In this document: positions 1-64,000 of the stretch, piece after piece
Layout of the letters: each line of letters begins with the position of its first letter
How positions within the stretch are numbered: the first letter of the stretch is position 1
Origin: Paenibacillus thiaminolyticus
GTDB lineage: Bacteria > Bacillota > Bacilli > Paenibacillales > Paenibacillaceae
NCBI RefSeq assembly: GCF_007066085.1
Contig: NZ_CP041405.1
Coordinates: 4,915,001-4,979,000 of the forward strand
Reading direction: 5' to 3'
Length of the DNA stretch: 64,000 bases
Position numbers and translations under genes: made by a program
The notes under the pieces: model-generated
Told to the model about the DNA's origin: nothing
The model's input: only the letters and a program-made list of their open reading frames with translations
The model's database searches: none

Positions 1-906
1 GACAAGATTGAAGCGGACGATTGGATGCCAGACGATTACCGCAACCAGTTAATCAAGCTGATATCGATGCACGGCGTGAGTGAAATTATGGGAGCGCTGC
101 CCGAGAAGGAATGGGTTCCGAAGGCGCCGACGCTGCGCCGCAAGCTGGCGATCATGGCCAAGGTGCAGGATGAGATGGGGCATGGACAGCTGCTGCTGCG
201 CGTCGCAGAGGATCTGATGGCGCCGCTTGGCCAGACCCGTGAGGATCTGCTGCGCAATCTGTTCTCCGGGAAGTTGAAGTTCCACAACGTCTTCCATATG
301 GAGGCGCCTACCTGGGCGGATGCCGGCGTCATCGCCTGGCTCGTCGACGGCGCGGCGATCATTACCCAGACGATGTCGCTGGAGACATCCTACGCGCCGT
401 ATGCCCGCGCGCTCCAGCGCATCTGCGCGGAAGAGAAATTCCATGCTCAGCATGGGGAGAGCATCGTGCTGGAGCTGGCCGAAGGGACGCCGGAGCAGCG
501 CCGGATGCTGCAGGAGGCAGTGAACCGTTGGTGGCCTTCCTTGCTGATGTTCTTCGGCCCGCCGGATGATGGGACCGTGTCCAGCAATCAGCAGCTGAAC
601 ATGCGCTACAAGATTCGCTCGCAGACGAACGAGGAGCTGCGGCAGGCCTTTTTCAATAAATATGTGAACCGGATTTTTCATCTGGGCTTGACGCTTCCAG
701 ATGACACGATCCGCTATGACGAAGCGGAAGGCGTCTGGCATTACCGGCAGCCCGACTGGGACCGCTTCGTGCAGATTGTGCGCGGGAACGGGCCTTGCTC
801 GGCACAGCGGCTGCGGCTGCGGAAGACATCCTACGAAGAGGCGAAATGGGTGCGCGACGCGATGCTGGCGCCCCGCACATCCTATGCGGCAGGAGGAGCG
901 ATATGA
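1..906 (+). CDS. paaA: PaaA, phenylacetyl-CoA 1,2-epoxidase catalytic subunit (5'-truncated by window)
   Basis: Catalytic di-iron subunit of the multicomponent monooxygenase that epoxidises the aromatic ring of phenylacetyl-CoA. The frame is open from base 1; the first ATG, at 25, sits inside the conserved DW-MPDxYR segment, so the true start lies upstream of the window. Ferritin-like iron-ligand motifs are visible: DEMGH in the first helix pair and EEKFH in the second. The C-terminal part (INRxWWP-like, FGP, RLxxRKxxYEEAKWV) follows the PaaA family. The stop overlaps the paaB start by 4 bases (ATGA), indicating translational coupling. The visible 301 codons are close to the full family length (about 310-330 aa). 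Confidence 0.96.
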   Translation, partial: DKIEADDWMPDDYRNQLIKLISMHGVSEIMGALPEKEWVPKAPTLRRKLAIMAKVQDEMGHGQLLLRVAEDLMAPLGQTREDLLRNLFSGKLKFHNVFHMEAPTWADAGVIAWLVDGAAIITQTMSLETSYAPYARALQRICAEEKFHAQHGESIVLELAEGTPEQRRMLQEAVNRWWPSLLMFFGPPDDGTVSSNQQLNMRYKIRSQTNEELRQAFFNKYVNRIFHLGLTLPDDTIRYDEAEGVWHYRQPDWDRFVQIVRGNGPCSAQRLRLRKTSYEEAKWVRDAMLAPRTSYAAGGAI

Positions 907-1244
907 GCAGCGAACGTGAGGAGCAGTTTGCCATCTATGAGGTGTTCAGCCAGAAGAGCCCGTCTGCCGGCTTCGCGCACCAGTTCAGCTTGCTGGCGCC
1001 CAACCCGGAAGCCGCGCTCATGATGGCGCGGGAGAACTTCATGCGCCGCGAGCCCTGCATCAATATCTGGGTCGTGAACCGCGACGATATCCATGGATTG
1101 TCGCCGGAGGAACGGGCGAGCCTCGAACGGCTGGACAACAAAAGCTATCGCGAGACGAAGGGCTACGGCGATGTGCAATCGAGGTGGCGCATCCACAAGG
1201 AAGCGTACGAGAGTAAAGCGGATATCGTCCGGAAGGAGGGCTGA
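903..1244 (+). CDS. paaB: PaaB, phenylacetyl-CoA epoxidase small subunit
   Basis: A 113-aa small subunit of the PaaABC(D) epoxidase, thought to bridge PaaAC heterodimers. The reading frame extends upstream inside paaA, but ATG 903 is chosen because the protein then begins MSSEREEQFAIYEVF, as in the family, and overlaps the paaA stop by 4 bases. The family pattern of FxQ..P..FxHxxSLxAP, then ALxxARENFxRRE and the VV region is evident. It is followed one base later by paaC after a strong ggaaggagg site. Function is from family membership; no catalytic residues are expected. Confidence 0.95.
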   Translation: MSSEREEQFAIYEVFSQKSPSAGFAHQFSLLAPNPEAALMMARENFMRREPCINIWVVNRDDIHGLSPEERASLERLDNKSYRETKGYGDVQSRWRIHKEAYESKADIVRKEG

Positions 1245-1245
1245 C

Positions 1246-2079
1246 ATGACAGAGCTTATTTGGACAGAGACGGCGGAAGAGGCCAAGCGCAGCCCGGAAT
1301 ATGCGCGGGCCTTGCAGGAATTGCTGCTCCAGATTGCAGACGATGACTATATTTTGGCTTACCGGGGATCGGAATGGCTAGGGCTGGCCCCTCACATCGA
1401 GGAAGATGTCGCCTTCTCGTCGATGGCGCAGGACATGATGGGGCATGCGGCGATGCTGTACGGGATGCTGGAGGAGCTGGGGGCCGGCAAGGCGGATGAT
1501 CTGGCGCATTTGCGCAGCCCGGAGGCGTTCCGCAATGCCATTCTGGCGGAGCGTCCGAACGGGCCGGGCGAGTATGCGGATGAGCCGCATTATGATTGGT
1601 CCTATGCGATTGCCCGCTGCTGCCTGTATGGCCTGTTCAAGGACATCCGGCTGGAAGCGTTGCGCCGGTCTTCGTATGTGCCGCTGGCGCAGACGGCAAG
1701 CAAAATGCAGCGCGAGCATCACTATCACATCCGGTATTGGCGCTCATGGTTCATGCGGCTGGCAGACAGCACGGACGAAGCGCGCTTGCGCTTGAACGCG
1801 GCTGTGGCTCAGGTGTGGAGCGATGTCGGCAGCCTGTTCCCGCTTGGCAGCGAGGAGGAAGCAATCGTCCGCTTCGGGCTGAGCATAGGCGGCGACGAAT
1901 TGGCGCGGCGGTGGAAGACGGCGGCGCAGAGCTTGTTCGAAGCGAGCGGGCTCGTATGGCCGGGAGACTGGGCCATTCCTGTCCGGAATGGACGCGACGG
2001 ACAGCATACCGACGATCTGGCGCAAGCCGTCGCCACCTTGTCGGAGGTGTACCGGATTGATCCGGCGGCTGGCTGGTAA
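1246..2079 (+). CDS. paaC: PaaC, phenylacetyl-CoA epoxidase structural subunit
   Basis: A 277-aa ferritin-like subunit that pairs with PaaA and supports the catalytic subunit. ATG 1246 follows ggaaggaggg at ideal spacing; the longer open frame upstream lies inside paaB and is rejected. Helical segments such as LLQIADDDYILAYRGSEW, the MAQDMMGHAAMLYG segment and MQREHHYHIRYWRSW match PaaC. In the family, PaaC has lost a functional di-iron centre; that role is known from the family and not shown here. The gene ends 15 bases before paaD. Confidence 0.95.
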   Translation: MTELIWTETAEEAKRSPEYARALQELLLQIADDDYILAYRGSEWLGLAPHIEEDVAFSSMAQDMMGHAAMLYGMLEELGAGKADDLAHLRSPEAFRNAILAERPNGPGEYADEPHYDWSYAIARCCLYGLFKDIRLEALRRSSYVPLAQTASKMQREHHYHIRYWRSWFMRLADSTDEARLRLNAAVAQVWSDVGSLFPLGSEEEAIVRFGLSIGGDELARRWKTAAQSLFEASGLVWPGDWAIPVRNGRDGQHTDDLAQAVATLSEVYRIDPAAGW

Positions 2080-2094
2080 AGGGGGAGGTTCATC

Positions 2095-2595
2095 ATGACG
2101 CAGCAGACCCGGCAAATGCTGACGGGGCTGGAGGAGCGAATCTGGACATTGCTGCGGGAGGTCAAAGATCCGGAAATACCCGTCATCAGCATGATCGAGA
2201 TGGGCATGATCCACAGGGTGGTTATCGACGAGGGCGCCGTGGACGTTGAGGTGCTGCCGACCTTCATTGGCTGTCCCGCTCTGGACATGATGAAGAGCGA
2301 AATTCAGGAGAAGCTGCTCTCCATCGAGGGAGTGCGCGAGGTGAGCGTCCGCTTCCTGCGGGAGCCGGCCTGGACCTCGGATCGGATTAGCGGCGATGGC
2401 AGGGAGAAGCTGCGTTCGTTCGGCATCGTTGCACCGCCGCGCGGCTGCCCGCCCGGCGAGGATTGGGAGGTGCGGTGCCCCTACTGCGATTCGCCGCATA
2501 CCCGTATGGACAATATGTTCGGTCCGGCAGCTTGCCGCAGCATTTTATATTGCAAGCACTGTAAAAATCCGTTCGAAGCCTTGAAAGTGTTGTGA
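2095..2595 (+). CDS. paaD: PaaD, epoxidase maturation protein (MIP18/DUF59 plus zinc ribbon)
   Basis: A 166-aa protein of the MIP18/DUF59 type, believed to act in iron or Fe-S maturation of the PaaABC epoxidase. Residues about 10-90 form the DUF59 domain (VKDPEIPVISMIEMGMI, then TFIGCPALDMM with its conserved Cys). Residues about 125-160 form a zinc-ribbon-like tail with CPYC and CKHC pairs. It starts at ATG 2095 after gggggagg. In Escherichia coli paaD is followed by paaE, the reductase; here a 121-bp gap and an aldehyde dehydrogenase follow instead. Confidence 0.94.
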   Translation: MTQQTRQMLTGLEERIWTLLREVKDPEIPVISMIEMGMIHRVVIDEGAVDVEVLPTFIGCPALDMMKSEIQEKLLSIEGVREVSVRFLREPAWTSDRISGDGREKLRSFGIVAPPRGCPPGEDWEVRCPYCDSPHTRMDNMFGPAACRSILYCKHCKNPFEALKVL

Positions 2596-2716
2596 GGAAA
2601 TAGGAGCAATCATAGACTAGTGACAAGCAAGATAAGGCAAGGAAAATATTGCGCACGATTGCGCAGCCTCTGAAGCGGAGCAAGCTGCAGAGGAAGAGGG
2701 AGGGTATCTAATTACG

Positions 2717-4177
2717 ATGGAAAAAAGCATGCAGACCGTAGAAGTGAAGTCGATGTTCATTAACGGAGAATGGACGCAGTCGCAGGGCGGCGGCACGCTC
2801 CGCGTCGTCAATCCGGCAACCGGAGAGGAAGTCGGGACGGTAAGCTATGGCGACGGCAAGGATGCGAGAGCCGCCATCGAGGCGGCCCATCAAGCCTTCC
2901 CGGGCTGGTCCCGCCTGACTGCCCGCGAGCGTTCGAAATATTTATATCAATTGTACGAACTGGTGCGCAGCCACCGCGATGAGCTGGCAGGCATCATCTC
3001 GGCCGAGATGGGCAAGCCGCTCCGGGAGGCCAAGGGCGAAGTGCTGGGGGCAGCCGACAACTTCATGTGGTATGCAGAGGAAGCGAAGCGGGTGTACGGC
3101 GAGACGGTGCCGTCTTCCGTGCCGAACAAGCGGATTATGGTCAGCCGCCAGCCGGTTGGCGTCGTCGGAGCGATTACGCCGTGGAACTTCCCGGTTAATA
3201 TGGTCGCACGGAAGATTGCGCCCGCACTGGCCGCGGGGTGCACCGTCGTCTTGAAGCCGGCGGAGAGCACGCCGCTGAGCGCGATTCGGCTGTTCGAGCT
3301 GATTGCGCAAGCCGGGTTCCCGGCCGGAGTCGCCAATCTGGTCATCGGGCAGCCGGAGGCGGTCGGCCAGGAATTGCTCGATAATCCGAAGGTGCGCAAA
3401 ATCGCCTTCACCGGCTCGACGCGCGTCGGCAAGCTGTTGATGGAAGGGGCGGCCAAGCATGTCAAGCGGGTCAGTCTGGAATTAGGCGGGCATGCGCCAT
3501 TTATCGTGTTCGAGGATGCGGATCTGGACGCGGCAGTCGCGGGGCTGTTCGAGAGCAAATTTCGCAATTCGGGGCAGATGTGCATCTGCACGAATCGCCT
3601 GTACGTGCATGAATCTGTGGCGGAGGCCTTCAGTGCCAAGCTGGTCGAACGGCTGAGCAAGGCGAAGGTCGGCGACGGCCGCAGCAAGGAAACGGAAATC
3701 GGCCCGCTCGTAAATCAACGGGCGCTCGATAAAGTATTGCGCCATATCCAGGATGCCCAGGATAAAGGCGGGCAGGTCGTGTTCGGCGGCAAGCGCTTGG
3801 CGGAGGGCGAGTACGGCAAAGGCTTCTATTGCGAGCCGACCCTGATTACCGACGTGACCAAGGAGATGGAGATCGCCTTCGAGGAGACGTTCGGTCCGGT
3901 CGTGCCGATGATGACGTTCACGGACGAAGCAGCGGTCATCGAGATGGCGAACGATACGCCATACGGCTTGGCCGCTTATGTGTATACGCGTGACAACAGC
4001 CGCTGTTTCCGCCTGGCGGAGGCGCTGGACTATGGCATCGTGGGCATTAACGACGGTTCGCCGGCGCAGACGCAGGCGCCGTTCGGCGGCTGGAAGGAGA
4101 GCGGGCTCGGCCTGGAGGGCGGACGGTACGGGATGGACGCCTTTTTGGAGACGAAGTTCGTCTCGTTCGGGATGTAA
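2717..4177 (+). CDS. NAD(P)-dependent aldehyde dehydrogenase, succinate-semialdehyde dehydrogenase-like
   Basis: A full-length (486 aa) aldehyde dehydrogenase. The general-base Glu255 lies in SLELGGHAPF and the nucleophile Cys289 in GQMCICTNR; the Rossmann motif FTGSTRVGK is at about 231-239. The C-terminal QAPFGGWKESGLGLEGG resembles GabD-type semialdehyde dehydrogenases. Because the operon has no PaaZ fusion, this enzyme is a reasonable candidate for oxidising the open-chain semialdehyde-CoA made after oxepin-CoA ring opening; that is inference. A plain succinate-semialdehyde or phenylacetaldehyde dehydrogenase role is the alternative. ATG 2717 is used; the nearest purine-rich site (agggaggg) is rather far, so ATG 2729 is possible. 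Confidence 0.9.
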   Translation: MEKSMQTVEVKSMFINGEWTQSQGGGTLRVVNPATGEEVGTVSYGDGKDARAAIEAAHQAFPGWSRLTARERSKYLYQLYELVRSHRDELAGIISAEMGKPLREAKGEVLGAADNFMWYAEEAKRVYGETVPSSVPNKRIMVSRQPVGVVGAITPWNFPVNMVARKIAPALAAGCTVVLKPAESTPLSAIRLFELIAQAGFPAGVANLVIGQPEAVGQELLDNPKVRKIAFTGSTRVGKLLMEGAAKHVKRVSLELGGHAPFIVFEDADLDAAVAGLFESKFRNSGQMCICTNRLYVHESVAEAFSAKLVERLSKAKVGDGRSKETEIGPLVNQRALDKVLRHIQDAQDKGGQVVFGGKRLAEGEYGKGFYCEPTLITDVTKEMEIAFEETFGPVVPMMTFTDEAAVIEMANDTPYGLAAYVYTRDNSRCFRLAEALDYGIVGINDGSPAQTQAPFGGWKESGLGLEGGRYGMDAFLETKFVSFGM

Positions 4178-4230
4178 GGAGATTGATGGATTTGATGAAT
4201 TGATTTCGATAGATAAGGGAGGACAAATTC

Positions 4231-4533
4231 ATGGTCAAATTAATTGCTATTTATCGCAAGCCCGAGGATGTCGAAGCGTTTAACGAGCATTATTTCCAGA
4301 CTCATGCCCCGCTGGCGGCGAAGATGCCCGGCCTCGTGAAGATGGAGGTGGGAACGATTTATGGAACGCCTATGGGCGAGAGCGATCTGCACCTGATTTG
4401 CGAGATGTATTTCGAATCGAAGGAGGCCTTGAAGGCAGCCTTGTCGTCCCCGGAGGGCAAGGCGTCGGGCAAGGATCTGATGGGATTTGCCGGCAAAGTG
4501 GTGTCGATGCATATGGCGGAGGTGCACGAGTGA
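4231..4533 (+). CDS. EthD-family small protein
   Basis: A 100-aa dimeric alpha/beta-barrel type protein. The N-terminal signature VKLIAIYRKPEDVEAFNEHYFQ followed by HAPLAAKMPGL is typical of the EthD family, small proteins found beside oxygenase and aromatic-degradation genes. The precise reaction is not known; members have been suggested to assist or detoxify pathway intermediates. It starts at ATG 4231 behind taagggagg and its stop overlaps the paaI GTG start (GTGA, 4530-4533), so it is firmly within the paa operon. Confidence 0.85.
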   Translation: MVKLIAIYRKPEDVEAFNEHYFQTHAPLAAKMPGLVKMEVGTIYGTPMGESDLHLICEMYFESKEALKAALSSPEGKASGKDLMGFAGKVVSMHMAEVHE

Positions 4534-4991
4534 GCCAGCCGACGCATCGCAACCGGTTCAACGATCTGCTCGGAATCGAGGTCGTTCAGCTTCAGCGCGA
4601 CGGCTGCGTCATGCAATTGCATATCCGCCCCGATCTCCATAATAGTCTCGAAGGCGTCGTGCATGGCGGCGTGACGAATACGCTGGCCGACGTCGCCATG
4701 GGCCATGCGGCTGTGCCCCCGGTTGATGGAGTGCAGCAGTGCGTGACCGTGGAGAGCAAAATCAATTATTTGTCCCCGGCCATCGGCGAACTGCTCGTGG
4801 TGGAGGCCCGAGTGCTGAAGCGAGGGCGCAATCTGATCGTGACGGACGCGCGCATCACCTGCGACGGGAAGCTTGTCGCCGTCTCTTCGGGAACCTACGC
4901 GCGCGTCAACTCGGGACGGTGGGAACGGCGGGCGGAGATGCCGGCCGCGAAGGATATGCCGGCCGCGGACATGAAGGGGAAGCGGCCATAA
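4530..4991 (+). CDS. paaI: PaaI-type hotdog thioesterase
   Basis: A 153-aa hotdog-fold acyl-CoA thioesterase. The family signature HNSLEGVVHGGVTNTLADVAMGHA (residues about 31-54) is present, with the catalytic-type Asp in TLAD. In the phenylacetate pathway PaaI releases CoA from blocked or toxic ring-hydroxylated intermediates. GTG 4530 is chosen: it overlaps the preceding stop by 4 bases and gives the usual family N-terminus, whereas the longer open frame (from 4398) lies in the EthD gene. The tail after about residue 125 has a repeated PAAKDMPAADMK segment that is probably disordered. Confidence 0.92.
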   Translation: MSQPTHRNRFNDLLGIEVVQLQRDGCVMQLHIRPDLHNSLEGVVHGGVTNTLADVAMGHAAVPPVDGVQQCVTVESKINYLSPAIGELLVVEARVLKRGRNLIVTDARITCDGKLVAVSSGTYARVNSGRWERRAEMPAAKDMPAADMKGKRP

Positions 4992-5055
4992 GGCGAAGGG
5001 ACAGAAAAGTACCCGTCCCCAAGGAGCGGCGGGAAGAGAGGGGCTGATCGAATCG

Positions 5056-5922
5056 ATGGAGCAGCAGGAGCTGAGGCAGAGGCAGGTGCCAGTGCAGGAT
5101 CATGGGCAGGTCCCGGTGCAGGAGCTGGAGACGGAGCAGTCAGTGATGCTGGATCATCACGGCGATCACGGGGAGGTCGCCATCATTACGCTGAATCGGC
5201 CTGGCGAATTGAACGCCTTCAATTATGAGGCGCTGGTGCGGCTTGGCGGGATCGTCGAGGAGATCCGGCAGGACCGCCAGCGGATTCGGGCCGTCATCGT
5301 GACGGGAACGGGCCGCGCCTTCAGCGCGGGGGCCGATCTGAAGGAGCGGCGCACGCTGAATGAGCAGCAGGTGCGCCGCAATGTGCGAGCGATCCGTGAT
5401 GTGTTCACCGCCATCGAGGAGCTTCCGCAGCCGACGATTGCGGCGGTGAACGGATATGCGTTCGGCGGCGGCTTCGAATTGACGCTCGCCTGCGATTTCC
5501 GCTTTGCGGTCCGGGATGCCCGCCTGGGCCTCCCTGAGGTGAGCCTGGGCATCATACCCGGGGCGGGCGGAACGCAGCGGCTGCCGCGGCTCATCGGGCC
5601 GGCGAAGGCGAAGGAGCTCATCCTGACCGCACGGAAGATTAGCGCCGAAGAGGCGCTGCAATACGGGCTGCTGAGCGGAATAGCCGATGACGCGGAGCAG
5701 CTCCGCCGGATGGCGCTCGAATTGGCCAATGAGATCGCCGCCAATGCGCCGCTCGCGGTCTTTCAGGCCAAATATGCGATGAACCGGGGCAGCAGCGTTG
5801 ATCTGCACTCCGGCTTGGAGGTTGAGGCGCAAGCTTACGAGATGATTATCCCGACGAAGGACCGGGCAGAGGCGTTGGCAGCCTTTGCGGACAAACGAAA
5901 GCCTGTCTTCCGTGGGGAGTAG
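5056..5922 (+). CDS. Enoyl-CoA hydratase/isomerase (crotonase) 1 of the paa operon
   Basis: A 288-aa crotonase. The oxyanion-hole segment AFSAGADLKE and both catalytic Glu-type positions are present (GGGFELTLACD and LPEVSLGIIPGAGGTQRL), so it should be an active hydratase. Compared with the usual length of about 260 aa, it has an extra 30 N-terminal residues rich in Gln and Glu (QQELRQRQVPVQDHGQVPV). A start at the internal Met near residue 31 cannot be excluded, but ATG 5056 has a nearby agaggggc site. Its likely role is hydration in the post-ring-opening beta-oxidation of the phenylacetate pathway; the exact paa letter is not assignable. Confidence 0.9.
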   Translation: MEQQELRQRQVPVQDHGQVPVQELETEQSVMLDHHGDHGEVAIITLNRPGELNAFNYEALVRLGGIVEEIRQDRQRIRAVIVTGTGRAFSAGADLKERRTLNEQQVRRNVRAIRDVFTAIEELPQPTIAAVNGYAFGGGFELTLACDFRFAVRDARLGLPEVSLGIIPGAGGTQRLPRLIGPAKAKELILTARKISAEEALQYGLLSGIADDAEQLRRMALELANEIAANAPLAVFQAKYAMNRGSSVDLHSGLEVEAQAYEMIIPTKDRAEALAAFADKRKPVFRGE

Positions 5923-5933
5923 GAGGGTAGCGC

Positions 5934-7289
5934 GTGATATTCAATGTCGAAATGGAAACGATGCCGCGCGAGCGGATGCGGTCACTCCAATTGGAGAGAC
6001 TCCGTTACACCGTCAAGCGGGCATATGACCGGGTGCCTTTTCACCGTGCCGCGCTGGATCGGGCCGGCCTGGCGCCGGAGGACATTCGCAGTCTGGAGGA
6101 CCTCCGCCGTCTGCCGTTCATGCAGAAATCCGATCTGCGCGATCATTATCCGTTCGGATTGTTCGCGGCCGAGATGAGCGACATTGTACGCATTCACGGC
6201 TCATCCGGCACGAGGGGCAAGCCGATTGTTGTCGGTTACACGAAGCGGGATATTGAAGCCTGGGCGGACATTGTCGCGCGCGCCATCTGCTGCGCGGGCG
6301 GCCGGCCCGGGGATATTTTTCACAATGCATATGGTTATGGCTTGTTCACGGGCGGACTGGGCCTGCATTACGGCATCGAGCGTCTGGGCGCGGTCGCCGT
6401 GCCCGTATCGGGAGGGAATACGCCCCGGCAGATTACGCTCATTCAGGATTTCAAGCCGCGCGGCCTGTCGGGCACGCCGTCCTATATTTTGAATCTGGTG
6501 GAGGAAATGCGCAAGCAGGGCATCGACACCCGGGAGACGAGCGTCGAGTACGGCATTTTCGGCGCGGAGCCGTGGTCGGAGGAGATGCGCCGCCATCTGG
6601 AGGATGCGCTTGGCATCAAGGCGATCGACATTTATGGCTTGAGCGAGGTGCTCGGGCCCGGCGTCGCGATTGAATGCCAGGAAGCGCAGGAGGGGCTCCA
6701 TATTGCCGAGGATCATTTCTTGGCGGAGGTGGTCGATCGCGAGACGGGCGAACCGCTGCCGTACGGGCAGGAAGGCGAGCTGGTGTTCACCTCGCTGACC
6801 AAGGAAGCGTTCCCGGTCATCCGGTACCGGACGGGCGATATTGCGTCGCTTCATCCCGGCACATGCCAGTGCGGCCGCACGACGATGCGGATGTCGCGGA
6901 TTAAGGGAAGAGTGGATGACATGCTGATTATCCGCGGCGTCAACGTCTATCCGACGGAGCTGGAGGCGGTGCTGCTCAATTACTCCCAGCTCGCTCCCCA
7001 TTATCAAGTCGTCATTGAGCGTGATAATACCCTCGACCGCTTCGAGGTTCATTGCGAGATTACGCCGGAATTCAGGAGCCAGGTAGGCGGAGTTCAGGGG
7101 AGCCGGGAAGTGGCCGAACTGGTGAAGGAGATCGGCAAGGAGATCAAATACTCGCTCGGCGTCTCGGTCCTGCTGCATGTGAACGAGCCGAATTCGATCG
7201 CGCGCAGCGAAGGCAAAGCCGTCCGCATCGTCGACAACCGCAAGCGGGCGGCAGCAGTTCAAGAAAACGAAGGAGTGGAGGCGGGATGA
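5934..7289 (+). CDS. paaK: Phenylacetate-CoA ligase
   Basis: A 451-aa AMP-forming ligase that activates phenylacetate to phenylacetyl-CoA, the first pathway step. Family marks are the phosphate-binding loop HGSSGTRGKPIVVGYT (about 84-99), AYGYGLFTGGLG, the adenylation segment DIYGLSEVLGPG and YRTGDI, followed by the RIKGRVDDMLIIRGVNVYP hinge. The frame begins with GTG 5934 (upstream site aggaggg); the protein then starts MIFNVEMETMPRERM, which fits PaaK. The stop overlaps the next start by 4 bases (ATGA at 7286-7289). Confidence 0.96.
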   Translation: MIFNVEMETMPRERMRSLQLERLRYTVKRAYDRVPFHRAALDRAGLAPEDIRSLEDLRRLPFMQKSDLRDHYPFGLFAAEMSDIVRIHGSSGTRGKPIVVGYTKRDIEAWADIVARAICCAGGRPGDIFHNAYGYGLFTGGLGLHYGIERLGAVAVPVSGGNTPRQITLIQDFKPRGLSGTPSYILNLVEEMRKQGIDTRETSVEYGIFGAEPWSEEMRRHLEDALGIKAIDIYGLSEVLGPGVAIECQEAQEGLHIAEDHFLAEVVDRETGEPLPYGQEGELVFTSLTKEAFPVIRYRTGDIASLHPGTCQCGRTTMRMSRIKGRVDDMLIIRGVNVYPTELEAVLLNYSQLAPHYQVVIERDNTLDRFEVHCEITPEFRSQVGGVQGSREVAELVKEIGKEIKYSLGVSVLLHVNEPNSIARSEGKAVRIVDNRKRAAAVQENEGVEAG

Positions 7290-8068
7290 CGACGAAGCTT
7301 GGCAACGTTGTGACCGTGTCGTCGGCCGGAGCGGTGGGCGTGCTTGCCCTGAACCGGCCTGACGTGCTGAATGCCTTGAATCGCGAGCTGATGCAGGAGC
7401 TCGTGGCGGAGCTGGAGCGGATGGACCGGGACGATGCCGTGAAGGCGATCGTCATTACGGGAAATGATCAGGCCTTCGCGGCCGGAGCGGATATTAAGGA
7501 AATGGCGGATGAATCCGCCGTATCGCTGCTGCTGAAGCGGCAGTTCGATGTCTGGGATCGCATCGGCGGCATTGAGAAGCCGATCATCGCCGCCGTGAGC
7601 GGGCATGTGCTCGGCGGAGGCTGCGAGCTGATGATGAACTGCGATCTCGTCGTCGCCTCGGATACGGCGCGCTTCGGGCAGCCGGAGATTCGGCTTGGCG
7701 TCATGCCCGGCGCCGGCGGTACGCAGCGGCTGACGAGGGCGGTGGGACTGCGCAAGGCGATGGAGCTGCTGCTGACCGGGGACACGATGCCGGCGGAAGA
7801 GGCTCTGCGCTGCGGGTTGATTAACAAGGTGGCGCCCGTCGAGCTCTATCTCCAGGAGGCGCTGAAGCTGGCGCACCGCATTGCTGCCCAGCCGCCGCTG
7901 GCTGTTCGCCTTATCAAGCAGGCGGTTCGCAAGGCGGAGGATCTTCCGTTGGCCGAAGGGCTTGATTATGAGCGCCAATGCTTCTACCTGTTGTTCGCGA
8001 GCGAGGATCAGAAGGAAGGCATGGGCGCTTTTCAAGAGAAGCGCAATCCCCAATTCAAGGGCAGATAG
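7286..8068 (+). CDS. paaF: Enoyl-CoA hydratase, PaaF-like
   Basis: A 260-aa crotonase of standard length. AFAAGADIKEM forms the oxyanion-hole segment, and the two catalytic Glu-type positions are visible in GGGCELMMNCD and QPEIRLGVMPGAGGTQRL. It most resembles short-chain enoyl-CoA hydratases such as PaaF, which hydrates 2,3-dehydroadipyl-CoA. ATG 7286 overlaps the paaK stop; the longer open frame is inside paaK and is rejected. It is followed 8 bases later by the PaaG-like gene after aggaggag. Confidence 0.88.
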   Translation: MTTKLGNVVTVSSAGAVGVLALNRPDVLNALNRELMQELVAELERMDRDDAVKAIVITGNDQAFAAGADIKEMADESAVSLLLKRQFDVWDRIGGIEKPIIAAVSGHVLGGGCELMMNCDLVVASDTARFGQPEIRLGVMPGAGGTQRLTRAVGLRKAMELLLTGDTMPAEEALRCGLINKVAPVELYLQEALKLAHRIAAQPPLAVRLIKQAVRKAEDLPLAEGLDYERQCFYLLFASEDQKEGMGAFQEKRNPQFKGR

Positions 8069-8076
8069 GAGGAGAC

Positions 8077-8904
8077 ATGGCCGTGTACGAGACGATTCTG
8101 TATGAAGTATCAGCGGGCGTGGCCCGAATTACGATGAACCGGCCGGATAAGTACAATGCCTTCACCGGGCGGATGATTGCCGAGATGATCGCTGCGTTCC
8201 GCCAAGCGGGCAAAGACGCGGCAGTGCGCTGCATCATCCTGACCGGGGCAGGCAAAGCGTTCAACGCGGGACAGGATCTGGGCGATGTGCCGGGAGCCGA
8301 TGGGCACACTGCAGACGGTAAAGCTGCAGACGGGCAAGCCGCGGCCGGAAATCACGGCGATATGCTGCGCTCGCGCTACAATCCGCTGATTACGCAGATC
8401 CGCAACACGGAGCTGCCGGTTATTGCGTCCGTGAACGGGGTGGCGGCAGGAGCGGGGATGAGCCTCGCTCTCGCTTGCGACCTGCGGGTGATGTCCGAGC
8501 GGGCTTATTTCGTCAGCGCGTTCGTCAATATCGGGCTCGTCCCCGATTCGGGGGGCTGCTACTTCCTGCCCCGTCTCGTCGGCCTGGCCAAGGCGATGGA
8601 GATCGCCACGATCCGGGATCGCGTCACGGCGGAAGAGGCGCATCGAATAGGTCTCGTCAATCGCATTTGCTCCGCCGAACGGCTGGACGAGGAAGCGGAC
8701 GCGCTTGCGGCTAGGCTAGCTCAGCTTCCGACGCGGGCCGTCGGGCTGATGAAGCGGACGATGAACCGCGGGCTGGAGATGGATCTGGCGCAGACGCTGG
8801 AGCAAGAGGCGTATGCCCAGGAGATCGCCGGGCGGACGGAGGATCACCGGGAAGGCATGCAAGCCTTTCTGGAAAAGCGGACGCCCGTGTTCAAGGGGGT
8901 GTAG
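8077..8904 (+). CDS. paaG: PaaG-like 1,2-epoxyphenylacetyl-CoA isomerase
   Basis: A 275-aa crotonase of the PaaG subgroup. PaaG converts the ring epoxide to oxepin-CoA and also shifts double bonds later in the route. The usual first catalytic Glu is replaced (GAGMSLALACD) and the second site carries Asp in NIGLVPDSGGCYFLPRLVG, the pattern known for PaaG. The insertion GADGHTADGKAADGQAAAGN at about residues 71-90 is a small, low-complexity addition absent from the standard family length of about 262 aa. ATG 8077 follows aggaggag at good spacing. Confidence 0.9.
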   Translation: MAVYETILYEVSAGVARITMNRPDKYNAFTGRMIAEMIAAFRQAGKDAAVRCIILTGAGKAFNAGQDLGDVPGADGHTADGKAADGQAAAGNHGDMLRSRYNPLITQIRNTELPVIASVNGVAAGAGMSLALACDLRVMSERAYFVSAFVNIGLVPDSGGCYFLPRLVGLAKAMEIATIRDRVTAEEAHRIGLVNRICSAERLDEEADALAARLAQLPTRAVGLMKRTMNRGLEMDLAQTLEQEAYAQEIAGRTEDHREGMQAFLEKRTPVFKGV

Positions 8905-8907
8905 CCG

Positions 8908-9786
8908 ATGGGAAGCCATGTTCCCGGGGGCAGCCCCGGGGCGGTCGGCATTGTCGGCGCAGGCACGATGGGAGCGGGAATCGCTCTCGTCTGCGCCCGG
9001 CGGGGCCGCCGCGTTTATTTGCAGGACATCAAGCCGGAGGTGCTGGACGCCGCGCAAGCCTATATCGATTCCATCCTGACGAAAGACGTCGCGAAGGGGA
9101 GAATTTCAGAGGAGGAGAAGCGGAAGACGCATGATCTCGTCGAGCCGGTGCAGGATATGGCAGCGTTAAGCTCATGCCCGATCGTCATCGAAGCGGTTCC
9201 CGAAAAGCTGGAGCTGAAGCGCTCCGTGTTCGCCCGCTTAACGAAGCTGTGCGGCAGCGATGCGCTGCTGCTGAGCAATACGTCTTCCCTCTCCATTACG
9301 GAGCTTGCGGCGGGCTTGCCCCATCCGGACCGCATCATAGGCTTTCACTTCTTCAACCCTGCGCCGGTTATGCCGCTCGTCGAAGTGATTCGCGGGCACA
9401 AGTCGGGTGAAGCTTGCGTCGCTGCCGCGCGCCGGTTCGCGGAAGAGCTGGGCAAGGTGCCCGTGCTAGCGGAGGATTCGCCGGGCTTCATCGTGAATCG
9501 CGTCGCGCGACCCTACTATAATGAAGCGCTGCGCATCATGGGTGATCGGATGGCCCGCCCGGAGCAGATCGACCGCATTATGAAGCTGGCCGGCGGCTTC
9601 AAAATGGGGCCGTTCGAGCTGCAGGACCTGATCGGCCTCGATGTGAATCTGGCGACGACGGAATCGGTCTACACCCGCTTCTATCACGAGAGCCGCTTCA
9701 AGCCGAGCCGCCTCCAGCAGCGCATGGTGCAGGCGGGAAGCTTGGGCAGAAAGACAGGGGAGGGATTTTATCCATATGACCAATAA
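8908..9786 (+). CDS. paaH: 3-hydroxyacyl-CoA dehydrogenase, PaaH-like
   Basis: A 292-aa single-module 3-hydroxyacyl-CoA dehydrogenase that oxidises 3-hydroxyadipyl-CoA. The NAD-binding Rossmann loop [13 protein letters not shown] lies near the N-terminus, [11 protein letters not shown] carries the catalytic-region Ser/Asn, and [17 protein letters not shown] contains the catalytic His. The C-terminal domain has [18 protein letters not shown] and [13 protein letters not shown]. coli PaaH (about 475 aa) has an extra C-terminal module; here that half is represented by the next, separate gene, which overlaps this one by 11 bases. Confidence 0.93.
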
Positions 9787-10546
9787 TGTGGTCCTGTTGG
9801 CTGGAGCCAGTCCCTTGCGAGACGGCTTGCATGTGCTGCTGGAACGAAGCGGTTACCGGGTCGTATCCTTGGCTGAGGCCGAGGAGAGCGGGGCTTCCCT
9901 GCCGATTCGGTACGGCGTGGAAGTAACCAATGATGATGTGGCGGAGAAGCAGGCCAGCATCGTGAGGATGGATCGGCTGCTCAGCCCGGAGGTGCCGATC
10001 GCGGCCACCTCGCTCGCTCTGTCGGCAACCGAGATTGCGTCATGGGCATCGCGGCCGGAGCGGATATGCGGCTTCGGCACGTTCGCATCTCTGGAAGAGC
10101 GCGAACTGGTCGAAGTGGCTCCTGCCCTGCAGACATCGAAGGAGGCGATCCGTGGGCTGGAGGAGTTGTTCCTCACCTTGGGGAAGCAGGTGGAGATCGT
10201 GCAGGATGAGGCGGGGCTTGTCTTCCCGCGTATTCTCGCCCTGATCGTCAATGAAGCCGCCTTCGCTCTGATGGAAGGGACGGCTTCTGCCGCGGATATC
10301 GATACGGCCATGAAGCTGGGAACCGGTTATCCGCACGGCCCGCTCGAATGGGCCGATCGCATCGGGCTGGATGACGTGCTGGCGGTTCTGCGCGGGCTGC
10401 ACCGCGATCTGGGAGAAGAGCGGTATCGTCCGGCGCCGCTGCTGCGCAAGCTGGTGCTGGCTGGCCGGCTCGGCCGGCGCAGCGGGCAAGGCTTTTATTC
10501 CTATGATACTGGGGGGGAACGAGATGGGAATACCCGTAATCATTGA
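9776..10546 (+). CDS. Degenerate 3-hydroxyacyl-CoA dehydrogenase-like protein, possible pseudoenzyme
   Basis: A 256-aa paralogue of the preceding PaaH. Its N-terminal region is the Rossmann half but lacks the GxGxxG loop (it reads [13 protein letters not shown]), and the FHFFNP catalytic-His motif is replaced by [18 protein letters not shown]. The C-terminal helical domain is well kept ([51 protein letters not shown]). Dehydrogenase activity is therefore doubtful; it may be a partner or substrate-holding subunit of PaaH, mimicking the extra module of long PaaH proteins. The frame is intact and overlaps both neighbours (11 and 23 bases), so it is not a decaying gene. Confidence 0.85.
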
Positions 10547-11723
10547 TGCGGTGCGGACGCCGATCGGCCGCTATGGCGGGGCGCTCAAGGATGTGCGCGC
10601 CGATGATCTGGGGGCGCTCGTCATTCGCAGCCTGCTGGAGCGGAATCCGGTCGGCCCGGAGCGGATGGACGGGGTCATTCTCGGCTGCGCGAATCAGGCG
10701 GGGGAGGATTGCCGCAATGTGGCGCGGATGTCGCTGCTGCTGGCCGGGATGCCGGTAGAGGTGCCGGGCGTGACGGTGAACCGCCTGTGCGGATCCGGGA
10801 TGGAAGCGGTCCATCAGAGCGCCTATGCGATTATGGCGGGAGCGGGGCACGCGTATATTGCCGGAGGAACGGAGAGCATGACGCGGGCTCCGTATGTGAT
10901 GTTGAAGCCGGAAGCCGCTTACCAGCGGGGGCATCAACAGATGTATGACACCACTCTGGGCTGGAGGATGACGAATGACAAGCTGGCCGCCCTCTATCCG
11001 CCGATCAGCCTGGGGGAGACGGCGGAGAATGTCGCGGAGCAGTACGGCATCAGCCGGGAGGCGCAGGATGAGTTCGCGATCTCCAGCCAGCGGAAGTATG
11101 CCGAAGCCCAGGCTGCCGGGAGATTTGCCGCCGAGCTCGTGCCGGTGGAGGTGACCGGGCGCAAGGGCGAGATCACGCGGTTCGAGCAGGATGAGCATCC
11201 GCGCCCCGAGACGACGCTGGAGCAGCTGCGGAAGCTGAAGCCGGCCTTCAAGCAAGGGGGAACCGTAACGGCGGGGAACTCGTCGGGCCTGAATGACGGG
11301 GCGGCGGCGCTGCTCATGATGGAGCAGGAAACGGCTCATTCGCTCGGACTGCGGCCGCGCGCCCGGGTGATTGCTTCGGCGTCTGCCGGCGTCGATCCGT
11401 CCGTGATGGGAATCGGCCCCGTGCCGGCCGCGCGCAAGGCGCTTCAGCAGGCGGGGCTGTCGATCCAGGATATCGATCTGTTCGAGCTGAATGAAGCGTT
11501 TGCCGCACAGGCGGTTGCCAGCATGCGTGAGATGAATATCGCTCCGGAACGGGTGAATGTGAACGGCGGCGCGATTGCCATCGGCCATCCGCTCGGGTGC
11601 AGCGGGGCCCGGATTTTAACGACGCTGCTCTATGAGATGGAGCGCCGGGAAGCCCGTTATGGCTTAGCCGCAATGTGTATCGGCGTAGGGCAAGGCATCG
11701 CTACGATTATCGAGCGATTATGA
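10524..11723 (+). CDS. paaJ: Beta-ketoadipyl-CoA thiolase, PaaJ-like
   Basis: A 399-aa thiolase that cleaves 3-oxoadipyl-CoA to acetyl-CoA and succinyl-CoA, the last pathway step. The nucleophilic Cys is in [10 protein letters not shown], the His in [18 protein letters not shown], and the second Cys in [11 protein letters not shown]. Length agrees with the PcaF/PaaJ group (about 400 aa). ATG 10524 lies inside the end of the preceding gene, after ggggggaacgag; the extended open frame further upstream is a shadow of that gene. FadA, further down the window, is a second thiolase for fatty acids. Confidence 0.93.
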
Positions 11724-11783
11724 CCGGACCAGGGCAACGCGAATGGACACGGTTGATTGTTAGCCAGGCGAGGAGGAATCGAC

Positions 11784-12206
11784 ATGAAGCCAGGATTGAT
11801 TCCGGGCGCCGAAATTTCTTTTGTCGTTACCGTCACCCCGGACATGCACCCTGCCTTTGACGGGATCGTCATTCACGAAGTGATGTCCACCGTCTCCATG
11901 ATCTACTTTATGGAGAAGGCAGGCCGCGAGATGATTGTTCCTTTTTTGGAAGAAGAAGAGGAAGGATCGGGGTTCGCCCTCGATATTAAGCATGTAGGGC
12001 CGGCCGTCGCCGGGCAGGAGGTGACGTTCCGCGCCGTCTGCACCGAGGCGGGCCCGAAGCGCATCATCTGCGATGTGACGGCCGAGACGAAGTTCAATCT
12101 GGTCGGGACGGGGTCGTTCACGCAGGCGATCTTCGACAAAAGAACGATGGCGGACCGGTTCGCGGCCCTGCGCCGCAAGGTGGAAGAAGAGCAGAAGGTG
12201 ACCTGA
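11784..12206 (+). CDS. FlK-like hotdog thioesterase
   Basis: A 140-aa hotdog-fold protein resembling the FlK (fluoroacetyl-CoA thioesterase) branch: MKPGLIPGAEISFVVTVTPDMHPAF, then STVSMIYFMEKAGREMIVPFLEEEE, VGxxVDIKHxxP-like and GSFTQAIFDKRTMADRF. It probably hydrolyses an acyl- or arylacetyl-CoA. ATG 11784 follows aggaggaatcgac, a strong site, and is preferred over an earlier start at 11757. It is the last gene of the paa operon before the paaX promoter, 60 bases after paaJ. Substrate is not deducible. Confidence 0.82.
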   Translation: MKPGLIPGAEISFVVTVTPDMHPAFDGIVIHEVMSTVSMIYFMEKAGREMIVPFLEEEEEGSGFALDIKHVGPAVAGQEVTFRAVCTEAGPKRIICDVTAETKFNLVGTGSFTQAIFDKRTMADRFAALRRKVEEEQKVT

Positions 12207-12252
12207 CGGCATAGCGGCGGTTCCTCCACTCCGGCGATGTCCCCCATTTTGC

Positions 12253-12281
12253 TTGAGCTATGGAGGGGCAAATGATACAAT
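12253..12281 (+). promoter_or_regulatory. Predicted sigma-A promoter of paaX (extended -10)
   Basis: A -35 element TTGAGC (12253-12258), a 17-bp spacer and the -10 element TACAAT (12276-12281), preceded by TG at the extended -10 position (TGATACAAT). A second weaker -35-like TTGACA begins at 12282. It lies about 50 bases upstream of the paaX start, so paaX can be expressed independently of the paa operon. Confidence 0.6.
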
Positions 12282-12333
12282 TTGACAAAGATGCAACATT
12301 TGGCAATCATACGAACGACTAGGAGTGGTGAAC

Positions 12334-13188
12334 ATGAGGCCGCAATCGATGCTGTTTACCATATACGGCGAGTATGTACGTCATTATGGCAGTGAAATCT
12401 GGGTCGGGAGCCTGACCGGCCTGATGGGAGAATTCGGCTTGACCGAACAGGCCGTACGGGCCGCCATCTCGCGTATGCTGCGCCAAGGCTGGCTGGAGTC
12501 GCGCAAAGTGGGGAACCGCAGCTATTATTCCATGTCCCCGCGCGGCAAGCGGCGCTTGAACGAGGCGGCGGCCCGCATCTATAAGCAGGAGACGGATACG
12601 TGGGACGGCAAGTGGTGCATTGCCAGCTACAACATTCCCGAGAAGGAGCGGAGCATACGGGATCAGCTTCGCAAGGAGCTGGCATGGCTCGGCTTCGGCA
12701 TGCTGACGACAAGCACCTGGATTAGCCCGAATGATCTGACCGACAAGGTAAGGGACATCGTGGAATCACGCGGGATTTCCAGGTATGTGGAAATTTTCAG
12801 GGCGGATCATGTCGCTTGGAGCGAGCCTGCACAACTGGTGCAGAAGTGCTGGAACATCGATGAGATCAATGCGGCTTACGCCGAGTTCATTGAGGAGTAC
12901 CGTCCGAGCTATGAGAGATTAGTGACGATGACGGAGCAGGAGGAGGCCGTACCCGACGGCTATTGCTTCGTGGAAAAGACCAAGCTGGTCCACCAGTACC
13001 GGAAGTTCCTGTTCATCGATCCCGACTTCCCTGAAGAGCTGCTGCCGGATGTGTGGCTGGGCAAGGAAGCGGATCAATTGTTCCAGAACTACTACGATAT
13101 GCTGCATCCGGGCGCCAGCCGTTTTTTTGAGCAAGTCTATGAACCTTCGCCCGATGCGCTTCCGGTTCGCGACAGGGAGCATGCGTGA
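12334..13188 (+). CDS. paaX: PaaX-type transcriptional repressor
   Basis: A 284-aa PaaX-family regulator. In characterised bacteria PaaX represses paa operons and is released by phenylacetyl-CoA. Residues about 1-75 form the winged helix (SMLFTIYGEYVRHYG, LTEQAVRAAISRMLRQGWLESRKVGNRSYY), followed by the PaaX central Cas2-like domain (WCIASYNIPEKERSIRDQLRKEL) and the C-terminal effector region. ATG 12334 is chosen because aggagtg sits 7 bases upstream; an in-frame GTG at 12325 is inside that site. The gene ends the paa cluster and faces a hairpin that separates it from the convergent etfA. Confidence 0.94.
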   Translation: MRPQSMLFTIYGEYVRHYGSEIWVGSLTGLMGEFGLTEQAVRAAISRMLRQGWLESRKVGNRSYYSMSPRGKRRLNEAAARIYKQETDTWDGKWCIASYNIPEKERSIRDQLRKELAWLGFGMLTTSTWISPNDLTDKVRDIVESRGISRYVEIFRADHVAWSEPAQLVQKCWNIDEINAAYAEFIEEYRPSYERLVTMTEQEEAVPDGYCFVEKTKLVHQYRKFLFIDPDFPEELLPDVWLGKEADQLFQNYYDMLHPGASRFFEQVYEPSPDALPVRDREHA

Positions 13189-13338
13189 GGCACGTAAGGC
13201 GAGACGGCCGAATTCCAGCCAAGCGGCCCTCCCGGATTTACGTTTTATCCGGCATTTTGCGGCATTTTTGCTTCCATGCTTTAACGTAGGGTCGCATTAC
13301 CGCCGGATATTTTCTTTATAGCTACCCACAATCATGAT

Positions 13339-13380
13339 AAGGGGCATTCCAGCCGCATCGTGCCGGCTCGAATGCCCCTT
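13339..13380. terminator. Bidirectional hairpin between paaX and etfA
   Basis: A long inverted repeat with arms aaggggcattc and gaatgcccctt enclosing a second GC-rich stem (AGCCG and CGGCT). It lies between convergent paaX and etfA and probably ends transcription from both sides, although the T tracts are poor. Confidence 0.65.
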
Positions 13381-13390
13381 AGTTGCTGCG

Positions 13391-14371
13391 CTACGCCTTC
13401 AGCGCTTGCTTGAACTGCTCGGTCAGAAGCGGCACGACCTCGAACAGATCGCCGACGATACCATAGTCGGCAATCTGGAAGATCGGCGCTTCCGGATCCT
13501 TGTTAATCGCGATGATGACACGCGATTGGCTCATGCCGGCCACATGCTGGATCGCGCCGCTGATGCCGCAGGCGATGTACAGCTCCGGCGTAACGACCTT
13601 GCCGGTCTGGCCGATCTGCAGCGCGTAGTCGCAATAGCCCGCATCGCATGCCCCGCGGGAAGCGCCGACGGCGCCGCCCAGCACCTCGGCCAACTCCTCC
13701 AGCGGCTTGAAGCCGTCGGCGCTGCGGACGCCCCGGCCGCCGGAGATAATAATTTTCGCTTCGCTCAAATCCATCTTGCCGGCCGTGTTCTGCACCACCT
13801 CGCGAATGACGGCGGCCAACGGCGGCTCGGGGTACGCGATGGCCGATACCGGGGCAGTCCGGCCCGCTTCGGCTGCCGGCGGCTGGATATTGTTCGGACG
13901 GATCGTGACAGTCCATGGGCTCGCCAGGAACTTTTTCTTCTCCATCGCTTTGCCTGCATATAGAGGGCGAGTGAATAACAGTTCGCCGCTGCCGTCCGCC
14001 TCAATGGCGATGACATCGGAGATCTGTCCCGCGCCTAATGCGGCGGCCAATTGCGGAGCCAAATCTTTGCCCTGCGCGGTATGGCCGAAGAACACGCCAT
14101 CCGGCTTCGCTTCCTGCACGACAGCCTGCAGCGCCGCAAAATAAGCTTCCGGATGATAATGAATAAGAGCGGAATGCTCTACGGTATAAATATGATCCAC
14201 GCCATATGGGACCAGATCGGCTGCAAAGCGCGCTGCCTCCGCCCCTATCACGGCTGCGGCCACGGTGCCGCCATCGCCTGCGGCCATCCGGGCCGCACTG
14301 ATCGCTTCATAGGATACCTGGCGGAGAACGCCGCCTTTCGTCTCGGCTACGACAAGAATCGTTTTGGACAT
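13391..14371 (-). CDS. etfA: Electron transfer flavoprotein alpha subunit
   Basis: A 326-aa ETF alpha subunit that carries FAD electrons from acyl-CoA dehydrogenase to the membrane oxidoreductase. The C-terminal FAD-binding signature is clear: IIISGGRGVRSADGF, VGASRGACDAG, QIGQTGKVVTPELYIACGISGAIQHVAGM, and INKDPEAPIFQIADYGIVGD. The N-terminal half carries the adenine-nucleotide-like domain (ILVVAETKGGVL). It starts at ATG 14371, 90 bases after etfB, with a short GTTCAAAA-type hairpin in the gap. It is probably co-transcribed in the order fadR-etfB-etfA, as in the Bacillus fad operon. Confidence 0.96.
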   Translation of the reverse strand: MSKTILVVAETKGGVLRQVSYEAISAARMAAGDGGTVAAAVIGAEAARFAADLVPYGVDHIYTVEHSALIHYHPEAYFAALQAVVQEAKPDGVFFGHTAQGKDLAPQLAAALGAGQISDVIAIEADGSGELLFTRPLYAGKAMEKKKFLASPWTVTIRPNNIQPPAAEAGRTAPVSAIAYPEPPLAAVIREVVQNTAGKMDLSEAKIIISGGRGVRSADGFKPLEELAEVLGGAVGASRGACDAGYCDYALQIGQTGKVVTPELYIACGISGAIQHVAGMSQSRVIIAINKDPEAPIFQIADYGIVGDLFEVVPLLTEQFKQALKA

Positions 14372-14460
14372 ATTAAATCCGCCTCCTCGGGAATATGGGG
14401 CTGCTCAAAAACCCCGTTTTGAACAGGTACTGTCATTGGCAATCTGGCAGAAGACACCGG

Positions 14461-15219
14461 CTAGACGACCTTGGCTTCCGTGCGCAATAGCCGGAATAGC
14501 TCCTGCGCCTGCGCCGACGGCTCGCCGGAGATCAGCTTGCCCGCTTGCCGCTGCGGAGGCAGGAACAGCTCCGTCTGTGCCGTGCGCGCCTCGGCGGTGA
14601 CGCCGAAATCATCCAGCGTCAGCTCGCGGAGCGGCTTCTTCTTCGCCTTCATAATGCCCTGCAGCGAAGGATAGCGCGGCTCGTTCAGCCCTTGCTGGGC
14701 CGTGAACAGCGCCGGAAGCGGCAGCTCCACGACCTCGGTGTCTCCTTCGGCATCCCGGGAGCCGACGGCGCGACCGTCGGCGATATCCAGCTTCGTGATA
14801 GCTGACACATGCGGAATGCCGAGCAGCTTCGCCATTCGCACAGCCACTTGGCCCGCGCCGTTGTCGACCGAGAAGTTGCCTCCGAGCACGAGGTCGGCGG
14901 ATTCCGTCCCGACGAAGGCGGCCAATGCTTGCGCGACGGCATGTTCATCCGTGCCGATGCGCTCGTCGTTGATCAAGACCGCTTCGTCAGCGCCCATGGC
15001 GAGCGCCGTGCGCAGCGCCTCGATTGCCCGTTCCGTCCCCACGGAGACGACGGTAACTTTGCCCCCTTGGTCATCGCGGATGCGAATGGCTTCTTCTACC
15101 GCATACTCGTCATAGGGGTTAAGCACGAATTTGACATCGTCGTCCATGACTTTGCCGTCCTTGATGACGATCTTTTCCTCCGTATCGAATGTCTGCTTGA
15201 CTAATACGATGATATTCAT
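14461..15219 (-). CDS. etfB: Electron transfer flavoprotein beta subunit
   Basis: A 252-aa ETF beta subunit; MNIIVLVKQTFDTEEKI, LNPYDEYAVEEAIRI and GTERAIEALRTALAMGADEAVLI are characteristic. The family signature region LGIPHVSAITKLDI and the tail region typical of the ETF beta dimer contact are present. With EtfA it forms the soluble FAD/AMP heterodimer that accepts electrons from FadE. It starts at ATG 15219 with aaaggggcaatg upstream. About 200 bases containing a repeat element separate it from the fadR gene on the same strand. Confidence 0.95.
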   Translation of the reverse strand: MNIIVLVKQTFDTEEKIVIKDGKVMDDDVKFVLNPYDEYAVEEAIRIRDDQGGKVTVVSVGTERAIEALRTALAMGADEAVLINDERIGTDEHAVAQALAAFVGTESADLVLGGNFSVDNGAGQVAVRMAKLLGIPHVSAITKLDIADGRAVGSRDAEGDTEVVELPLPALFTAQQGLNEPRYPSLQGIMKAKKKPLRELTLDDFGVTAEARTAQTELFLPPQRQAGKLISGEPSAQAQELFRLLRTEAKVV

Positions 15220-15340
15220 CGTTCATTGCCCCTTTCGCTTGATTTACCATGCAGGAAAGTGGAAAGTGCAATTCTGGATGAAGGATGCAGCGCGCGTGGT
15301 GTTTTCCCCATGGCGGATAATTATAAGTATTAAATTAATG

Positions 15341-15411
15341 GTTCAAAAAGTTCAAAAAGTGCGGGTTTCAGCACCAAAAAGGTTGTAAACCTGACGTGTG
15401 GAACAACCTCT
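15341..15411 (-). repeat. GTTCAAAAAG intergenic repeat, copy B
   Basis: Read on the - strand it runs agaggttgtt ... acaacc ... ggtgctgaaa ... ctttttgaac. It shares these blocks in the same order with the copy at 22306-22375. The gttcaaaaag end is itself duplicated (15341 and 15350). It sits between etfB and fadR and could form a stem between GGTTGT and ACAACC. Confidence 0.6.
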
Positions 15412-15416
15412 AAAAC

Positions 15417-16001
15417 TTAGGCCTCCAGTCCTTTGAGGAAGAAGGCTATCGTGCCATCCAACTGGCCGGTGAGCGAATATTTCTGCCCGGAAATAAGCCA
15501 TGACGTCACGACTTCGTCCATAGAGCCGAAGATAAGCAGGCGGGTAAGCTTGACGTCGAGATCGGCACGGAACACTTTTTCCTCGATGCCTTGCGTAATA
15601 ATTTTTTCAATGAGCACAATGTATGGCTTAATGATCTTTCCGATTTCTTTGCGGAGCTCGAGCGAGCTTTGTCTGAGCTCGATCTGGGAGACAAAGGCAA
15701 AATCCGGGTTGTTCTCCATCTCGGTAAAATGAATTTCGCACACGTTGCGCAGCGCTTCCTTGGCTCCGGTCGTTTCTTCGAGACTCGCGTGAAACTTGCC
15801 GATCAGCTCGCCAAGCTTCTCGCGGAACAAAGAAATAAGGATATCCTCCTTTCGCTTGAAATAAAGATAGATCGTACCGTCAGCGACCCCGGCCGTCTTC
15901 GCAATCCTGGAAACTTGCGAACGGTGAAATCCGTGTTCGGCGAATACTTTGACCGCTGCTTCGAGGATTTGGGAATATTTTTCTTTTTTCTGACTTGCCA
16001 T
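15417..16001 (-). CDS. fadR: FadR, TetR-family repressor of fatty-acid degradation
   Basis: A 194-aa TetR-type regulator closely resembling Bacillus FadR (YsiA), which represses beta-oxidation genes until long-chain acyl-CoA binds. The helix-turn-helix is at about residues 10-55 (YSQILEAAVKVFAEHGFHRSQ, ADGTIYLYFKRKEDILISLF), followed by the all-helical ligand domain. It is the first gene of the fadR-etfB-etfA unit. A FadR-type palindrome lies 35 bases upstream of its start and is shared with the divergent fadF, implying autoregulation and control of electron transfer. Confidence 0.92.
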   Translation of the reverse strand: MASQKKEKYSQILEAAVKVFAEHGFHRSQVSRIAKTAGVADGTIYLYFKRKEDILISLFREKLGELIGKFHASLEETTGAKEALRNVCEIHFTEMENNPDFAFVSQIELRQSSLELRKEIGKIIKPYIVLIEKIITQGIEEKVFRADLDVKLTRLLIFGSMDEVVTSWLISGQKYSLTGQLDGTIAFFLKGLEA

Positions 16002-16035
16002 GGAATCACCTCAGTGCTAAAATGTGAATCACGAA

Positions 16036-16053
16036 TGAATGAACGCTCATTCA
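16036..16053. promoter_or_regulatory. FadR operator palindrome
   Basis: The sequence TGAATGAACGCTCATTCA is a perfect 7+7 inverted repeat around a 4-base centre and agrees with the known Bacillus FadR box (TGAATGA, short centre, TCATTCA). It lies in the divergent fadR-fadF intergenic region. A second, weaker palindrome (aatgagttcatt, about 16168-16179) lies just before the fadF start. Confidence 0.85.
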
Positions 16054-16209
16054 TTTTCTGCTGATATCATAAAATAGAACCGGATCCTTGTCAATGATTG
16101 GATCGGGAACCGGGTAATCGCCCAGCGGAAGAGCAGTGGTATGAGCGTGCTGTAAGCGCTCGCCGCAATGAGTTCATTCATTTGCAAAAGGGGAAAGGAG
16201 ATGGTTCCG

Positions 16210-18384
16210 ATGCCGGGAGCGATCGTGCAGCTCGTCCTATTTTTGGCCGTCACGGGACTCGGCGTCTACGCGTTCGCCAGAGCGGTCATTCACCGGTATA
16301 TGTATGTCAAGCTGGGGCAGCCGGTGGACTGGGACGGGCGCGCGAAGCGCAATTTGCGCGACTTTGCGGTTCAAGTGTTCGGTCAGACGAAGCTGCTCAA
16401 GGACAGGAAGAGCGGTCTGATGCACATTGTCATTTTTTATGGGTTCATTATTTTGCAAGTCGGTGCGCTGGATATTATCTATAAAGGATTGTCCGGCCGC
16501 CCGCTTCCGATTCCGGGCTATGAGGCATTCGTGCTGCTGCAGGAAGTGACGGTGACACTGGTGCTTATCGCCATGGGGTATGCCGCTTACCGCCGGTACG
16601 GCGAGAGGCTGGATCGGTTGAAGCGCGGATGGAAACCCTCCATCGTCGTTTTCTTCATTTTCTCGCTCATGCTGTCGGTCTTGCTGACGATGTCGTTCGA
16701 GCGTCTCTTGGAAGGGAATGACTTCTCGCTCTACGCGCCGATTGCATCTCTCATCGCGATGCCGCTGGCCGGCCTGTCCCAGACCGCTGCAGAGGTGCTG
16801 TACATGGTATGCTGGTGGGCGCATCTGCTTATATTGCTGGCATTTCTCGTTTATGTGCCGCAGAGCAAGCATTTTCATCTGTTATCGGCTCCGGTCAACC
16901 TGCTGCTGCGCCGCACGGATCCCGTCGGCCGCTTACGGAAGCTCGATCTGGAGGATGAAGAAGCGGAATCATTCGGCACAGGCAAAGTGGAGGATTTCAC
17001 CCAAAAGCAGCTGCTCGATCTATACGCTTGCGTCGAATGCGGGCGCTGCACCAACGTCTGTCCGGCCGCGGGAACGGGCAAATGGCTGTCGCCCATGCAC
17101 ATGATCGTCAAGCTGCGCGATCATTTGACAGAGAAGGGAGCGGCCGTCACCTCGCGCTCGCCCTGGATTCCGTCCTTCGTCTTCTCAACGAACGGCACGC
17201 ACGGCATGCGGGCAGACGGATTGGATCTCGGCGAGTGGCAGGGGGAGGGCGTGACCGACATAGGTCCGACGATGCGGGCGCAAGCGGCGTCGTGGCAGAC
17301 GGCGGGAGACCGCCCGCCGGGCGAGCTGGAGCTGATCGGCGACGTCATGTCGGAAGCCGAGATCTGGGCGTGCACGACGTGCCGCAATTGCGAAGACCAG
17401 TGCCCTGTCGGCAATGAGCACGTCGACAAGATAGTCGACATGCGCCGTTATCTCGTGCTGACGCAGGGGAGCATGCCGCATGACGGACAGCGGGCGCTGC
17501 AAAATATCGAGCGCCAGGGCAATCCGTGGGGAATCAGCCGCAGCGACCGGGTCAAATGGGTGCGTGAGGTCGATCCCGAAGGCATGCTGCATGTCCCGAC
17601 CGTGAAGGAGAACCCGGAATTCGACATCCTGCTGTTCGTCGGCTCGATGGGCTCGTACGACAACCGCAGCCGCAAGGTGACGCGATCACTCGTGCGGCTG
17701 ATGAACGAGGCCGGCGTGAACTTCGCCATCCTCGGCAACGAGGAGAAGAACTCGGGCGATACCCCGCGGCGCATGGGCAATGAATTTTTGTTCCAGCAGC
17801 TGTGCGAGGAGAATATCGCCACATTCCAGAAATACAACGTGCGCAAGATCGTTACAGCCTGTCCGCATACCTACAACACGTTGAAAAATGAATATCCCGA
17901 ATTCGGCCTGGAAGCCGAAGTTCTGCATCATAGCGAGCTGCTGGACGAACTGGTTCGCACCGGGAAGCTGGTTCCGCGCCATGAGGTGGAGGAACGCATT
18001 ACGTATCACGATTCCTGCTATCTGGGGCGTTACAATGGCGTCTACGAACAGCCGCGCAACGTATTGCGTGCCATCCGGGGAGTGACGCTGCTGGAGATGG
18101 AGCGCACCCGCGAGAACGGCATGTGCTGCGGGGCCGGCGGCGGCATGATGTGGATGGAGGAGACGGCAGGCAAGCGCGTCAACCTGGCCCGCACGGAGCA
18201 GGCGCTCGCCGCGAAGCCGACCGTCATTTCCTCGGCTTGCCCGTACTGCCTGACGATGATGGAAGACGGCACGAAGCTGCTTGAGGCGGAAGAAGCCGTA
18301 CAGACGCGCGACATCGCCGAAATTTTGGAGTTGGCCGTGTTCGGTTCCGTGAAATCGGACGACAGGCAGCCGGTTTCTGTGTAA
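16210..18384 (+). CDS. fadF: FadF/EtfD-type membrane iron-sulfur oxidoreductase
   Basis: A 724-aa membrane Fe-S protein that is thought to pass electrons from ETF to menaquinone, as for Bacillus FadF and mycobacterial EtfD. The N-terminal 230 residues contain five to six membrane helices (for example AIVQLVLFLAVTGLGVYAF and SIVVFFIFSLMLSVLLTM). Two 4Fe-4S motifs follow, CVECGRCTNVCP and CTTCRNCEDQCP. Two cysteine-rich CCG-type modules complete it (ACPHTYN, YHDSCYLGRYN, MCCGAGGGMM, SACPYCLTMM). ATG 16210 lies 9 bases after ggaaaggag; ATGs at 16168 and 16201 are alternatives. It is divergent from fadR across the FadR box. Confidence 0.93.
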   Translation: MPGAIVQLVLFLAVTGLGVYAFARAVIHRYMYVKLGQPVDWDGRAKRNLRDFAVQVFGQTKLLKDRKSGLMHIVIFYGFIILQVGALDIIYKGLSGRPLPIPGYEAFVLLQEVTVTLVLIAMGYAAYRRYGERLDRLKRGWKPSIVVFFIFSLMLSVLLTMSFERLLEGNDFSLYAPIASLIAMPLAGLSQTAAEVLYMVCWWAHLLILLAFLVYVPQSKHFHLLSAPVNLLLRRTDPVGRLRKLDLEDEEAESFGTGKVEDFTQKQLLDLYACVECGRCTNVCPAAGTGKWLSPMHMIVKLRDHLTEKGAAVTSRSPWIPSFVFSTNGTHGMRADGLDLGEWQGEGVTDIGPTMRAQAASWQTAGDRPPGELELIGDVMSEAEIWACTTCRNCEDQCPVGNEHVDKIVDMRRYLVLTQGSMPHDGQRALQNIERQGNPWGISRSDRVKWVREVDPEGMLHVPTVKENPEFDILLFVGSMGSYDNRSRKVTRSLVRLMNEAGVNFAILGNEEKNSGDTPRRMGNEFLFQQLCEENIATFQKYNVRKIVTACPHTYNTLKNEYPEFGLEAEVLHHSELLDELVRTGKLVPRHEVEERITYHDSCYLGRYNGVYEQPRNVLRAIRGVTLLEMERTRENGMCCGAGGGMMWMEETAGKRVNLARTEQALAAKPTVISSACPYCLTMMEDGTKLLEAEEAVQTRDIAEILELAVFGSVKSDDRQPVSV

Positions 18385-18683
18385 AGGGATGACACAACGC
18401 ATCTTTTTATGATTAAAATAAATTCATGGGAATTAGTGGAAAGTCATTGAAAGCTAGCAAACAACCTCTTCTTATGTAATCACACAAAACGACCTCTAAG
18501 ATTCAACACCGCCAATAATTATCGCCAACCAAGACCTACCTAATATAACCATTCATCTATGCGTCAACATCATGCATACCCAAGAACCTGCTTCAGCAGG
18601 GGCATCCAGAGAAGCCAACCGCATATCAACGTTGTTCTCATCATGTGAAAACAGACCATTTCAATTTGGGAGGGATCTCGCAT
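18385..18683 (+). other. Intergenic region fadF-fadN
   Basis: A 299-base gap, more AT-rich than its flanks. It includes aacaacctct, an end-like fragment of the GTTCAAAAAG repeat family. I found no convincing FadR box or promoter with canonical spacing, and no ORF with a ribosome site. The fadN site gggaggg is at its 3' end. Confidence 0.4.
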
Positions 18684-21080
18684 ATGGTTCAACCGATTCA
18701 ACGCGCCGCCGTCATCGGCTCCGGCGTCATGGGAGCGGCCATCGCCGCCCACTTGGCAGGCGCGGGCATTCACTGTCTCTTGCTTGACCTCGTGCCAGCC
18801 CAGCTCACCGAAGCAGAGGCGAAGAAGGGGCTCACGCTCGAGCATCCCGCTGTACGCAACCGTCTGGCCGTTGACGCCATCGCACGCTTGAAGAAGACGA
18901 AGCCGGCGCCGCTGTACAGCGAGGCATTCGCAGCACGGATTACGCCGGGCAATCTGGAGGACGATCTGTCGAAGCTGTCCAGCGTCGATTGGATTATCGA
19001 GGTTGTAGTCGAACGGCTCGATGTCAAGCGCGAACTGCTCGGACGCATCGAAAAAGTATGGAAGCCAGGCACCATCGTGTCGTCGAACACCTCAGGCATA
19101 TCCATCAATGACATGGTTGCTTCCTGCGGCGCGGAATTCAAGCGGCATTTTTTAGGCACTCATTTCTTCAATCCGCCACGTTATATGAAGCTGCTTGAGA
19201 TTATTCCGGGAGAGACGACCGATCCGGAGATCGTGTCCTACATGCACGGGTTCTGCGAGCGCCGGCTGGGCAAAGGTGTCGTAGTGGCCAAAGACACGCC
19301 GAACTTCATTGCGAACCGCATCGGCACCTACGGCTTACTCGTGACGCTGCGCAACATGCTGGAAGTCGGATACACCGTGGAGGAAGTCGACGCCGTCACC
19401 GGGCCGGCCTTGGGGCGGCCGAAGAGCGCCACCTTCCGCACGCTCGATCTGGTCGGGCTTGATACGTTCGTGCATGTGGCTGCCAATGTGCATGGACAGA
19501 CGGCGGCGACGGCGGAGAAGGATGTGTTCAGCGCTCCTGATGTGCTGGGCAGCATGGTGGACCGGGGCTGGATTGGCGAGAAGCAGGGCCAGGGCTTCTA
19601 TAAGAAAGTGAAGACGGATTCCGGAACGCAGATCCAGGCGCTCCGCTTCGACACGATGGAATACGAGCCGGTGCGCAAAGTATCTTCCGCTTCGCTCGAA
19701 GCGGCCAAGTCCGTCAAGGGAGCCGGCAACAAAATCAAAGCCCTGCTCGGCACGAAGGATCGTTATTCCGAGCTTGGGTGGAATACGCTCAAGCCGGTGC
19801 TGCTCTATGCGGCGCACAAGCTGGGCGAAATCGCCGATTCGATCGCCGACATCGACAACGCGATGAAGTGGGGCTTCAACTGGGAGCTCGGCCCGTTCGA
19901 GGTATGGGACGCGATTGGCTTGGCAGCGGCTGCCGAACGGATGGAGGCCGAGGGCGACGTGCTGCCGGACTGGGTCCGCGCCTGGATAGACGCGGGGCAT
20001 ACCAGCTTCTATGAGCAGCGGAACGACCAAAGATTTTACGCCCATGGCGGGGCGTGGAGCGAGCTGGAGACGCCGGCGGAGCATATTTCGCTGCAGCGGC
20101 TCAAGCAGCAGAACAAGGTCGTGCTGTCCAACACGGGCGCGAGCCTGATCGATATCGGCGACGGGGTCGCATGCCTGGAATTCCATTCGCCGAACAACGC
20201 TATCGGGGCGGATATCCTGACGATGATTCAGCAGAGCGTGGAGGAAGTGCGCCGCAATTACCGCGGGCTCGTCATCGCGAACGAAGGGCGCCACTTCTGC
20301 GTCGGCGCGAATGTGATGCTGCTTCTGATGGAGGCCCAGGAAGAGGAATGGGATGAGATTGATCTCATCATCCGCCAGTTCCAGAATACGATGCTGACGC
20401 TGAAAAGACTGGAAAAACCGGTCGTGGCGGCACCGCATCAGATGACGCTCGGCGGAGGCGTGGAGGCGTGCCTGCCGGCCGACAAAATCATTTTCTCGGC
20501 GGAGACGTACTTCGGTCTGGTCGAGACGGGGGTCGGCCTCATTCCGGCGGGCGGAGGCTGCAAGGAGATGGCGCTGCGATCCAGCCGGATGGCGGGCAGC
20601 ACGGACGCGGACCTGCAGTCGTTCGTGAACAGCTATTTCGAGACGATCGCGATGGCGAAGGTCTCGACAAGCGGCCATGATACGAAGCGGCTCGGGTATA
20701 TGGGACCGCAAGATTCGGTCATTATCAATCAAGACCGCCGCGTCTACGAGGCGAAGATGGCGGTGCTGGAAATGGATCGCGTCGGATATGAGCCGCAGGA
20801 AGAGGAGCGCATCCGCGTCGTCGGCGAACCGGGCAAGGCGGTGATGCAGCTTGGCGCCTATACGATGCAGCTTGGCAACTACATCTCGGATCATGATCGG
20901 CTGATTGCCAACAAGCTGGCCCATGTGCTGGCGGGGGGCAACGTGCCGGCGAACAGCCTGGTCAGCGAGCAGTATATGCTCGATCTGGAGCGCGAAGCCT
21001 TCCTGAGCCTGTGCGGCGAGCCGAAGACGCAGGCGCGGATGCAGCATATGCTCGCCAAGGGCAAGCCGCTGCGCAATTAA
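18684..21080 (+). CDS. fadN: FadN-type 3-hydroxyacyl-CoA dehydrogenase/enoyl-CoA hydratase
   Basis: A 798-aa bifunctional beta-oxidation enzyme with the dehydrogenase module first, as in Bacillus FadN. The N-terminal Rossmann loop is AAVIGSGVMGAAIAAHLA; NTSGISIN and GTHFFNPPRYMKLLEIIPG carry the dehydrogenase catalytic residues. The crotonase domain is C-terminal to about residue 470 (GRHFCVGANVMLL, LGGGVEACLPADK, VETGVGLIPAGGGCKE). ATG 18684 follows gggagggatctcgcat and gives MVQPIQRAAVIG; the in-frame ATG at 18645 has no good site. It begins a fadN-fadA-fadE block. Confidence 0.95.
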   Translation: MVQPIQRAAVIGSGVMGAAIAAHLAGAGIHCLLLDLVPAQLTEAEAKKGLTLEHPAVRNRLAVDAIARLKKTKPAPLYSEAFAARITPGNLEDDLSKLSSVDWIIEVVVERLDVKRELLGRIEKVWKPGTIVSSNTSGISINDMVASCGAEFKRHFLGTHFFNPPRYMKLLEIIPGETTDPEIVSYMHGFCERRLGKGVVVAKDTPNFIANRIGTYGLLVTLRNMLEVGYTVEEVDAVTGPALGRPKSATFRTLDLVGLDTFVHVAANVHGQTAATAEKDVFSAPDVLGSMVDRGWIGEKQGQGFYKKVKTDSGTQIQALRFDTMEYEPVRKVSSASLEAAKSVKGAGNKIKALLGTKDRYSELGWNTLKPVLLYAAHKLGEIADSIADIDNAMKWGFNWELGPFEVWDAIGLAAAAERMEAEGDVLPDWVRAWIDAGHTSFYEQRNDQRFYAHGGAWSELETPAEHISLQRLKQQNKVVLSNTGASLIDIGDGVACLEFHSPNNAIGADILTMIQQSVEEVRRNYRGLVIANEGRHFCVGANVMLLLMEAQEEEWDEIDLIIRQFQNTMLTLKRLEKPVVAAPHQMTLGGGVEACLPADKIIFSAETYFGLVETGVGLIPAGGGCKEMALRSSRMAGSTDADLQSFVNSYFETIAMAKVSTSGHDTKRLGYMGPQDSVIINQDRRVYEAKMAVLEMDRVGYEPQEEERIRVVGEPGKAVMQLGAYTMQLGNYISDHDRLIANKLAHVLAGGNVPANSLVSEQYMLDLEREAFLSLCGEPKTQARMQHMLAKGKPLRN

Positions 21081-21115
21081 TGTCCTTCTACACTATGAAA
21101 TGAGGGGAGATCGCA

Positions 21116-22297
21116 ATGAAAGAGGCAGTCATTGTATCGATGGCGCGCACGCCGGTCGGCAGAGCCAAGAAGGGGAGCCTCGCGCAGACGCGCGCCGAGG
21201 ACCTGGGCCGCATCGTATTGGAAGAGGCTGTCCGGCGCGCGCCGGGCTTGAATAAGTCGGACGTCGAGGACGTCATCCTCGGCTGCGCCATGCCGGAAGG
21301 CGAGCAAGGATTGAATATGGCGCGCATCATCTCGCTGTATGCCGGTTATCCGGATACGGTGCCGGCTGTGACGATTAACCGGTTCTGCGCCTCGGGCCTG
21401 CAGTCGATCGCGTTCGCGGCGGAACGAATAATGGCAGGGGGCGCGGAGACGATCATCGCCGGCGGCGTGGAAAGCATGAGCGCGGTGCCGATGACCGGGT
21501 TCAAGCTGGCCCCGCACCCGAAGATGGTGTCTGATATGCCGGAGGTCTACATGGGCATGGGATATACGGCGGAAAATGTGGCGAAGCGGTTCGGCATCAG
21601 CCGCGAAGAGCAGGATCGCTTCGCGGCGGACAGCCACCGCAAGGCGGCGGCCGCTATCGCCGCAGGGAAATTCCGCGACGAGATCGTGCCTGTAGCCACC
21701 GTGCAGAAAGGGGCTGGCAGCGACGGGCGTCCGTGGGAGAAGGAGATCTCCTTCGACATGGACGAATGCGTCCGCCCGGATACGACGGAGGAGGTGCTCG
21801 CCAAGCTGAGGCCGGCATTCGCTCTCGGAGGCAGCGTCACGGCGGGCAACAGCTCGCCGATGAACGACGGGGCGGCGGCCTGCGTGCTGATGAGCGCGGA
21901 GCGGGCCCAGGAGCTCGGGCTGAAGCCTCTCGCGGCGTTCCGCAGCTTCGCGCTGGCCGGCGTGGCGCCCGACATTATGGGCGTCGGGCCTGTCGAAGCG
22001 ATTCCGAAGGCGCTGCGCAAAGCCGGCATTACGCTGGATCAGGTTGATCTGATCGAGCTGAATGAAGCGTTCGCCTCGCAATGCTTGCAGATTATCCGCC
22101 AACTGGAGCTGGATGAGAGCAAGGTCAACGTGAACGGCGGCGCGATTGCGCTCGGCCATCCGCTCGGCTGCACGGGCTCGAAGCTGACGGCGACGCTGGT
22201 CCATGAGCTGCGCCGCCGGGGCGGCGGTTATGGCGTCGTCTCGATGTGTATCGGCGGCGGGATGGGGGCCGCTGGCGTGTTTGAAGTCTTTGCCTAA
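21116..22297 (+). CDS. fadA: FadA, acetyl-CoA C-acyltransferase
   Basis: A 393-aa 3-ketoacyl-CoA thiolase that performs the last beta-oxidation step. The acyl-accepting Cys lies in [18 protein letters not shown], the catalytic His in [17 protein letters not shown], and the second Cys in [18 protein letters not shown] 21116 follows gaggggagatcgca. It is 35 bases downstream of fadN, in the FadNAE order known from Bacillus. It shares the fold of the paaJ product, but its sequence groups with fatty-acid thiolases ([16 protein letters not shown]). Confidence 0.95.
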
Positions 22298-22305
22298 ATC
22301 CCGGA

Positions 22306-22375
22306 AGAGGTTGTTCAAAAAGGCCGCTTCGAGTTCCTGCAACCTTCTCGGTGCTGAAAACCGGCCTTTTTGAAC
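22306..22375 (+). repeat. GTTCAAAAAG intergenic repeat, copy A (large hairpin)
   Basis: An element starting agaggttgttcaaaaaggcc and ending ggcctttttgaac. The 13-base arms at 22313-22325 and 22363-22375 are perfect inverted repeats (gttcaaaaaggcc). It lies between fadA and fadE and shares blocks with 15341-15411. It may reduce read-through or mark RNA processing, but there is no typical terminator T run beyond the stem's own Ts. Confidence 0.7.
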
Positions 22376-22404
22376 TCACATTAAAATGAGAAAGGAAGAT
22401 AACG

Positions 22405-24189
22405 ATGACTGTGTTGGATCAGAAAATCAAAGGCGGGAGCTTTGTCATTGATGATATCGCGCCGGATGCAATCGTTACGCCGGAAGATTTCACCGAAGAG
22501 CAGCGCATGATGATGGATACCACTCGCGATTATGTGGAAGGAGAGGTGCTGCCGAACGACGAAGCGATCGAGAAGCTGGACTATGATCTGACGGTGAAGC
22601 TGATGCGCAAGGCCGGCGAGCTCGGCTTGCTCGGCGCCGACATCCCGGAAGAATACGGCGGCCTGGGGCTCGACAAGGTCAGCTCCACGCTGATCGGCGA
22701 GACGCTGACGAAGGCATCGGCCTTCGCGCTCTCCATCGGCGCGCATGTCGGCATCGGCACGCTGCCGATCGTGTTCTTCGGCACGCCGGAGCAGAAGAGT
22801 AAATATTTGCCTGATCTCGCGACAGGGGCCAAAATCGCCGCTTACTGCCTGACCGAACCGTCATCCGGCTCGGATGCGCTGAGCGCCAAGACGACGGCGA
22901 AGCTGTCGGAGGACGGCAGCCACTATGTGCTCAATGGCTCCAAAATCTTCATCACGAACGCAGGCTTCGCCGACATCTTCATCGTGTATGCGAAGGTGGA
23001 TGGCAAGGACTTCACCGCCTTCATCGTGGAAAAAGGCATGGAGGGCTTTACGCTCGGACCGGAAGAGAAGAAGATGGGGATCAAAGGCTCTTCCACCTGC
23101 CCGCTCTTTTTCGAGGACGTCAAGGTTCCGGTGGAGAATGTGCTCGGCGAGATCGGCCGCGGCCACATCATCGCGTTCAATATTTTGAACATCGGCCGCT
23201 TCAAGCTGGGAGCGGGTTGTCTCGGCGCATCGAAGGAAGCGATCGAGCTGAGCGTGAAATACGCGAGCGAGCGCAAGCAGTTCGGCAAGGCGCTCACGAC
23301 CTTCCCGCTTATCGGCAATAAGCTGGCGGATATGAACATTGCCACCTATGTGACGGAATCGATGGTATACCGCACGTCCGGCTTGGTGGATTCTGCACTC
23401 AAGGATATCGATTATATGCAGCCGGATTCGGGCCAACTGATGGCCAAAGCGATTGCCGAGTACGCGCTGGAATGCTCGATTAACAAAGTGTTCGCGTCCG
23501 AGGCGCTTGATTTCGTCGCGGATGAAGGCGTGCAAATTCACGGCGGCTACGGCTTCACGCAAGAATATAAAATCGAACGCATTTACCGCGACTCGCGCAT
23601 CAACCGCATTTTTGAAGGCACGAACGAGATCAATCGCCTGCTTATTCCGGGCATGCTGCTCAAAAAGGCGGCCAAAGGCGAGCTTCCGCTTATGCAAAAG
23701 GCGCAGGCGCTGCAAGCCGAGCTGATGTCGATCGTCGCTATGCCGGATTCGGGCGAAGCGATGGCCCTGGAAGGACATCTGGTCTCGATGTCGAAAAAGG
23801 TATTTCTCATGGCCGGTGGTCTGGCAGCGCAAAAATACGGCACGTCGCTTGAGCAGCAGCAGGAAATCTTAAGCAACCTCGCCGATCTGATGATCCTCGT
23901 CTATGCGATGGAGAGCGCCCTGCTGCGCACGCGCAAGCTGATCGCGAAGAGCGGCGAGGAGAAGGCGAAGCTCGCCATGCAGATGACGTCCGTCTATGTG
24001 CATGAGACGCTTGCCGATATCGAGCGCATCGCCAAGAGTACGCTGGCGGCGATGGAATCCGGCGACATGCTGCGGACGCAGCTGTCGATTCTGAAAAAAC
24101 TGACGAAAAGTTCACCGATCGACGCCATCAGCATCAAGCGTGAAATCGCGGCACGTGTCATTCAAGCGGAAAAATACGCGGTCTCGTAA
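22405..24189 (+). CDS. fadE: FadE, acyl-CoA dehydrogenase
   Basis: A 594-aa acyl-CoA dehydrogenase with the long C-terminal extension of the Bacillus FadE type. It introduces the alpha-beta double bond and reduces ETF. FAD and substrate motifs are AAYCLTEPSSGSDALS, NGSKIFITNAGFAD, GYGFTQEYKIERIYRDSRI and the catalytic-Glu segment FEGTNEINRLL. Residues after about 410 form the extra helical domain (SLEQQQEILSNLADLMI, LRTQLSILKKL). ATG 22405 follows gagaaaggaag. The repeat upstream is transcribed as part of the fadA-fadE gap. Confidence 0.96.
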   Translation: MTVLDQKIKGGSFVIDDIAPDAIVTPEDFTEEQRMMMDTTRDYVEGEVLPNDEAIEKLDYDLTVKLMRKAGELGLLGADIPEEYGGLGLDKVSSTLIGETLTKASAFALSIGAHVGIGTLPIVFFGTPEQKSKYLPDLATGAKIAAYCLTEPSSGSDALSAKTTAKLSEDGSHYVLNGSKIFITNAGFADIFIVYAKVDGKDFTAFIVEKGMEGFTLGPEEKKMGIKGSSTCPLFFEDVKVPVENVLGEIGRGHIIAFNILNIGRFKLGAGCLGASKEAIELSVKYASERKQFGKALTTFPLIGNKLADMNIATYVTESMVYRTSGLVDSALKDIDYMQPDSGQLMAKAIAEYALECSINKVFASEALDFVADEGVQIHGGYGFTQEYKIERIYRDSRINRIFEGTNEINRLLIPGMLLKKAAKGELPLMQKAQALQAELMSIVAMPDSGEAMALEGHLVSMSKKVFLMAGGLAAQKYGTSLEQQQEILSNLADLMILVYAMESALLRTRKLIAKSGEEKAKLAMQMTSVYVHETLADIERIAKSTLAAMESGDMLRTQLSILKKLTKSSPIDAISIKREIAARVIQAEKYAVS

Positions 24190-24227
24190 TACGCGGGCAT
24201 TCCCCCGCGAGGAAGGGATGGTTAGGT

Positions 24228-25907
24228 ATGCCATTGGAGAAGCCATGGCTCCGTCATTACCCGCAGGAAATTGACCCGACGTATCAGTACCCGCGACATA
24301 ACGTCGCTCAATTTTTAATCGATGCGGCGCGGGATTATCCCGATCGTCCCGCGCTCGAATTCATGGGTAAGCAGCTGCGGTATGAACGGCTGCTGGAGGA
24401 GAGCTGCCGCTTCGCCAATGCGCTTGCGCGCCTTGGCGTCGGCCGCGGGGAGCGGGTGGCGATAATGCTGCCCAACTGCCCGCAGACCGTCATCGCCTAT
24501 TACGGCACGCTGATGGCCGGCTGCATTGCCGTGCTCACCAATCCGCTCTACAAGGAGCGCGAGGTGGAGCTGCAGCTGGCCGATTCCGGCGCCGCGGCGA
24601 TCGTGACGCTTGACGCCCTGTATCCGCGGGTGCGCGCCGTAATGGCGCGTACCCAGCTGCGTCATGTCATCGTGACGTCCATCAAGGATTACTTGCCGTT
24701 TCCGAAAAATATGCTCTACCCGATCAAAGCGAAACGGAGCGGCCATGCGGTCGAGGTGGAGTACGGCGAACAGGTCCATGCCTTCGCTTCCCTGCTGAAA
24801 AGCGTTCCGCCCTGGTTCAACTGTGTCGAGGTCGACCCGGAGCAAGACCTGGCACTGCTGCAGTATACTGGAGGAACCACGAGCACACCCAAGGGCGTGA
24901 TGCTGACTCACGGCAACTTGGTTGCCAATACGATACAATCGGGCGCCTGGTTCTATAAGGTGAAGCGGGGGGAAGAGATTTTTTTGGGAGCGCTTCCTTT
25001 TTTCCATGTGTTCGGCATGACCGTATTGATGAATCTATGCACGCTCTGCCGGGGAATGAACGTGCTCGTGCCGAAGTTCGAGCCTGCCGAGGTGCTGCGC
25101 ATCATCCATCGGCTGCGACCGACGGTGTTCCCGGGAGCGCCGACGATGTACATTGGGCTCATCAATCATCCCGATCTGTACAAATATGATCTGTCTTCCA
25201 TCCGTACGTGCATCAGCGGCGCCTCTTCGCTGCCGCTTGACGTGCAGGAGAGATTCGAGGAGCTGACGGGCTGCGTGCTCATCGAAGGCTACGGCTTGAC
25301 CGAAGCTTCGCCGATTACGCATGCGAATCTGTTGTGGGGCAAGCGCAAGCACGGCTCCATCGGCATTCCGTTCCCAGATACGGAGGCGAGGATCGTGGAC
25401 GCGGAATCGGGAGAAGAGGTGGCCGAGGGCGAGGTCGGAGAGCTTGTTGTCCGCGGCCCGCAAGTGATGAAGGGATATTGGAACAGGCCGGAAGAGACGA
25501 TGAAGGCGCTTCGGGACGGCTGGCTGTTCACCGGCGACTTGGGGCGGCAGGACGAGGACGGTTTTTTCTCGATTGTCGATCGGAAAAAAGATCTGATCAT
25601 TGCTGGCGGCTTCAACATTTATCCGCGCGAGGTGGAAGAGGTCCTATTCGAGCATCCGAACGTGCAGGAAGCGGTCGTGGTCGGCATGCCCGACGCGTAC
25701 CGCGGGGAGACGGTCAAGGCTTATATCGTGCCGCGCGCCGGAAGCACGCCGACGGCTGAAGAGCTCAATGTCTGGTGCCGCGAGCGCCTCGCTTCCTTCA
25801 AGGTGCCGCGCCAATACGAATTCCGCAGTGAGCTGCCGAAGACGATTGCCGGCAAGGTGCTGCGCCGCAAGCTGCTTGAGGAAGAAGAGCTGCTGCTGAA
25901 ACGGTAA
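24228..25907 (+). CDS. lcfA: Long-chain fatty-acid-CoA ligase (LcfA/FadD-like)
   Basis: A 559-aa AMP-forming acyl-CoA synthetase. The P-loop-like motif LLQYTGGTTSTPKGVMLTHGN (about 211-231), the core GYGLTEASPIT, and the hinge motif DGWLFTGDLGRQDEDGFFSIVDRKKD are all present, with the catalytic Lys in TIAGKVLRRKLL. It supplies acyl-CoA to FadE and to the FadR sensor. ATG 24228 lies 38 bases after fadE with a gaggaaggg site. Length and motif spacing match the Bacillus LcfA group. Confidence 0.94.
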   Translation: MPLEKPWLRHYPQEIDPTYQYPRHNVAQFLIDAARDYPDRPALEFMGKQLRYERLLEESCRFANALARLGVGRGERVAIMLPNCPQTVIAYYGTLMAGCIAVLTNPLYKEREVELQLADSGAAAIVTLDALYPRVRAVMARTQLRHVIVTSIKDYLPFPKNMLYPIKAKRSGHAVEVEYGEQVHAFASLLKSVPPWFNCVEVDPEQDLALLQYTGGTTSTPKGVMLTHGNLVANTIQSGAWFYKVKRGEEIFLGALPFFHVFGMTVLMNLCTLCRGMNVLVPKFEPAEVLRIIHRLRPTVFPGAPTMYIGLINHPDLYKYDLSSIRTCISGASSLPLDVQERFEELTGCVLIEGYGLTEASPITHANLLWGKRKHGSIGIPFPDTEARIVDAESGEEVAEGEVGELVVRGPQVMKGYWNRPEETMKALRDGWLFTGDLGRQDEDGFFSIVDRKKDLIIAGGFNIYPREVEEVLFEHPNVQEAVVVGMPDAYRGETVKAYIVPRAGSTPTAEELNVWCRERLASFKVPRQYEFRSELPKTIAGKVLRRKLLEEEELLLKR

Positions 25908-25963
25908 ATGCCGGCCGGCCGCCGCAGCGGCAATGAACGAAGGAACGGCGGAGGTGAGAAAAA

Positions 25964-26392
25964 ATGAAGCGACAATCGGCAACCCCCGCGTCCATTGGCG
26001 GCGTGCCGCTTGAACAGCTGTTCGAGCAAGTACGGGGCACCTTCTGGGAATATCTCGGGTGCGAGGTGGTCACGGCCGAGCCCGGCAAGGTCGTCCTGAA
26101 GCTGGATGCCGGGCGGCATCATATGAATGCCATCAACATCGTGCATGGCGGCGTGGTATCCTCCCTGCTAGACAACGCCATGGGCTTGGCCACGATGCTG
26201 GCTCGTCCCGGGGAGAATACGGTGACTTCGAACTTGAACGTTCACTTCGTTGCCCCCCTGCATGCGGGCGAGCTTCGTGTCACGGCGGACATTGTGCATG
26301 AGACGCGCCGGTCGATTACATGCACCGGGCAAGTATTCGGCGCTGACGGCAAGCTTGGTTCTCTCGCGACGGCGACGTTCCGCGTCATTTGA
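25964..26392 (+). CDS. PaaI-family hotdog thioesterase (YbgC/ComA type)
   Basis: A 142-aa hotdog thioesterase with the signature HHMNAINIVHGGVVSSLLDNAMGLA (about 46-70), including the catalytic-type Asp in LLDNAMG, and VTSNLNVHFVAPLHAGELRV. It probably releases CoA from accumulated acyl-CoA, the usual role for such genes at the end of fad clusters. ATG 25964 follows ggcggaggtgag. It is 56 bases after the acyl-CoA ligase and followed by a hairpin terminator. The exact substrate is unknown. Confidence 0.85.
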   Translation: MKRQSATPASIGGVPLEQLFEQVRGTFWEYLGCEVVTAEPGKVVLKLDAGRHHMNAINIVHGGVVSSLLDNAMGLATMLARPGENTVTSNLNVHFVAPLHAGELRVTADIVHETRRSITCTGQVFGADGKLGSLATATFRVI

Positions 26393-26424
26393 CGCCAACG
26401 GCGGCCGGCAACGATGATGTGGAG

Positions 26425-26462
26425 AACGCCCCTGCACAGGTTATGTGTCAGGGGCGTTGTTG
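26425..26462 (+). terminator. Rho-independent terminator after the fad cluster
   Basis: The stem aacgcccctg / caggggcgtt is followed by gttgttgt. It closes the fadN-A-E-ligase-thioesterase block, 33 bases after the last stop. Confidence 0.7.
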
Positions 26463-26684
26463 TGATCCGGCTAAGCTGCGATTGCGTGCGTATGCGGTGC
26501 TGTGCGGTTCAAACGGGCGGCGGATCGCAGCACAGATCTGGCAGATTTCGCAGTTCTCGAGTTTTCGCAATTCTATCAGAATGTATTTCTTTGCGAAGCC
26601 CTTTTATGTATGATGGGGTCAACCGGAATATTCTGGTTGGCCTTTTTCGCGTTAAGACCAATACATAGTGTACCGGAGGTGTCC

Positions 26685-27980
26685 ATGACGGAATCGATCA
26701 GCTTTGCCGCAACTGGCGACAGTCTTATCTCCCGGCGGCTGCCCGCGAATGACCTAGCTTATCGGGAAGTGGCGTCGATTATCCAGCAAGCGGATGTGCG
26801 GTTCACGAATCTGGAGACGACCGTCCGCCGAATGGAAGGGTTTCCGTCCGCGGTGAGCGGAGGCTCCTGGGCGATGGCTTCTCCTGAGATGCTGGGCGAT
26901 CTGCTGAAGTATGGCTTTAATCTGGTAGCCTGGGCGAACAATCATACGCTTGATTACTCGTACGGGGGATTGGAAGCAACCGAGAAATATTTAGATCAAC
27001 ACGAACTGGTTCATGCAGGAGCCGGAAAAGATTTGGCGAGCGCAAGCGAGCCGCGTTATTTGGAGACGGCCTCCGGCCGGGTTGCGCTCATTGCAGCAAC
27101 GGCGAGCTTCGATCCGACATGGATGGCGGGGGAGCAGCGTCCGGATATGAGCGGAAGGCCGGGTGTCAATGGGCTGAGACATCATGTCATGTATACGCTT
27201 CATCGTTCGAGGCTGGAGCAATTGAAATGCATCGCAGAAGCCTCGCATATCAATGATCCTTATACTCTTATGGTACAGAAAGGTTATATGAAGGAGCATC
27301 CGGAAGGAATGGTTCCATTTGGGGCGTATCTGTTTAGAGAAGGGGAGCATGAAGGAGAGACTTGCCAGCTGCATAAGGCGGACTTGGACAGGATCGTCCG
27401 CTCCATTCGCGAGGCGAGAAGACAGGCGGATTACGTTATCGTGAGTATCCATGCTCATCAGCCGCAAGGCCAGAGCTTCGATCGCCCGGCCGGGTTCGTA
27501 GTCGAATTCGCCAGATTATGCATTGACGAAGGGGCTCATGCGGTCATTGGCCATGGTCCTCATATCATCAGGGGCATCGAGGTGTACAAGGATCGCCCGA
27601 TCTTCTATAGCTTGGGCAATTTCATTTTTCAGAATGATTCGTTCCTGCGCCAGCCTGCAGATTTCTATCAAAAATATGGCTTAGGGCATCAGCATCGCCC
27701 AGCGGACGCCTATGATGCGCGAAGTCCGCAGGGTACAACCGGCCTTGCGGCCGATGCGGAAGTCTGGCAATCCGTCATTCCTTATTGGAAGATGAGGAAC
27801 GGCAAGCTAACGGAATTGACTCTCTTTCCGCTTGAGCTTGGCGGCGGGCGGCCAAGGTACCGGAGAGGCTGGCCCCAATTGGCGGCTTCCTGTGAGGTAT
27901 TGACCAGGATGGCCGCCTTGTCGGAACCGTGTGGCGTAACGATTCAGATAGAAGATGGCGTAGGCAAAGTATTATGGTAG
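26685..27980 (+). CDS. CapA family (PGA-synthesis type) metallophosphatase-like protein
   Basis: A 431-aa protein of the CapA/PgsA-like family with calcineurin-type fold. Family motifs are FAATGDSLI (metal site), TNLETTVRR, AWANNHTLDYSYGGLEATEKYL, VSIHAHQPQ and VIGHGPHIIRGIEVYKDRPIFYSLGNFIFQND. There is no signal peptide or membrane anchor, so this is a soluble member and not a polyglutamate export component; many such proteins have no known substrate. ATG 26685 follows ggaggtgtcc; the open frame reaching back to 26502 is not preferred. It stands alone downstream of the fad terminator and upstream of a GH5 gene. Confidence 0.85.
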   Translation: MTESISFAATGDSLISRRLPANDLAYREVASIIQQADVRFTNLETTVRRMEGFPSAVSGGSWAMASPEMLGDLLKYGFNLVAWANNHTLDYSYGGLEATEKYLDQHELVHAGAGKDLASASEPRYLETASGRVALIAATASFDPTWMAGEQRPDMSGRPGVNGLRHHVMYTLHRSRLEQLKCIAEASHINDPYTLMVQKGYMKEHPEGMVPFGAYLFREGEHEGETCQLHKADLDRIVRSIREARRQADYVIVSIHAHQPQGQSFDRPAGFVVEFARLCIDEGAHAVIGHGPHIIRGIEVYKDRPIFYSLGNFIFQNDSFLRQPADFYQKYGLGHQHRPADAYDARSPQGTTGLAADAEVWQSVIPYWKMRNGKLTELTLFPLELGGGRPRYRRGWPQLAASCEVLTRMAALSEPCGVTIQIEDGVGKVLW

Positions 27981-27984
27981 GTTT

Positions 27985-28080
27985 GCTTGGCAGGATGGGA
28001 CTGCTCCGGCTTGGTAGGATGAAACTGATCTGGCTTGGCAGGATGGGAATGATCTAGCTTGGCAGGATGGAACTGATCGA
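27985..28080 (+). repeat. 24-bp tandem repeat, 4 copies
   Basis: Units begin at 27985, 28009, 28033 and 28057, each of the form gcttggcaggatgggactg plus about five variable bases. They fill the gap between the CapA-like gene and the GH5 gene. Though 24 is a multiple of 3, no frame here has a start with a ribosome site. Confidence 0.85.
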
Positions 28081-28126
28081 CCTTGTCCGTCGGCATGGCA
28101 TACGCTAGCGTGGAGGATGGAACGGG

Positions 28127-29659
28127 ATGGAGCAATCGGGACACTTCGGAGAATCGGGATTGGGCTTGCGCGTCCGCGGAACGCGGTTCATTGACGATGC
28201 TGGACGGCAGGTACTGCTGCATGGCGTCAACATGGTGTGCAAGGAGGAGAGCCGCCACTGGGTAGGCGGCTGGAGCGATGAAGACTTTGCCCGGCTTCGC
28301 CGTTGGGGGCTCAATGTCATCCGCCTCGGCATGAATTGGAATGCGCTGGAACCGGAGCCTGGCGTGTACGACGACGAATATGTCGAGGGGCAGCGGCGCT
28401 TGATCCGGCTGGCGCATCAGCATCAGATCCGGGTCTTCCTCGATATGCATCAGGATCTGTACAGCACGCTGTTCGGCAACGGCGCTCCTGCCTGGGCGAC
28501 CTTCACCGATGGGGAGCTTTATGAGCCGGGACAGGTATGGAGCGATGCGTATTTATTCAACAAAGCGGTCCAGAAGGCGTTCGATCATTTCTGGCGCAAT
28601 ACGCCGGCTTCCGACGGAATCGGGATTCAGGATCATTTTGCCCAGGCGTGGGGGCATCTGGCGCGGAAGCTGCATACGGAGCCGAATGTTATCGGCTACG
28701 ATCTCATTAATGAGCCGTTCATCGGCAGCGGGGCGGAGCAGGCGATGGCCTGGATCTTGGCCAAATATGCGGAGCTGTATGCCGCGCGGTACGGGGAGAC
28801 CGATCCGGAGGAGATGCTCGCGGCCTGGATGGAGCCGGAACGGAAGCAGGCGGCGCTCCGCCTGCTGGAAGACGTGGAGCTGTTCCGGCAGGTGGTCGAT
28901 GCCCCAAGTCCGGTGCTGCAAGCCTTCGAGGCAACGGCGCTCTCCGCGCTGTACCGGAAGGCCGCGGCGGCGATTCGGGAGACGGATGCGCACGGCCTGC
29001 TGTTCCTGGAGACGAATTATTTCTCCAACCTGGGTACCCGCAGCATGATAGAGCCGGTGATCGGTCTGGCCGGCATTCGCGACGAGCAGCAGGTCTATGC
29101 GCCGCACGCCTATGATCTGGTCACCGATACGGAGCTGGCTCATACGGCGAACGATGCGCGCTTGGAGCTGATCCTGACCCGCCATGAAGAGACGCGGCAG
29201 CGGCTGGAGATGCCGCTGCTTGTCGGCGAATGGGGGGCATTCTATGGCTCGCCCGACACGGGGCATGTGTCGCTTCACATCCAGCGCCTGCTGGAGAAGC
29301 TGCTCTGCAGCGATACGTATTGGGACTACACGCCGGATATGGATCGCAGTCCGTCCTTCCTCGGCGTGCGGCGCGGCTATCCGATGGCGGTTGCCGGCGC
29401 GCTGAAGCAGTACCGCTTTGAGCATGCTCTCGGTTCCTTCAGCATGCGTTGGGAGGAAGCGGGCGAGAGCAAGGCGGCGACGATCATATATTTGCCGGCT
29501 ATTCGCCATGTTGCGTCCGGGACCGTGACGCTGGAGCCGGAGGGCGAAGGCTATACGATCCAGCCCATCGAAGGCTCGCCTGCCGGATATATGATCATCC
29601 CGCCGGTTCGGCAGGGGAACCGCAGTTTGATCATAGCGGGCAAGCAGCCGGAAGGATGA
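28127..29659 (+). CDS. Glycoside hydrolase family 5 protein, endoglycoceramidase-like
   Basis: A 510-aa (beta/alpha)8 glycosidase. GH5 landmarks are GVNMVCKEESRHWVGGW, RRWGLNVIRLGMNWNALEP, FLDMHQDLYS, the acid/base Glu in VIGYDLINEPFIGS and the nucleophile Glu in LLVGEWGAFYGS. The arrangement resembles endoglycoceramidase-like GH5 enzymes more than secreted cellulases. No signal peptide is visible, so it probably acts on imported glycosides in the cytoplasm. ATG 28127 is used although its upstream aacggg is weak. The C-terminal 100 residues form a beta-rich domain. Confidence 0.88.
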   Translation: MEQSGHFGESGLGLRVRGTRFIDDAGRQVLLHGVNMVCKEESRHWVGGWSDEDFARLRRWGLNVIRLGMNWNALEPEPGVYDDEYVEGQRRLIRLAHQHQIRVFLDMHQDLYSTLFGNGAPAWATFTDGELYEPGQVWSDAYLFNKAVQKAFDHFWRNTPASDGIGIQDHFAQAWGHLARKLHTEPNVIGYDLINEPFIGSGAEQAMAWILAKYAELYAARYGETDPEEMLAAWMEPERKQAALRLLEDVELFRQVVDAPSPVLQAFEATALSALYRKAAAAIRETDAHGLLFLETNYFSNLGTRSMIEPVIGLAGIRDEQQVYAPHAYDLVTDTELAHTANDARLELILTRHEETRQRLEMPLLVGEWGAFYGSPDTGHVSLHIQRLLEKLLCSDTYWDYTPDMDRSPSFLGVRRGYPMAVAGALKQYRFEHALGSFSMRWEEAGESKAATIIYLPAIRHVASGTVTLEPEGEGYTIQPIEGSPAGYMIIPPVRQGNRSLIIAGKQPEG

Positions 29660-29661
29660 TT

Positions 29662-29691
29662 TTGACAATGAAAGCGGACGTGTGATAGGAT
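29662..29691 (+). promoter_or_regulatory. Predicted promoter of the leader-CHAT-like unit
   Basis: A perfect -35 TTGACA (29662-29667), an 18-bp spacer and the -10 TAGGAT (29686-29691). It sits immediately after the GH5 stop and about 50 bases ahead of the small leader ORF. Confidence 0.65.
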
Positions 29692-29740
29692 ACTTGATAT
29701 ATTTACCATCATCATGATTTTTAGAAGGAGTTATTTTTCA

Positions 29741-29764
29741 ATGACACTATCGATTCAACTCTAA
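29741..29764 (+). CDS. Putative 7-aa leader peptide MTLSIQL
   Basis: A seven-codon ORF (ATG 29741, TAA stop) preceded by aaggag at 29725-29730, 10 bases upstream. It is too short to be a normal gene, but it lies between a strong promoter and a hairpin able to mask the next gene's ribosome binding site. This is the layout of translational-attenuation leaders. Inference from position and signals only. Confidence 0.55.
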   Translation: MTLSIQL

Positions 29765-29792
29765 CGCATTGCTTCCGCAGTACGGGCCCGGG

Positions 29793-29850
29793 CTCCTCCT
29801 GCTATCCGGCAAGATATTCTGGATAGATGGTTAACACATTTGAGGAGGAG
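29793..29850 (+). promoter_or_regulatory. Shine-Dalgarno-sequestering hairpin
   Basis: CTCCTCC (29793-29799) is exactly complementary to GGAGGAG (29844-29850), the ribosome binding site of the next gene. Inside, TATCC (29803-29807) pairs with GGATA (29821-29825). The folded RNA would hide the start region until the stem is opened, for example by a ribosome paused on the upstream leader peptide. Confidence 0.6.
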
Positions 29851-29856
29851 ATAAGT

Positions 29857-30411
29857 ATGAGTAAACCGGAAATGAACGTTGCCTTGGTATGCGGCCCGGA
29901 CAGCGATATGGACACGCAGGCGATCCGTGCGGCATTTGAATATTTCGGAGCACGGGTATTTACGTATTGGATTGGAAGACCGAGTGATTTCAATGCGGTG
30001 CTGTCGGGAGAGGATCTGTACCCCGGCATGGACCTGATTATCCTCAACTTCCATGGCGATGAGGGACAATTCTGCATGCCGGAATTGGGAGAGGATGTCT
30101 ATGAGGAGGACGAGCCGCGCGGGGATTACGGCCCGGAGGAGATTCGGCGGTATGCGAAGCTGGATCATCACATCGTCATCAGCAACGGGTGCTCCCTGGG
30201 TGAGCCGGCATTGGCGCAAGCCTTCCTGGACGCGGGATGCAAGATGTATATCGGACCGGATGACTACCCGGAAGGCACCTCGGCGCTTATGTTCGTTCTG
30301 CGTCTCGGCTACGAGATGATTCAGAACAAGAAGAGCGTGCGTGAGGCCGCCGAGGCGGCCCGCGCGATGGATGAGGAGAACCTTTCGATGTACCGGCTCT
30401 ACACGGCTTAA
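29857..30411 (+). CDS. Small caspase/CHAT-like protein of unknown function
   Basis: A 184-aa soluble protein that I cannot name. Its layout resembles a minimal caspase-hemoglobinase (CHAT/C14) fold. There is a first strand (MNVALVCGPDSD), then DLIILNFHGDEGQ with His66-Gly67. HHIVISNGCSLGEPALAQAFLDAGCKMYIGP follows, with Cys112 where CHAT proteins have the ACETG motif. The ending SALMFVLRLGYEMIQNKKSVREAAEAA is like the CHAT C-terminus. A His-Cys dyad is therefore plausible. ATG 29857 follows gaggaggag. A leader peptide, a masking hairpin and a terminator make this a self-contained regulated unit. An unrelated alpha/beta fold is the alternative. Confidence 0.6.
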   Translation: MSKPEMNVALVCGPDSDMDTQAIRAAFEYFGARVFTYWIGRPSDFNAVLSGEDLYPGMDLIILNFHGDEGQFCMPELGEDVYEEDEPRGDYGPEEIRRYAKLDHHIVISNGCSLGEPALAQAFLDAGCKMYIGPDDYPEGTSALMFVLRLGYEMIQNKKSVREAAEAARAMDEENLSMYRLYTA

Positions 30412-30431
30412 TGGATCCAATAGGTGAGAAG

Positions 30432-30466
30432 AAGAGTCTTGGCGGTATCCGCCAAGGCTCTTTTTA
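30432..30466 (+). terminator. Rho-independent terminator after the CHAT-like gene
   Basis: The stem agagtcttggcgg / ccgccaaggctct with a tiny loop is followed by TTTTT. It is 20 bases after the stop codon. Confidence 0.9.
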
Positions 30467-30551
30467 ATGGACAGGGGCCGGGATTCTGCCTGATTTCTGC
30501 CTGATCCTCTCGTAGCCCATGTTTCAGATCATGACATGCAGCTCATGGCGG

Positions 30552-31125
30552 AATCCTGCATAAGTACAGCGATTTTTTGCTTTAAAGTGAATATTAGGGA
30601 GTATTCCTGCAAATCTTCATCATTTTCCCCGAAAAGTCCTCCTTCCAAGCCCTAGTAGGCGAAATTGCTGCATTATTGCAGGCTGTTGAGAAAGTCCGAG
30701 GGATTTTGTGGCACTTCATTTTTTGTGGTGGATCTCGTCTCTCAGTAGAAAAAAATCGATTTAAAACGCTATGGGTGCCAAGTTTTGAGTAGGAAAATGG
30801 ACAATCTCCACCCCTTCGTAAAAAACAGGGGTTTCCAACGGCCTGAAAACTGCAGCATTTCCCTAGACACGTCTGTCCGGTAGGCGAAAACCGCAAAACT
30901 GCACGATTTCTCCAGACACGCCTATTCGGTAAGCGAAATCCTGTGAAAATACAGCAATTCGGTATGGGCGACTTTACCAAAAAGGGAATCCTGCAAAACT
31001 GCAGGAATTTCGCCCGTTTCGCTTTGACTTGAAGCAAAAGGGCCTAAAATGTTGTAGATTTGCAGCAATTCCTCGGGATGTGGACTCTTTGAGCCGAAAT
31101 TCCTGTAAAATAGCAGCAATTCCCT
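30552..31125. repeat. Block A of TGCA-palindrome repeats
   Basis: About eight degenerate units of the type aatCCTGCAaaacTGCAGcaatt recur at roughly 50-base spacing (for example near 30553, 30845, 30890, 30940, 30987, 31055, 31097). They are joined by variable 25-30-base linkers, and each unit is an imperfect palindrome. No gene with a ribosome site is present. Related blocks occur at 44385-44760 and 55080-55265. The stretch 30467-32085 holds only these repeats, two MITE-like copies and a minisatellite. Confidence 0.75.
30679..30845 (+). mobile_element. MITE-like element, copy 1
   Basis: A 167-base element beginning caggctgttgagaaa and ending tttccaacggcctg, so its ends are imperfect inverted repeats. 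It shares with copy 2 (31253-31406) the blocks cttcattttt, tctcgtctctcagtagaaaaaaa in part, gtgccaagttttga and caccccttcgtaaaaaac. It has no coding capacity. It is inserted within the palindrome-repeat block. Confidence 0.7.
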
Positions 31126-31252
31126 CCACACGTTCAAGCCCCAGGAGGCAACGATGCCTCCAGAAGGCAACAATGCTTCCAGAAGGCAATTATGCCCCCT
31201 GAAGGCGATGATGCCCTCAGGATCCGATGCGGTCTCTTGGATCCCGTAAAAT

Positions 31253-31406
31253 CAGGCCGTTGAGAAGCCTATGGGACTTTTCGCCGCTTCATTTTTTATA
31301 AAGTAGAGTTCGTCTCTCAGTAGAAAAAAATTTTGAGTGCCAAGTTTTGATTGTGTACATGGACATCTCCACCCCTTCGTAAAAAACAGGGGTTTCCAAC
31401 GGCCTG
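31253..31406 (+). mobile_element. MITE-like element, copy 2
   Basis: A 154-base relative of the element at 30679-30845, in the same orientation. It starts caggccgttgagaag and ends tttccaacggcctg; its terminal inverted repeat is better preserved (caggccgttg / caacggcctg). It is non-coding. Confidence 0.7.
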
Positions 31407-31540
31407 ATTATTGGAGGCTTCATTTTGGGGAGAAGCGGCTTCCCCGGAAAAACTGTATTATTGCAGTTTTCGACGGGCGAACCAGCAGTATACAGACTGT
31501 CAGGCTGTATACGCATCCCGCATTATCCGATCGAGAAGAA

Positions 31541-31690
31541 CGCAAGCAAGATGCGTACGAGCAAGAGGAACGCAAGCAAGATGCGTGCGAGCAAGAAGGA
31601 GCGCAAGCAAGATGCGTGCGAGCAAGAAGGAGCGCAAGCAAGATGCGTGCGAGCAAGAGGAACGAAAGCAAGATGCACACCAGCAAAATA
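31541..31690 (+). repeat. 30/31-bp minisatellite, 5 copies
   Basis: Units starting cgcaagcaagatgcgtgcga occur at 31541, 31571, 31602, 31633 and 31663 (spacing 30, 31, 31, 30). Because 31-base units shift the frame, the overlapping open frames are not credible proteins. Confidence 0.85.
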
Positions 31691-32085
31691 TATGTAAGTA
31701 ATAGAGCTATTCAAGCAAGAGGAACGTAATAAAGAGGCACTCAAGAGTCCAGCATCAAAGTCGGTTACCGAAGCGGTCCTGCGTGGCTGTTGATTTCGGT
31801 CCCAGACTGGCCGGTCGGGAAGAACACGAAAAAACAGAAAAAACAGGGCGGCACTTGAGCTTCACTCCCCCGGCCGCTGCCGCTTCGGTCTTGGTCTTGC
31901 CGGAGGGGAGCAGGTTCAAGTGCAAGCATCTGACCGGACGGGAAGCAAGCTGGCTGCCAGCTTCTTTCCGTCCGATCCGGGAGTGGAGAAAATTTCGTCT
32001 TTAAATCGGCAAACGGGAGATTTGTTCTCATGCATCGAGTATGATGTGATCAAGTATGGCGGAACGAGTCAAAGGGGATGAGGAT

Positions 32086-32610
32086 ATGAAAATTGCCCGT
32101 ATCGACGTGTTTCCTCTACGCCTGCCGATGAGCCAATCGTTCAAACGATACCCAATGGGGCCGTCGGGGAAGCCAGCCTCGGGGCGCCTCATGTCTATGT
32201 GCGAATTACGGCGGACAATGGCGTCTTCGGCTAGGGGGAGGCAAGACCGAGCCCCTGCTGGAGCTGCGAAACTTTGCAAGCGGTTACAAACGCGAGCGAG
32301 TACTATCTCCGACCGGCGCTGATCGGCCTGAAGGCCAAGGACTGGAAGACGATGTACCGGGTGATGAACCGGGACATCCAGCCGGGGCTGGGCAGCGGCC
32401 AGCCGATTGCGAAGGCGGCCATCGATATGGCGCTGCATGAATCCGACCGGCGCCGCCGGGCAGCGCAGTACTTGGGCATTGCCTATCCGGCCGAACGGCG
32501 GTCCGATGTTCCTAAGCGATGATCCGGTCAAGACCGGCCCCGTTATCAAGGAGGGCGAGGTTCAATTGCCGATGCCGCCGGGCATCGGATGCGTTCTTTC
32601 GCTGAAGAAG
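32086..32610 (+). pseudogene. Decayed enolase-superfamily (mandelate racemase/muconate lactonizing type) gene
   Basis: Three pieces in two or more frames spell the two ends of a mandelate-racemase-like enzyme, possibly a dipeptide epimerase. The N-terminus is MKIARIDVFPLRLPMSQSF. The next piece is NASEYYLRPALIGLKAKDWKTMYRVMNRDI with QPIAKAAIDMALHE. The C-terminus is PMFLSDDPVKTGPVIKEGEV followed by PMPPGIG. The barrel with the catalytic Lys and metal ligands is missing, so the gene has both an internal deletion and frameshifts. Two regulators that follow may once have controlled it. Confidence 0.75.
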
Positions 32611-32946
32611 CTCGATCACATCTTGCCGATAACGATTAGCAGCTCTTTTTTCATCTAAAAAGGAAGAGATATCCGTCATTTTTTCGTTATTGGGAAGCGA
32701 AATCCATTATTTTGGTACACAAGATACTTGGTGCGATCCGGTGTACTGCAACATTGGAGAAGGTGAGGGCTTTAAAATTAATGCGCTGGCAAGCGAAGGA
32801 ATACAATTCCGTAATTCGGCTTGTTCACTGAATCGAATGGACTCTATGATGACGCAGGTATGGCTGAGAGCGCGCCAGCTGTCCGGGCCTGGCGCCTTGA
32901 GGAGGGACCCGGATAAGCGGTATGACGAAGGAAAGAGGTGACTGCG

Positions 32947-33816
32947 ATGAGGCGTTCCCAAGTGGCCGGGATCAATCAATCATCCATTCTCCGCATATCA
33001 AGCATCTATCCGTCTCTGACGAAGTCCGAGAAAAAGGTGGCGGACATCGTACTGAAAGATCCGGAGACGGCCGTATTTTACACAATAACCGATCTGTCCA
33101 GGCATGCGGGGGTCGGAGATACATCCGTCATCCGGTTCTGCCGGAAGCTCGGGTATACGGGCTATCAGGAATTCAAGCTGTCGCTCGCGCAGAACTTGGG
33201 GACGGTGGAAGAGCAGATACGGGGCGCTCTGGAGCCAGGGGATGATCTGGAGAAGATCGTCAAGAAGCTGAATGCGCTGAATCAACAGCGGATACAAAAT
33301 ACGACGGCGCTCATGGACGGCGCGAGTCTGCAAAAGGCGATCGAGTGGATCGGCGGTGCGGCGAAGCTGTACTTCTTCGGCGTCGGGTCCTCGGGCATTA
33401 CCGCGATGGACGCCAAATATAAATTTATGCGGCTAGGCTTTCAGGTGGTGGCGGAAGCGGATGCGCATTTCATCGCCATGAATGCGGCCCTTGCCAATGA
33501 AGGCGACGTCGTGATCGCCATCTCTACTTCGGGCAGCACGAAGGAGCTTGTCGATTCGGTCGCGATTGCCAAGCAGAAGGGTGCGCGCATCATTTGCCTG
33601 ACGAGTCACGCTCTCTCGCCGGTGACGCGCTATGCCGATGCCGTGCTGCTGACGTTGGCGAAAGAGGGGCCATTGCAGGGCGGCTCCTTCTCCAGCAAGC
33701 TGGCGCAAATCCATGTGCTTGATCTTTTATCGACGGCGCTCGCGCTGCTGGACAAGGAGCGGAGCTATCAGTACCTGGAGATGAAGGCCAAGTCGGGGCT
33801 CGGCAAGCTGTATTAG
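32947..33816 (+). CDS. MurR/RpiR-family transcriptional regulator
   Basis: A 289-aa regulator with an N-terminal helix-turn-helix of the RpiR type (YPSLTKSEKKVADIVLKDPE, TITDLSRHAGVGDTSVIRFCRKLGYTGYQEFKLSLA). A SIS sugar-phosphate binding domain follows (LYFFGVGSSGITAMDAKYKFMRLG, VVIAISTSGSTKELVDSVAIAKQKGARIICLT). The effector is probably a phosphosugar. ATG 32947 lies 8 bases after aaagagg; a GTG at 32938 is an alternative. It follows an enolase-superfamily pseudogene, with a short region between that I cannot assign. Confidence 0.9.
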   Translation: MRRSQVAGINQSSILRISSIYPSLTKSEKKVADIVLKDPETAVFYTITDLSRHAGVGDTSVIRFCRKLGYTGYQEFKLSLAQNLGTVEEQIRGALEPGDDLEKIVKKLNALNQQRIQNTTALMDGASLQKAIEWIGGAAKLYFFGVGSSGITAMDAKYKFMRLGFQVVAEADAHFIAMNAALANEGDVVIAISTSGSTKELVDSVAIAKQKGARIICLTSHALSPVTRYADAVLLTLAKEGPLQGGSFSSKLAQIHVLDLLSTALALLDKERSYQYLEMKAKSGLGKLY

Positions 33817-33973
33817 TCGGCTCGGGGCCGGGGCGGGCTTGTTCGCATGCGGTGCCTCTTGCACAATGGACCTATGTACAACATCGGAGGTGACGTGCTC
33901 ACCTCTGGCTGCCGTTCATGTTAAAGGTATGCTCAACGGGAACTACATTATAATCGGACGGAGGCGCATCAAG

Positions 33974-35317
33974 ATGTGGATGGATAAGAAGGAAGTAACG
34001 TGGGGCTCGCCCGAAATACGCATCGGCATAATCGGACCGGAAGCGATGATGGGGCTGATGGAGCATTGTCTCAAAGGCTTCCCGTCCTTCGAACCGGTCA
34101 TGCGAAGCTACCGCCAGGAGGAAGAGGCGCCGGATCTGGCGCATGAGCTGGCGGAGAAGGTGGATGTGCTATTGTTCACCGGGCCGGTCTCTTATCAACT
34201 AGCCAAAAATCAATATCAATTCGACATTCCCTGCCTGTTCGTTCCGCTTACGGGATCAGGCCTGTATGCCGTCTTGTTCCGGCTGGAGCGCAAGCTGGAT
34301 GCAGCGGCCATCACGGTCGATACGCTGAACCGGCAGATGCTCGTGTCCACCTTCCGTGAGTTGGGCCATATGTGGACCGCTTACGAAGGGGAGGCGCTCC
34401 CGGCCTGGCCGGAGCTGGTCGAATTCCACCGGGGGCATTACGAGGCCGGCCGTTCGTGCTGCGCCATCACGGCGATCCGCAGCGTCTCGTTGCAGCTGGC
34501 CCGGGAGGGAATTCCGTGCGAGTGGATCGTGCCGACGGAGCAGGATATTATCGTGACGCTGGAGCGCGCGCTCCTGTCGACGGAATGGCGAAGGCATAAG
34601 GAAGTGCAGGTCGTCGTCGGCCTTATACAGACCGATGGGATGGAGAATCTGGCGGAGCGGCAGCTATCGGAGCATGAGATTCAGCGGCTGGAGCAGGATG
34701 TCTATCATCTGATTCTCAACTTCGTGAAGCATCTGGACGGGCATTTCACGCAGCAGTCTTCCGGAGAATATTCCTTCGTAACCACGAGGGGCGTGTTCGA
34801 GCGTGAGACCGGCGGCTATAAGCGGATTCCGCTGGCGCGAAATGTCCATAAGATGAATGGGATTCATCTTAGCATCGGCATCGGCTTCGGACGTTCGGCG
34901 GCCGAGGCGGGCGTGCATGCGCGGCGTTCGCTTCAGCTGGCCTGCGACGGGGGCGGCGGCATGTGCTTCATCATCCGCGAGGATGAGAGCGTCATCGGTC
35001 CGCTGGAGATCCATGAGCCGCATGAGCTTGATCTGTCTCTGGTCGATGCCGCATTGGTGAAGCAGGCGGAGACGGCGGGACTGACCTCGATTTACCTTAG
35101 CCGCCTGATCGCTCATATGACCCGCTTCGGCAAGGTTGATTACTACGCCCAGGAGCTGGCGACGGTGCTGGGCGTCACGGTCCGCAGCGTTCACCGCTTC
35201 CTGCTGGCGCTGATGGATGCGGGACTGGTCGATATTGTCGGAGAAGAAAAGGGCGCTTCCCGGGGGCGGCCGCGTCAGAAATACCGCATCAGCTTTTTGA
35301 GCCGGTTGATTCGTTAA
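33974..35317 (+). CDS. Large multidomain transcriptional regulator, unassigned family
   Basis: A 447-aa protein, probably a cytoplasmic regulator. Residues about 10-120 look like an alpha/beta sensor domain (IRIGIIGPEAMMGLMEHCL, VDVLLFTGPVSYQLAK). Residues about 190-345 contain a region reminiscent of a nucleotide-cyclase/GGDEF-like or GTP-cyclohydrolase-III-like fold (LARNVHKMNGIHLSIGIGFGRSAAEAGVHARRSL). The C-terminus has a helix-turn-helix with wing (YYAQELATVLGVTVRSVHRFLLALMDAGLVDI, GRPRQKYRI). ATG 33974 lies 9 bases after ggagg; longer in-frame starts reach 33839. A possible -10 TATAAT is at 33949. Confidence 0.7.
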   Translation: MWMDKKEVTWGSPEIRIGIIGPEAMMGLMEHCLKGFPSFEPVMRSYRQEEEAPDLAHELAEKVDVLLFTGPVSYQLAKNQYQFDIPCLFVPLTGSGLYAVLFRLERKLDAAAITVDTLNRQMLVSTFRELGHMWTAYEGEALPAWPELVEFHRGHYEAGRSCCAITAIRSVSLQLAREGIPCEWIVPTEQDIIVTLERALLSTEWRRHKEVQVVVGLIQTDGMENLAERQLSEHEIQRLEQDVYHLILNFVKHLDGHFTQQSSGEYSFVTTRGVFERETGGYKRIPLARNVHKMNGIHLSIGIGFGRSAAEAGVHARRSLQLACDGGGGMCFIIREDESVIGPLEIHEPHELDLSLVDAALVKQAETAGLTSIYLSRLIAHMTRFGKVDYYAQELATVLGVTVRSVHRFLLALMDAGLVDIVGEEKGASRGRPRQKYRISFLSRLIR

Positions 35318-35557
35318 TGGTTGGAGATCGGAAGAGAAGGGGAGAAGGGGCGGATTGACGGTATTGGGGCAAGTTGGCATATGCGGCAGAACAGCGGGGA
35401 GAAGGCGCTGCGTCACACCTCCGCTTCATAAAGGCAAGGATGACGCGACATCATTACGATTCCTTATCTGACAAGACCTATCAATATTTGCACGGAACCT
35501 ATGCTCCCTAAGCGCCGGATGCCTTCGGCTCCGGATGAAGCCGCCTGCGCTGCCCGA

Positions 35558-35593
35558 CAACCGTCTTTCTCTCTGGAGAGAAGGCGGTTTTTT
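35558..35593 (+). terminator. Rho-independent terminator downstream of the regulator
   Basis: The stem aaccgtctttctctc / gagagaaggcggtt is followed by TTTTTT. It is about 240 bases after the regulator stop, so a longer untranslated tail or an RNA may end here. Confidence 0.8.
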
Positions 35594-35739
35594 GCGTTTC
35601 TTGTTTCCCTATTCTATGAAATAAGGCGGTTGGCATGAACCATATATCTATGACTGTCCGGCACTGAATGCATACATTATAGTAAGCAGTGACATGGTGG
35701 TAAGAAGCTCCTATATATAGCTGCCATGAGCTGCCACAA

Positions 35740-36035
35740 TCAATGCTGGCGCTTGCGATGAATGCGATGAACGTCTCCCAGGTTACTCCTCATCCTTGCC
35801 GCTCCATGCTGACTCGGGGATAGTGGCCAGCCAGGGAAGGAGACGGGAGTAGCCGCGATTCTCTTCATCGGTACAAGCATGGCACCCAGCGAACCGCATC
35901 TCAGGAACCGGCTCTGCGGCTCGTTGGGGGCCGTGCGTCCACAAGAAGTGGAGTGGGCGCCACGAAGGCAGCCCGGTCGGCCGCTGTCCCACACTGTCCT
36001 CGAGCACCCTGCGAGGCGCGCGGTTTTTGGCATGC
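35740..36035. other. GC-rich, potentially structured intergenic segment
   Basis: A 300-base island clearly richer in GC than its AT-rich flanks and with many short inverted repeats, for example gaaccgca and tgcggctc around 35898-35930. It could encode a structured RNA on either strand. I do not recognise any known RNA class, and the overlapping open frames look non-protein-like. Confidence 0.35.
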
Positions 36036-36258
36036 CTGTTCGAAATTAAGGCTGATTGTCCAGCAGTCTACCTATTCCAAATAGGAAATACAAGCATATT
36101 TTATAGCATCAGCCGAAATAGATGACCTCCTGTTGATATTATGCCTATCATCGCGTTATGCATGTACCCTATCAAATCTCTTTATTTTGTTGTTACGGGT
36201 CATTGTTGCTTCATCACCTTCGGCAGAAATTTGAAGGGGAAAGGAATGAAGGGTGTTG

Positions 36259-36996
36259 ATGATGAGCGGTTATGAGAGAGTGATGAATGCCATTCGAGAC
36301 GTTGATCTGGCTGAAGTCGAAGTCAGATATAACTGCGGCCAAAAGCTAAAATTTGATTTGACGAAAAAGTATGACATCCTGAGTCAGGAGCTGTTAGAGC
36401 AATGGTTGAGCAATATCGAATGGGGACGAGTCGAGAAAGTGAAATGGAAAACGTGCAGCGGCGAAAAAACGACGATGTATATGCCGGGATGCGGCGGCAA
36501 GAGTCGTTGCCATAAGAGCAAGTATCATCATGACGGATGCAAATGCGAGAAGTGCAAGCCGAAGAATCATCACCATGACGGATGCAAATGCGAGAAATGC
36601 AAGCCGAAGCATCATCACCATGACGGATGCAAATGCGAGAAATGCAAGCCGAAGCATCATCATCATGACGGATGCAAATGCGAGAAATGCAAGAAGCACC
36701 ATCACCATGACGGATGCAAATGCGAGAAATGCAAGAAGCACCATCCCCATGATGGATGCAAATGCGAGAAATGCAAGCCAAAGCACCATCACCATGACGG
36801 ATGTAAATGCGAGAGATGCAAGCCGCATCATCACCACCGTGAATGCGATCCATGCAGACCCGATCCATGCTGCAGCTGCAACTCCGACCCGTGCTGCTGC
36901 AAGCCTCGGTTCGTATGGCGCGACCACGATCCTTATACGCGGTTCCAGCCGAAGCCGCAAATCCCGTATAAGCATTACCCGGCCGGTAATTGTTAA
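36259..36996 (+). CDS. His/Cys-repeat protein, putative metal-binding (spore or surface type)
   Basis: A 245-aa protein of unknown function. Residues 1-75 form a unique domain (ERVMNAIRDVDLAEVEVRYNCGQ). Residues about 85-195 consist of seven tandem repeats of 14-15 residues with consensus HHHDGCKCEKCKPKH. The tail is Cys/Pro-rich (CDPCRPDPCCSCN, DPCCCKPR). The His clusters and CxCxxC pairs suggest dense binding of Zn, Ni or Cu, like a storage or spore-coat protein. The repeats correspond to 42-45-bp DNA repeats. ATG 36259 is chosen; GTG 36253 and ATG 36262 are alternatives. No signal peptide is seen. Confidence 0.8.
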   Translation: MMSGYERVMNAIRDVDLAEVEVRYNCGQKLKFDLTKKYDILSQELLEQWLSNIEWGRVEKVKWKTCSGEKTTMYMPGCGGKSRCHKSKYHHDGCKCEKCKPKNHHHDGCKCEKCKPKHHHHDGCKCEKCKPKHHHHDGCKCEKCKKHHHHDGCKCEKCKKHHPHDGCKCEKCKPKHHHHDGCKCERCKPHHHHRECDPCRPDPCCSCNSDPCCCKPRFVWRDHDPYTRFQPKPQIPYKHYPAGNC

Positions 36997-37081
36997 GCCG
37001 TATCCGGTACGCAGCGGTCATTCACAGCCCGCCGCGTCGTCTACTTATTTCGGCCCCAAATGAAGAGAGAGATAGCTAGGC

Positions 37082-37110
37082 GTGCGCTTCGATTGAAGCG
37101 CACTATTTTT
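37082..37110 (+). terminator. Rho-independent terminator after the His/Cys-rich gene
   Basis: The perfect stem gtgcgcttc / gaagcgcac with a four-base loop is followed by tattttt. It lies 85 bases after the stop. Confidence 0.85.
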
Positions 37111-37322
37111 CCGCCTTGCATCCCTTTTATTCTTCAGGCTCCGTTCGCCAACTGGCATATTTCAATATAAACGGGCTGACTCCTTCAGGGTGCATTGTCT
37201 GCCACACCTTATGTGTATATGGAACGATCAACGGTACCTCTCGATCCCATCTTTTTTGCCGAATTCCATCTATTTTTGCACCGAACCGCTATAATGAGAG
37301 AGACAACCGATAGCGAGATAGA

Positions 37323-38213
37323 ATGGAGAACATAGACTTGAGGACCTTTAAAAAAGTATATATCGAGATTACAAGCATCTGTAATCTGGCCTGCAGCTTC
37401 TGTCCACAGACCGAACGGAAAGCGCAGTTCATCCAGCTCGACGCGTTCCATCGTATTCTTGATGAGATAAAGCCGCATACGCGCCATATCTATCTTCATG
37501 TCAAAGGCGAGCCGCTGCTCCATCCCCGCATTGATGAACTGCTGGACGCCAGCCATGAGAAAGGGTTCAAGGTCAATATCACGACCAACGGCACGCTGAT
37601 CTGGAAGAACCGGCATAAGCTGCTTGGCAAGCCGGCGCTTCGGCAGATGAATTTCTCCCTCCACAGCTTCGACGGGCATGAAGGATCGGAGAATCGGGAG
37701 CAATACTTGTCCGATATTTTATCGTTCGTGCGGGAGGCGGCCGAGCATCAAGTGATTTTTTCCTTCCGGTTATGGAATCTGAATCCGGAGCATGCCACGT
37801 CTCTGCAGAAGCGAAGGAACCGGGAGACCTTGGAGATGCTGGAGAAGGAATTTAACCTGGATTACCATATCGAGGAAAAGGTGGTTCCCGGGGGAGGCAT
37901 CCAAATCACGGATCGCATTTACTTGAATCAGGACTATGAATTCCAATGGCCAAGCTTGCATGCGCCTGAGGATGATGGCAAGGGCTTCTGCCATGGGCTG
38001 CGCAGCCAGGCGGCGGTGCTGGTCGACGGAACGGTCGTCCCGTGCTGTCTGGACGGGGAAGGCGTCATTCGCTTGGGCAATGTTCACCATACTCCATTTG
38101 CCGAGATCGTGGAGGGGGAGCGCGCGAGCCGGCTGTATGACGGATTTTCGCGAAGAGAAGCCGTTGAAGAATTATGCCGGAAATGCGGATACCGCAAAAG
38201 ATTCGGAACTTAA
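37323..38213 (+). CDS. Radical SAM/SPASM domain protein
   Basis: A 296-aa radical SAM enzyme. The 4Fe-4S/SAM site CNLACSFC (CxxxCxxC) is at about residues 19-26, followed by HVKGEPLLHP and VNITTNGTL typical of the barrel. A C-terminal SPASM-like region holds further Cys residues (GFCHGL, VVPCCLDGEGVIRLGN, CRKCGYRKRF) for an auxiliary Fe-S cluster. Such proteins modify peptides or act in tRNA or cofactor chemistry. No precursor-peptide gene is evident beside it; the Cys/His-rich protein 300 bases upstream is the only unusual neighbour. ATG 37323 follows gagatag weakly. Confidence 0.85.
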   Translation: MENIDLRTFKKVYIEITSICNLACSFCPQTERKAQFIQLDAFHRILDEIKPHTRHIYLHVKGEPLLHPRIDELLDASHEKGFKVNITTNGTLIWKNRHKLLGKPALRQMNFSLHSFDGHEGSENREQYLSDILSFVREAAEHQVIFSFRLWNLNPEHATSLQKRRNRETLEMLEKEFNLDYHIEEKVVPGGGIQITDRIYLNQDYEFQWPSLHAPEDDGKGFCHGLRSQAAVLVDGTVVPCCLDGEGVIRLGNVHHTPFAEIVEGERASRLYDGFSRREAVEELCRKCGYRKRFGT

Positions 38214-38431
38214 TGTAAGGTATCGCACAAGGACCCCTGCTGACGTCCTATCAGACATAGACAAAGTCAATATTTTAAAAAATAGCATTGAATATATAGG
38301 TAGAAATATTCGATGATATTTCTTTACGTATGAATTTTATATAATCAAAGTTTGATATCTATATTCGGTCAGTGTTGCAATCGGAAATGCAGAAATAAAG
38401 ACTGGAAACAACTATTACAGGAGGTGGGTTT

Positions 38432-38614
38432 TTGGATAAGTTCACGAAAGACGAATTAGAAGAAGCTCTCCGGGCTATAGATTCAACGATTAGTAAGTGT
38501 GAGAAAGTACAGCCAAAATTGAAACCAGGTACTTCTCAGCACACGCTGCTCATACGCAGGATTAAGGCGCTCTATATCGCATCAGCGCTGATAAAAAGGG
38601 AATTGGGTTTGTAA
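38432..38614 (+). CDS. Conserved small helical protein, 60 aa
   Basis: A 60-aa protein starting with TTG 38432, 6 bases after aggaggtggg, a very strong ribosome site. It reads as two amphipathic helices (DELEEALRAIDSTISKCEKVQ, TLLIRRIKALYIASALIKRELG). I recall similar small proteins in other Bacilli and Clostridia, all without assigned function. There is no transmembrane segment. The region downstream to 39028 is non-coding. Confidence 0.75.
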   Translation: MDKFTKDELEEALRAIDSTISKCEKVQPKLKPGTSQHTLLIRRIKALYIASALIKRELGL

Positions 38615-39028
38615 GCAAATGAAAAAGGAAGTAGTTATAAGGGACGAAAATTGAACCGCGACTTAGGTGTTGTCGAATCGTGACAATACCCCGTGGCCGG
38701 GAGCCCGTCCGTTGAACACCGCTTATCTCGTTCCCTTTGCATTGCCATTCATGATGAGAAGCGAGGACAGCGCATCTTGAAGCATCGGCTTGCCGATCGT
38801 CTCGCCCTGCGGTCCATTGTTCCGATGGAGCCGAATGATAACCATTGGACAAGAGTGTGATTTGTCGAATTATGGTGGTTGAAGTCATGCTGTTTTAGTC
38901 CTTTATCACCACATAATTAGTCGAATAATTTCGCCTACTTGGGACTAAATCCCCTGTCGCGCAGATTGTGGATATGGTTATATGGATAGGTATGAAAATT
39001 CGTTACAGATCTTAGGAGGATACTCGCT
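38615..39028. other. Intergenic region with no recognisable gene
   Basis: A 414-base gap. A - strand segment near 38720-38860 translates to a short stretch (MVIIRLHRNNGPQGETIGKP) that might be a gene remnant, but it has no ribosome site and no family match that I recognise. The lipoprotein's aggagga site is at the right end. Confidence 0.4.
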
Positions 39029-39880
39029 TTGAAAAAATGGACACTTGCATTATTAGGGGCAATCTTAGCGTTGGGAATCACGGCTTGCGGCGACAAAGGC
39101 GCTTCCGGTGAAGCGACCAACGCGGAAAAACCGGCGGACACACAAACAGAAAGCGCGCCGGCATTGACTGCGGATGAACTGCTGACGAAGATGGCGGAAG
39201 CCAGCCAAAAGATGAAGAACTTCGCTATGGATGCGAGCATCAACCAGAACATTACGGTCTCTCAAGGCGATCAGAAGCAAGAGCAGAAGGTTGATATCTC
39301 GATGAAGGCGGAATTCAACAAAGAGCCGTTCGGCATGTATCAAGAGATGAAAATGTCTATGCCGGGCCAAGGCGAACAGGACATTAAGCAATATATTTCG
39401 AAAGATGCGATCTACACGCAAGTGGATGGGGAGTGGGTCAAGCTTCCGGACGAAATGATTGGCGATATGGTGGCATCACTGGAAGATTCCGCGAAAATCG
39501 AGACTCAAATGGAACAGTTCAAATCGTTCTCCAAAGATATGAAAGTAGCGGAAGAAGGAGACAAGTACGTATTGTCAGCTGATTTGTCGGGCGATGGAAT
39601 CAAAGAGCTGGCTAAAGACTTGATGAGCCAGTCGGGCAGCGGCGAAGACGCACAAACGCAGGCGCTGATTGAGCAAATGGATATCAAAAATGTCAAAGTT
39701 ACGTATGCGGTCAACAAAGAATCGTTCTTGCCTCTTCAGTCCGACGTCAACATGACGATGGAAATGGAGCAAGACGGCCAAAAAATCTCCATGGACATGG
39801 TGATGAAGAGCTCGTTCTCCAAGCATGACGAAGTAGGCGAAATCACAGTGCCTCAAGAGGTGCTGGACAGCGCTCAATAA
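39029..39880 (+). CDS. Lipoprotein of the DUF6612-like / LppX-LolA-fold type
   Basis: A 283-aa secreted lipoprotein. The signal peptide ends in the lipobox LGITAC (Cys20), followed by an acidic, Ala/Thr-rich linker. The mature domain has alternating strands (MYQEMKMSMPGQGEQDIKQYI, YTQVDGEWVKL, VKVTYAVNKESFLPLQ) typical of the LolA/LppX-like beta-half-barrel proteins common in Firmicutes (DUF6612-like). The TTG start at 39029 lies 8 bases after aggagga; the protein then begins MKKWTLALLG. It is followed by its own terminator. Its ligand is unknown. Confidence 0.82.
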   Translation: MKKWTLALLGAILALGITACGDKGASGEATNAEKPADTQTESAPALTADELLTKMAEASQKMKNFAMDASINQNITVSQGDQKQEQKVDISMKAEFNKEPFGMYQEMKMSMPGQGEQDIKQYISKDAIYTQVDGEWVKLPDEMIGDMVASLEDSAKIETQMEQFKSFSKDMKVAEEGDKYVLSADLSGDGIKELAKDLMSQSGSGEDAQTQALIEQMDIKNVKVTYAVNKESFLPLQSDVNMTMEMEQDGQKISMDMVMKSSFSKHDEVGEITVPQEVLDSAQ

Positions 39881-39893
39881 TTTGTTCGCGTTC

Positions 39894-39927
39894 AACCGCC
39901 GGATCCGGAAGGATTCGGCGGTTTTTT
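39894..39927 (+). terminator. Rho-independent terminator after the lipoprotein gene
   Basis: The stem aaccgccg / cggcggtt is followed by TTTT(GCG). It is 13 bases after the stop. Confidence 0.85.
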
Positions 39928-39988
39928 GCGCGGGTGGAGCTTTTCTCGCTGCGTGTTGGAGGCGAAGGAGAAATCTATTCTCTCCGCT

Positions 39989-41281
39989 TTATGCCAGCCC
40001 CAGCTTGCTCTCGATCTGCCAGATGGCCTCCTCCATGGTGATGACTGTCTCCGTCTGTTCGACCATGTCCTTGAGACGGAGCGCCCCGATGGCGGCCTCG
40101 CTCGCGCCGATAAGCAGCACGAAGCGAATTCGTTGGGATGCGGCGGAGGCGAGCGCTTTTTTGAGCTTCCGCCCGCTTGTATCCAGCGAGGTGCGAATCC
40201 CGCTGGCCCGAAGCGCGGCGGCGGTCCGGAGAACCTCAGGCAGGGTATCCCCGATCGCAATGACGACGGCCGGAGCGGGGGGCCTTGCAACCTGCCGCCG
40301 CGCAACTAATGCCATGATCGACTCCATGCCGAATGACAGCCCGACGGTAGGGCAGGCTGCATCCTGACGCCCGGTGAACTGGCCGATGATTGCGTCGTAT
40401 CTTCCGCCGGCGCCGAGGCTCGAGGTGAAGGTGCCCGACGCATCAAAAATTTCATATACGGTGCCGGTATAGAAAGACAGCCCGCGGGACAGGAACGGGT
40501 CGAAAACGCAGCTTGCCGCGAGCCCGGCCCCGTCGATAAGACGCTGCAGAGCGCGCACCTCGGATACGCCCTCCGACGATAGGAGGCCGTAAGCCGTGGC
40601 GAGCGAGTCGGCTGAGATCTCTTCTCTCTCCATTAGGGCCGCTATCGCCCCGGTTACCGCTGGTTCCAAGCCTTTGGCAAGCAGCTCGTCCTTGACCCCT
40701 TCTTTTCCGATTTTAGCAATCTTGTCGAGCGTCAGCATGACCGACAACGCCTCCCCGGCCGGGACGCCAATCGATTCCAGCAGTTCTCCGAGGAACCGCC
40801 GGTTGTTCCATTTTATCGTCACCGGGATCTCCAGGCGGCGGAACGCCTCGACGGCGAGCTGCATCAGCTCGGCCTCGGCTTCCGGCCCTGCAATGCCGAC
40901 GATATCGGCATCGCATTGCAGAAATTCCCGCAGCCTGCCCCGTTTCACTGGCCCGTCGCGGAACACTTTGCCGATCTCATACCGCTTATACGGCAGCTCC
41001 AGACCGGGATTCATCGCGATGACCTTGGCGAACGGGATCGTCAGATCATAGCGAAGCCCTAACTGCCGTTTCCCTTGATCGCTCAACCGGTACATTTCCT
41101 TCACAATTTCTTCCCCGCCGGCATATTTCGAGGCCAGTACATCAAGCTCATGCAAGATCGTGCTCTCCATCGCCTCGAAGCGGTACAGCTCGAACAGGTT
41201 CCGCAGCACGTCCTGCACTTGCTGGCGCGCCGCTTGCTCCGGACCGAAAAAATCATAAGTACCTTTTACATTTTGCATCAT
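39989..41281 (-). CDS. hisS: Histidyl-tRNA synthetase
   Basis: A 430-aa class II aminoacyl-tRNA synthetase that charges tRNA-His. Motifs visible are GTYDFFGPEQ, LGLRYDLTIPFAKVIA, RYEIGKVFRDGPVKRGRLREFLQCDADIVG (motif 2 with HisRS-specific RxREFxQCD), the HisA-like SRGLSFYTGTVYEIF, GAGGRYDAIIGQF and GLSFGMESI (motif 3). The C-terminal anticodon domain follows. The SRGLSFY and REFLQCD details suggest it may be a second, divergent HisRS and not the housekeeping one; that is inference. The start at 41281 (MMQNVKG) lies 6 bases after gggagg. Its leader has a His-codon peptide and terminator. Confidence 0.93.
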   Translation of the reverse strand: MMQNVKGTYDFFGPEQAARQQVQDVLRNLFELYRFEAMESTILHELDVLASKYAGGEEIVKEMYRLSDQGKRQLGLRYDLTIPFAKVIAMNPGLELPYKRYEIGKVFRDGPVKRGRLREFLQCDADIVGIAGPEAEAELMQLAVEAFRRLEIPVTIKWNNRRFLGELLESIGVPAGEALSVMLTLDKIAKIGKEGVKDELLAKGLEPAVTGAIAALMEREEISADSLATAYGLLSSEGVSEVRALQRLIDGAGLAASCVFDPFLSRGLSFYTGTVYEIFDASGTFTSSLGAGGRYDAIIGQFTGRQDAACPTVGLSFGMESIMALVARRQVARPPAPAVVIAIGDTLPEVLRTAAALRASGIRTSLDTSGRKLKKALASAASQRIRFVLLIGASEAAIGALRLKDMVEQTETVITMEEAIWQIESKLGLA

Positions 41282-41308
41282 ATCCATCCTCCCTTGTTCA
41301 TATGGAAA

Positions 41309-41345
41309 ATAAAAAACGCGCCGGACCTCTTGGTCCCGCGCGCCG
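41309..41345 (-). terminator. Intrinsic terminator in the hisS leader
   Basis: On the - strand the stem cgcgcgggacc / ggtccggcgcg is followed by TTTTTT and ends about 30 bases before the hisS start. It lies between the leader ORF and hisS, so it can attenuate hisS transcription. Confidence 0.8.
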
Positions 41346-41356
41346 GATATATGCCG

Positions 41357-41392
41357 CAGGGAGGCCAACGCGAATAGCGCTAGCCCTCCCTG
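41357..41392 (-). promoter_or_regulatory. hisS leader hairpin (candidate antiterminator region)
   Basis: On the - strand, cagggagggctagcgc pairs with gcgttggcctccctg. Part of the left arm (gctagcgc) can instead pair with gcgttagc, which covers the last codons of the leader peptide. This gives two mutually exclusive structures, as attenuators require. Confidence 0.55.
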
Positions 41393-41407
41393 ATAAGTTC
41401 AGGGGTG

Positions 41408-41455
41408 CTAACGCTTCTTGTGATGATGAAGTTGGTTCTGCTTGATTCGGTTCAT
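41408..41455 (-). CDS. hisS leader peptide MNRIKQNQLHHHKKR
   Basis: A 15-codon ORF with three consecutive His codons (CAT CAT CAC) near its end. A GGAGG site (41465-41469) lies 9 bases upstream of the ATG. It lies after a good promoter and before the leader hairpins of hisS. A run of the very amino acid whose tRNA is charged by the downstream gene is the classical mark of ribosome-mediated attenuation. Confidence 0.8.
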   Translation of the reverse strand: MNRIKQNQLHHHKKR

Positions 41456-41488
41456 GAGCAGGTTCCTCCATCGCAAGTAATATTACAG

Positions 41489-41517
41489 AGTATAGCGTAT
41501 GGGTTGGGAAAAAGCAA
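41489..41517 (-). promoter_or_regulatory. Predicted hisS promoter
   Basis: On the - strand: -35 TTGCTT (41512-41517), 17-base spacer, -10 TATACT (41489-41494). It is about 35 bases upstream of the leader peptide ATG. Confidence 0.6.
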
Positions 41518-41535
41518 TCAACTCCTCCGCCGATC

Positions 41536-42369
41536 TCACGAAGCAGAATAAGACTGGAGTTGCGTCCTCGCCTTCTGAATGATATCTCCGATCTTTTGCT
41601 CCAGCTGCAAGACTTGGCGGCTGCGTTCAGTCCGCTGGCGGGAGGAGGATGTCATCGAGGCGAGCGCCTTCAAGCTGGCGCTGGCATCGCCCTTCCTTGC
41701 GGCTTGCGTCAGCGTCCTCCGGGCCGCAGAGAGATTGCTCTTATAGGTGCCAGCGGCACTCTTCAATCTCCTGATCTGGACCTTGACCGTATCAATGGCG
41801 GAGAGAGTCTGGCGAATGCGCTTGACGGCGTCGGTGCGGACCTGCCTGGCCGACTTCAGCACGGCTTGGCGGCGGCGGATGTCCTCCCGCGCGATCTGGA
41901 CGAGCGGCTTCATGCCGGTATGCTGCAGGCGGAGCGCCGCGTTCAACTGTTTGTTCTTCCACGGCTTCGCGGCCGAGATCTGCTTGTTCAAGGCGCTGTA
42001 GGCGTCGAACAGCGGCTGATACTTCTTCTTCGCCGCTTGTACTTGTGAGTCGAGGCGCTTCAGCTTCTCCTCGTGCAGCCCCTTCAGCTGCTGGCGGATC
42101 GCGGTCAGCGCCTCCGCGTTGTCGTAGTGCAGCCGCTTCGTCTTCTCCTGCCATTCCCGCTCCGACATCTCAAGCTGAAGCAGCTCCTGGTAGAGCTGAG
42201 TCAGCTTGTCCGCCTGTGTCCGGCCCGCTGCCGCCACCATCTTGTCGAAGGCGGCCTTGGCCGTGGCGGACAACTCCGCCGCTGCCGCATGGAGTGCGGC
42301 CGGGCCGGCCAACAGGCATGCGAGCGCCACGAGGAGCGCCGTCATGATCGCGCCTAGTTTCTTCATCAT
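41536..42369 (-). CDS. Secreted coiled-coil protein of unknown function
   Basis: A 277-aa protein with a cleavable signal peptide (MMKKLGAIMTALLVALACLLAGPAALHAAAA). The remainder is almost wholly helical, charged and rich in Lys, Arg, Gln and Ala, with long coiled-coil stretches (LKGLHEEKLKRLDSQVQAAK, RRRQAVLKSARQVRTDAVKR). No enzyme motif is seen. It is probably exported and may bind the cell surface. The start is uncertain: ATG 42369 gives a normal signal peptide, while TTG 42375 and ATG 42381 lie nearer to the gagagg site. A terminator-like hairpin lies in its leader. Confidence 0.7.
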   Translation of the reverse strand: MMKKLGAIMTALLVALACLLAGPAALHAAAAELSATAKAAFDKMVAAAGRTQADKLTQLYQELLQLEMSEREWQEKTKRLHYDNAEALTAIRQQLKGLHEEKLKRLDSQVQAAKKKYQPLFDAYSALNKQISAAKPWKNKQLNAALRLQHTGMKPLVQIAREDIRRRQAVLKSARQVRTDAVKRIRQTLSAIDTVKVQIRRLKSAAGTYKSNLSAARRTLTQAARKGDASASLKALASMTSSSRQRTERSRQVLQLEQKIGDIIQKARTQLQSYSAS

Positions 42370-42456
42370 GTTCAATCCCATCCTCTCTTCATCATTTTCA
42401 TAAGATATCCGGCCCTGCCTGTCTTCCATATCCCCGCACGCAAGAAAGGAAAAAGC

Positions 42457-42504
42457 AAAAAAGCACCTGCAAGAAGGGCCATCAAGCCCATTCCTGCGGG
42501 TGCT
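42457..42504 (-). terminator. Terminator-like hairpin in the leader of the coiled-coil gene
   Basis: On the - strand the stem gcacccgcaggaatgggc / gcccttcttgcaggtgc is followed by TTTTTTG. It lies between a strong promoter (42540-42568) and the coding region. It therefore either ends a short RNA of about 80 nt or acts as an attenuator. Confidence 0.65.
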
Positions 42505-42539
42505 TCCATCGCAAGTGCCGTTATATGTCATTGAAGTTA

Positions 42540-42568
42540 ATGATATGAAAGAATGCAAGACTTGTCAA
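42540..42568 (-). promoter_or_regulatory. Strong predicted sigma-A promoter
   Basis: On the - strand: a perfect -35 TTGACA (42563-42568), a 17-base spacer and a -10 TATCAT (42540-42545). It would drive the short leader RNA and the coiled-coil gene. Confidence 0.65.
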
Positions 42569-42705
42569 GGCGAACAGATGATGATAGTGCTATACTTCTC
42601 AAAACAGACGATGAGAGTGCCTTACTTCGTAGTATAGAGCGGCCTGAGTGCCTTTATAGTGCGTCAGTGCGTCATTGTGAAAAGCGGAGTTTGTGGAAAT
42701 AGGAG

Positions 42706-42715
42706 AGGTAGAGGG
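42706..42715. repeat. Target-site duplication, left copy
   Basis: The 10-base sequence aggtagaggg directly abuts the left inverted repeat and is repeated exactly at 44360-44369 beyond the right inverted repeat. Confidence 0.85.
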
Positions 42716-44359
42716 CAATGTCATTAAGATAAGGCGTGGAAACCATAATCAAGCACAAGAGCAGGTTATCGAAAAGATAGCCCGCTCTTTTTTTGAAAGA
42801 AAATCAAGACTTAACAGGTAGATGGATATGTGTGGCGAAGACCCTTGAAACACGAGGAGGCCACGTCCATGAATGAGTATGCGAATTCGCTAAAAAAAAC
42901 GCTGACATCCCTCATACGAGAAATGGCAGCCGCACCAGCTCCTTATGTCAAAAACCCTGAAAAAGATTTTACCCGAAAGAAAAAGCTGCCCTTTGAAACG
43001 GTGATGCAACTCCTGATCTCCATGGGAGGGAACAGCCTATATAAGGAACTTTGGAATCACAAGGCTATGACGTAAACACCGCAACCACTTCCGCTTTTGT
43101 CCAACAGAGGAATAAAGTGCTGCCGTCTGCTGTGGAATTCTTGTTTCACGCATTTACGCAATCGGTTACGGATATCAAGGACTACCGAGGGTATCGGCTA
43201 CTTGCCGTTGACGGTTCGGATTTGCATATCGCAACTGACTCTGCGGACACGGACACCTATTTTCAAAGTCAACCGAACACGAAAGGCTATAACCTTCTGC
43301 ATTTGAACGCTGCCTATGACTTGTGCAACAGACTGTACGTGGATGCCATTGTTCAGCCACGAAGGTTATGCAACGAGGGAAGGGCGCTGGCTGCTATGGT
43401 TCACCGTTCTCCAATCAAGGGCAAAACCATTGTGATTGCCGATAGAGGTTATGAAAGTTACAACAATTTCGCGCATCTTGAACGCAAAGGGTGGAACTAT
43501 GTCATACGGGTAAAGGATTTGGATTCCAATGGTATTCTTTCGGGCTTGCGTTTGCCCTCTAGCGGAGAGTTTGATAGGAACGTTCATCTGACACTCACCA
43601 AAAAACAAACCAAAGAGGTCAAGGCTAATCCCGAGATTTACAAGTTCGTTCCTTCCACGTCAACCTTTGATTTTGGATTTGCATGAGAACTTGTTTTACC
43701 CGATTTCCTTTCGGGTGGTTCGTTTCGTCCTGCCGAGTGGCGCTTTTGAGACCGTCATTACGAATCTTACCGCCACGGATTTCCCACCGGGTGAAATCAT
43801 GTCAATGTATAACATGCGATGGGGCATTGAAACCTCATTCCGGGCATTAAAGTACACTGTCGGTCTGACGAATTTTCATGCAAAGAAACGAGAGTCCATC
43901 ACCCAGGAGATATTCGCAAGAATGATCCTGTACAATTTCGCTGAAATGATAACCTCGCACGTCGTCATTTCCCAAATGGAGAAACGGCACCCCCTATCAA
44001 GTTAACTTCACGGTTGCCGTTCACGTGTGTAGACACTTCCTGCGCTCAAGGGACGATGAACCCCCGCCTGATGTTGAAGCGCTGATTCGCAAAAACATTT
44101 TGCCGATTCGACCCATTCGCCCAGGGCAGCAGAATACGCGCAAAATACGCTACAAATCAGTGGTTAGCTTCGTCTATAGAGTAGCATAATTTGTTTCATA
44201 TGAACATTTTTTTAAGCGGATCATCCCTCCGCTTTGTTTGCTGTACACTTTTTTCCTTGCTTGTATACAAAAAAGAAACGGCACAGGGCTTTTTCCCATG
44301 CCGTTTCGGATTCCATTTTTATTTCCGCTCTTGTCTTGGAGCTAAACTTAATGACATTG
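42716..44359 (+). mobile_element. IS4-family insertion sequence (1644 bp, decayed)
   Basis: A complete insertion sequence outlined by 13-base perfect terminal inverted repeats (CAATGTCATTAAG at 42716-42728; CTTAATGACATTG at 44347-44359) and a 10-base target duplication. Its GC content is visibly lower than the surrounding genome. It contains one transposase reading frame broken into pieces. The right end also carries the hairpin gaaacggca / tgccgtttc. It is inserted between the coiled-coil gene and a palindrome-repeat block. Confidence 0.9.
42869..44189 (+). pseudogene. IS4-family transposase, frameshifted
   Basis: The pieces MNEYANSLKKTLTSLIREM, then QGYDVNTATTSAFVQQRNKVL, then LHENLFYPISFRVVRFVLPSG and finally FTVAVHVCRHFLRSRDDEPP cover a full DDE transposase in sequence order. 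At least three frame breaks occur (near 43070, 43680 and 44000). The DDE residues are recognisable: Asp in LLAVDGSDLHIA, Asp in VIADRGYESY, and Glu in RWGIETSFRALKYTVG (the IS4 YREK-type region). The stop is at 44189. It cannot make a full protein unless frames are recoded at each break. Confidence 0.88.
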
Positions 44360-44369
44360 AGGTAGAGGG

Positions 44370-45179
44370 GCCGGTTTTTTGGCGAAATCCTGCACCAGTG
44401 CAGCAATTTTTTGTTTTGACTGGCCGATTTGGCAGCATTCCTGCAAAACTACATCAATTCCACTCGACTTCCTCCGATCCAAGCCGAAATATCTTAAATT
44501 CCTGCACATTTGCAGCATTCCCTTTACCAAGTAGGGGGGATGGTCGAAATCCTGCAGAATTGCAGCATTCCTTTTAGCGAAGTAGCGTTGTGGGCAAAAT
44601 TTTCGCAATTTCGGCCGCTACCAAGTAAGGGTGTCGGTCAAAATTCTGCAGACTTGCAGCATCCCCTCACCAAGCAGGGCGTCGGCCGCAATCCTTCAAA
44701 ATTGCAACTTTCCTTATATTAGTAGCTTTTCCGGCAAAATCCTGACATTAGAACATGCGCTTTACCTACCTTCTGCATAGAAGCGGCTTTGTCGGCTTTA
44801 TCCCAAAAACTGCGTACGGCCATGCTGATGATGAGCACGATCGATTGCCGCTGGTATTATGCCGTCGGCACTCTCCATCCCGGTCTTGACTCGGAAGTCA
44901 GGGTCGCCAGGAAAGCGAAAGCAGCGGGCATATGAGGAGACGTGGCGCTAATACGTCATCCAACGGGGAAATTCCTGCCCTATTTTAAAATTATATTTTA
45001 AAAAGTGTATTGATATTTAAAATAATGTTTCAATATGATAGGAAGTAACAGCCGCGAGCTGTTCAGATGAGAGTAAAGGAGGGAGCATTGATATCTGTTC
45101 GCTATGCTTGGCAGCATGATTGACAACACGAAAGAAGCTAAGATGTGATCAATCATCTCATTAGGGAGTGAATGAACGA
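44370..45179. other. Repeat-rich intergenic region before the S-layer protein gene
   Basis: It begins with palindrome-repeat block B, then about 400 bases with no gene that I can support. The last 180 bases are AT-rich with long T/A runs (44985-45040) and lead to the agggagtg site of the next gene. No clear promoter hexamer pair stands out. Confidence 0.5.
44385..44760. repeat. Block B of TGCA-palindrome repeats
   Basis: About eight units of the type gaaatCCTGCAgaatTGCAGcattcc recur at about 45-55 bases (for example 44385, 44435, 44500, 44548, 44640, 44690). They are separated by variable linkers containing ccaagtaggg-like words. It lies directly beside the IS right target duplication. It is the same family as 30552-31125 and 55080-55265. 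Confidence 0.75.
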
Positions 45180-48100
45180 ATGAACAGGACACGGCATTCA
45201 TTTCACGGCAGGGCGATGATGTCTCTTATGGTGGCGCTTATTCTTTTGCTGGGGACGGGGTTAACCGGATTTGGAAGCGCTTTACCGCTTGTCTATGCGG
45301 AAGAAGCGGACGGAGCGGGGCCGATCGTGCTGGAGGAATTCGAGAATCTCGAGAACCTGCGGGCCAGCCATGTGAGAGCCAATTCCGCCGAATTGAGCCT
45401 GGTCAGCCGGCCGGAGACCATCTATCACGGTCATCATGCGGTAAAGCTGAGCTATGACTTTATCGGCCAACCGGATACATCGGCAGCGTATGTGAACTTC
45501 TATAATCCGGATGGCACAAGGGGGAGGGTGATCCCGGGCAAGCCCCGGAAGCTAGGCGTATGGGTGTACGGCAATCAAAACAATAACTGGCTGCGTGCAG
45601 CGGTGGCGGATGGGAGCGACAAGGCTTTACCTGCGATCGATTTTACGACGTCATCGGGCTTCAATTGGCAGGGATGGAAATATGTCACCGCTGACGTTCC
45701 GCAAAATATACAATGGCCTCTGAAGCTGAACCAGATCTATATGGCCGCGACAAAAGCGGAAAACAAAAACAGCGGAGCCATCTATTTCGATCGGCTGTCC
45801 GCTATCTATGCAAGCTCACCGATTCTTCAGCTGGACATCGCTGGATTGCCGCCGCAAATGCAGGCCGGGAGCAGCCAAGCGATCCAAGTCGTTGAGACGC
45901 GCAACGGCAGTACGGCTCCCCAGCGGATCGAGAGCGGCGTCCACCTGACCAGCAGCGACGAGAGTGTCGCAACGGTGACAAGGGCGACGTATGATTCGAT
46001 CACGGCCGTCGGCGTCGGAACTGCCATTATTATGGCCGAATACGGCGATGCGCCCCCGGTCCGGGTGACGCTGAACGTGACGGAGGATGCGCCGGAGCTG
46101 GAGCGGATTGAGGTGTCCGGCCCGCAGAAGATGGTGCGGACAGCAACCGGCGCATTGAAGGCGTATGCGGTCTACGCGGGTAACGAGGCGCCGGTGGAAA
46201 TGTTCGGCGGCGCCAGCTTCGCCAGCAGCCGGCCGGAAGTGGTGAGCGTCGATGACCGCGGCGGACTTGAAGCGCGGGCGATAGGGGCGGCGACGATTAC
46301 GGTTACGTCTGTAACCTACCGCGGTATCTCGGCGGTGCATGAGATCGAGGTGACCGAGCCGAACCCTGAGCTGGAGAGCATCCAATTACGGAGCTTGAGC
46401 GCGGTCGCGATCGGCGGCTCGTTCGAGACGGAGGTGTACGGCATCTATTCGTGGGTGGAGGAGCCGGTGAAGATTACGGAAGGCGTGAAGTATACGAGCA
46501 GCAATCCTGAGGTCGCCTCGGTCGATGAGAACGGGATGGTTATCGGAATCAAGGCAGGTGGAACGCGCATAATGGCAACGTATGAGGGCAAGACGAGTTC
46601 CGTGTATATCGTGGTCAACCAGCCAGCGGCTATTCCGAAGGCGGAGATGAGAGCGGCGTGGATCGCGACGGTGGAAAATATCGATTGGCCGGCGAAGGGC
46701 ACGACCGGCGCAGAGGAGCAGAAGCAGCAGTACAGGAAGCTGCTCGACGAGCTGCAGGCCGCGGGAATGAATGCGGTCATTATGCAGATTAAGCCGACGG
46801 CAGATGCCTTCTACCCGTCGGAGTACGGCCCATGGTCGGAGTGGCTGACGGGCGTGCAGGGAAAGGATCCGGGGTATGATCCGCTCGCGTTCATTTTGGA
46901 GGAAACCCATAAGCGGAATATGGAATTCCATGCCTGGTTCAATCCGTACCGCGTCAGCATGAAGAACGATATTGGGAGGCTGGTGGAGGATCATCCGGCG
47001 CGGAAGCATCCGGATTGGGTAATCTCGTTTGGCGGCAAGCTGTATTTCGATCCGGGCAATCCGGAGGCGCGGCAATTTATCACGGACAGCGTCATGGAGG
47101 TGGTGAAAAAGTATGACATCGATGCCGTTCATTTCGATGATTACTTCTACCCGTATCCGATTGAAGGCACGGAATTCCCGGACGATGTGTCCTATACGAA
47201 GTACGGCACGGAATTCCCGGATCGGGCTGCCTGGCGCCGGGATAATGTGAACCAGTTCATATGCGGCGTAAGCGAGGCGATCAAGCGGGAGAAGAGCTAC
47301 GTTAAGTTCGGCATTAGCCCGTTCGGTATCTGGAAAAATAAGAGCAAGGATCCCGAAGGCTCCGATACGAACGGTTTAAGCAGCTATGAAGCACTGAACG
47401 CCGATTCGAAAAAATGGGTGGAGGAGGACTGGATCGACTATATCACTCCTCAGATTTATTGGTATATGGGCTATTCTCCGGCCGCCTATGACAAACTGAT
47501 TGCCTGGTGGAGCGGGGTGACGTCCGGGAAGAACGTGCATCTGTACAGCGGTCAGGCAATCTACCGCATCGGACAGGGTGATGGCTGGATGGATCCGGAG
47601 GAAATGCCGAACCAGGTGAATTTCAACCGCAATTTCGCGGAAGTGTCCGGCAGCATGTATTTCAGTGCCCAATGGTTCGCCGCGAATCCGCTCGGCTTCA
47701 CGGATCGTCTGCGGAGCGATCTGTACCGGTATCCGGCGCTCGTACCGGCGATGCCTTGGCTTGATGCGCGGGCTCCGGCCGCACCCTCCGGGGTATCGGC
47801 CCGCAATGCGAACGGGGGCATCGAGCTGAAGTGGAAGACGGCGAGCGATGAGTCGTACTTTGCCGTCTATCGGTTCGAGGGCAAGACCGCGGGCAGCATC
47901 GCAGACCCGGCGCATCTGCTTGGCACGATGCGCAAGCAGGCCGGGCAAGCGATGCAGACTTACGTGGATCGCGCGGCGGCGAAGGGACAACAATACACGT
48001 ATGTGGTGACCGCCGTCGATCGGCTTCATAACGAGAGCATTGCCAGCGAAGCGGTCACCTTGACGGCTGCGGAACCGGCCGAGCCGAAGCCGAAGCCGAC

Positions 48101-48779
48101 TCCGTCCGATCCGCCGTCATCGTCGGGCGGTTCCTCCTCGTCTCCGTCTCCGGCGCCTTCCAAGCCATCGCCGCCTGCGGACCCTATGACGCCGACCGTT
48201 CCGCCGGTAGAAGCGGCCGTTCCGGTCTTCCCGGATCTTACCCCGGTGGCTTGGGCGCAGGAGGCTATTCAGCAATTGGCGGCGCTTGGGATCGTCAGGG
48301 GGGATATGGACGGCAAGTTCCGGCCGCTGAAGCCGGTGACGCGAGCCGAGTTCACGGCGATGCTCGTGCGCGCCTTCGATCTGCAGGATGACGGCACGCC
48401 GCTCAACTGGAACGATGTGAAGGAGACGGATTGGCATTATACCGTCATCGCGGCAGCGAAGCAGGCCGGGCTGGTGCAGGGCACCGGCAAGGACAGATTC
48501 GAGCCGAACCGTCCAATCACCCGTCAGGAGATGGCGGTTATGGCTGCGAAGGCGCTTGCCGCCTTCACGAGCATGCCAGAGGCAGCGGATGCGGAGTCGG
48601 TCTTGGCCCGGTTCAAGGATCGGGAATCGATTGCTTCCTATGCCGCCAAGGCGGTTGCGACGCTCGCACAGGCAGACATCGTGAAGGGAACGGGCAGCGG
48701 CCTGTTCCATCCGAAGGGCGAGGCGAACCGGGCGCAGGCCGCGGTCATCGTCTGGAATATCGTGCAGAAGAAGGAATAA
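45180..48779 (+). CDS. S-layer-anchored GHL10/YngK-type glycosidase-like protein
   Basis: A 1199-aa exported surface protein. A signal peptide ends near PLVYAEEA, followed by a CBM-like beta domain (about 35-220). Several Ig-like Big_2-type repeats follow (SSDESVATVTR, SSRPEVVSVDDRG, SSNPEVASVDENG). The catalytic domain has MRAAWIATVENIDWPAKG, NAVIMQIKPTADAFYPSEYGPW, FHAWFNPYRVS and DAVHFDDYFYPYP. A fibronectin-III-like domain, a Pro/Ser linker and three C-terminal SLH domains (VFPDLTPVAWAQEAI, WNDVKETDWHYTVI, FKDRESIASYAAK) complete it. It probably cleaves a cell-wall or environmental glycan at the surface. ATG 45180 follows agggagtg; GTG 45168 is also in frame. Confidence 0.92.
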   Translation: MNRTRHSFHGRAMMSLMVALILLLGTGLTGFGSALPLVYAEEADGAGPIVLEEFENLENLRASHVRANSAELSLVSRPETIYHGHHAVKLSYDFIGQPDTSAAYVNFYNPDGTRGRVIPGKPRKLGVWVYGNQNNNWLRAAVADGSDKALPAIDFTTSSGFNWQGWKYVTADVPQNIQWPLKLNQIYMAATKAENKNSGAIYFDRLSAIYASSPILQLDIAGLPPQMQAGSSQAIQVVETRNGSTAPQRIESGVHLTSSDESVATVTRATYDSITAVGVGTAIIMAEYGDAPPVRVTLNVTEDAPELERIEVSGPQKMVRTATGALKAYAVYAGNEAPVEMFGGASFASSRPEVVSVDDRGGLEARAIGAATITVTSVTYRGISAVHEIEVTEPNPELESIQLRSLSAVAIGGSFETEVYGIYSWVEEPVKITEGVKYTSSNPEVASVDENGMVIGIKAGGTRIMATYEGKTSSVYIVVNQPAAIPKAEMRAAWIATVENIDWPAKGTTGAEEQKQQYRKLLDELQAAGMNAVIMQIKPTADAFYPSEYGPWSEWLTGVQGKDPGYDPLAFILEETHKRNMEFHAWFNPYRVSMKNDIGRLVEDHPARKHPDWVISFGGKLYFDPGNPEARQFITDSVMEVVKKYDIDAVHFDDYFYPYPIEGTEFPDDVSYTKYGTEFPDRAAWRRDNVNQFICGVSEAIKREKSYVKFGISPFGIWKNKSKDPEGSDTNGLSSYEALNADSKKWVEEDWIDYITPQIYWYMGYSPAAYDKLIAWWSGVTSGKNVHLYSGQAIYRIGQGDGWMDPEEMPNQVNFNRNFAEVSGSMYFSAQWFAANPLGFTDRLRSDLYRYPALVPAMPWLDARAPAAPSGVSARNANGGIELKWKTASDESYFAVYRFEGKTAGSIADPAHLLGTMRKQAGQAMQTYVDRAAAKGQQYTYVVTAVDRLHNESIASEAVTLTAAEPAEPKPKPTPSDPPSSSGGSSSSPSPAPSKPSPPADPMTPTVPPVEAAVPVFPDLTPVAWAQEAIQQLAALGIVRGDMDGKFRPLKPVTRAEFTAMLVRAFDLQDDGTPLNWNDVKETDWHYTVIAAAKQAGLVQGTGKDRFEPNRPITRQEMAVMAAKALAAFTSMPEAADAESVLARFKDRESIASYAAKAVATLAQADIVKGTGSGLFHPKGEANRAQAAVIVWNIVQKKE

Positions 48780-48811
48780 CGGTTGCGAAGAAACGGAACA
48801 GGCCATGTTGT

Positions 48812-48842
48812 ATAACCGGGAGCTCCCGGGGTTATCTTTTTC
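48812..48842 (+). terminator. Rho-independent terminator after the S-layer protein gene
   Basis: The stem ataaccgggagct / cccggggttat is followed by CTTTTTCTC. It lies about 30 bases after the stop. Confidence 0.75.
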
Positions 48843-49142
48843 TCTACGGGGTGGGCGACCTTGGTGGGGGAACCGGAGGGGTGGAATCGTCGGAATCGAT
48901 CCGCTGATCTCCCCCTTGCCCCAGAGCGGCTATGCCTTCCGTATACCTGCCGTCATGGGCTTAACCTCATCGGGAGTCATTAATGAAGCGCTGCAGACGG
49001 AGCCCGATATGGAAGTCAGTGCCGTCAAGACCGGAAATCTGCTGGACGATCCGGCTGTGCAGGCCGTGATTCAGGAGGAGAAGAAGCATAAAGAGCCTCG
49101 AGGGTGAAGAGAGCCATTGCCGGAAAAGTTTCGTACCTGCTC

Positions 49143-49171
49143 TTGCTCTTGGGATGGACCTGTGTTAGGAT
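49143..49171 (+). promoter_or_regulatory. Predicted promoter of the hflX leader
   Basis: -35 TTGCTC (49143-49148), 17-base spacer and -10 TAGGAT (49166-49171). It precedes a small ORF with an excellent ribosome site. The 600 bases between here and hflX contain no other gene. Confidence 0.5.
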
Positions 49172-49203
49172 GAGGATAACTTTGACAGAACGGAGGGTCA
49201 CCG

Positions 49204-49269
49204 ATGATTGACATGGCAGCCATCTTCCGCTTGGGAAGAATCCGATTGAACGTATGTGACACTAACTGA
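49204..49269 (+). CDS. hflX leader peptide (21 aa)
   Basis: A 21-codon ORF from ATG 49204, 7 bases after ggagg (49192-49196), ending TGA. The peptide contains RLGRIRLN: Arg-Ile-Arg is a +x+ motif of the kind at which macrolide-bound ribosomes stall in erm and related resistance leaders. It lies about 500 bases ahead of hflX with two intrinsic-terminator hairpins between. Inferred to be a regulatory leader; not otherwise recognised. Confidence 0.6.
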   Translation: MIDMAAIFRLGRIRLNVCDTN

Positions 49270-49360
49270 ATAGTGCTCATTTGCTCTGCCTGTGTGCAGA
49301 GTGATCGGGAATGGTCTGCCTTGGTTGCTCAGAGGAACCCTAATATGTTGCGCGACAGAA

Positions 49361-49387
49361 GAGGGAGGGACGATGCCTGCCTCTTTT
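49361..49387 (+). terminator. Intrinsic terminator 1 in the hflX leader
   Basis: The stem gagggagg / cctgcctc (one mismatch) around gacgatg is followed by TTTT. It lies 90 bases downstream of the leader ORF. Confidence 0.55.
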
Positions 49388-49661
49388 GTTGTGCCTATAT
49401 GACGCAGCACCTGCCAGGAACGAAGCGCTGGATGAAGCCGCTTCTTCTTCGGCGAACGCCTTCATTCGTGCGCCTGCCTGCTCCGTAACGGAGCCTGCTG
49501 GCCGAGCGTCTGTAGCTCTACTAGGATATTGGCAGGATGGAAGGCTTGCGGGGTGACCGTGACTTCACGCGTGCCGTGCGGGGTATGCTTATATGCAGGG
49601 ATGCTATGCTCCTTTGCGCTAAGCGGCTTCTTCGCGGGGCTCGTCTTCCGATGACTCGACG

Positions 49662-49688
49662 CACAGGCGGAATGCCTGTGTTTTTTTT
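49662..49688 (+). terminator. Intrinsic terminator 2 in the hflX leader
   Basis: The perfect stem cacaggc / gcctgtg with a five-base loop is followed by eight Ts. It lies 76 bases upstream of the hflX start and must be bypassed for hflX expression from the leader promoter. Confidence 0.85.
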
Positions 49689-49764
49689 GTATTGCTTACT
49701 CATGATTCACAATAATGATGATACGTACCCAGGCGAGGCTTGGGTGCGCAACGGGGGAATAAAT

Positions 49765-51039
49765 ATGGAACAACTTACGATACAGCCGCAAAAAGCGGTA
49801 CTGGCCGGCGTAAATCTGAATCATCAGCCGGACTTCGACTACTCGATGGAGGAACTGGCGAATCTGGCCGCGGCCTGCGGCGTGGAGGTCGTCGGCGTCG
49901 TGACGCAGAACCTGAGCAAGGTTAATACGTCGCATTATATCGGCACCGGCAAGCTGCAGGATGTGGCGATAATGCTGAATCAGCATGAGGCGGATATGGT
50001 CATTTTCAATGATGAGCTGTCTCCGTCGCAGCTTCGCAATCTGGAAAAGGATCTCGACTGCAAGGTCGTCGATCGCACGCTCCTTATCCTCGATATTTTC
50101 GGCGATCGGGCTAAGACGAAGGAGGCCCTGCTTCAGGTGGAAGTGGCGGAGCTGCAATATATGCTGCCGCGTCTGGTCGGTCTCCGGGAATCGCTGGGCC
50201 GTCAGAGCGGCGGGGTCGGCACGAGGAACAAAGGGGTGGGGGAGAAAAAGCTGGAGCTGGATCGCCGCCGGATTGAGGAGCGGATTACCGCTCTGAACAA
50301 GGAACTCGAGACGCTTGTGGCCCATCGCCAAACCCAGCGGAAGAAGCGGAAGAAAACTGAGCTTCCGGTCGTATCGCTTGTCGGTTACACGAACGCGGGC
50401 AAGTCGACAGTGATGAACACGCTGGTGGAGCTGTTCACGGATTCGAAGGACAAATTCGTCTTCGAGAAGGATATGCTCTTCGCCACGCTGGATACGTCTG
50501 TTCGCAGCATCGATCTGGAGGACAATAAGACCTTCCTGCTGACCGATACGGTCGGCTTCGTCAGCAAGCTGCCGCATCATCTCGTCAAGGCGTTCCGCTC
50601 GACGCTCGAGGAAGTGAAAGAGGCGGACCTGCTGGTCCATGTCGTCGATTTCTCGAATCCGGAATATGAACAGCATATCCGCATCACGAATGAGACGCTG
50701 AAGGCGATTGGAATCGAAGGGATCCCGATGATTTATGCGTACAACAAGATCGATCTGAAGGAAGGCGCCATTCCCGAATCGCAGGATTCGAGTATTTATA
50801 TGGCCGCCAAGCGCAAGCAGGGCATCGATGAATTGATCGCCGCCATTCGTGCCCATGTGTTCAAGGATTATGTGAAATGCGAAATGCTCATTCCCTATGA
50901 TCAGGGACAGCATGTGTCCTACTTGAACGAGCATGCGAACGTCCTCGCGACCGAATACGAGGAGTTGGGGACGAAGCTGACCCTGGAGTGCCGTCAGAGC
51001 GATTATCAGAAATTTGCGCAGTATGTGTGCGAGGCCTAA
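49765..51039 (+). CDS. hflX: HflX ribosome-associated GTPase
   Basis: A 424-aa HflX-type GTPase that splits stalled 70S ribosomes. The N-terminal HflX domain carries SHYIGTGKLQDVAIML, FNDELSPSQLRNLE and DIFGDRAKTKEALLQVEVAELQYMLPRL. The glycine-rich GRQSGGVGTRNKGVGEKKLE linker and coiled coil follow. G1 is GYTNAGKST, G3 DTVGF, G4 NKID; the C-terminal extension completes the protein. ATG 49765 follows acgggggaataa; the longer open frame through the terminator is rejected. The leader architecture suggests inducible, drug-responsive expression as for HflXr resistance proteins; this is inference. Confidence 0.93.
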   Translation: MEQLTIQPQKAVLAGVNLNHQPDFDYSMEELANLAAACGVEVVGVVTQNLSKVNTSHYIGTGKLQDVAIMLNQHEADMVIFNDELSPSQLRNLEKDLDCKVVDRTLLILDIFGDRAKTKEALLQVEVAELQYMLPRLVGLRESLGRQSGGVGTRNKGVGEKKLELDRRRIEERITALNKELETLVAHRQTQRKKRKKTELPVVSLVGYTNAGKSTVMNTLVELFTDSKDKFVFEKDMLFATLDTSVRSIDLEDNKTFLLTDTVGFVSKLPHHLVKAFRSTLEEVKEADLLVHVVDFSNPEYEQHIRITNETLKAIGIEGIPMIYAYNKIDLKEGAIPESQDSSIYMAAKRKQGIDELIAAIRAHVFKDYVKCEMLIPYDQGQHVSYLNEHANVLATEYEELGTKLTLECRQSDYQKFAQYVCEA

Positions 51040-51058
51040 GCCTAAGCTGAACCCAAAG

Positions 51059-51096
51059 AGCCGCTTCCTTGACTATCGTCAGGGGCGGCTTTTTTG
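51059..51096 (+). terminator. Rho-independent terminator after hflX
   Basis: The stem agccgcttcctt / aggggcggct is followed by TTTTTT; it is 20 bases after the stop. Confidence 0.85.
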
Positions 51097-51145
51097 CGTA
51101 CTTGGGTTGGGGCGAAGATGGCTGGGAGGATGAAGCGGTTCCCGT

Positions 51146-52012
51146 TCAGGTCCGGTTCGAACGCTGCATCTGGCGATATTTTAAGGGGGTACATCCCGTC
51201 AACTCCTTGAAACTGCGCCCGAAATGGGTCAGGCTCTCAAAGCCGGCCCGTTCCGCGATATCTCCCACCTTGGCATCGGTATCCCGCAGCAGGAGGCGCG
51301 CCTCTTTGATGCGGACGTTGTTCACGTATTCGATCAGCGTAAAGCCGGTGCTGTCCTTGAACATTTTGCAGAAATAAGAGGGACTGATATAAAACTGCCG
51401 GGAGATGGAATCCAGCGTAATGCGCCGGTTGTAGTTCTCGTTGATGAAGTTGACGATGGCGATGATTTTGGGATGAACCTGCTGTGTGCAGCCTGCAAGC
51501 TGGTTTTGGCTGCTGTCTGCTTTGCGTTTTAAATAGATGAGCAGTTCAATGAGCAATATTTTGACATAATACGCATAGCCTGGGGGCTGGCGCACTGATT
51601 CATGCAACATCCGATCGAACAGCCCCTCTACCGTGCTCTGCTCGCTGCCGTCGAGACGGAGCAGATGCGTATCGGCCTGGAAGGTGGAGAACACGTCGAA
51701 CTCCCCTTCCTTCGGAAGCAGGTCCGCGATGAATTCCCGCTTGAACTGAAGCGTGATGCGTTCGAAGACCGCGCCGCTCGAATTGACCAGCTTATGAATC
51801 TCGTTGACGTTAATGAACAGCAGCATGCCGCTCACCAGATGGTAGGTCTTATCCCCGACGAAGTACGATAATTCGCCCGAGACAAGATAGAAAATCTCAT
51901 AGGCATCATGGTAATGACGCGAAGGCATGCTGGAACGGACCTTCCGTTCCCGGCTAATGTCGAATATATCCGATTCATAGAAATTCGTTTCTTTGGCTTC
52001 GGTCATATCCAC
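51146..52012 (-). CDS. AraC-family transcriptional regulator
   Basis: A 288-aa AraC-type regulator. The N-terminal cupin sensor reads SRHYHDAYEIFYLVSGELSYFVGDKTYHLVSGMLLFINVNEIH. The C-terminal double helix-turn-helix reads ITLDSISRQFYISPSYFCKMFKDSTGFTLIEYVNNVRIKEARLLL and VGDIAERAGFESLTHFGRSFKELTGCTPLKYR. Cupin-AraC proteins usually sense sugars. The start is GTG 52012 (10 bases after ggag) or ATG 52006. It is convergent with hflX; no obvious target operon adjoins. Confidence 0.92.
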   Translation of the reverse strand: MDMTEAKETNFYESDIFDISRERKVRSSMPSRHYHDAYEIFYLVSGELSYFVGDKTYHLVSGMLLFINVNEIHKLVNSSGAVFERITLQFKREFIADLLPKEGEFDVFSTFQADTHLLRLDGSEQSTVEGLFDRMLHESVRQPPGYAYYVKILLIELLIYLKRKADSSQNQLAGCTQQVHPKIIAIVNFINENYNRRITLDSISRQFYISPSYFCKMFKDSTGFTLIEYVNNVRIKEARLLLRDTDAKVGDIAERAGFESLTHFGRSFKELTGCTPLKYRQMQRSNRT

Positions 52013-52263
52013 AGGTGCTTAGCTCCATTGGGGGGATTTGCATCAGTGTACCGTAGAATAAGAGGAAAAACAAGGATATACAAGCGGAATCAGACCCATT
52101 TTCAACATATATTATTATCCTGATTATTGTTGATTGTTCTTGTCTCCTGTCAGTTGTTGAGTCGAAAGGATTAGGAAAAATGTCATAAAATCTGAATTCT
52201 ATTCTAGTAAAAAAGGCGGTCTTGGTGGTATATTTAGACATATAGAAAAAAGGGGGTCTTACC

Positions 52264-52965
52264 TTGAGAAAGAAATCAGCAGCCATCAGTATGGCAACAC
52301 TACTACTAGGGATGACGGTGGCTGGGTGCAGCGGCGGCGATTCCGCGACGGCCGAGCTGGAGAAGAAAATAACCGCATTGGAGAAAGAAAATGCGGAATT
52401 GAAAGCAACCTTGGGCAATACCGATGCGAGCAAAGCGGACGGCGAGAAGAAGGAGAACGCGGGCAACGACAGCACCGGCAAGGCAGAGGAGAAGTCTGGC
52501 CAGGATTCTGCTCCGGCAGACAAAGCCAAAGTGATTGAAGCGAAAAAGCCGCTCGAAATCGCTGATTTTGCCGAGCTGACCATTCAAGGAGCGAAGTTCG
52601 CCAACAAGATTACGCCGCCGAACCCGGACAGCTTCTACTCCTATTATGAAGTGAAGGATGCTTCCAACACCTACTTCGACACCGTGATCAAGGTCAAGAG
52701 CTTGCTCACCGAAGGGAAATCCGCGGATGACTTCGTGTCGGTCAAGGTCATCTACGACAATAAATATGAATATAACGCTTTTTCCACGATCGAGGAGAAA
52801 GGCGGGGCGGACTTTACCTATACGAATATTACCAGCATCGAACCGCTGAAAACGGGTACGCTTCATTTCATTGCCGAGGTGCCTGCCGAAGTGGCGAAGG
52901 ATAAGAAGCCGATCCAGGTCATCATCTCAAGCAACGGTGAGGATTATACATACACTTATCGGTGA
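52264..52965 (+). CDS. Predicted lipoprotein with coiled-coil linker
   Basis: A 233-aa lipoprotein of unknown function. The signal peptide ends in the lipobox TVAGC, followed by a short coiled coil (TAELEKKITALEKENAELKATL) and an acidic, Ser/Lys-rich linker. The C-terminal domain is predicted beta-rich (AELTIQGAKFANKITPPNP, YEYNAFSTIEEKGG, TGTLHFIAEVPAEV), similar in outline to DUF4352/TslB-like surface domains. The TTG start at 52264 follows agggggtc at good spacing. No partner gene adjoins. Confidence 0.75.
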   Translation: MRKKSAAISMATLLLGMTVAGCSGGDSATAELEKKITALEKENAELKATLGNTDASKADGEKKENAGNDSTGKAEEKSGQDSAPADKAKVIEAKKPLEIADFAELTIQGAKFANKITPPNPDSFYSYYEVKDASNTYFDTVIKVKSLLTEGKSADDFVSVKVIYDNKYEYNAFSTIEEKGGADFTYTNITSIEPLKTGTLHFIAEVPAEVAKDKKPIQVIISSNGEDYTYTYR

Positions 52966-53277
52966 ATATAAGTCCATTTTGTACAATAATGTGATATCGA
53001 ATTCTGCATCCAAGTGCGGGCCTCCAGAAAGTAAGTGCTTCCTGAGAGGTTCGCATTTTTACTTTATCCGGCTCTCCGGCCTGCAAGACGACAAGGTGTT
53101 CTTCTTCTGACGCGGGCTGTTATGAGCGTCTCGCCGCAGTGGGCAATCCGCTTCACACCGTGCGGGAGTCCCGGGCGCTGAACCGCTAAATTACAAGGAA
53201 TGGCTGCGGCTAATGCAGGCATACAATCTATCAATCGGGAATCGGATCTGTAACCTAGAAATGGAGGAGGCCGTTGA
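52966..53277. other. Intergenic region with no recognisable feature
   Basis: A 312-base gap. It holds a few short inverted words around ccggctctccgg and no gene that I can support. The ggaggagg site of the next gene is at its right end. Confidence 0.4.
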
Positions 53278-54726
53278 ATGAAAAAGATAGGGATGGGCCT
53301 GCGCATTGTCCTGCTGGCCGGGGTATTGGCGCTTGCCTTGGCGCCGGGCGCTGCGAGTCTGGCGGCTGCGGCGTCTGGCGGTTCTGGCGCGGCAGAGTCG
53401 GCAGACCGGATCGCGGCCATGAATCAGGATGAGCGGGCTCAGTACTTCGAGCAAACGGCGCAGAGGCTGGACGAAGCGGAACGGAAGCTCGCGCAGTCGA
53501 AGGCGCTGTACCTGGACGTCCCGTATTCCAGCATCGACAGCAAGCTGCTCGACGCGAAGCTGGCTTATGCCCGGGCCGCCTCGGACGATAGCGGGCGCGA
53601 CGCCGCGCAGCTCAGTCAACAGGTTGCGGCATTGGAGCGCTTCCTGACGGAAGCGGAGCACTTGAATACGGAGTCCCGCAAGGTGGAGCTGCGCGGCATA
53701 CGGCTGCGGGTGAGCCCGAGCCCGGGCGATAACGAGTCCGGGCAGGTGCGGGAGCGGCTGGAGCGCATCAAGGCCGCGCATTTCAACGCGGTCTTTTTGG
53801 AGGTTGGGGATCGGGCGGGAGCAGGCGCGGACCCGAGAGCGTCCGGGTCCGCAAATTCGGGGGCGGCCGCGAACCCGGACGTGAGCCCGAGCGAGACCGC
53901 GAACCCTAGCGCGAATCTGGACGCGACCGCGAATCCGAACGCGAACCCGAGCACGAGCCTGGACGCGATCGCGAATTGGAACGCGGGTCCGGGCGAGACC
54001 GTGCATCCGAGCGCGAGTCCCGGCGCGACTGCGGCCACGAACCCGTTCCCGGCTAGCCCAGCTTCAGCGGCACGCCCTTCGTTCGCTGCGATGCAGGTGT
54101 ACATCGAAGAGGGCGCGAAGCTCGGCTTGGCCGTATATGCCGGGGAAGCCGGCCCGTTCGGCGGCAAACAGGGCGCCGCCATCGTGGATATCCGCATCGG
54201 TGCGGAGACGGAGCCGTCGGCGGTAAGGAAGCTGATTCGGGAAAATGGAGCCGATCATGGGATTGGCGCGATCATCACAGGGGAAGAGGCGTTCTTCGCC
54301 GGCGGTTATGAACGTGAACTGTGGTTCGGCCTGTACCGGAGCCAGGCGGCCCTGCCGGAGCGGGACGCCACGAAGCCGGTCCGCGTGCTGCTGGAGCAGA
54401 TGTCCCGCAAGGTGGGCGCGATCTATGTCCCGTTCGGCGGGATGAGCGGGGCAGCTGCGGAACGATACCAGCCGCTGCTGGACCTGCTGGCGTCGTCGCT
54501 CTCGCGCACGCCTGAATGGAGCGGCAATGCCGCCGCCTCGATGCGGGGCACCCTTGTGCAGCTGCGGGAATACATTCGCTTGGACACGGAAGTGAAGGCA
54601 GAAGTGCGGAATCGGCTGAACGAGGATATCGCTCAATGCATTGAGCTGCTGGAGGCGCATTTGGACGCGCAACGAGCAAGTGCCAGCGCAGCGGGAAAGG
54701 AAAGTGGCAGCGGAACGGGAATGTGA
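53278..54726 (+). CDS. Exported protein with degenerate GHL10-like region and Asn/Pro/Ser repeats
   Basis: A 482-aa exported protein that I do not recognise fully. The signal peptide runs to about residue 33 (LLAGVLALALAPGAASLAAAA). A helical segment (YFEQTAQRLDEAERKLAQSK) follows. Residues about 138-180 contain VELRGIRLRVSPSPG and RLERIKAAHFNAVFLEVGDRA, resembling the first barrel strands of GHL10/YngK glycosidases. Residues about 182-265 are a low-complexity insert (PNANPSTSLD, SASPGATAATNP). The barrel-like pattern resumes (SFAAMQVYIEEGAKLGLAVYA, ELWFGLYRSQAALPER). Known catalytic residues cannot be identified. ATG 53278 follows ggaggagg. Confidence 0.65.
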   Translation: MKKIGMGLRIVLLAGVLALALAPGAASLAAAASGGSGAAESADRIAAMNQDERAQYFEQTAQRLDEAERKLAQSKALYLDVPYSSIDSKLLDAKLAYARAASDDSGRDAAQLSQQVAALERFLTEAEHLNTESRKVELRGIRLRVSPSPGDNESGQVRERLERIKAAHFNAVFLEVGDRAGAGADPRASGSANSGAAANPDVSPSETANPSANLDATANPNANPSTSLDAIANWNAGPGETVHPSASPGATAATNPFPASPASAARPSFAAMQVYIEEGAKLGLAVYAGEAGPFGGKQGAAIVDIRIGAETEPSAVRKLIRENGADHGIGAIITGEEAFFAGGYERELWFGLYRSQAALPERDATKPVRVLLEQMSRKVGAIYVPFGGMSGAAAERYQPLLDLLASSLSRTPEWSGNAAASMRGTLVQLREYIRLDTEVKAEVRNRLNEDIAQCIELLEAHLDAQRASASAAGKESGSGTGM

Positions 54727-54874
54727 CAACGGCTCCTGAAGCGGGGGGATGAGGCGGCACGGGCCGGGGTATGGCAAGAGGGCGGTGGCAGTTTGGTAAA
54801 GGCCTAATTGTAAACGCTTTATTGAGAGGGCTGCGTCGCAAGAGCCTGTATTTGCACGTTTACGGCGCGCTGCA

Positions 54875-55079
54875 AGAAGCTGATCCGTTGCTGCTCTGTC
54901 CGTGGCCAGCGCTGCAGAAGCTGATCCGCTGCGACTCTGTGCGTGGCCAGCGCTGCAGAAGCTGATCCACTGCTGCTCTGTCCGTGGCCAGCGCTGCAGA
55001 AGCTGATCCGCTGCGACTCTGTGTGCTGCCAGCGCTGCAGAAGCTGATCCACTGCGGCTCTGCGTTCGGGCCGGCGCCA
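54875..55079 (+). repeat. 41-bp tandem repeat, 5 copies
   Basis: Units begin at 54875, 54916, 54957, 54998 and 55039, each opening agaagctgatccgctgcgac or a near variant. Adjacent units differ by alternating cgttg/cactg and gactc/gctct words, so copies 1 and 3 and copies 2 and 4 are most alike. The 41-base period is not a codon multiple, so it is non-coding. Confidence 0.9.
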
Positions 55080-55265
55080 AAGCTGCAAAAGTGCAGCAAT
55101 TGTTTCTGGGCGGCGACCCCCATGTGCCAATCCTGCAAAAGTACAGCATTTTTCCCCTCGGATCGTGGAATGAAGCAGAAACTAGTAGAATTGATGTACT
55201 TTTGCAGGAATTTCTACCTCAATGCGCATTTTTTGGTGAAAATCCTGCTCCTGTGCAGCAATTTT
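55080..55265. repeat. Block C of TGCA-palindrome repeats
   Basis: Four units of the same family as blocks A and B: aagCTGCAaaagTGCAGcaatt (55080), aatcCTGCAaaagtacagca (55129), an inverted unit near 55192 and aatcctgctcctgtgcagca (55240). It follows directly on the 41-bp array. Confidence 0.75.
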
Positions 55266-55328
55266 CCCACTGAACTCGCGACCCCCACACCATACGTATC
55301 ACGTCGCGAAGGAGGTGGGTGCGGAGAG

Positions 55329-55605
55329 CGGATACGGTAAGATACGGATGGAATATAGTTGGATACGGTTGAATAATAGTAGGGTAACGGATGGAATATA
55401 GTAGGATACGGTTGAATAATAGTAGGGTAACGGATGAAATATAGTAGTGTACGGATGGATTATATTAAGGTGCGGATGGATTATAGCAGTACGGTGGATT
55501 ACAGTAAGATCCGAATGGGATATGATGAGATACGAATGGAATACGGTGAGATATGGATGGCATATGGTGATATGTGGATGGAATATAATAAGAGTAGTAT
55601 ACGGC
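55329..55605 (+). repeat. 43-bp then 21-bp degenerate tandem repeat array
   Basis: Two near-identical 43-base units starting ggatggaatatagt (about 55347 and 55390) are followed by about seven degenerate 21-base units of the form (g)gatggatatagtaagatac. The 21-base part could read as heptads (VRMDYIK-like). The upstream 43-base units break the frame and no ribosome site exists. Confidence 0.75.
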
Positions 55606-55842
55606 AAGGATACATTGAGCTGCGGTACAGGAACAGAGAAAATAGGGAAACAGTATAGTCGGGGGAAGAATGGAACGGCATGTCTGGGGCATGCCGTTCT
55701 TCGCGTTCCGGGCTTCCGTTACGAGTGCAATCGGCCCCGGCTCGGTTACGAGCGTCAGGCCTAAGCTGGCCGCTGAATCCCAACCGAGCCCTCCAGCCCT
55801 ACCGAGTCCGGCCGCTGCGGCGCTTGCCCCGCCGGTCGGGCT

Positions 55843-56208
55843 TTATTTACCGACAAGGACGAAGACGTTGCGGTCCGGCGCCTCCATGACGGCCACATGG
55901 CCCGATTCCGTCGGAAAAGGCTTGCGAATCCAGTTGATATCCGTTCTGGCGGACAGCGCTTCATAAGTGCCGCGCACGTCTTCCACGTAGAATTCTATGT
56001 CGGCCATTTGGAGATCGGGGTTATTTTGCAGGACGAGCTCGGAGCTCTTTTCGTCCGGGAACTTCATTCCGGCCAAGGTCCATGTTTCGCCGCTGCCGAG
56101 GGGCCGCTTGATGCGCCAATACTCCGTCAAGCCGAGCGATTGGTAGAACTCGATCGAGGTTTCGATGTTTGCGGTGTACAGGGCGACGCATTCCAGTCTT
56201 TTGAACAT
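55843..56208 (-). CDS. VOC-superfamily (glyoxalase/bleomycin-resistance type) protein
   Basis: A 121-aa single-domain vicinal-oxygen-chelate protein with two beta-alpha-beta-beta-beta modules: MFKRLECVALYTANIETSIEFYQSLGLTEYW and ADIEFYVEDVRGTYEALSART, ending HVAVMEAPDRNVFVLVGK. Glu in MEAPDRN and other positions may be metal ligands as in the family, but the substrate is unknown. The ATG 56208 is preceded on its strand by aggaagtaac. It is convergent with the repeat-rich region and divergent from the WYL regulator across a 112-bp tandem repeat. Confidence 0.88.
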   Translation of the reverse strand: MFKRLECVALYTANIETSIEFYQSLGLTEYWRIKRPLGSGETWTLAGMKFPDEKSSELVLQNNPDLQMADIEFYVEDVRGTYEALSARTDINWIRKPFPTESGHVAVMEAPDRNVFVLVGK

Positions 56209-56312
56209 AGTTACTTCCTCCTAGCGGTTGTTTGTTGTTGTGCCGTGCTTGTGTCTACTGTATCATCTATATACGTCATAATTTGTCGTAGTTAAAAAAG
56301 AAGGTATGCTCT

Positions 56313-56536
56313 GGTTACAGAACAGCAGAACCTGGCTATGTTGACGATAAGTGCGGCACAGCAGGGCTAGGTAGGACGTGTTAACGATGGTTGCAGAACA
56401 ACAGAACCCGGGTGCGTTGACGATAATTACAGAACAGCAGACCCCGGCTATGTTGACGATGAGTGCGGCACATCAGGACTAGGTTGGACGTGTTAACGAT
56501 GGTTGCAGAACGCGGCGCGTTCACGATGAATGTGCC
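56313..56536 (+). repeat. 112-bp direct repeat, 2 copies
   Basis: Words such as ttacagaacagcaga (56315 and 56427) and ttaacgatggttgcagaac (56381 and 56493) recur at exactly 112 bases. Each unit itself contains smaller copies of agaacagcagaacc. The repeat lies in the VOC-WYL intergenic region, ending just before the WYL gene. Confidence 0.85.
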
Positions 56537-56566
56537 GGGAACAGAAGAGGAACGAGGCAACGGCGT

Positions 56567-57532
56567 ATGCAAAAAGCGAAACGGCTTATCGAGTTAATGA
56601 TGCTCATCAATCAAAAACAGCAATTTACGGCCCGCGAATTGGCTGAGGTATGTGACGTGTCGCTGCGCACCATCCAACGAGATCTGCGCGACCTGGAGGA
56701 GCTGGGTGTGCCGCTGTATGCCGAATTCGGGTCGAAGGGCGGGTACCGGCTCCTGAAGGAGAAGCTGCTGCCTCCGCTGACATTCACGGAGAATGAGGCG
56801 GTTGCGATGTTCTTCGCCTATCAATCGCTGCACGACTACGTGTCGGTCCCGTTCGGGGAGGAGGCCGTCTCGGCACTGTCCAAGTTCTACAGTGTTCTGC
56901 CCCCGAACGCGAAGCGGACCATCGACCGTCTAAAGGATTGCATTCAGTTCTGGGTCCCGCGGAGAGAGCAGGAGGCTCCTTTTTTGCAGCAATTATTGGA
57001 GGCGGCTGTCGAGCGGCAAGCGATTACGATTCGCTACGATTCGGCGCAGGGAGAGAATGAACGGGACATTGTGCCGCTTGGCTTATATGCGCATAACGGC
57101 TATTGGTACTGCCCGGCCTATTGCTTCCGGAGGCAAGCCTACCGCTTATTCCGCGCGGACTATATCAGAGCGCTGGAGCCACGGGAGTCATTGGAGCCAG
57201 AGATGCGGAGGAAGATGAAGAAGCTGATGACGCTGGAGCAATGGTTCCTGCCGCCTGTGCGACAGCATACCGTACCGCTGCGGGTGGAATTGACCCGTCT
57301 AGGTGTGCGGAAATGCGAGGCTGATCCTTGGCTCGATAAAGCGATCACGCGGCATGAAGACGGAACGGGCACAATCGATACCCGCATAGGCGAGGGCGAA
57401 ATCGAATACTACGCGGAGCGGATATGCGGCTTGGGCACGGATGCCTTCGTGAAGGAGCCTCCCGAGTTGGTTGACTTTATCGTAGCAAAGCTGGAGCAGC
57501 TCCGCAGCCGGTACCGCACCGAGAAGGCTTAG
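56567..57532 (+). CDS. WYL-domain (YafY-type) HTH transcriptional regulator
   Basis: A 321-aa regulator. The N-terminal DeoR-like helix-turn-helix is at about residues 1-60 (KQQFTARELAEVCDVSLRTIQRDLRDLEELGVPLYAEFG). The WYL ligand-binding domain is central (GENERDIVPLGLYAHNGYWYCPAYCFRRQAYRLFRADYI) and the WCX-like C-terminus follows. WYL regulators often bind nucleic acid or nucleotide ligands. ATG 56567 has only a weak upstream gagg site. It is followed by its own terminator and faces the VOC gene. Confidence 0.9.
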   Translation: MQKAKRLIELMMLINQKQQFTARELAEVCDVSLRTIQRDLRDLEELGVPLYAEFGSKGGYRLLKEKLLPPLTFTENEAVAMFFAYQSLHDYVSVPFGEEAVSALSKFYSVLPPNAKRTIDRLKDCIQFWVPRREQEAPFLQQLLEAAVERQAITIRYDSAQGENERDIVPLGLYAHNGYWYCPAYCFRRQAYRLFRADYIRALEPRESLEPEMRRKMKKLMTLEQWFLPPVRQHTVPLRVELTRLGVRKCEADPWLDKAITRHEDGTGTIDTRIGEGEIEYYAERICGLGTDAFVKEPPELVDFIVAKLEQLRSRYRTEKA

Positions 57533-57547
57533 TGCATCAAGCGATGG

Positions 57548-57582
57548 ACGGATATGGGCGAACTCCCATATCCGTCTTTTTG
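57548..57582 (+). terminator. Rho-independent terminator after the WYL gene
   Basis: The perfect stem acggatatggg / cccatatccgt with a five-base loop is followed by CTTTTTG. Confidence 0.9.
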
Positions 57583-57835
57583 TATGGATTTCGTTTGAGT
57601 ACAGCCAAATTATTGGTTTTCAAGTAAACAAAGCCAAAAATTTCAGTGTTACCTTTACAAATGACAAGGAATAAACAAAAAAATAATGTAATAATCAACA
57701 CAAAACAATATAAAACAATAATTTTTCATTGCGATATAGGTATGAAGGTGGTAGTATTTAAGTCAACAACAGGTTCTGTGGCTCTCGGCATAGGACCTGA
57801 AGGGCTTTTGATTACCTTAAAAAGGGGTGCAGGAG
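57583..57835 (+). promoter_or_regulatory. Leader region of the methylthioribose operon
   Basis: An AT-rich stretch. A possible promoter is TTGCGA (57729-57734), 17 bases, TAGTAT (57752-57757). Downstream, aggttctgtggc can pair with ggcataggacct (with wobbles) in the untranslated leader. No S-box or other SAM riboswitch sequence is recognisable. Confidence 0.45.
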
Positions 57836-58954
57836 ATGAAGTTCAAAGTGATGACCCGAATTGTGGCCGCCGTAATGGCCGTATCGCTTGTGTTAGCAGG
57901 CTGTTCGGCCGGGGGCGATTCCGCCCAAAGCAAGCCGAATGTGGACAAGAGCAAAATCGAAAATCTTCCTCAGCCTATTGCCAGCAAAGACGTGAAAGTG
58001 ATGGTTATCCGCAAAATCGGAGGCGACGATCATACGGCGCAATTTCTGGCAGGCGCCAAGCAAGAGGGCGAATCGATGGGATTTACGGTGGACACGTACT
58101 CCGCGAACGGCGACACGGCCAAATTCCATGACGCGATAGCCCAAGCCCTGGAGAAGAACTATGACGGCGTCATTATCTCGCATGGGGACGACGCAGCTAC
58201 GGTGGATGATGTCGAGAAGCTGACAGGGAAGGGGATTCCGGTCGTCACCTTCGACTCCAATCCGGACCTGGCCCGAATTGACGGCGTGACGCTGACCTCG
58301 CAGGACGATAAGCAGCTGGCCCAATTGGCGTTGGACAGCATGAACAAGCAGTTAAATGGAAGCGGTAACATCATTTATTTGTGGGTGGACGGATTCCCTC
58401 CGATGGTAAGCCGCAATGGCGTATACCAAGACTTTTTGAAGGCGAATACGGGTATTAAGGAGATTGAGCGCTTCGGCGTCGCGGCATCCGATACGTCGGT
58501 GCAGACGCAGAATGCCGTATCGGCGATGCTGACCAAGCACGGCCCAGGCCAGATTGACGCCATCTTCGCCACATGGGACGCGTTCGCCATCGGCGCGGCA
58601 CGGGCCGTGAAGGAAGCCGGCCGGGACGAGATCAAAATTTACGGCATTGACGTGTCGAACGCCGATTTGCAGCTGATGCAGGAAGAGAACAGCCCATGGG
58701 CCGCCACGGCCGCTGTCGATCCGAAGGTAATCGGCGCCGTCAATATGCGCCTGGTCGCGAAGAAAATCGCAGGCGAGGACACGCCGCAAACCTTCGACCT
58801 CAAGCCGACGATGATTACGCAAGAGCAATTGAATTCCTCCGGGGAGAAAGTGAATATGGAGAGCCTCAGCAAGATCATCCCGGATTGGGGCGTAAGCACA
58901 GACTTCGAGGAGGACTGGATGCAAGCACTTAAGAAAGCGTATTCATCTAAATAA
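57836..58954 (+). CDS. Sugar ABC transporter substrate-binding lipoprotein (probable methylthioribose)
   Basis: A 372-aa periplasmic-binding-protein-like lipoprotein of the RbsB type. The lipobox is VLAGC, and two lobes follow (VKVMVIRKIGGDDHTAQFLAGAKQEGESMGF, DGVIISHGDDAATVDDVEKLTGKGIPVVTFDSN, AIFATWDAFAIGAARAVKEAG). Its place directly upstream of an RbsA/RbsC-like pair and mtnK-mtnA makes methylthioribose the likely ligand; this is inference. ATG 57836 lies 8 bases after aagggg. A GC-rich hairpin in the 90-base gap downstream may lower expression of the ATPase relative to the binding protein. Confidence 0.88.
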   Translation: MKFKVMTRIVAAVMAVSLVLAGCSAGGDSAQSKPNVDKSKIENLPQPIASKDVKVMVIRKIGGDDHTAQFLAGAKQEGESMGFTVDTYSANGDTAKFHDAIAQALEKNYDGVIISHGDDAATVDDVEKLTGKGIPVVTFDSNPDLARIDGVTLTSQDDKQLAQLALDSMNKQLNGSGNIIYLWVDGFPPMVSRNGVYQDFLKANTGIKEIERFGVAASDTSVQTQNAVSAMLTKHGPGQIDAIFATWDAFAIGAARAVKEAGRDEIKIYGIDVSNADLQLMQEENSPWAATAAVDPKVIGAVNMRLVAKKIAGEDTPQTFDLKPTMITQEQLNSSGEKVNMESLSKIIPDWGVSTDFEEDWMQALKKAYSSK

Positions 58955-59044
58955 GAAGGGGACGGAGGGAAGCGCGCAAGGGCCTGCGCGGCCAACGCCG
59001 GATGGACGGCGCTTGCCTCCCGATTCCGTACAGGAGGTGGAGAG

Positions 59045-60559
59045 ATGATTGGACAGCAAGCGGTTCGCCTGGATATGAAGCAGATTTCCATTGAGTTCCC
59101 CGGGGTGAAGGCGTTGGACAACGTGGATTTTACAACCGGGACCGGAACCTCCCATGCTCTGATCGGCGCGAACGGGGCGGGCAAGTCGACGTTGATGAAG
59201 GTGTTGTCCGGAGCCTACAACCATTACACGGGTGACATATTCATCGGCGGCCAGGCGGTTCAGATTCGTTCGCCGAAGGATGCGAAGGACTTGGGCATCC
59301 AGATCGTGTATCAGGAAGTGGATACGGCGCTCATTCCTTATTTGACGGTCGGCGAGAACATCATGCTGGATGATACGGTCAACGATATGGGGAAAAAGCA
59401 GTGGATTAACTGGAAGCGGATACACAGCGGCGCGAAGACGACACTCGAACGGATGAACGTGAAGGTACCGACGAAGAAGCTGGTCAGCGAGCTGACGCTT
59501 GCCGAGAAGCAGATGGTTCTGATCGCGCGGGCGATAACGAAGGAATGCCGCTTTCTCATTTTGGATGAGCCGACAGCGCCGCTCAGCCATGCGGAGACGG
59601 AGGATCTGTTCCGCATCGTGCGGGATTTGAAACAGAACAATGTCGGGGTCATCTTCATCTCGCACCGCTTGCCGGAGCTGTTCGACATATGCGACGACAT
59701 TACGGTGATGCGGGATGGGCAATTCGTCGTCAAGAAGCGGATTGCGGACACGAATCCGAACGAGATTGTAGAGCGGATGCTCGGCAAAAAAATGGATGAC
59801 CAATTTCCGAAGCTCCCGATCGAGATCGGAGATACCAATTTTGAAGTAAAGGGCCTGACGGATGGCGACAAGCTGAAAAATATCGATTTCTATGTGCGAA
59901 AAGGGGAAATCATCGGCCTCGCCGGACTGGTGGGCGCCGGCAAAACGGAACTGTGCAAGGCCTTGTTCGGCGCGTCCCGCGTTGTGGCGGGCGAGCGTGT
60001 GCTGCAGAAGCGGAAGCTTTCCATTCGAAATTGCAGCGAAGCCGTGAAGCAGGGAATCGCCCTTGTGCCGGAGGAGCGGCGCAAGGAAGGTATTCTCGTG
60101 CTGGAATCGGTGGTCAATAATTTGTCGGTTGCCAATCTGGCGAAGTTCTGCGCGTACAAGACGTTCCTGCAGTTCGGCAAGGAGAAGAAGGAGGCGCAGA
60201 GGCTGATTCAGGATCTGGGCATCAAGACGCCGAATGAGCTGGCGAAGGTGAAAAACTTGTCGGGCGGAAATCAACAAAAAGTGGCGATCGGGAAATGGCT
60301 GACGACCGAGGCGGAAGTGTATATTTTCGATGAACCGACCAAAGGCGTCGATGTCGGAGCGAAAAAGGACATCTTCAAGCTGATTTCACAGCTTGCGCAG
60401 CGGGGGAAGAGCATCATCTACGCCTCCTGCGAGCTGTCGGAGATCATCGGCATCACGGACCGCGTCTACGTGCTCTATGATGGCGAGATCGTGAAGGAGC
60501 TCCAGACGAGCGCAACCAATGAAGAAGAATTATTGTTCTACTCGACGGGAGGAAAGTAG
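59045..60559 (+). CDS. Sugar ABC transporter ATP-binding protein (RbsA-like, duplicated)
   Basis: A 504-aa two-domain ATPase of a ribose/sugar-type importer. Domain 1 has Walker A GANGAGKST and Walker B ILDEPTAPL. Domain 2 has GLVGAGKTE in place of a canonical Walker A, signature LSGGNQQK and Walker B IFDEPTKGVD. Domain 1's signature is altered to LTLAEKQM, as is usual in RbsA. It energises uptake together with the permease at 60561. ATG 59045 follows aggaggtggag. Confidence 0.92.
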   Translation: MIGQQAVRLDMKQISIEFPGVKALDNVDFTTGTGTSHALIGANGAGKSTLMKVLSGAYNHYTGDIFIGGQAVQIRSPKDAKDLGIQIVYQEVDTALIPYLTVGENIMLDDTVNDMGKKQWINWKRIHSGAKTTLERMNVKVPTKKLVSELTLAEKQMVLIARAITKECRFLILDEPTAPLSHAETEDLFRIVRDLKQNNVGVIFISHRLPELFDICDDITVMRDGQFVVKKRIADTNPNEIVERMLGKKMDDQFPKLPIEIGDTNFEVKGLTDGDKLKNIDFYVRKGEIIGLAGLVGAGKTELCKALFGASRVVAGERVLQKRKLSIRNCSEAVKQGIALVPEERRKEGILVLESVVNNLSVANLAKFCAYKTFLQFGKEKKEAQRLIQDLGIKTPNELAKVKNLSGGNQQKVAIGKWLTTEAEVYIFDEPTKGVDVGAKKDIFKLISQLAQRGKSIIYASCELSEIIGITDRVYVLYDGEIVKELQTSATNEEELLFYSTGGK

Positions 60560-60560
60560 C

Positions 60561-61568
60561 ATGAGCATGAGCACAGGGCCAGGGCAACACCATCAAGTGA
60601 AGGCGGCCAAGTCTTTCGATTTCTTCGATTTTCTATATAAATACGGAACGATTGTCACGATTCTCATCCTGATTGCCGTGTTCGGAATCATGTCCGAGAG
60701 CTTCCTGATGCCTAGTAACATCATCAACATCTTGCGCTCGATCTCCATCGTTACCGTCATTGCGATCGGGATCACGATCTCGCTCTCGGTGGGCGGCTTC
60801 GACCTGTCGGTCGGTTCCGTGGCGTCGCTGGCCAACGCCGTCGTCATCTCCATGTTCGTCTGGCATTCGCAGAATGCATTCGTCGGCATCATTACGGCGA
60901 TCGCGGTCTGTCTAATCGCAGGCCTGCTGAACGCATTCATGATCGTCAAAATGAAAATTCAAGACATGCTCATGACGCTGGCGATGATGTTCATCATCCA
61001 GGGGGTGGCGCTCACGTATACGCGAGGGGCGACCGTATCGCAGAACATGGTCATGCCGGACGGCACGTTCGCCACGGGCCAGATCGGCGCCTTTTTCTCG
61101 AAAATCGGCCAGGTGCCGTGGATCATCATCATTATGCTTGTCGTCGTGGTCCTCGTCCATATTTTCCTGAACTATACGAAGCATGGCAGGTACATGTATG
61201 TCATCGGCGGCAATATGGAGGCGGCCAAGCTGTCGGGCATTCCCGTCAACAAATATCGCGTGCTCGCCTATGTGTTGTCTGCCGGATTCGCGGCTATCGG
61301 CGGCATTATGCTGGCGTCCCGCGTCATGACGGCGGAAGTCAATGCGGGCGCTCCTTATCTCATGGACGCGGTGGCGGCGGCCTACATCGGGTTCTCCGTG
61401 GCGGGCGCCGGCAGACCGAACGCGTTCGGCACCTTCGTCGGCGCGGTGCTCATCGGCATTTTGCAGAACGGCCTGGTCATGATGTCGGTTCCTTACTACG
61501 CGATGGACATCGTGAAAGGAACGGTGCTCGCTTTTGCTCTGGCATTAACCTATTACAAACAGAAATAA
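60561..61568 (+). CDS. Sugar ABC transporter permease (RbsC-like)
   Basis: A 335-aa polytopic permease with about ten hydrophobic segments (TIVTILILIAVFGIMS, VGIITAIAVCLIAGLLNAFM, GFAAIGGIMLASRVMT). It carries the RbsC/BPD-2 motif SVGGFDLSVGSVASLANA and the later YIGFSVAGAGRPNAFGTFVGAVLIGILQNGL. ATG 60561 follows gggaggaaagtagc; the open frame starting at 60519 overlaps the ATPase gene. It forms the membrane channel for the importer. One base separates it from the ATPase stop. Confidence 0.92.
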   Translation: MSMSTGPGQHHQVKAAKSFDFFDFLYKYGTIVTILILIAVFGIMSESFLMPSNIINILRSISIVTVIAIGITISLSVGGFDLSVGSVASLANAVVISMFVWHSQNAFVGIITAIAVCLIAGLLNAFMIVKMKIQDMLMTLAMMFIIQGVALTYTRGATVSQNMVMPDGTFATGQIGAFFSKIGQVPWIIIIMLVVVVLVHIFLNYTKHGRYMYVIGGNMEAAKLSGIPVNKYRVLAYVLSAGFAAIGGIMLASRVMTAEVNAGAPYLMDAVAAAYIGFSVAGAGRPNAFGTFVGAVLIGILQNGLVMMSVPYYAMDIVKGTVLAFALALTYYKQK

Positions 61569-61589
61569 CGGGTGCAGGAGGAGATCGAA

Positions 61590-62816
61590 ATGAGCGAATT
61601 CAAGACGTATTTCACGATGACCGAAAGCGATGTAATTCACTACGGCCTCAGCCAGCTTGATTACTTCGACCGGGATGCCGAGCTGTCCTGCAAGGAAATC
61701 GGGGACGGCAATCTGAACTATGTGTTCCGGGTCGTGGACGCAAAGACGGGGCGCTCGCTCATCATCAAGCAGGCCGGGCCGGTCGCCCGCATCTCGGATG
61801 AGTTCAAGGTATCGCCGGACCGCAACCGGATCGAGAGCGACATTTTGCGCATCGAGCATGAACTGGCTCCGGGACTGGTGCCGCAAGTGTACAAATATGA
61901 TCCGGTCATGAACTGCTGCGTTATGGAGGATTTATCCGATCATGAGATACTGCGCACCGCCCTGCTGAAGCATAAGCAGTTCCCGCTGTTCGCCGAGCAT
62001 ATCTCGACCTTCATGGTTAATACGCTGCTGCTGACATCGGACGTCGTCATGAATCATAAAGAAAAGAAGGAGCGGGTGAAGGAGTTCATCAACCCGGATC
62101 TGTGCGGGATAACCGAGGATCTCGTCTATACCGAGCCGTTCTATGATTGCCCGCGCAATGATGTGTTCCCGCCGCTGCTCCCGTTCGTTAAGGAATATTT
62201 GTGGGAGGATGAAGCGCTGCTCCTGGAGACGGCGAAGCTGAAGTTCGAATTCATGAGCAATGCCCAGTCGCTGATTCACGGCGATCTGCATACGGGCTCC
62301 ATCTTCGTGAAGCCGGACTCGACCAAGGTGATCGACCCGGAATTCGCCTTCTACGGACCGGCCGGCTACGACGTGGGCAATGTCGTCGCGAACCTGATCT
62401 TCGCCTATGTCCATGCGGACAGCGTCATGGAGGACGGCGCGGAGAAGGAACGGCAAAGGGACTGGCTCCTGTCGGCGATACAAGATATGATTGATTTATT
62501 CAAAGCGAAATTTGTGGCGGCGTGGAAGGTATCCGCGACGGAGCCATGTGCTTCCTACAAAGGCTTCGATCAGTATTATCTGGAGACGATTTTGCGGGAT
62601 GCGGCAGGGGTCGCCGGACTGGAGCTGTGCCGGCGGACGCTCGGTCTCGCGCATGTCAAGGACATTACGTCGATTGCGGACGCGAACGCGCGCGCACGGG
62701 CGGAGAAGATGTGCATCGTCATGGGCAAGCGGTTCATTATGGAGCGCCATCTGATGAAGAACGGGGCGGACTTCATGAAGGTCATTACGGCCGCTGGCGA
62801 AGTGTACAGCAGATAA
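61590..62816 (+). CDS. mtnK: 5-methylthioribose kinase
   Basis: A 408-aa kinase that phosphorylates methylthioribose at C1, the first step of the salvage route after uptake. The eukaryotic-kinase/APH-like fold shows LSCKEIGDGNLNYVFRVVD at the N-terminus, then the catalytic loop LIHGDLHTGSIFVKPDS and the metal-site segment VIDPEFAFYGPAGYDVGNV. Length matches the Bacillus MtnK of about 397 aa. ATG 61590 follows aggaggagatcga. Its product is the substrate of the MtnA encoded 15 bases downstream. Confidence 0.95.
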   Translation: MSEFKTYFTMTESDVIHYGLSQLDYFDRDAELSCKEIGDGNLNYVFRVVDAKTGRSLIIKQAGPVARISDEFKVSPDRNRIESDILRIEHELAPGLVPQVYKYDPVMNCCVMEDLSDHEILRTALLKHKQFPLFAEHISTFMVNTLLLTSDVVMNHKEKKERVKEFINPDLCGITEDLVYTEPFYDCPRNDVFPPLLPFVKEYLWEDEALLLETAKLKFEFMSNAQSLIHGDLHTGSIFVKPDSTKVIDPEFAFYGPAGYDVGNVVANLIFAYVHADSVMEDGAEKERQRDWLLSAIQDMIDLFKAKFVAAWKVSATEPCASYKGFDQYYLETILRDAAGVAGLELCRRTLGLAHVKDITSIADANARARAEKMCIVMGKRFIMERHLMKNGADFMKVITAAGEVYSR

Positions 62817-62831
62817 GGAGGTCATGGGACG

Positions 62832-63920
62832 ATGGGAGACAACGGCGTGACAGCGACAATGATTCAATCGGTGACGTTGGATGATGCGAACGATACGCTG
62901 GTCATTCTGGACCAGACGGTGCTGCCGAATGAGAAGGTATTTCTCAAGCTGAAGGAATTGAAGGATATTTGGGACGCGATCTACCATCTGAAGGTGCGCG
63001 GCGCGCCGGCGATCGGCATTGCGGCGGGATATGGCCTGTATCTGGGCGTCAAGGCTTCGGCGGCGGCGACGAAGGAAGATCTGGCGGAGGATTTCAAGCG
63101 TGTGAAGGACTATCTGGCTTCCTCCCGTCCGACGGCGGTCAACCTGTTCTGGGCGCTCGATCGGATGGAGGCGCGCTTCCAGCGGGAGCAGAGCGGAAGC
63201 ACCGCCGAGATCAAGGAAGCGCTGCGGGAGGAGGCCGAATCGATCCGGGCCGAAGACGAGCAAGTCTGCGAGCAGATCGGCCGCCATGCCTTGTCGCTGC
63301 TGGAGCCGGGCTGGGGCATCCTGACGCACTGCAACGCGGGGGCGATTGCGACGGCCAAATACGGCACGGCGCTGGCGCCCGTCTATTTGGGCGAGGAACA
63401 GGGATACGGCTTCAAGGTGTATGCCGATGAGACGAGGCCGCTGCTGCAAGGCGCGCGGTTGACGGCATGGGAGCTGCAGGAGGCGGGCATCGATGTCACG
63501 CTTATCTGCGACAACATGTCCTCCATCGTCATGAAGGAAGGCAAGATTCAAGCCGTCCTGGTCGGCTGCGACCGCGTGGCCGCCAACGGGGACACCGCCA
63601 ATAAGATCGGCACGTCGGCTGTGGCGATTCTGGCGAAGCATTACGGCATTCCGTTCTATGTGTGCGCGCCGTTGTCCACGGTCGATCTGCAGTGCGCGAC
63701 AGGCGACGACATTCATATCGAGTTGCGTCCGGATGAAGAGATTACGAGCAAGTGGTATGAAAAGCCGATGGCGCCGGCAGGAGTCAACGTCTATAACCCG
63801 TGCTTCGATGTGACGGATCACGAGCATATTACGGCGATCATTACGCAGCACGGCATTGCTTATCCGCCGTTCGCCGACAGTCTGCCCGCCATGTTCGCGA
63901 AGCAAGCATCGGGCAACTAA
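62832..63920 (+). CDS. mtnA: S-methyl-5-thioribose-1-phosphate isomerase
   Basis: A 362-aa isomerase of the MtnA/eIF2B-like family; it converts methylthioribose-1-phosphate to methylthioribulose-1-phosphate in methionine salvage. Signatures are [33 protein letters not shown] (catalytic Cys) and [25 protein letters not shown] (catalytic Asp). ATG 62832 follows aaggaggtcatgggacg. No later salvage genes (mtnB, mtnC, mtnD or mtnW) are seen before the window ends. Confidence 0.96.
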
Positions 63921-63983
63921 AACGGAAACGCTCGCTTAGAGACTGTACAGATCGAAAAACGGAAGCGGGCAAAACGGTGGAAG

Positions 63984-64000
63984 ATGGATGAAGCAGTGAA
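63984..64000 (+). CDS. Possible start of the next gene (cut by window end)
   Basis: ATG 63984 with an open frame to the window end (MDEAV...). The upstream ggtggaa purine run lies about 5 bases before it. Only a weak suggestion of another gene in the mtn operon. Confidence 0.2.

Follow-up and report, generated by a model that had tools for sequence, protein, structure and literature searches.

On the minus strand of the window (the whole 64,000-nucleotide stretch of the Paenibacillus thiaminolyticus genome that was analysed), a histidyl-tRNA synthetase (HisRS) gene is preceded by a short ORF with a run of His codons and by a terminator. Synthetase genes of Firmicutes are usually controlled by the T-box (RF00230), which senses tRNA directly and is not found in this leader. 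How, then, is this gene controlled? The best-supported reading, to which we give a probability of about 0.8, is that a ribosome-mediated transcription attenuator would make a second HisRS gene respond to uncharged tRNA-His. The initial annotation had raised such attenuation by a His leader, and both the His codons and the RNA pairing proved to be conserved in relatives.

A second HisRS gene and its leader

The gene had been named hisS. It does encode a HisRS (429 aa; TIGR00442 match of 311 bits; alternative start at the in-frame ATG at 41281), but one of the PRK12420 type, and a canonical hisS lies elsewhere in the same genome (TIGR00442, 509 bits, cut-off 287). Compared by sequence with solved structures, the product scored 183 bits with its best match, 6nhi, which we take to be a eukaryote-type HisRS, 172 bits with cytoplasmic HisRS, and 99 bits with 1htt/1kmm, presumably E. 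coli HisRS. The canonical gene has a T-box upstream (RF00230, 71.2 bits, E 2.4e-15), missed at gathering level (gathering score 93) but clear by E-value. Also elsewhere in the genome is hisZ (TIGR00443, 328 bits, cut-off 272), which hisG adjoins; its leader, as read, has no His run. Because the canonical hisS has its T-box and the PRK12420-type gene is separate, the finding concerns a HisRS paralogue, here called hisS* after PMC2965389.

Along the minus strand the order is TATACT, GGAGG, the leader ORF MNRIKQNQLHHHKKR, overlapping complementary segments, a GC-rich hairpin followed by six T, a Shine-Dalgarno sequence and hisS* (Table 1). The three adjacent His codons, the good ribosome site and the U6 terminator before the gene (41342..41311) are thus as first described. 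The promoter placed upstream held in part: a -10-like hexamer is there, but the -35 is poor. Simple consensus scanners gave neither promoter nor terminator in the window leader, because the -35 is poor and a G.G mismatch splits the terminator stem. Folding gave the leader a stability well beyond that of shuffled sequences (z -4.92, 0/200). The initial annotation saw no T-box here, and covariance search agrees: the window leader has no match to RF00230 at gathering level or down to E 10, and none to the Rfam His_leader (RF00514). A T-box here had been named beforehand as a result that would refute attenuation, and this check left the idea standing. The element matched no Rfam family at gathering level in the loci searched and none convincingly below gathering in the window; one T-box match in the Rfam search of a related locus is placed elsewhere in that locus, not on the element.

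Table 1. Features of the hisS* region, in window coordinates
Feature	Position	Strand	Remarks
hisS*, paralogous histidine--tRNA ligase	39989..41278	-	NCBIfam PRK12420, 561 bits, cut-off 540
hisS* Shine-Dalgarno GGGAGG	41288..41293	-	read in the sequence
U6 tract (T6)	41311..41316	-	all rows of alignment A1 have five or more T in a run
Terminator hairpin	41317..41342	-	s4 41332-41342, loop AAGA 41328-41331, s5 41317-41327; 11 positions per arm, one G.G mismatch
s3 CGCGTTGGCCTCCCTGCGG	41354..41372	-	pairs with s2 (predicted off) or with terminator arm, loop and 3' arm (predicted on, antiterminator)
s2 CAGGGAGGGCTAGCGCT	41376..41392	-	alternative partners: s1 together with the 5' arm of a small hairpin (41399..41403), or s3
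s1 AGCGTTAGC	41407..41415	-	overlaps the leader's last codons and stop; pairs with s2, with covariation
Leader peptide ORF MNRIKQNQLHHHKKR	41408..41455	-	reading frame ATG...TAG; intact in 77/80 related loci
His codons CAT CAT CAC	41420..41428	-	positions -6, -5, -4 from the stop; read in the leader ORF
Leader Shine-Dalgarno GGAGG	41465..41469	-	9 nt before ATG; best match TGGAGG, 5/6 to AGGAGG
-10-like hexamer TATACT	41489..41494	-	weak -35 TTGCTT 17 nt upstream

Elsewhere in the window, a 247-aa ORF (36253-36996, plus strand) with repeated KCKPKHHHHDGCKCE units lies some 3 kb away from the hisS* end; it is extremely rich in His and Cys and is possibly a heavy user of His-tRNA. Upstream of the hisS* region (42830-44005, plus strand), transposase-like ORFs in split frames (81, 211 and 112 aa; named by eye) look like a decayed insertion sequence.

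Conservation and covariation in the order

Leaders of relatives were aligned, as had been suggested, from 80 loci found in a contig scan by similarity to the window's HisRS; these are related loci and not a random sample. The element is present in 78 of them, with the leader ORF intact in 77 of these, and the 78 loci plus the window make up alignment A1 (79 rows). The leader of L074 is frameshifted, and L048 has neither leader nor attenuator. In L084 (Evansella) the leader contains SQLHHHI, the RNA is another one, and the terminator was not matched by the search pattern. Leader statistics refer to 78 leaders (loci plus window, L074 left out for its frameshift), L040, whose stop lies three codons further on, being counted from the CGT codon common to the others.

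Leader length is 14-20 codons in 76/78 (31 and 35 in the other two), and a -10-like hexamer stands 37-51 nt before the leader start in 76/78, a count that allows 13 variants and carries no chance estimate. Counted back from the codon before the stop, His occupies -6 in 69/78 leaders, -5 in 69/78 and -4 in 55/78; the pattern named beforehand as speaking against attenuation, loss of the His run under a conserved terminator, is therefore not what the relatives have. Tyr or Phe accounts for 38 of the 41 replacements of His at these three positions. The last eight codons hold one His codon in 4 leaders, two in 24, three in 46 and four in 4 (n = 78), and the four single-His leaders have Tyr or Phe instead. 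The codons CAT, CAT and CAC are themselves strongly kept across leaders, which argues for an additional constraint at the nucleotide level.

This conservation bears on two other readings. That the terminator merely sits between unrelated units, with no regulation, is extremely unlikely: a minus-strand ORF upstream does end immediately before the element, but the -10-like hexamer and leader ORF are kept across relatives, before hisS* in 78/80 loci, and the alternative pairings covary. A regulator that acts on the RNA independently of the peptide, through a ligand or a protein and with the His ORF incidental, would fit an RNA part better conserved than the peptide N-terminus. Frame and His codons are, however, kept in most of the 80 loci (ORF intact in 77), His-rich leaders persist on RNAs that read differently, and the element has no Rfam family match in the loci searched, so that we hold this to be very improbable.

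The initial annotation had paired gcgttagc with gctagcgc as an alternative stem overlapping the leader's last codons. This stem exists (41414..41407 with 41384..41377) and does overlap them, but it is not the antiterminator; it would free s3, which would then invade the terminator. In A1, s1:s2 is paired in 90.5% of cells, with 43 double-change cells, a number reached by 0/500 shuffles, and s3 with the terminator 5' arm and loop is paired in 97.1%, with 8 double-change cells, again reached by 0/500. For s3:s4, the number of pairs with double changes, 2, was matched by 38/500 shuffles. Matched changes in s3 and in the terminator loop occur in L009, L031 and L055. The s2:s3 helix is paired in 91.2% of cells, yet column shuffles show no excess covariation for it, and the terminator hardly varies. 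At one of its positions 38/76 distinct rows have a mispair, and that base is paired in the antiterminator in 76/76.

A tree of 76 hisS* proteins served to count independent changes; L074, L081 and L082 were left out of it as having no reading frame >300 residues. Column pair 86:121 changed 9 times and kept its pairing 9 times, 3 of them by double changes; pair 87:120 had 3 double compensations and 2 losses, and pair 36:58 had 6 double compensations but 16 losses. When duplex energies of own and swapped partners were compared, z was -8.6 for s1:s2, -7.7 for s2:s3 and -7.1 for s3:s4, against -3.1 to +2.7 for eight non-pairing control segment pairs. The pairings s1:s2 and s3:s4 covary among these loci, which were chosen by HisRS similarity. 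The leader accordingly has what is expected of an attenuator, a short Shine-Dalgarno-led ORF rich in codons for the relevant amino acid, followed by mutually exclusive helices of which one is an intrinsic terminator before the gene, although s2:s3 is without excess column covariation.

Predicted switching with a ribosome on the leader

In the proposed switch, s1, which overlaps the leader stop, and s3 compete for s2; the alternative partner of s3 is the 5' arm, loop and 3' arm of the terminator, which s4:s5 would form. When charged tRNA-His is plentiful, a ribosome would reach the stop and cover s1, s2:s3 would form, and the terminator would stop transcription. When it is scarce, the ribosome would wait at the first or second His codon, leaving s1 free to form s1:s2; s3, thus released, would invade the terminator and hisS* would be transcribed. 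For the window leader, untranslated RNA is predicted to be on.

Folding in both states, which the initial annotation had proposed, was done by constrained partition functions that give equilibrium estimates. The ribosome was represented by blocking the bases it covers, up to +14 of the P-site codon (its footprint), and the terminator arm was complete. For the window leader the predicted terminator probability is 0.006 when the ribosome is absent; with a ribosome whose A site holds His(-6) it is 0.003, at His(-5) it is 0.375, and from His(-4) through the stop codon it is 1.00 (footprint +14); the model thus predicts the terminator at the stop, and the antiterminator at the first His or with the ribosome absent. 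Footprints of +12 to +16 shift the switch point by one codon, and with +16 the terminator probability of the window leader has reached 1.00 by the His(-5) stall. Hand-drawn pairings make s3:s4 weaker than the terminator by a median of 6.4 kcal/mol, which had suggested that antitermination is obligatorily kinetic; this was rejected because the partition functions have the window's own leader switching at equilibrium, the 3' arm of the terminator being a further partner of s3.

Across A1, a ribosome at -3 to the stop gives a terminator probability >0.9 in 79/79 rows. At equilibrium, His(-6) in the A site gives <0.5 in 38/79 rows and >0.9 in 30/79, and absence of the ribosome <0.5 in 35/79 and >0.9 in 39/79. 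With these rows predicted to stay terminated at equilibrium, many copies would need kinetic antitermination. The model as a whole predicts hisS* to be on when the ribosome stalls at the early His codons and off once it has arrived at the stop. In it the third His comes too late to matter, which fits its being the one most often lost (55/78 vs 69/78).

These predictions also bear on the classical trp-type arrangement, in which the stalled ribosome masks s1 and the antiterminator forms thereby. It has a precedent in the E. coli trp and his leaders, where stalling masks the first segment; those leaders have regulatory codons, mutually exclusive hairpins and an intrinsic terminator, and are off when untranslated. 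Here, however, s3 competes with the terminator and covaries with the terminator loop, so that masking s1 favours the terminator, whose predicted probability is 1.00 with a ribosome at the stop; a trp-type order is quite unlikely. Unlike the E. coli leaders, the present element has five segments, a predicted terminator with the ribosome at the stop and, for the window leader, a predicted on state without translation.

A further reading leaves the RNA switch unchanged and changes the signal: the nascent N-Q-L-H-H-H-K-Q-R would arrest the ribosome, or ribosomes slowed by an antibiotic or a tRNA modification would stall, rather than ribosomes lacking His-tRNA. It would account for the conservation of residues that flank the His run (Q at -8 and R at -1), for the frequent replacement of His by Tyr or Phe, with single- or no-His versions (FYYH in L020 and L039, FYYY in L154), and for downstream NUDIX, HAD and DUF genes (see below) that are not obvious His genes. 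Yet R at -1 and the stop codon sit in s1, so RNA pairing explains their conservation; His runs recur before hisS* on other RNAs and with other flanks (QQHHHT, QLHHHH, TKHHHHH); and the single tyrS copy carries Tyr-Tyr. We consider an arrest peptide unlikely. The His, Tyr and Asn codons are all NAY (queuosine); queuosine sensing was set aside because Phe also replaces His.

For the attenuator responding to tRNA-His, computation gives the parts and their conservation, covariation in the two pairings s1:s2 and s3:s4, and switching as predicted for the window leader. That charging of tRNA-His is the signal is inferred from the codons and the gene, as are, by the model, the co-transcriptional timing and the biological role of hisS*. 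The drift to Tyr and Phe together with the non-His targets leaves room for a broader signal.

Copies before other genes, and precedents

When 246 genomes from the order were searched with a covariance model (R1), 111 had the element at an E-value of at most 0.01, and 15 of the 111 had two or three matches in sense orientation with E at most 1e-5; R1 matches in 104 genomes of one family repeat those already counted. We examined 126 R1 loci, leaving out about nine antisense shadows and seven weak matches and keeping the copies of the window, G022 and G105 apart. With downstream families assigned by Pfam and NCBIfam, hisS* is the nearest matched gene in 61; the others are NUDIX protein genes (23), short ORFs consisting largely of the HisRS anticodon domain (19), a 129-aa DUF (7, or 6 without L214, where a truncated hisS* lies between element and DUF gene), degenerate hisS (3), and tyrS, HAD and another ORF (1 each), with no clear assignment in 10. 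The 129-aa DUF gene itself matched nothing in Pfam or NCBIfam. By eye, the 10 include hisS* remnants in L140 and L134 and a distant DUF-like ORF in L170.

The leaders of these copies were read as well. His stands at -6, -5 and -4 in 21, 22 and 21 of 23 NUDIX leaders and in 5/5 DUF leaders that could be read; the anticodon-domain ORF leaders have His, Tyr and Phe at these positions in 18, 16 and 19 of 19. The tyrS leader (L161), a single case, has His-Tyr-Tyr; its gene is one of two tyrS genes in that genome, the other having a T-box motif. The leader stop is TAA instead of TAG in 21/23 NUDIX and 5/5 DUF copies, and in the model-fitted alignment A2 the s2 base matches this change (column pair 27:62: AU in 25 rows, GC in 11, one gapped). 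This alignment of 37 matches has 77 double-change cells (reached by 0/500 shuffles), but it leans to structure and holds two antisense matches. Own against swapped partners, for the 31 of 33 copies before other genes that could be segmented (L214 included), gave z -5.0 for s1:s2, weakly -2.8 for s2:s3, and -1.5 for s3:s4, not clear against controls of -1.4 to +1.0.

For folding and leader reading, 13 entries without a recognised leader or terminator were skipped. With a ribosome at the stop, the predicted terminator probability is >0.9 in 113/113 copies folded. With the -6 codon in the A site it is <0.5 in 34/57 hisS*, 20/22 NUDIX, 5/5 DUF, 19/19 anticodon-domain, 3/3 degenerate, 1/1 tyrS, 1/1 other-ORF, 0/1 HAD and 1/3 no-clear-assignment copies; the L214 copy does not switch. 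We see about an even chance that a module with the logic "ribosome at stop = off, no translation = on" was copied within Paenibacillales genomes before at least five gene families that would together form a tRNA-His-starvation regulon, re-addressed by swaps of leader codons such as Tyr-Tyr before tyrS.

Several loci merit separate description. The short ORF of L162, L175, L177, L178 and 15 more keeps the HisRS start and the anticodon-binding domain (PF03129 in L162) without the catalytic domain, and in these 19 loci it may be a kept protein, not just decay. By eye, L140, L214 and L134 have large internal deletions in hisS* just behind the attenuator, and hisS* seems prone to loss of its middle. 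In L154 (reverse complement, 300-430) the leader ends IFYYYMKR, with zero His, before an unassigned ORF. L184 (300-700), a weak R1 match of 31 bits, has a histidinol dehydrogenase gene (PF00815) after the leader MFQLDRNRAIQLHHHS, and its attenuator resembles by eye the type II hisS* leaders of another Bacilli family. Outside the order, L268 (G626) has a 137-bit copy of the element. Its leader is His-rich, and behind it come what may be a tiny remnant of hisS* and an ABC-F-like ATPase gene, whose product has the domains ABC_tran and ABC_tran_Xtn.

At the level of the class, PRK12420 matches with E no higher than 1e-120 come from 20/299 genomes; of these 12 belong to other orders than the window's, and a single genus supplies nine of the 12. 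A short His-rich ORF precedes hisS* in 12/12 of these (leaders with QQHHHT, GQHHHT, QQHHHG, QLHHHH, QLHHHD, TKHHHHH, HVHQH and QLHHI), and the RNA behind it reads differently in 11/12, G475 having the same RNA. Leaders of Evansella (L084) and of two other families read differently from the window's RNA. Persistence of the His codons while the RNA changes is the strongest argument for the codons as the sensor, with the caution that the 12 represent few lineages. Among five leaders of types II and III folded with a ribosome, only L251 (type II) switched, and its terminator probability is 1.00 without a ribosome, unlike that of the window leader. In the phylum-level search, inspected without the second PRK12420-like match of G134, the genes above cut-off in L085 and L088 have no comparable leader, and the His pairs near L085 look like upstream coding sequence.

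The initial annotation thought that such control of a HisRS gene would be unusual. It is less so than supposed: in 2010 Naville and Gautheret put forward, as a prediction for Bacillus, a His leader peptide before the hisS paralogue and hisZ, next to a hisS with a T-box (PMC2965389), so that a His leader before hisS* is, going by the main text of that paper, already known as a predicted kind. Their case shares with ours a HisRS paralogue beside a T-box hisS, a short ORF with a His run and a premature terminator. It was predicted for bacilli, and its main text does not contain "Paenibacillus"; relative to that text, we describe the RNA, how its segments are ordered and covary, and which other genes it precedes. 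The main text of PMC9413887 describes His attenuators in the B. cereus group, in Peptostreptococcaceae with Lutispora and in Erysipelotrichales, also Firmicutes and also with leader peptides of 3-5 His codons and a terminator/antiterminator; their targets are his biosynthesis operons, and "hisS" is absent from that main text. The uORFC-8-2 motif, a Cys leader before cysS in Rhodobacterales (reported in PMC8632094), similarly joins an aminoacyl-tRNA synthetase gene to a leader ORF of cognate codons, but for Cys and in alphaproteobacteria. Within the literature searched, an incomplete search that does not establish absence from print, the Paenibacillales element, its five-segment logic and its spread to genes other than hisS were not found, and these we offer as new.

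Leader-peptide attenuation is usually taught as proteobacterial and the T-box as the Firmicute solution; here a spare HisRS gene has a His leader in many genomes of one Firmicute order, and the window's genome retains a T-box for its regular HisRS. The element makes a sharp prediction, that loss of the leader start codon would turn hisS* on, and it is an example of a codon run outlasting the RNA around it. The copies before NUDIX, DUF, HAD and tyrS genes give poorly understood genes a testable induction signal.
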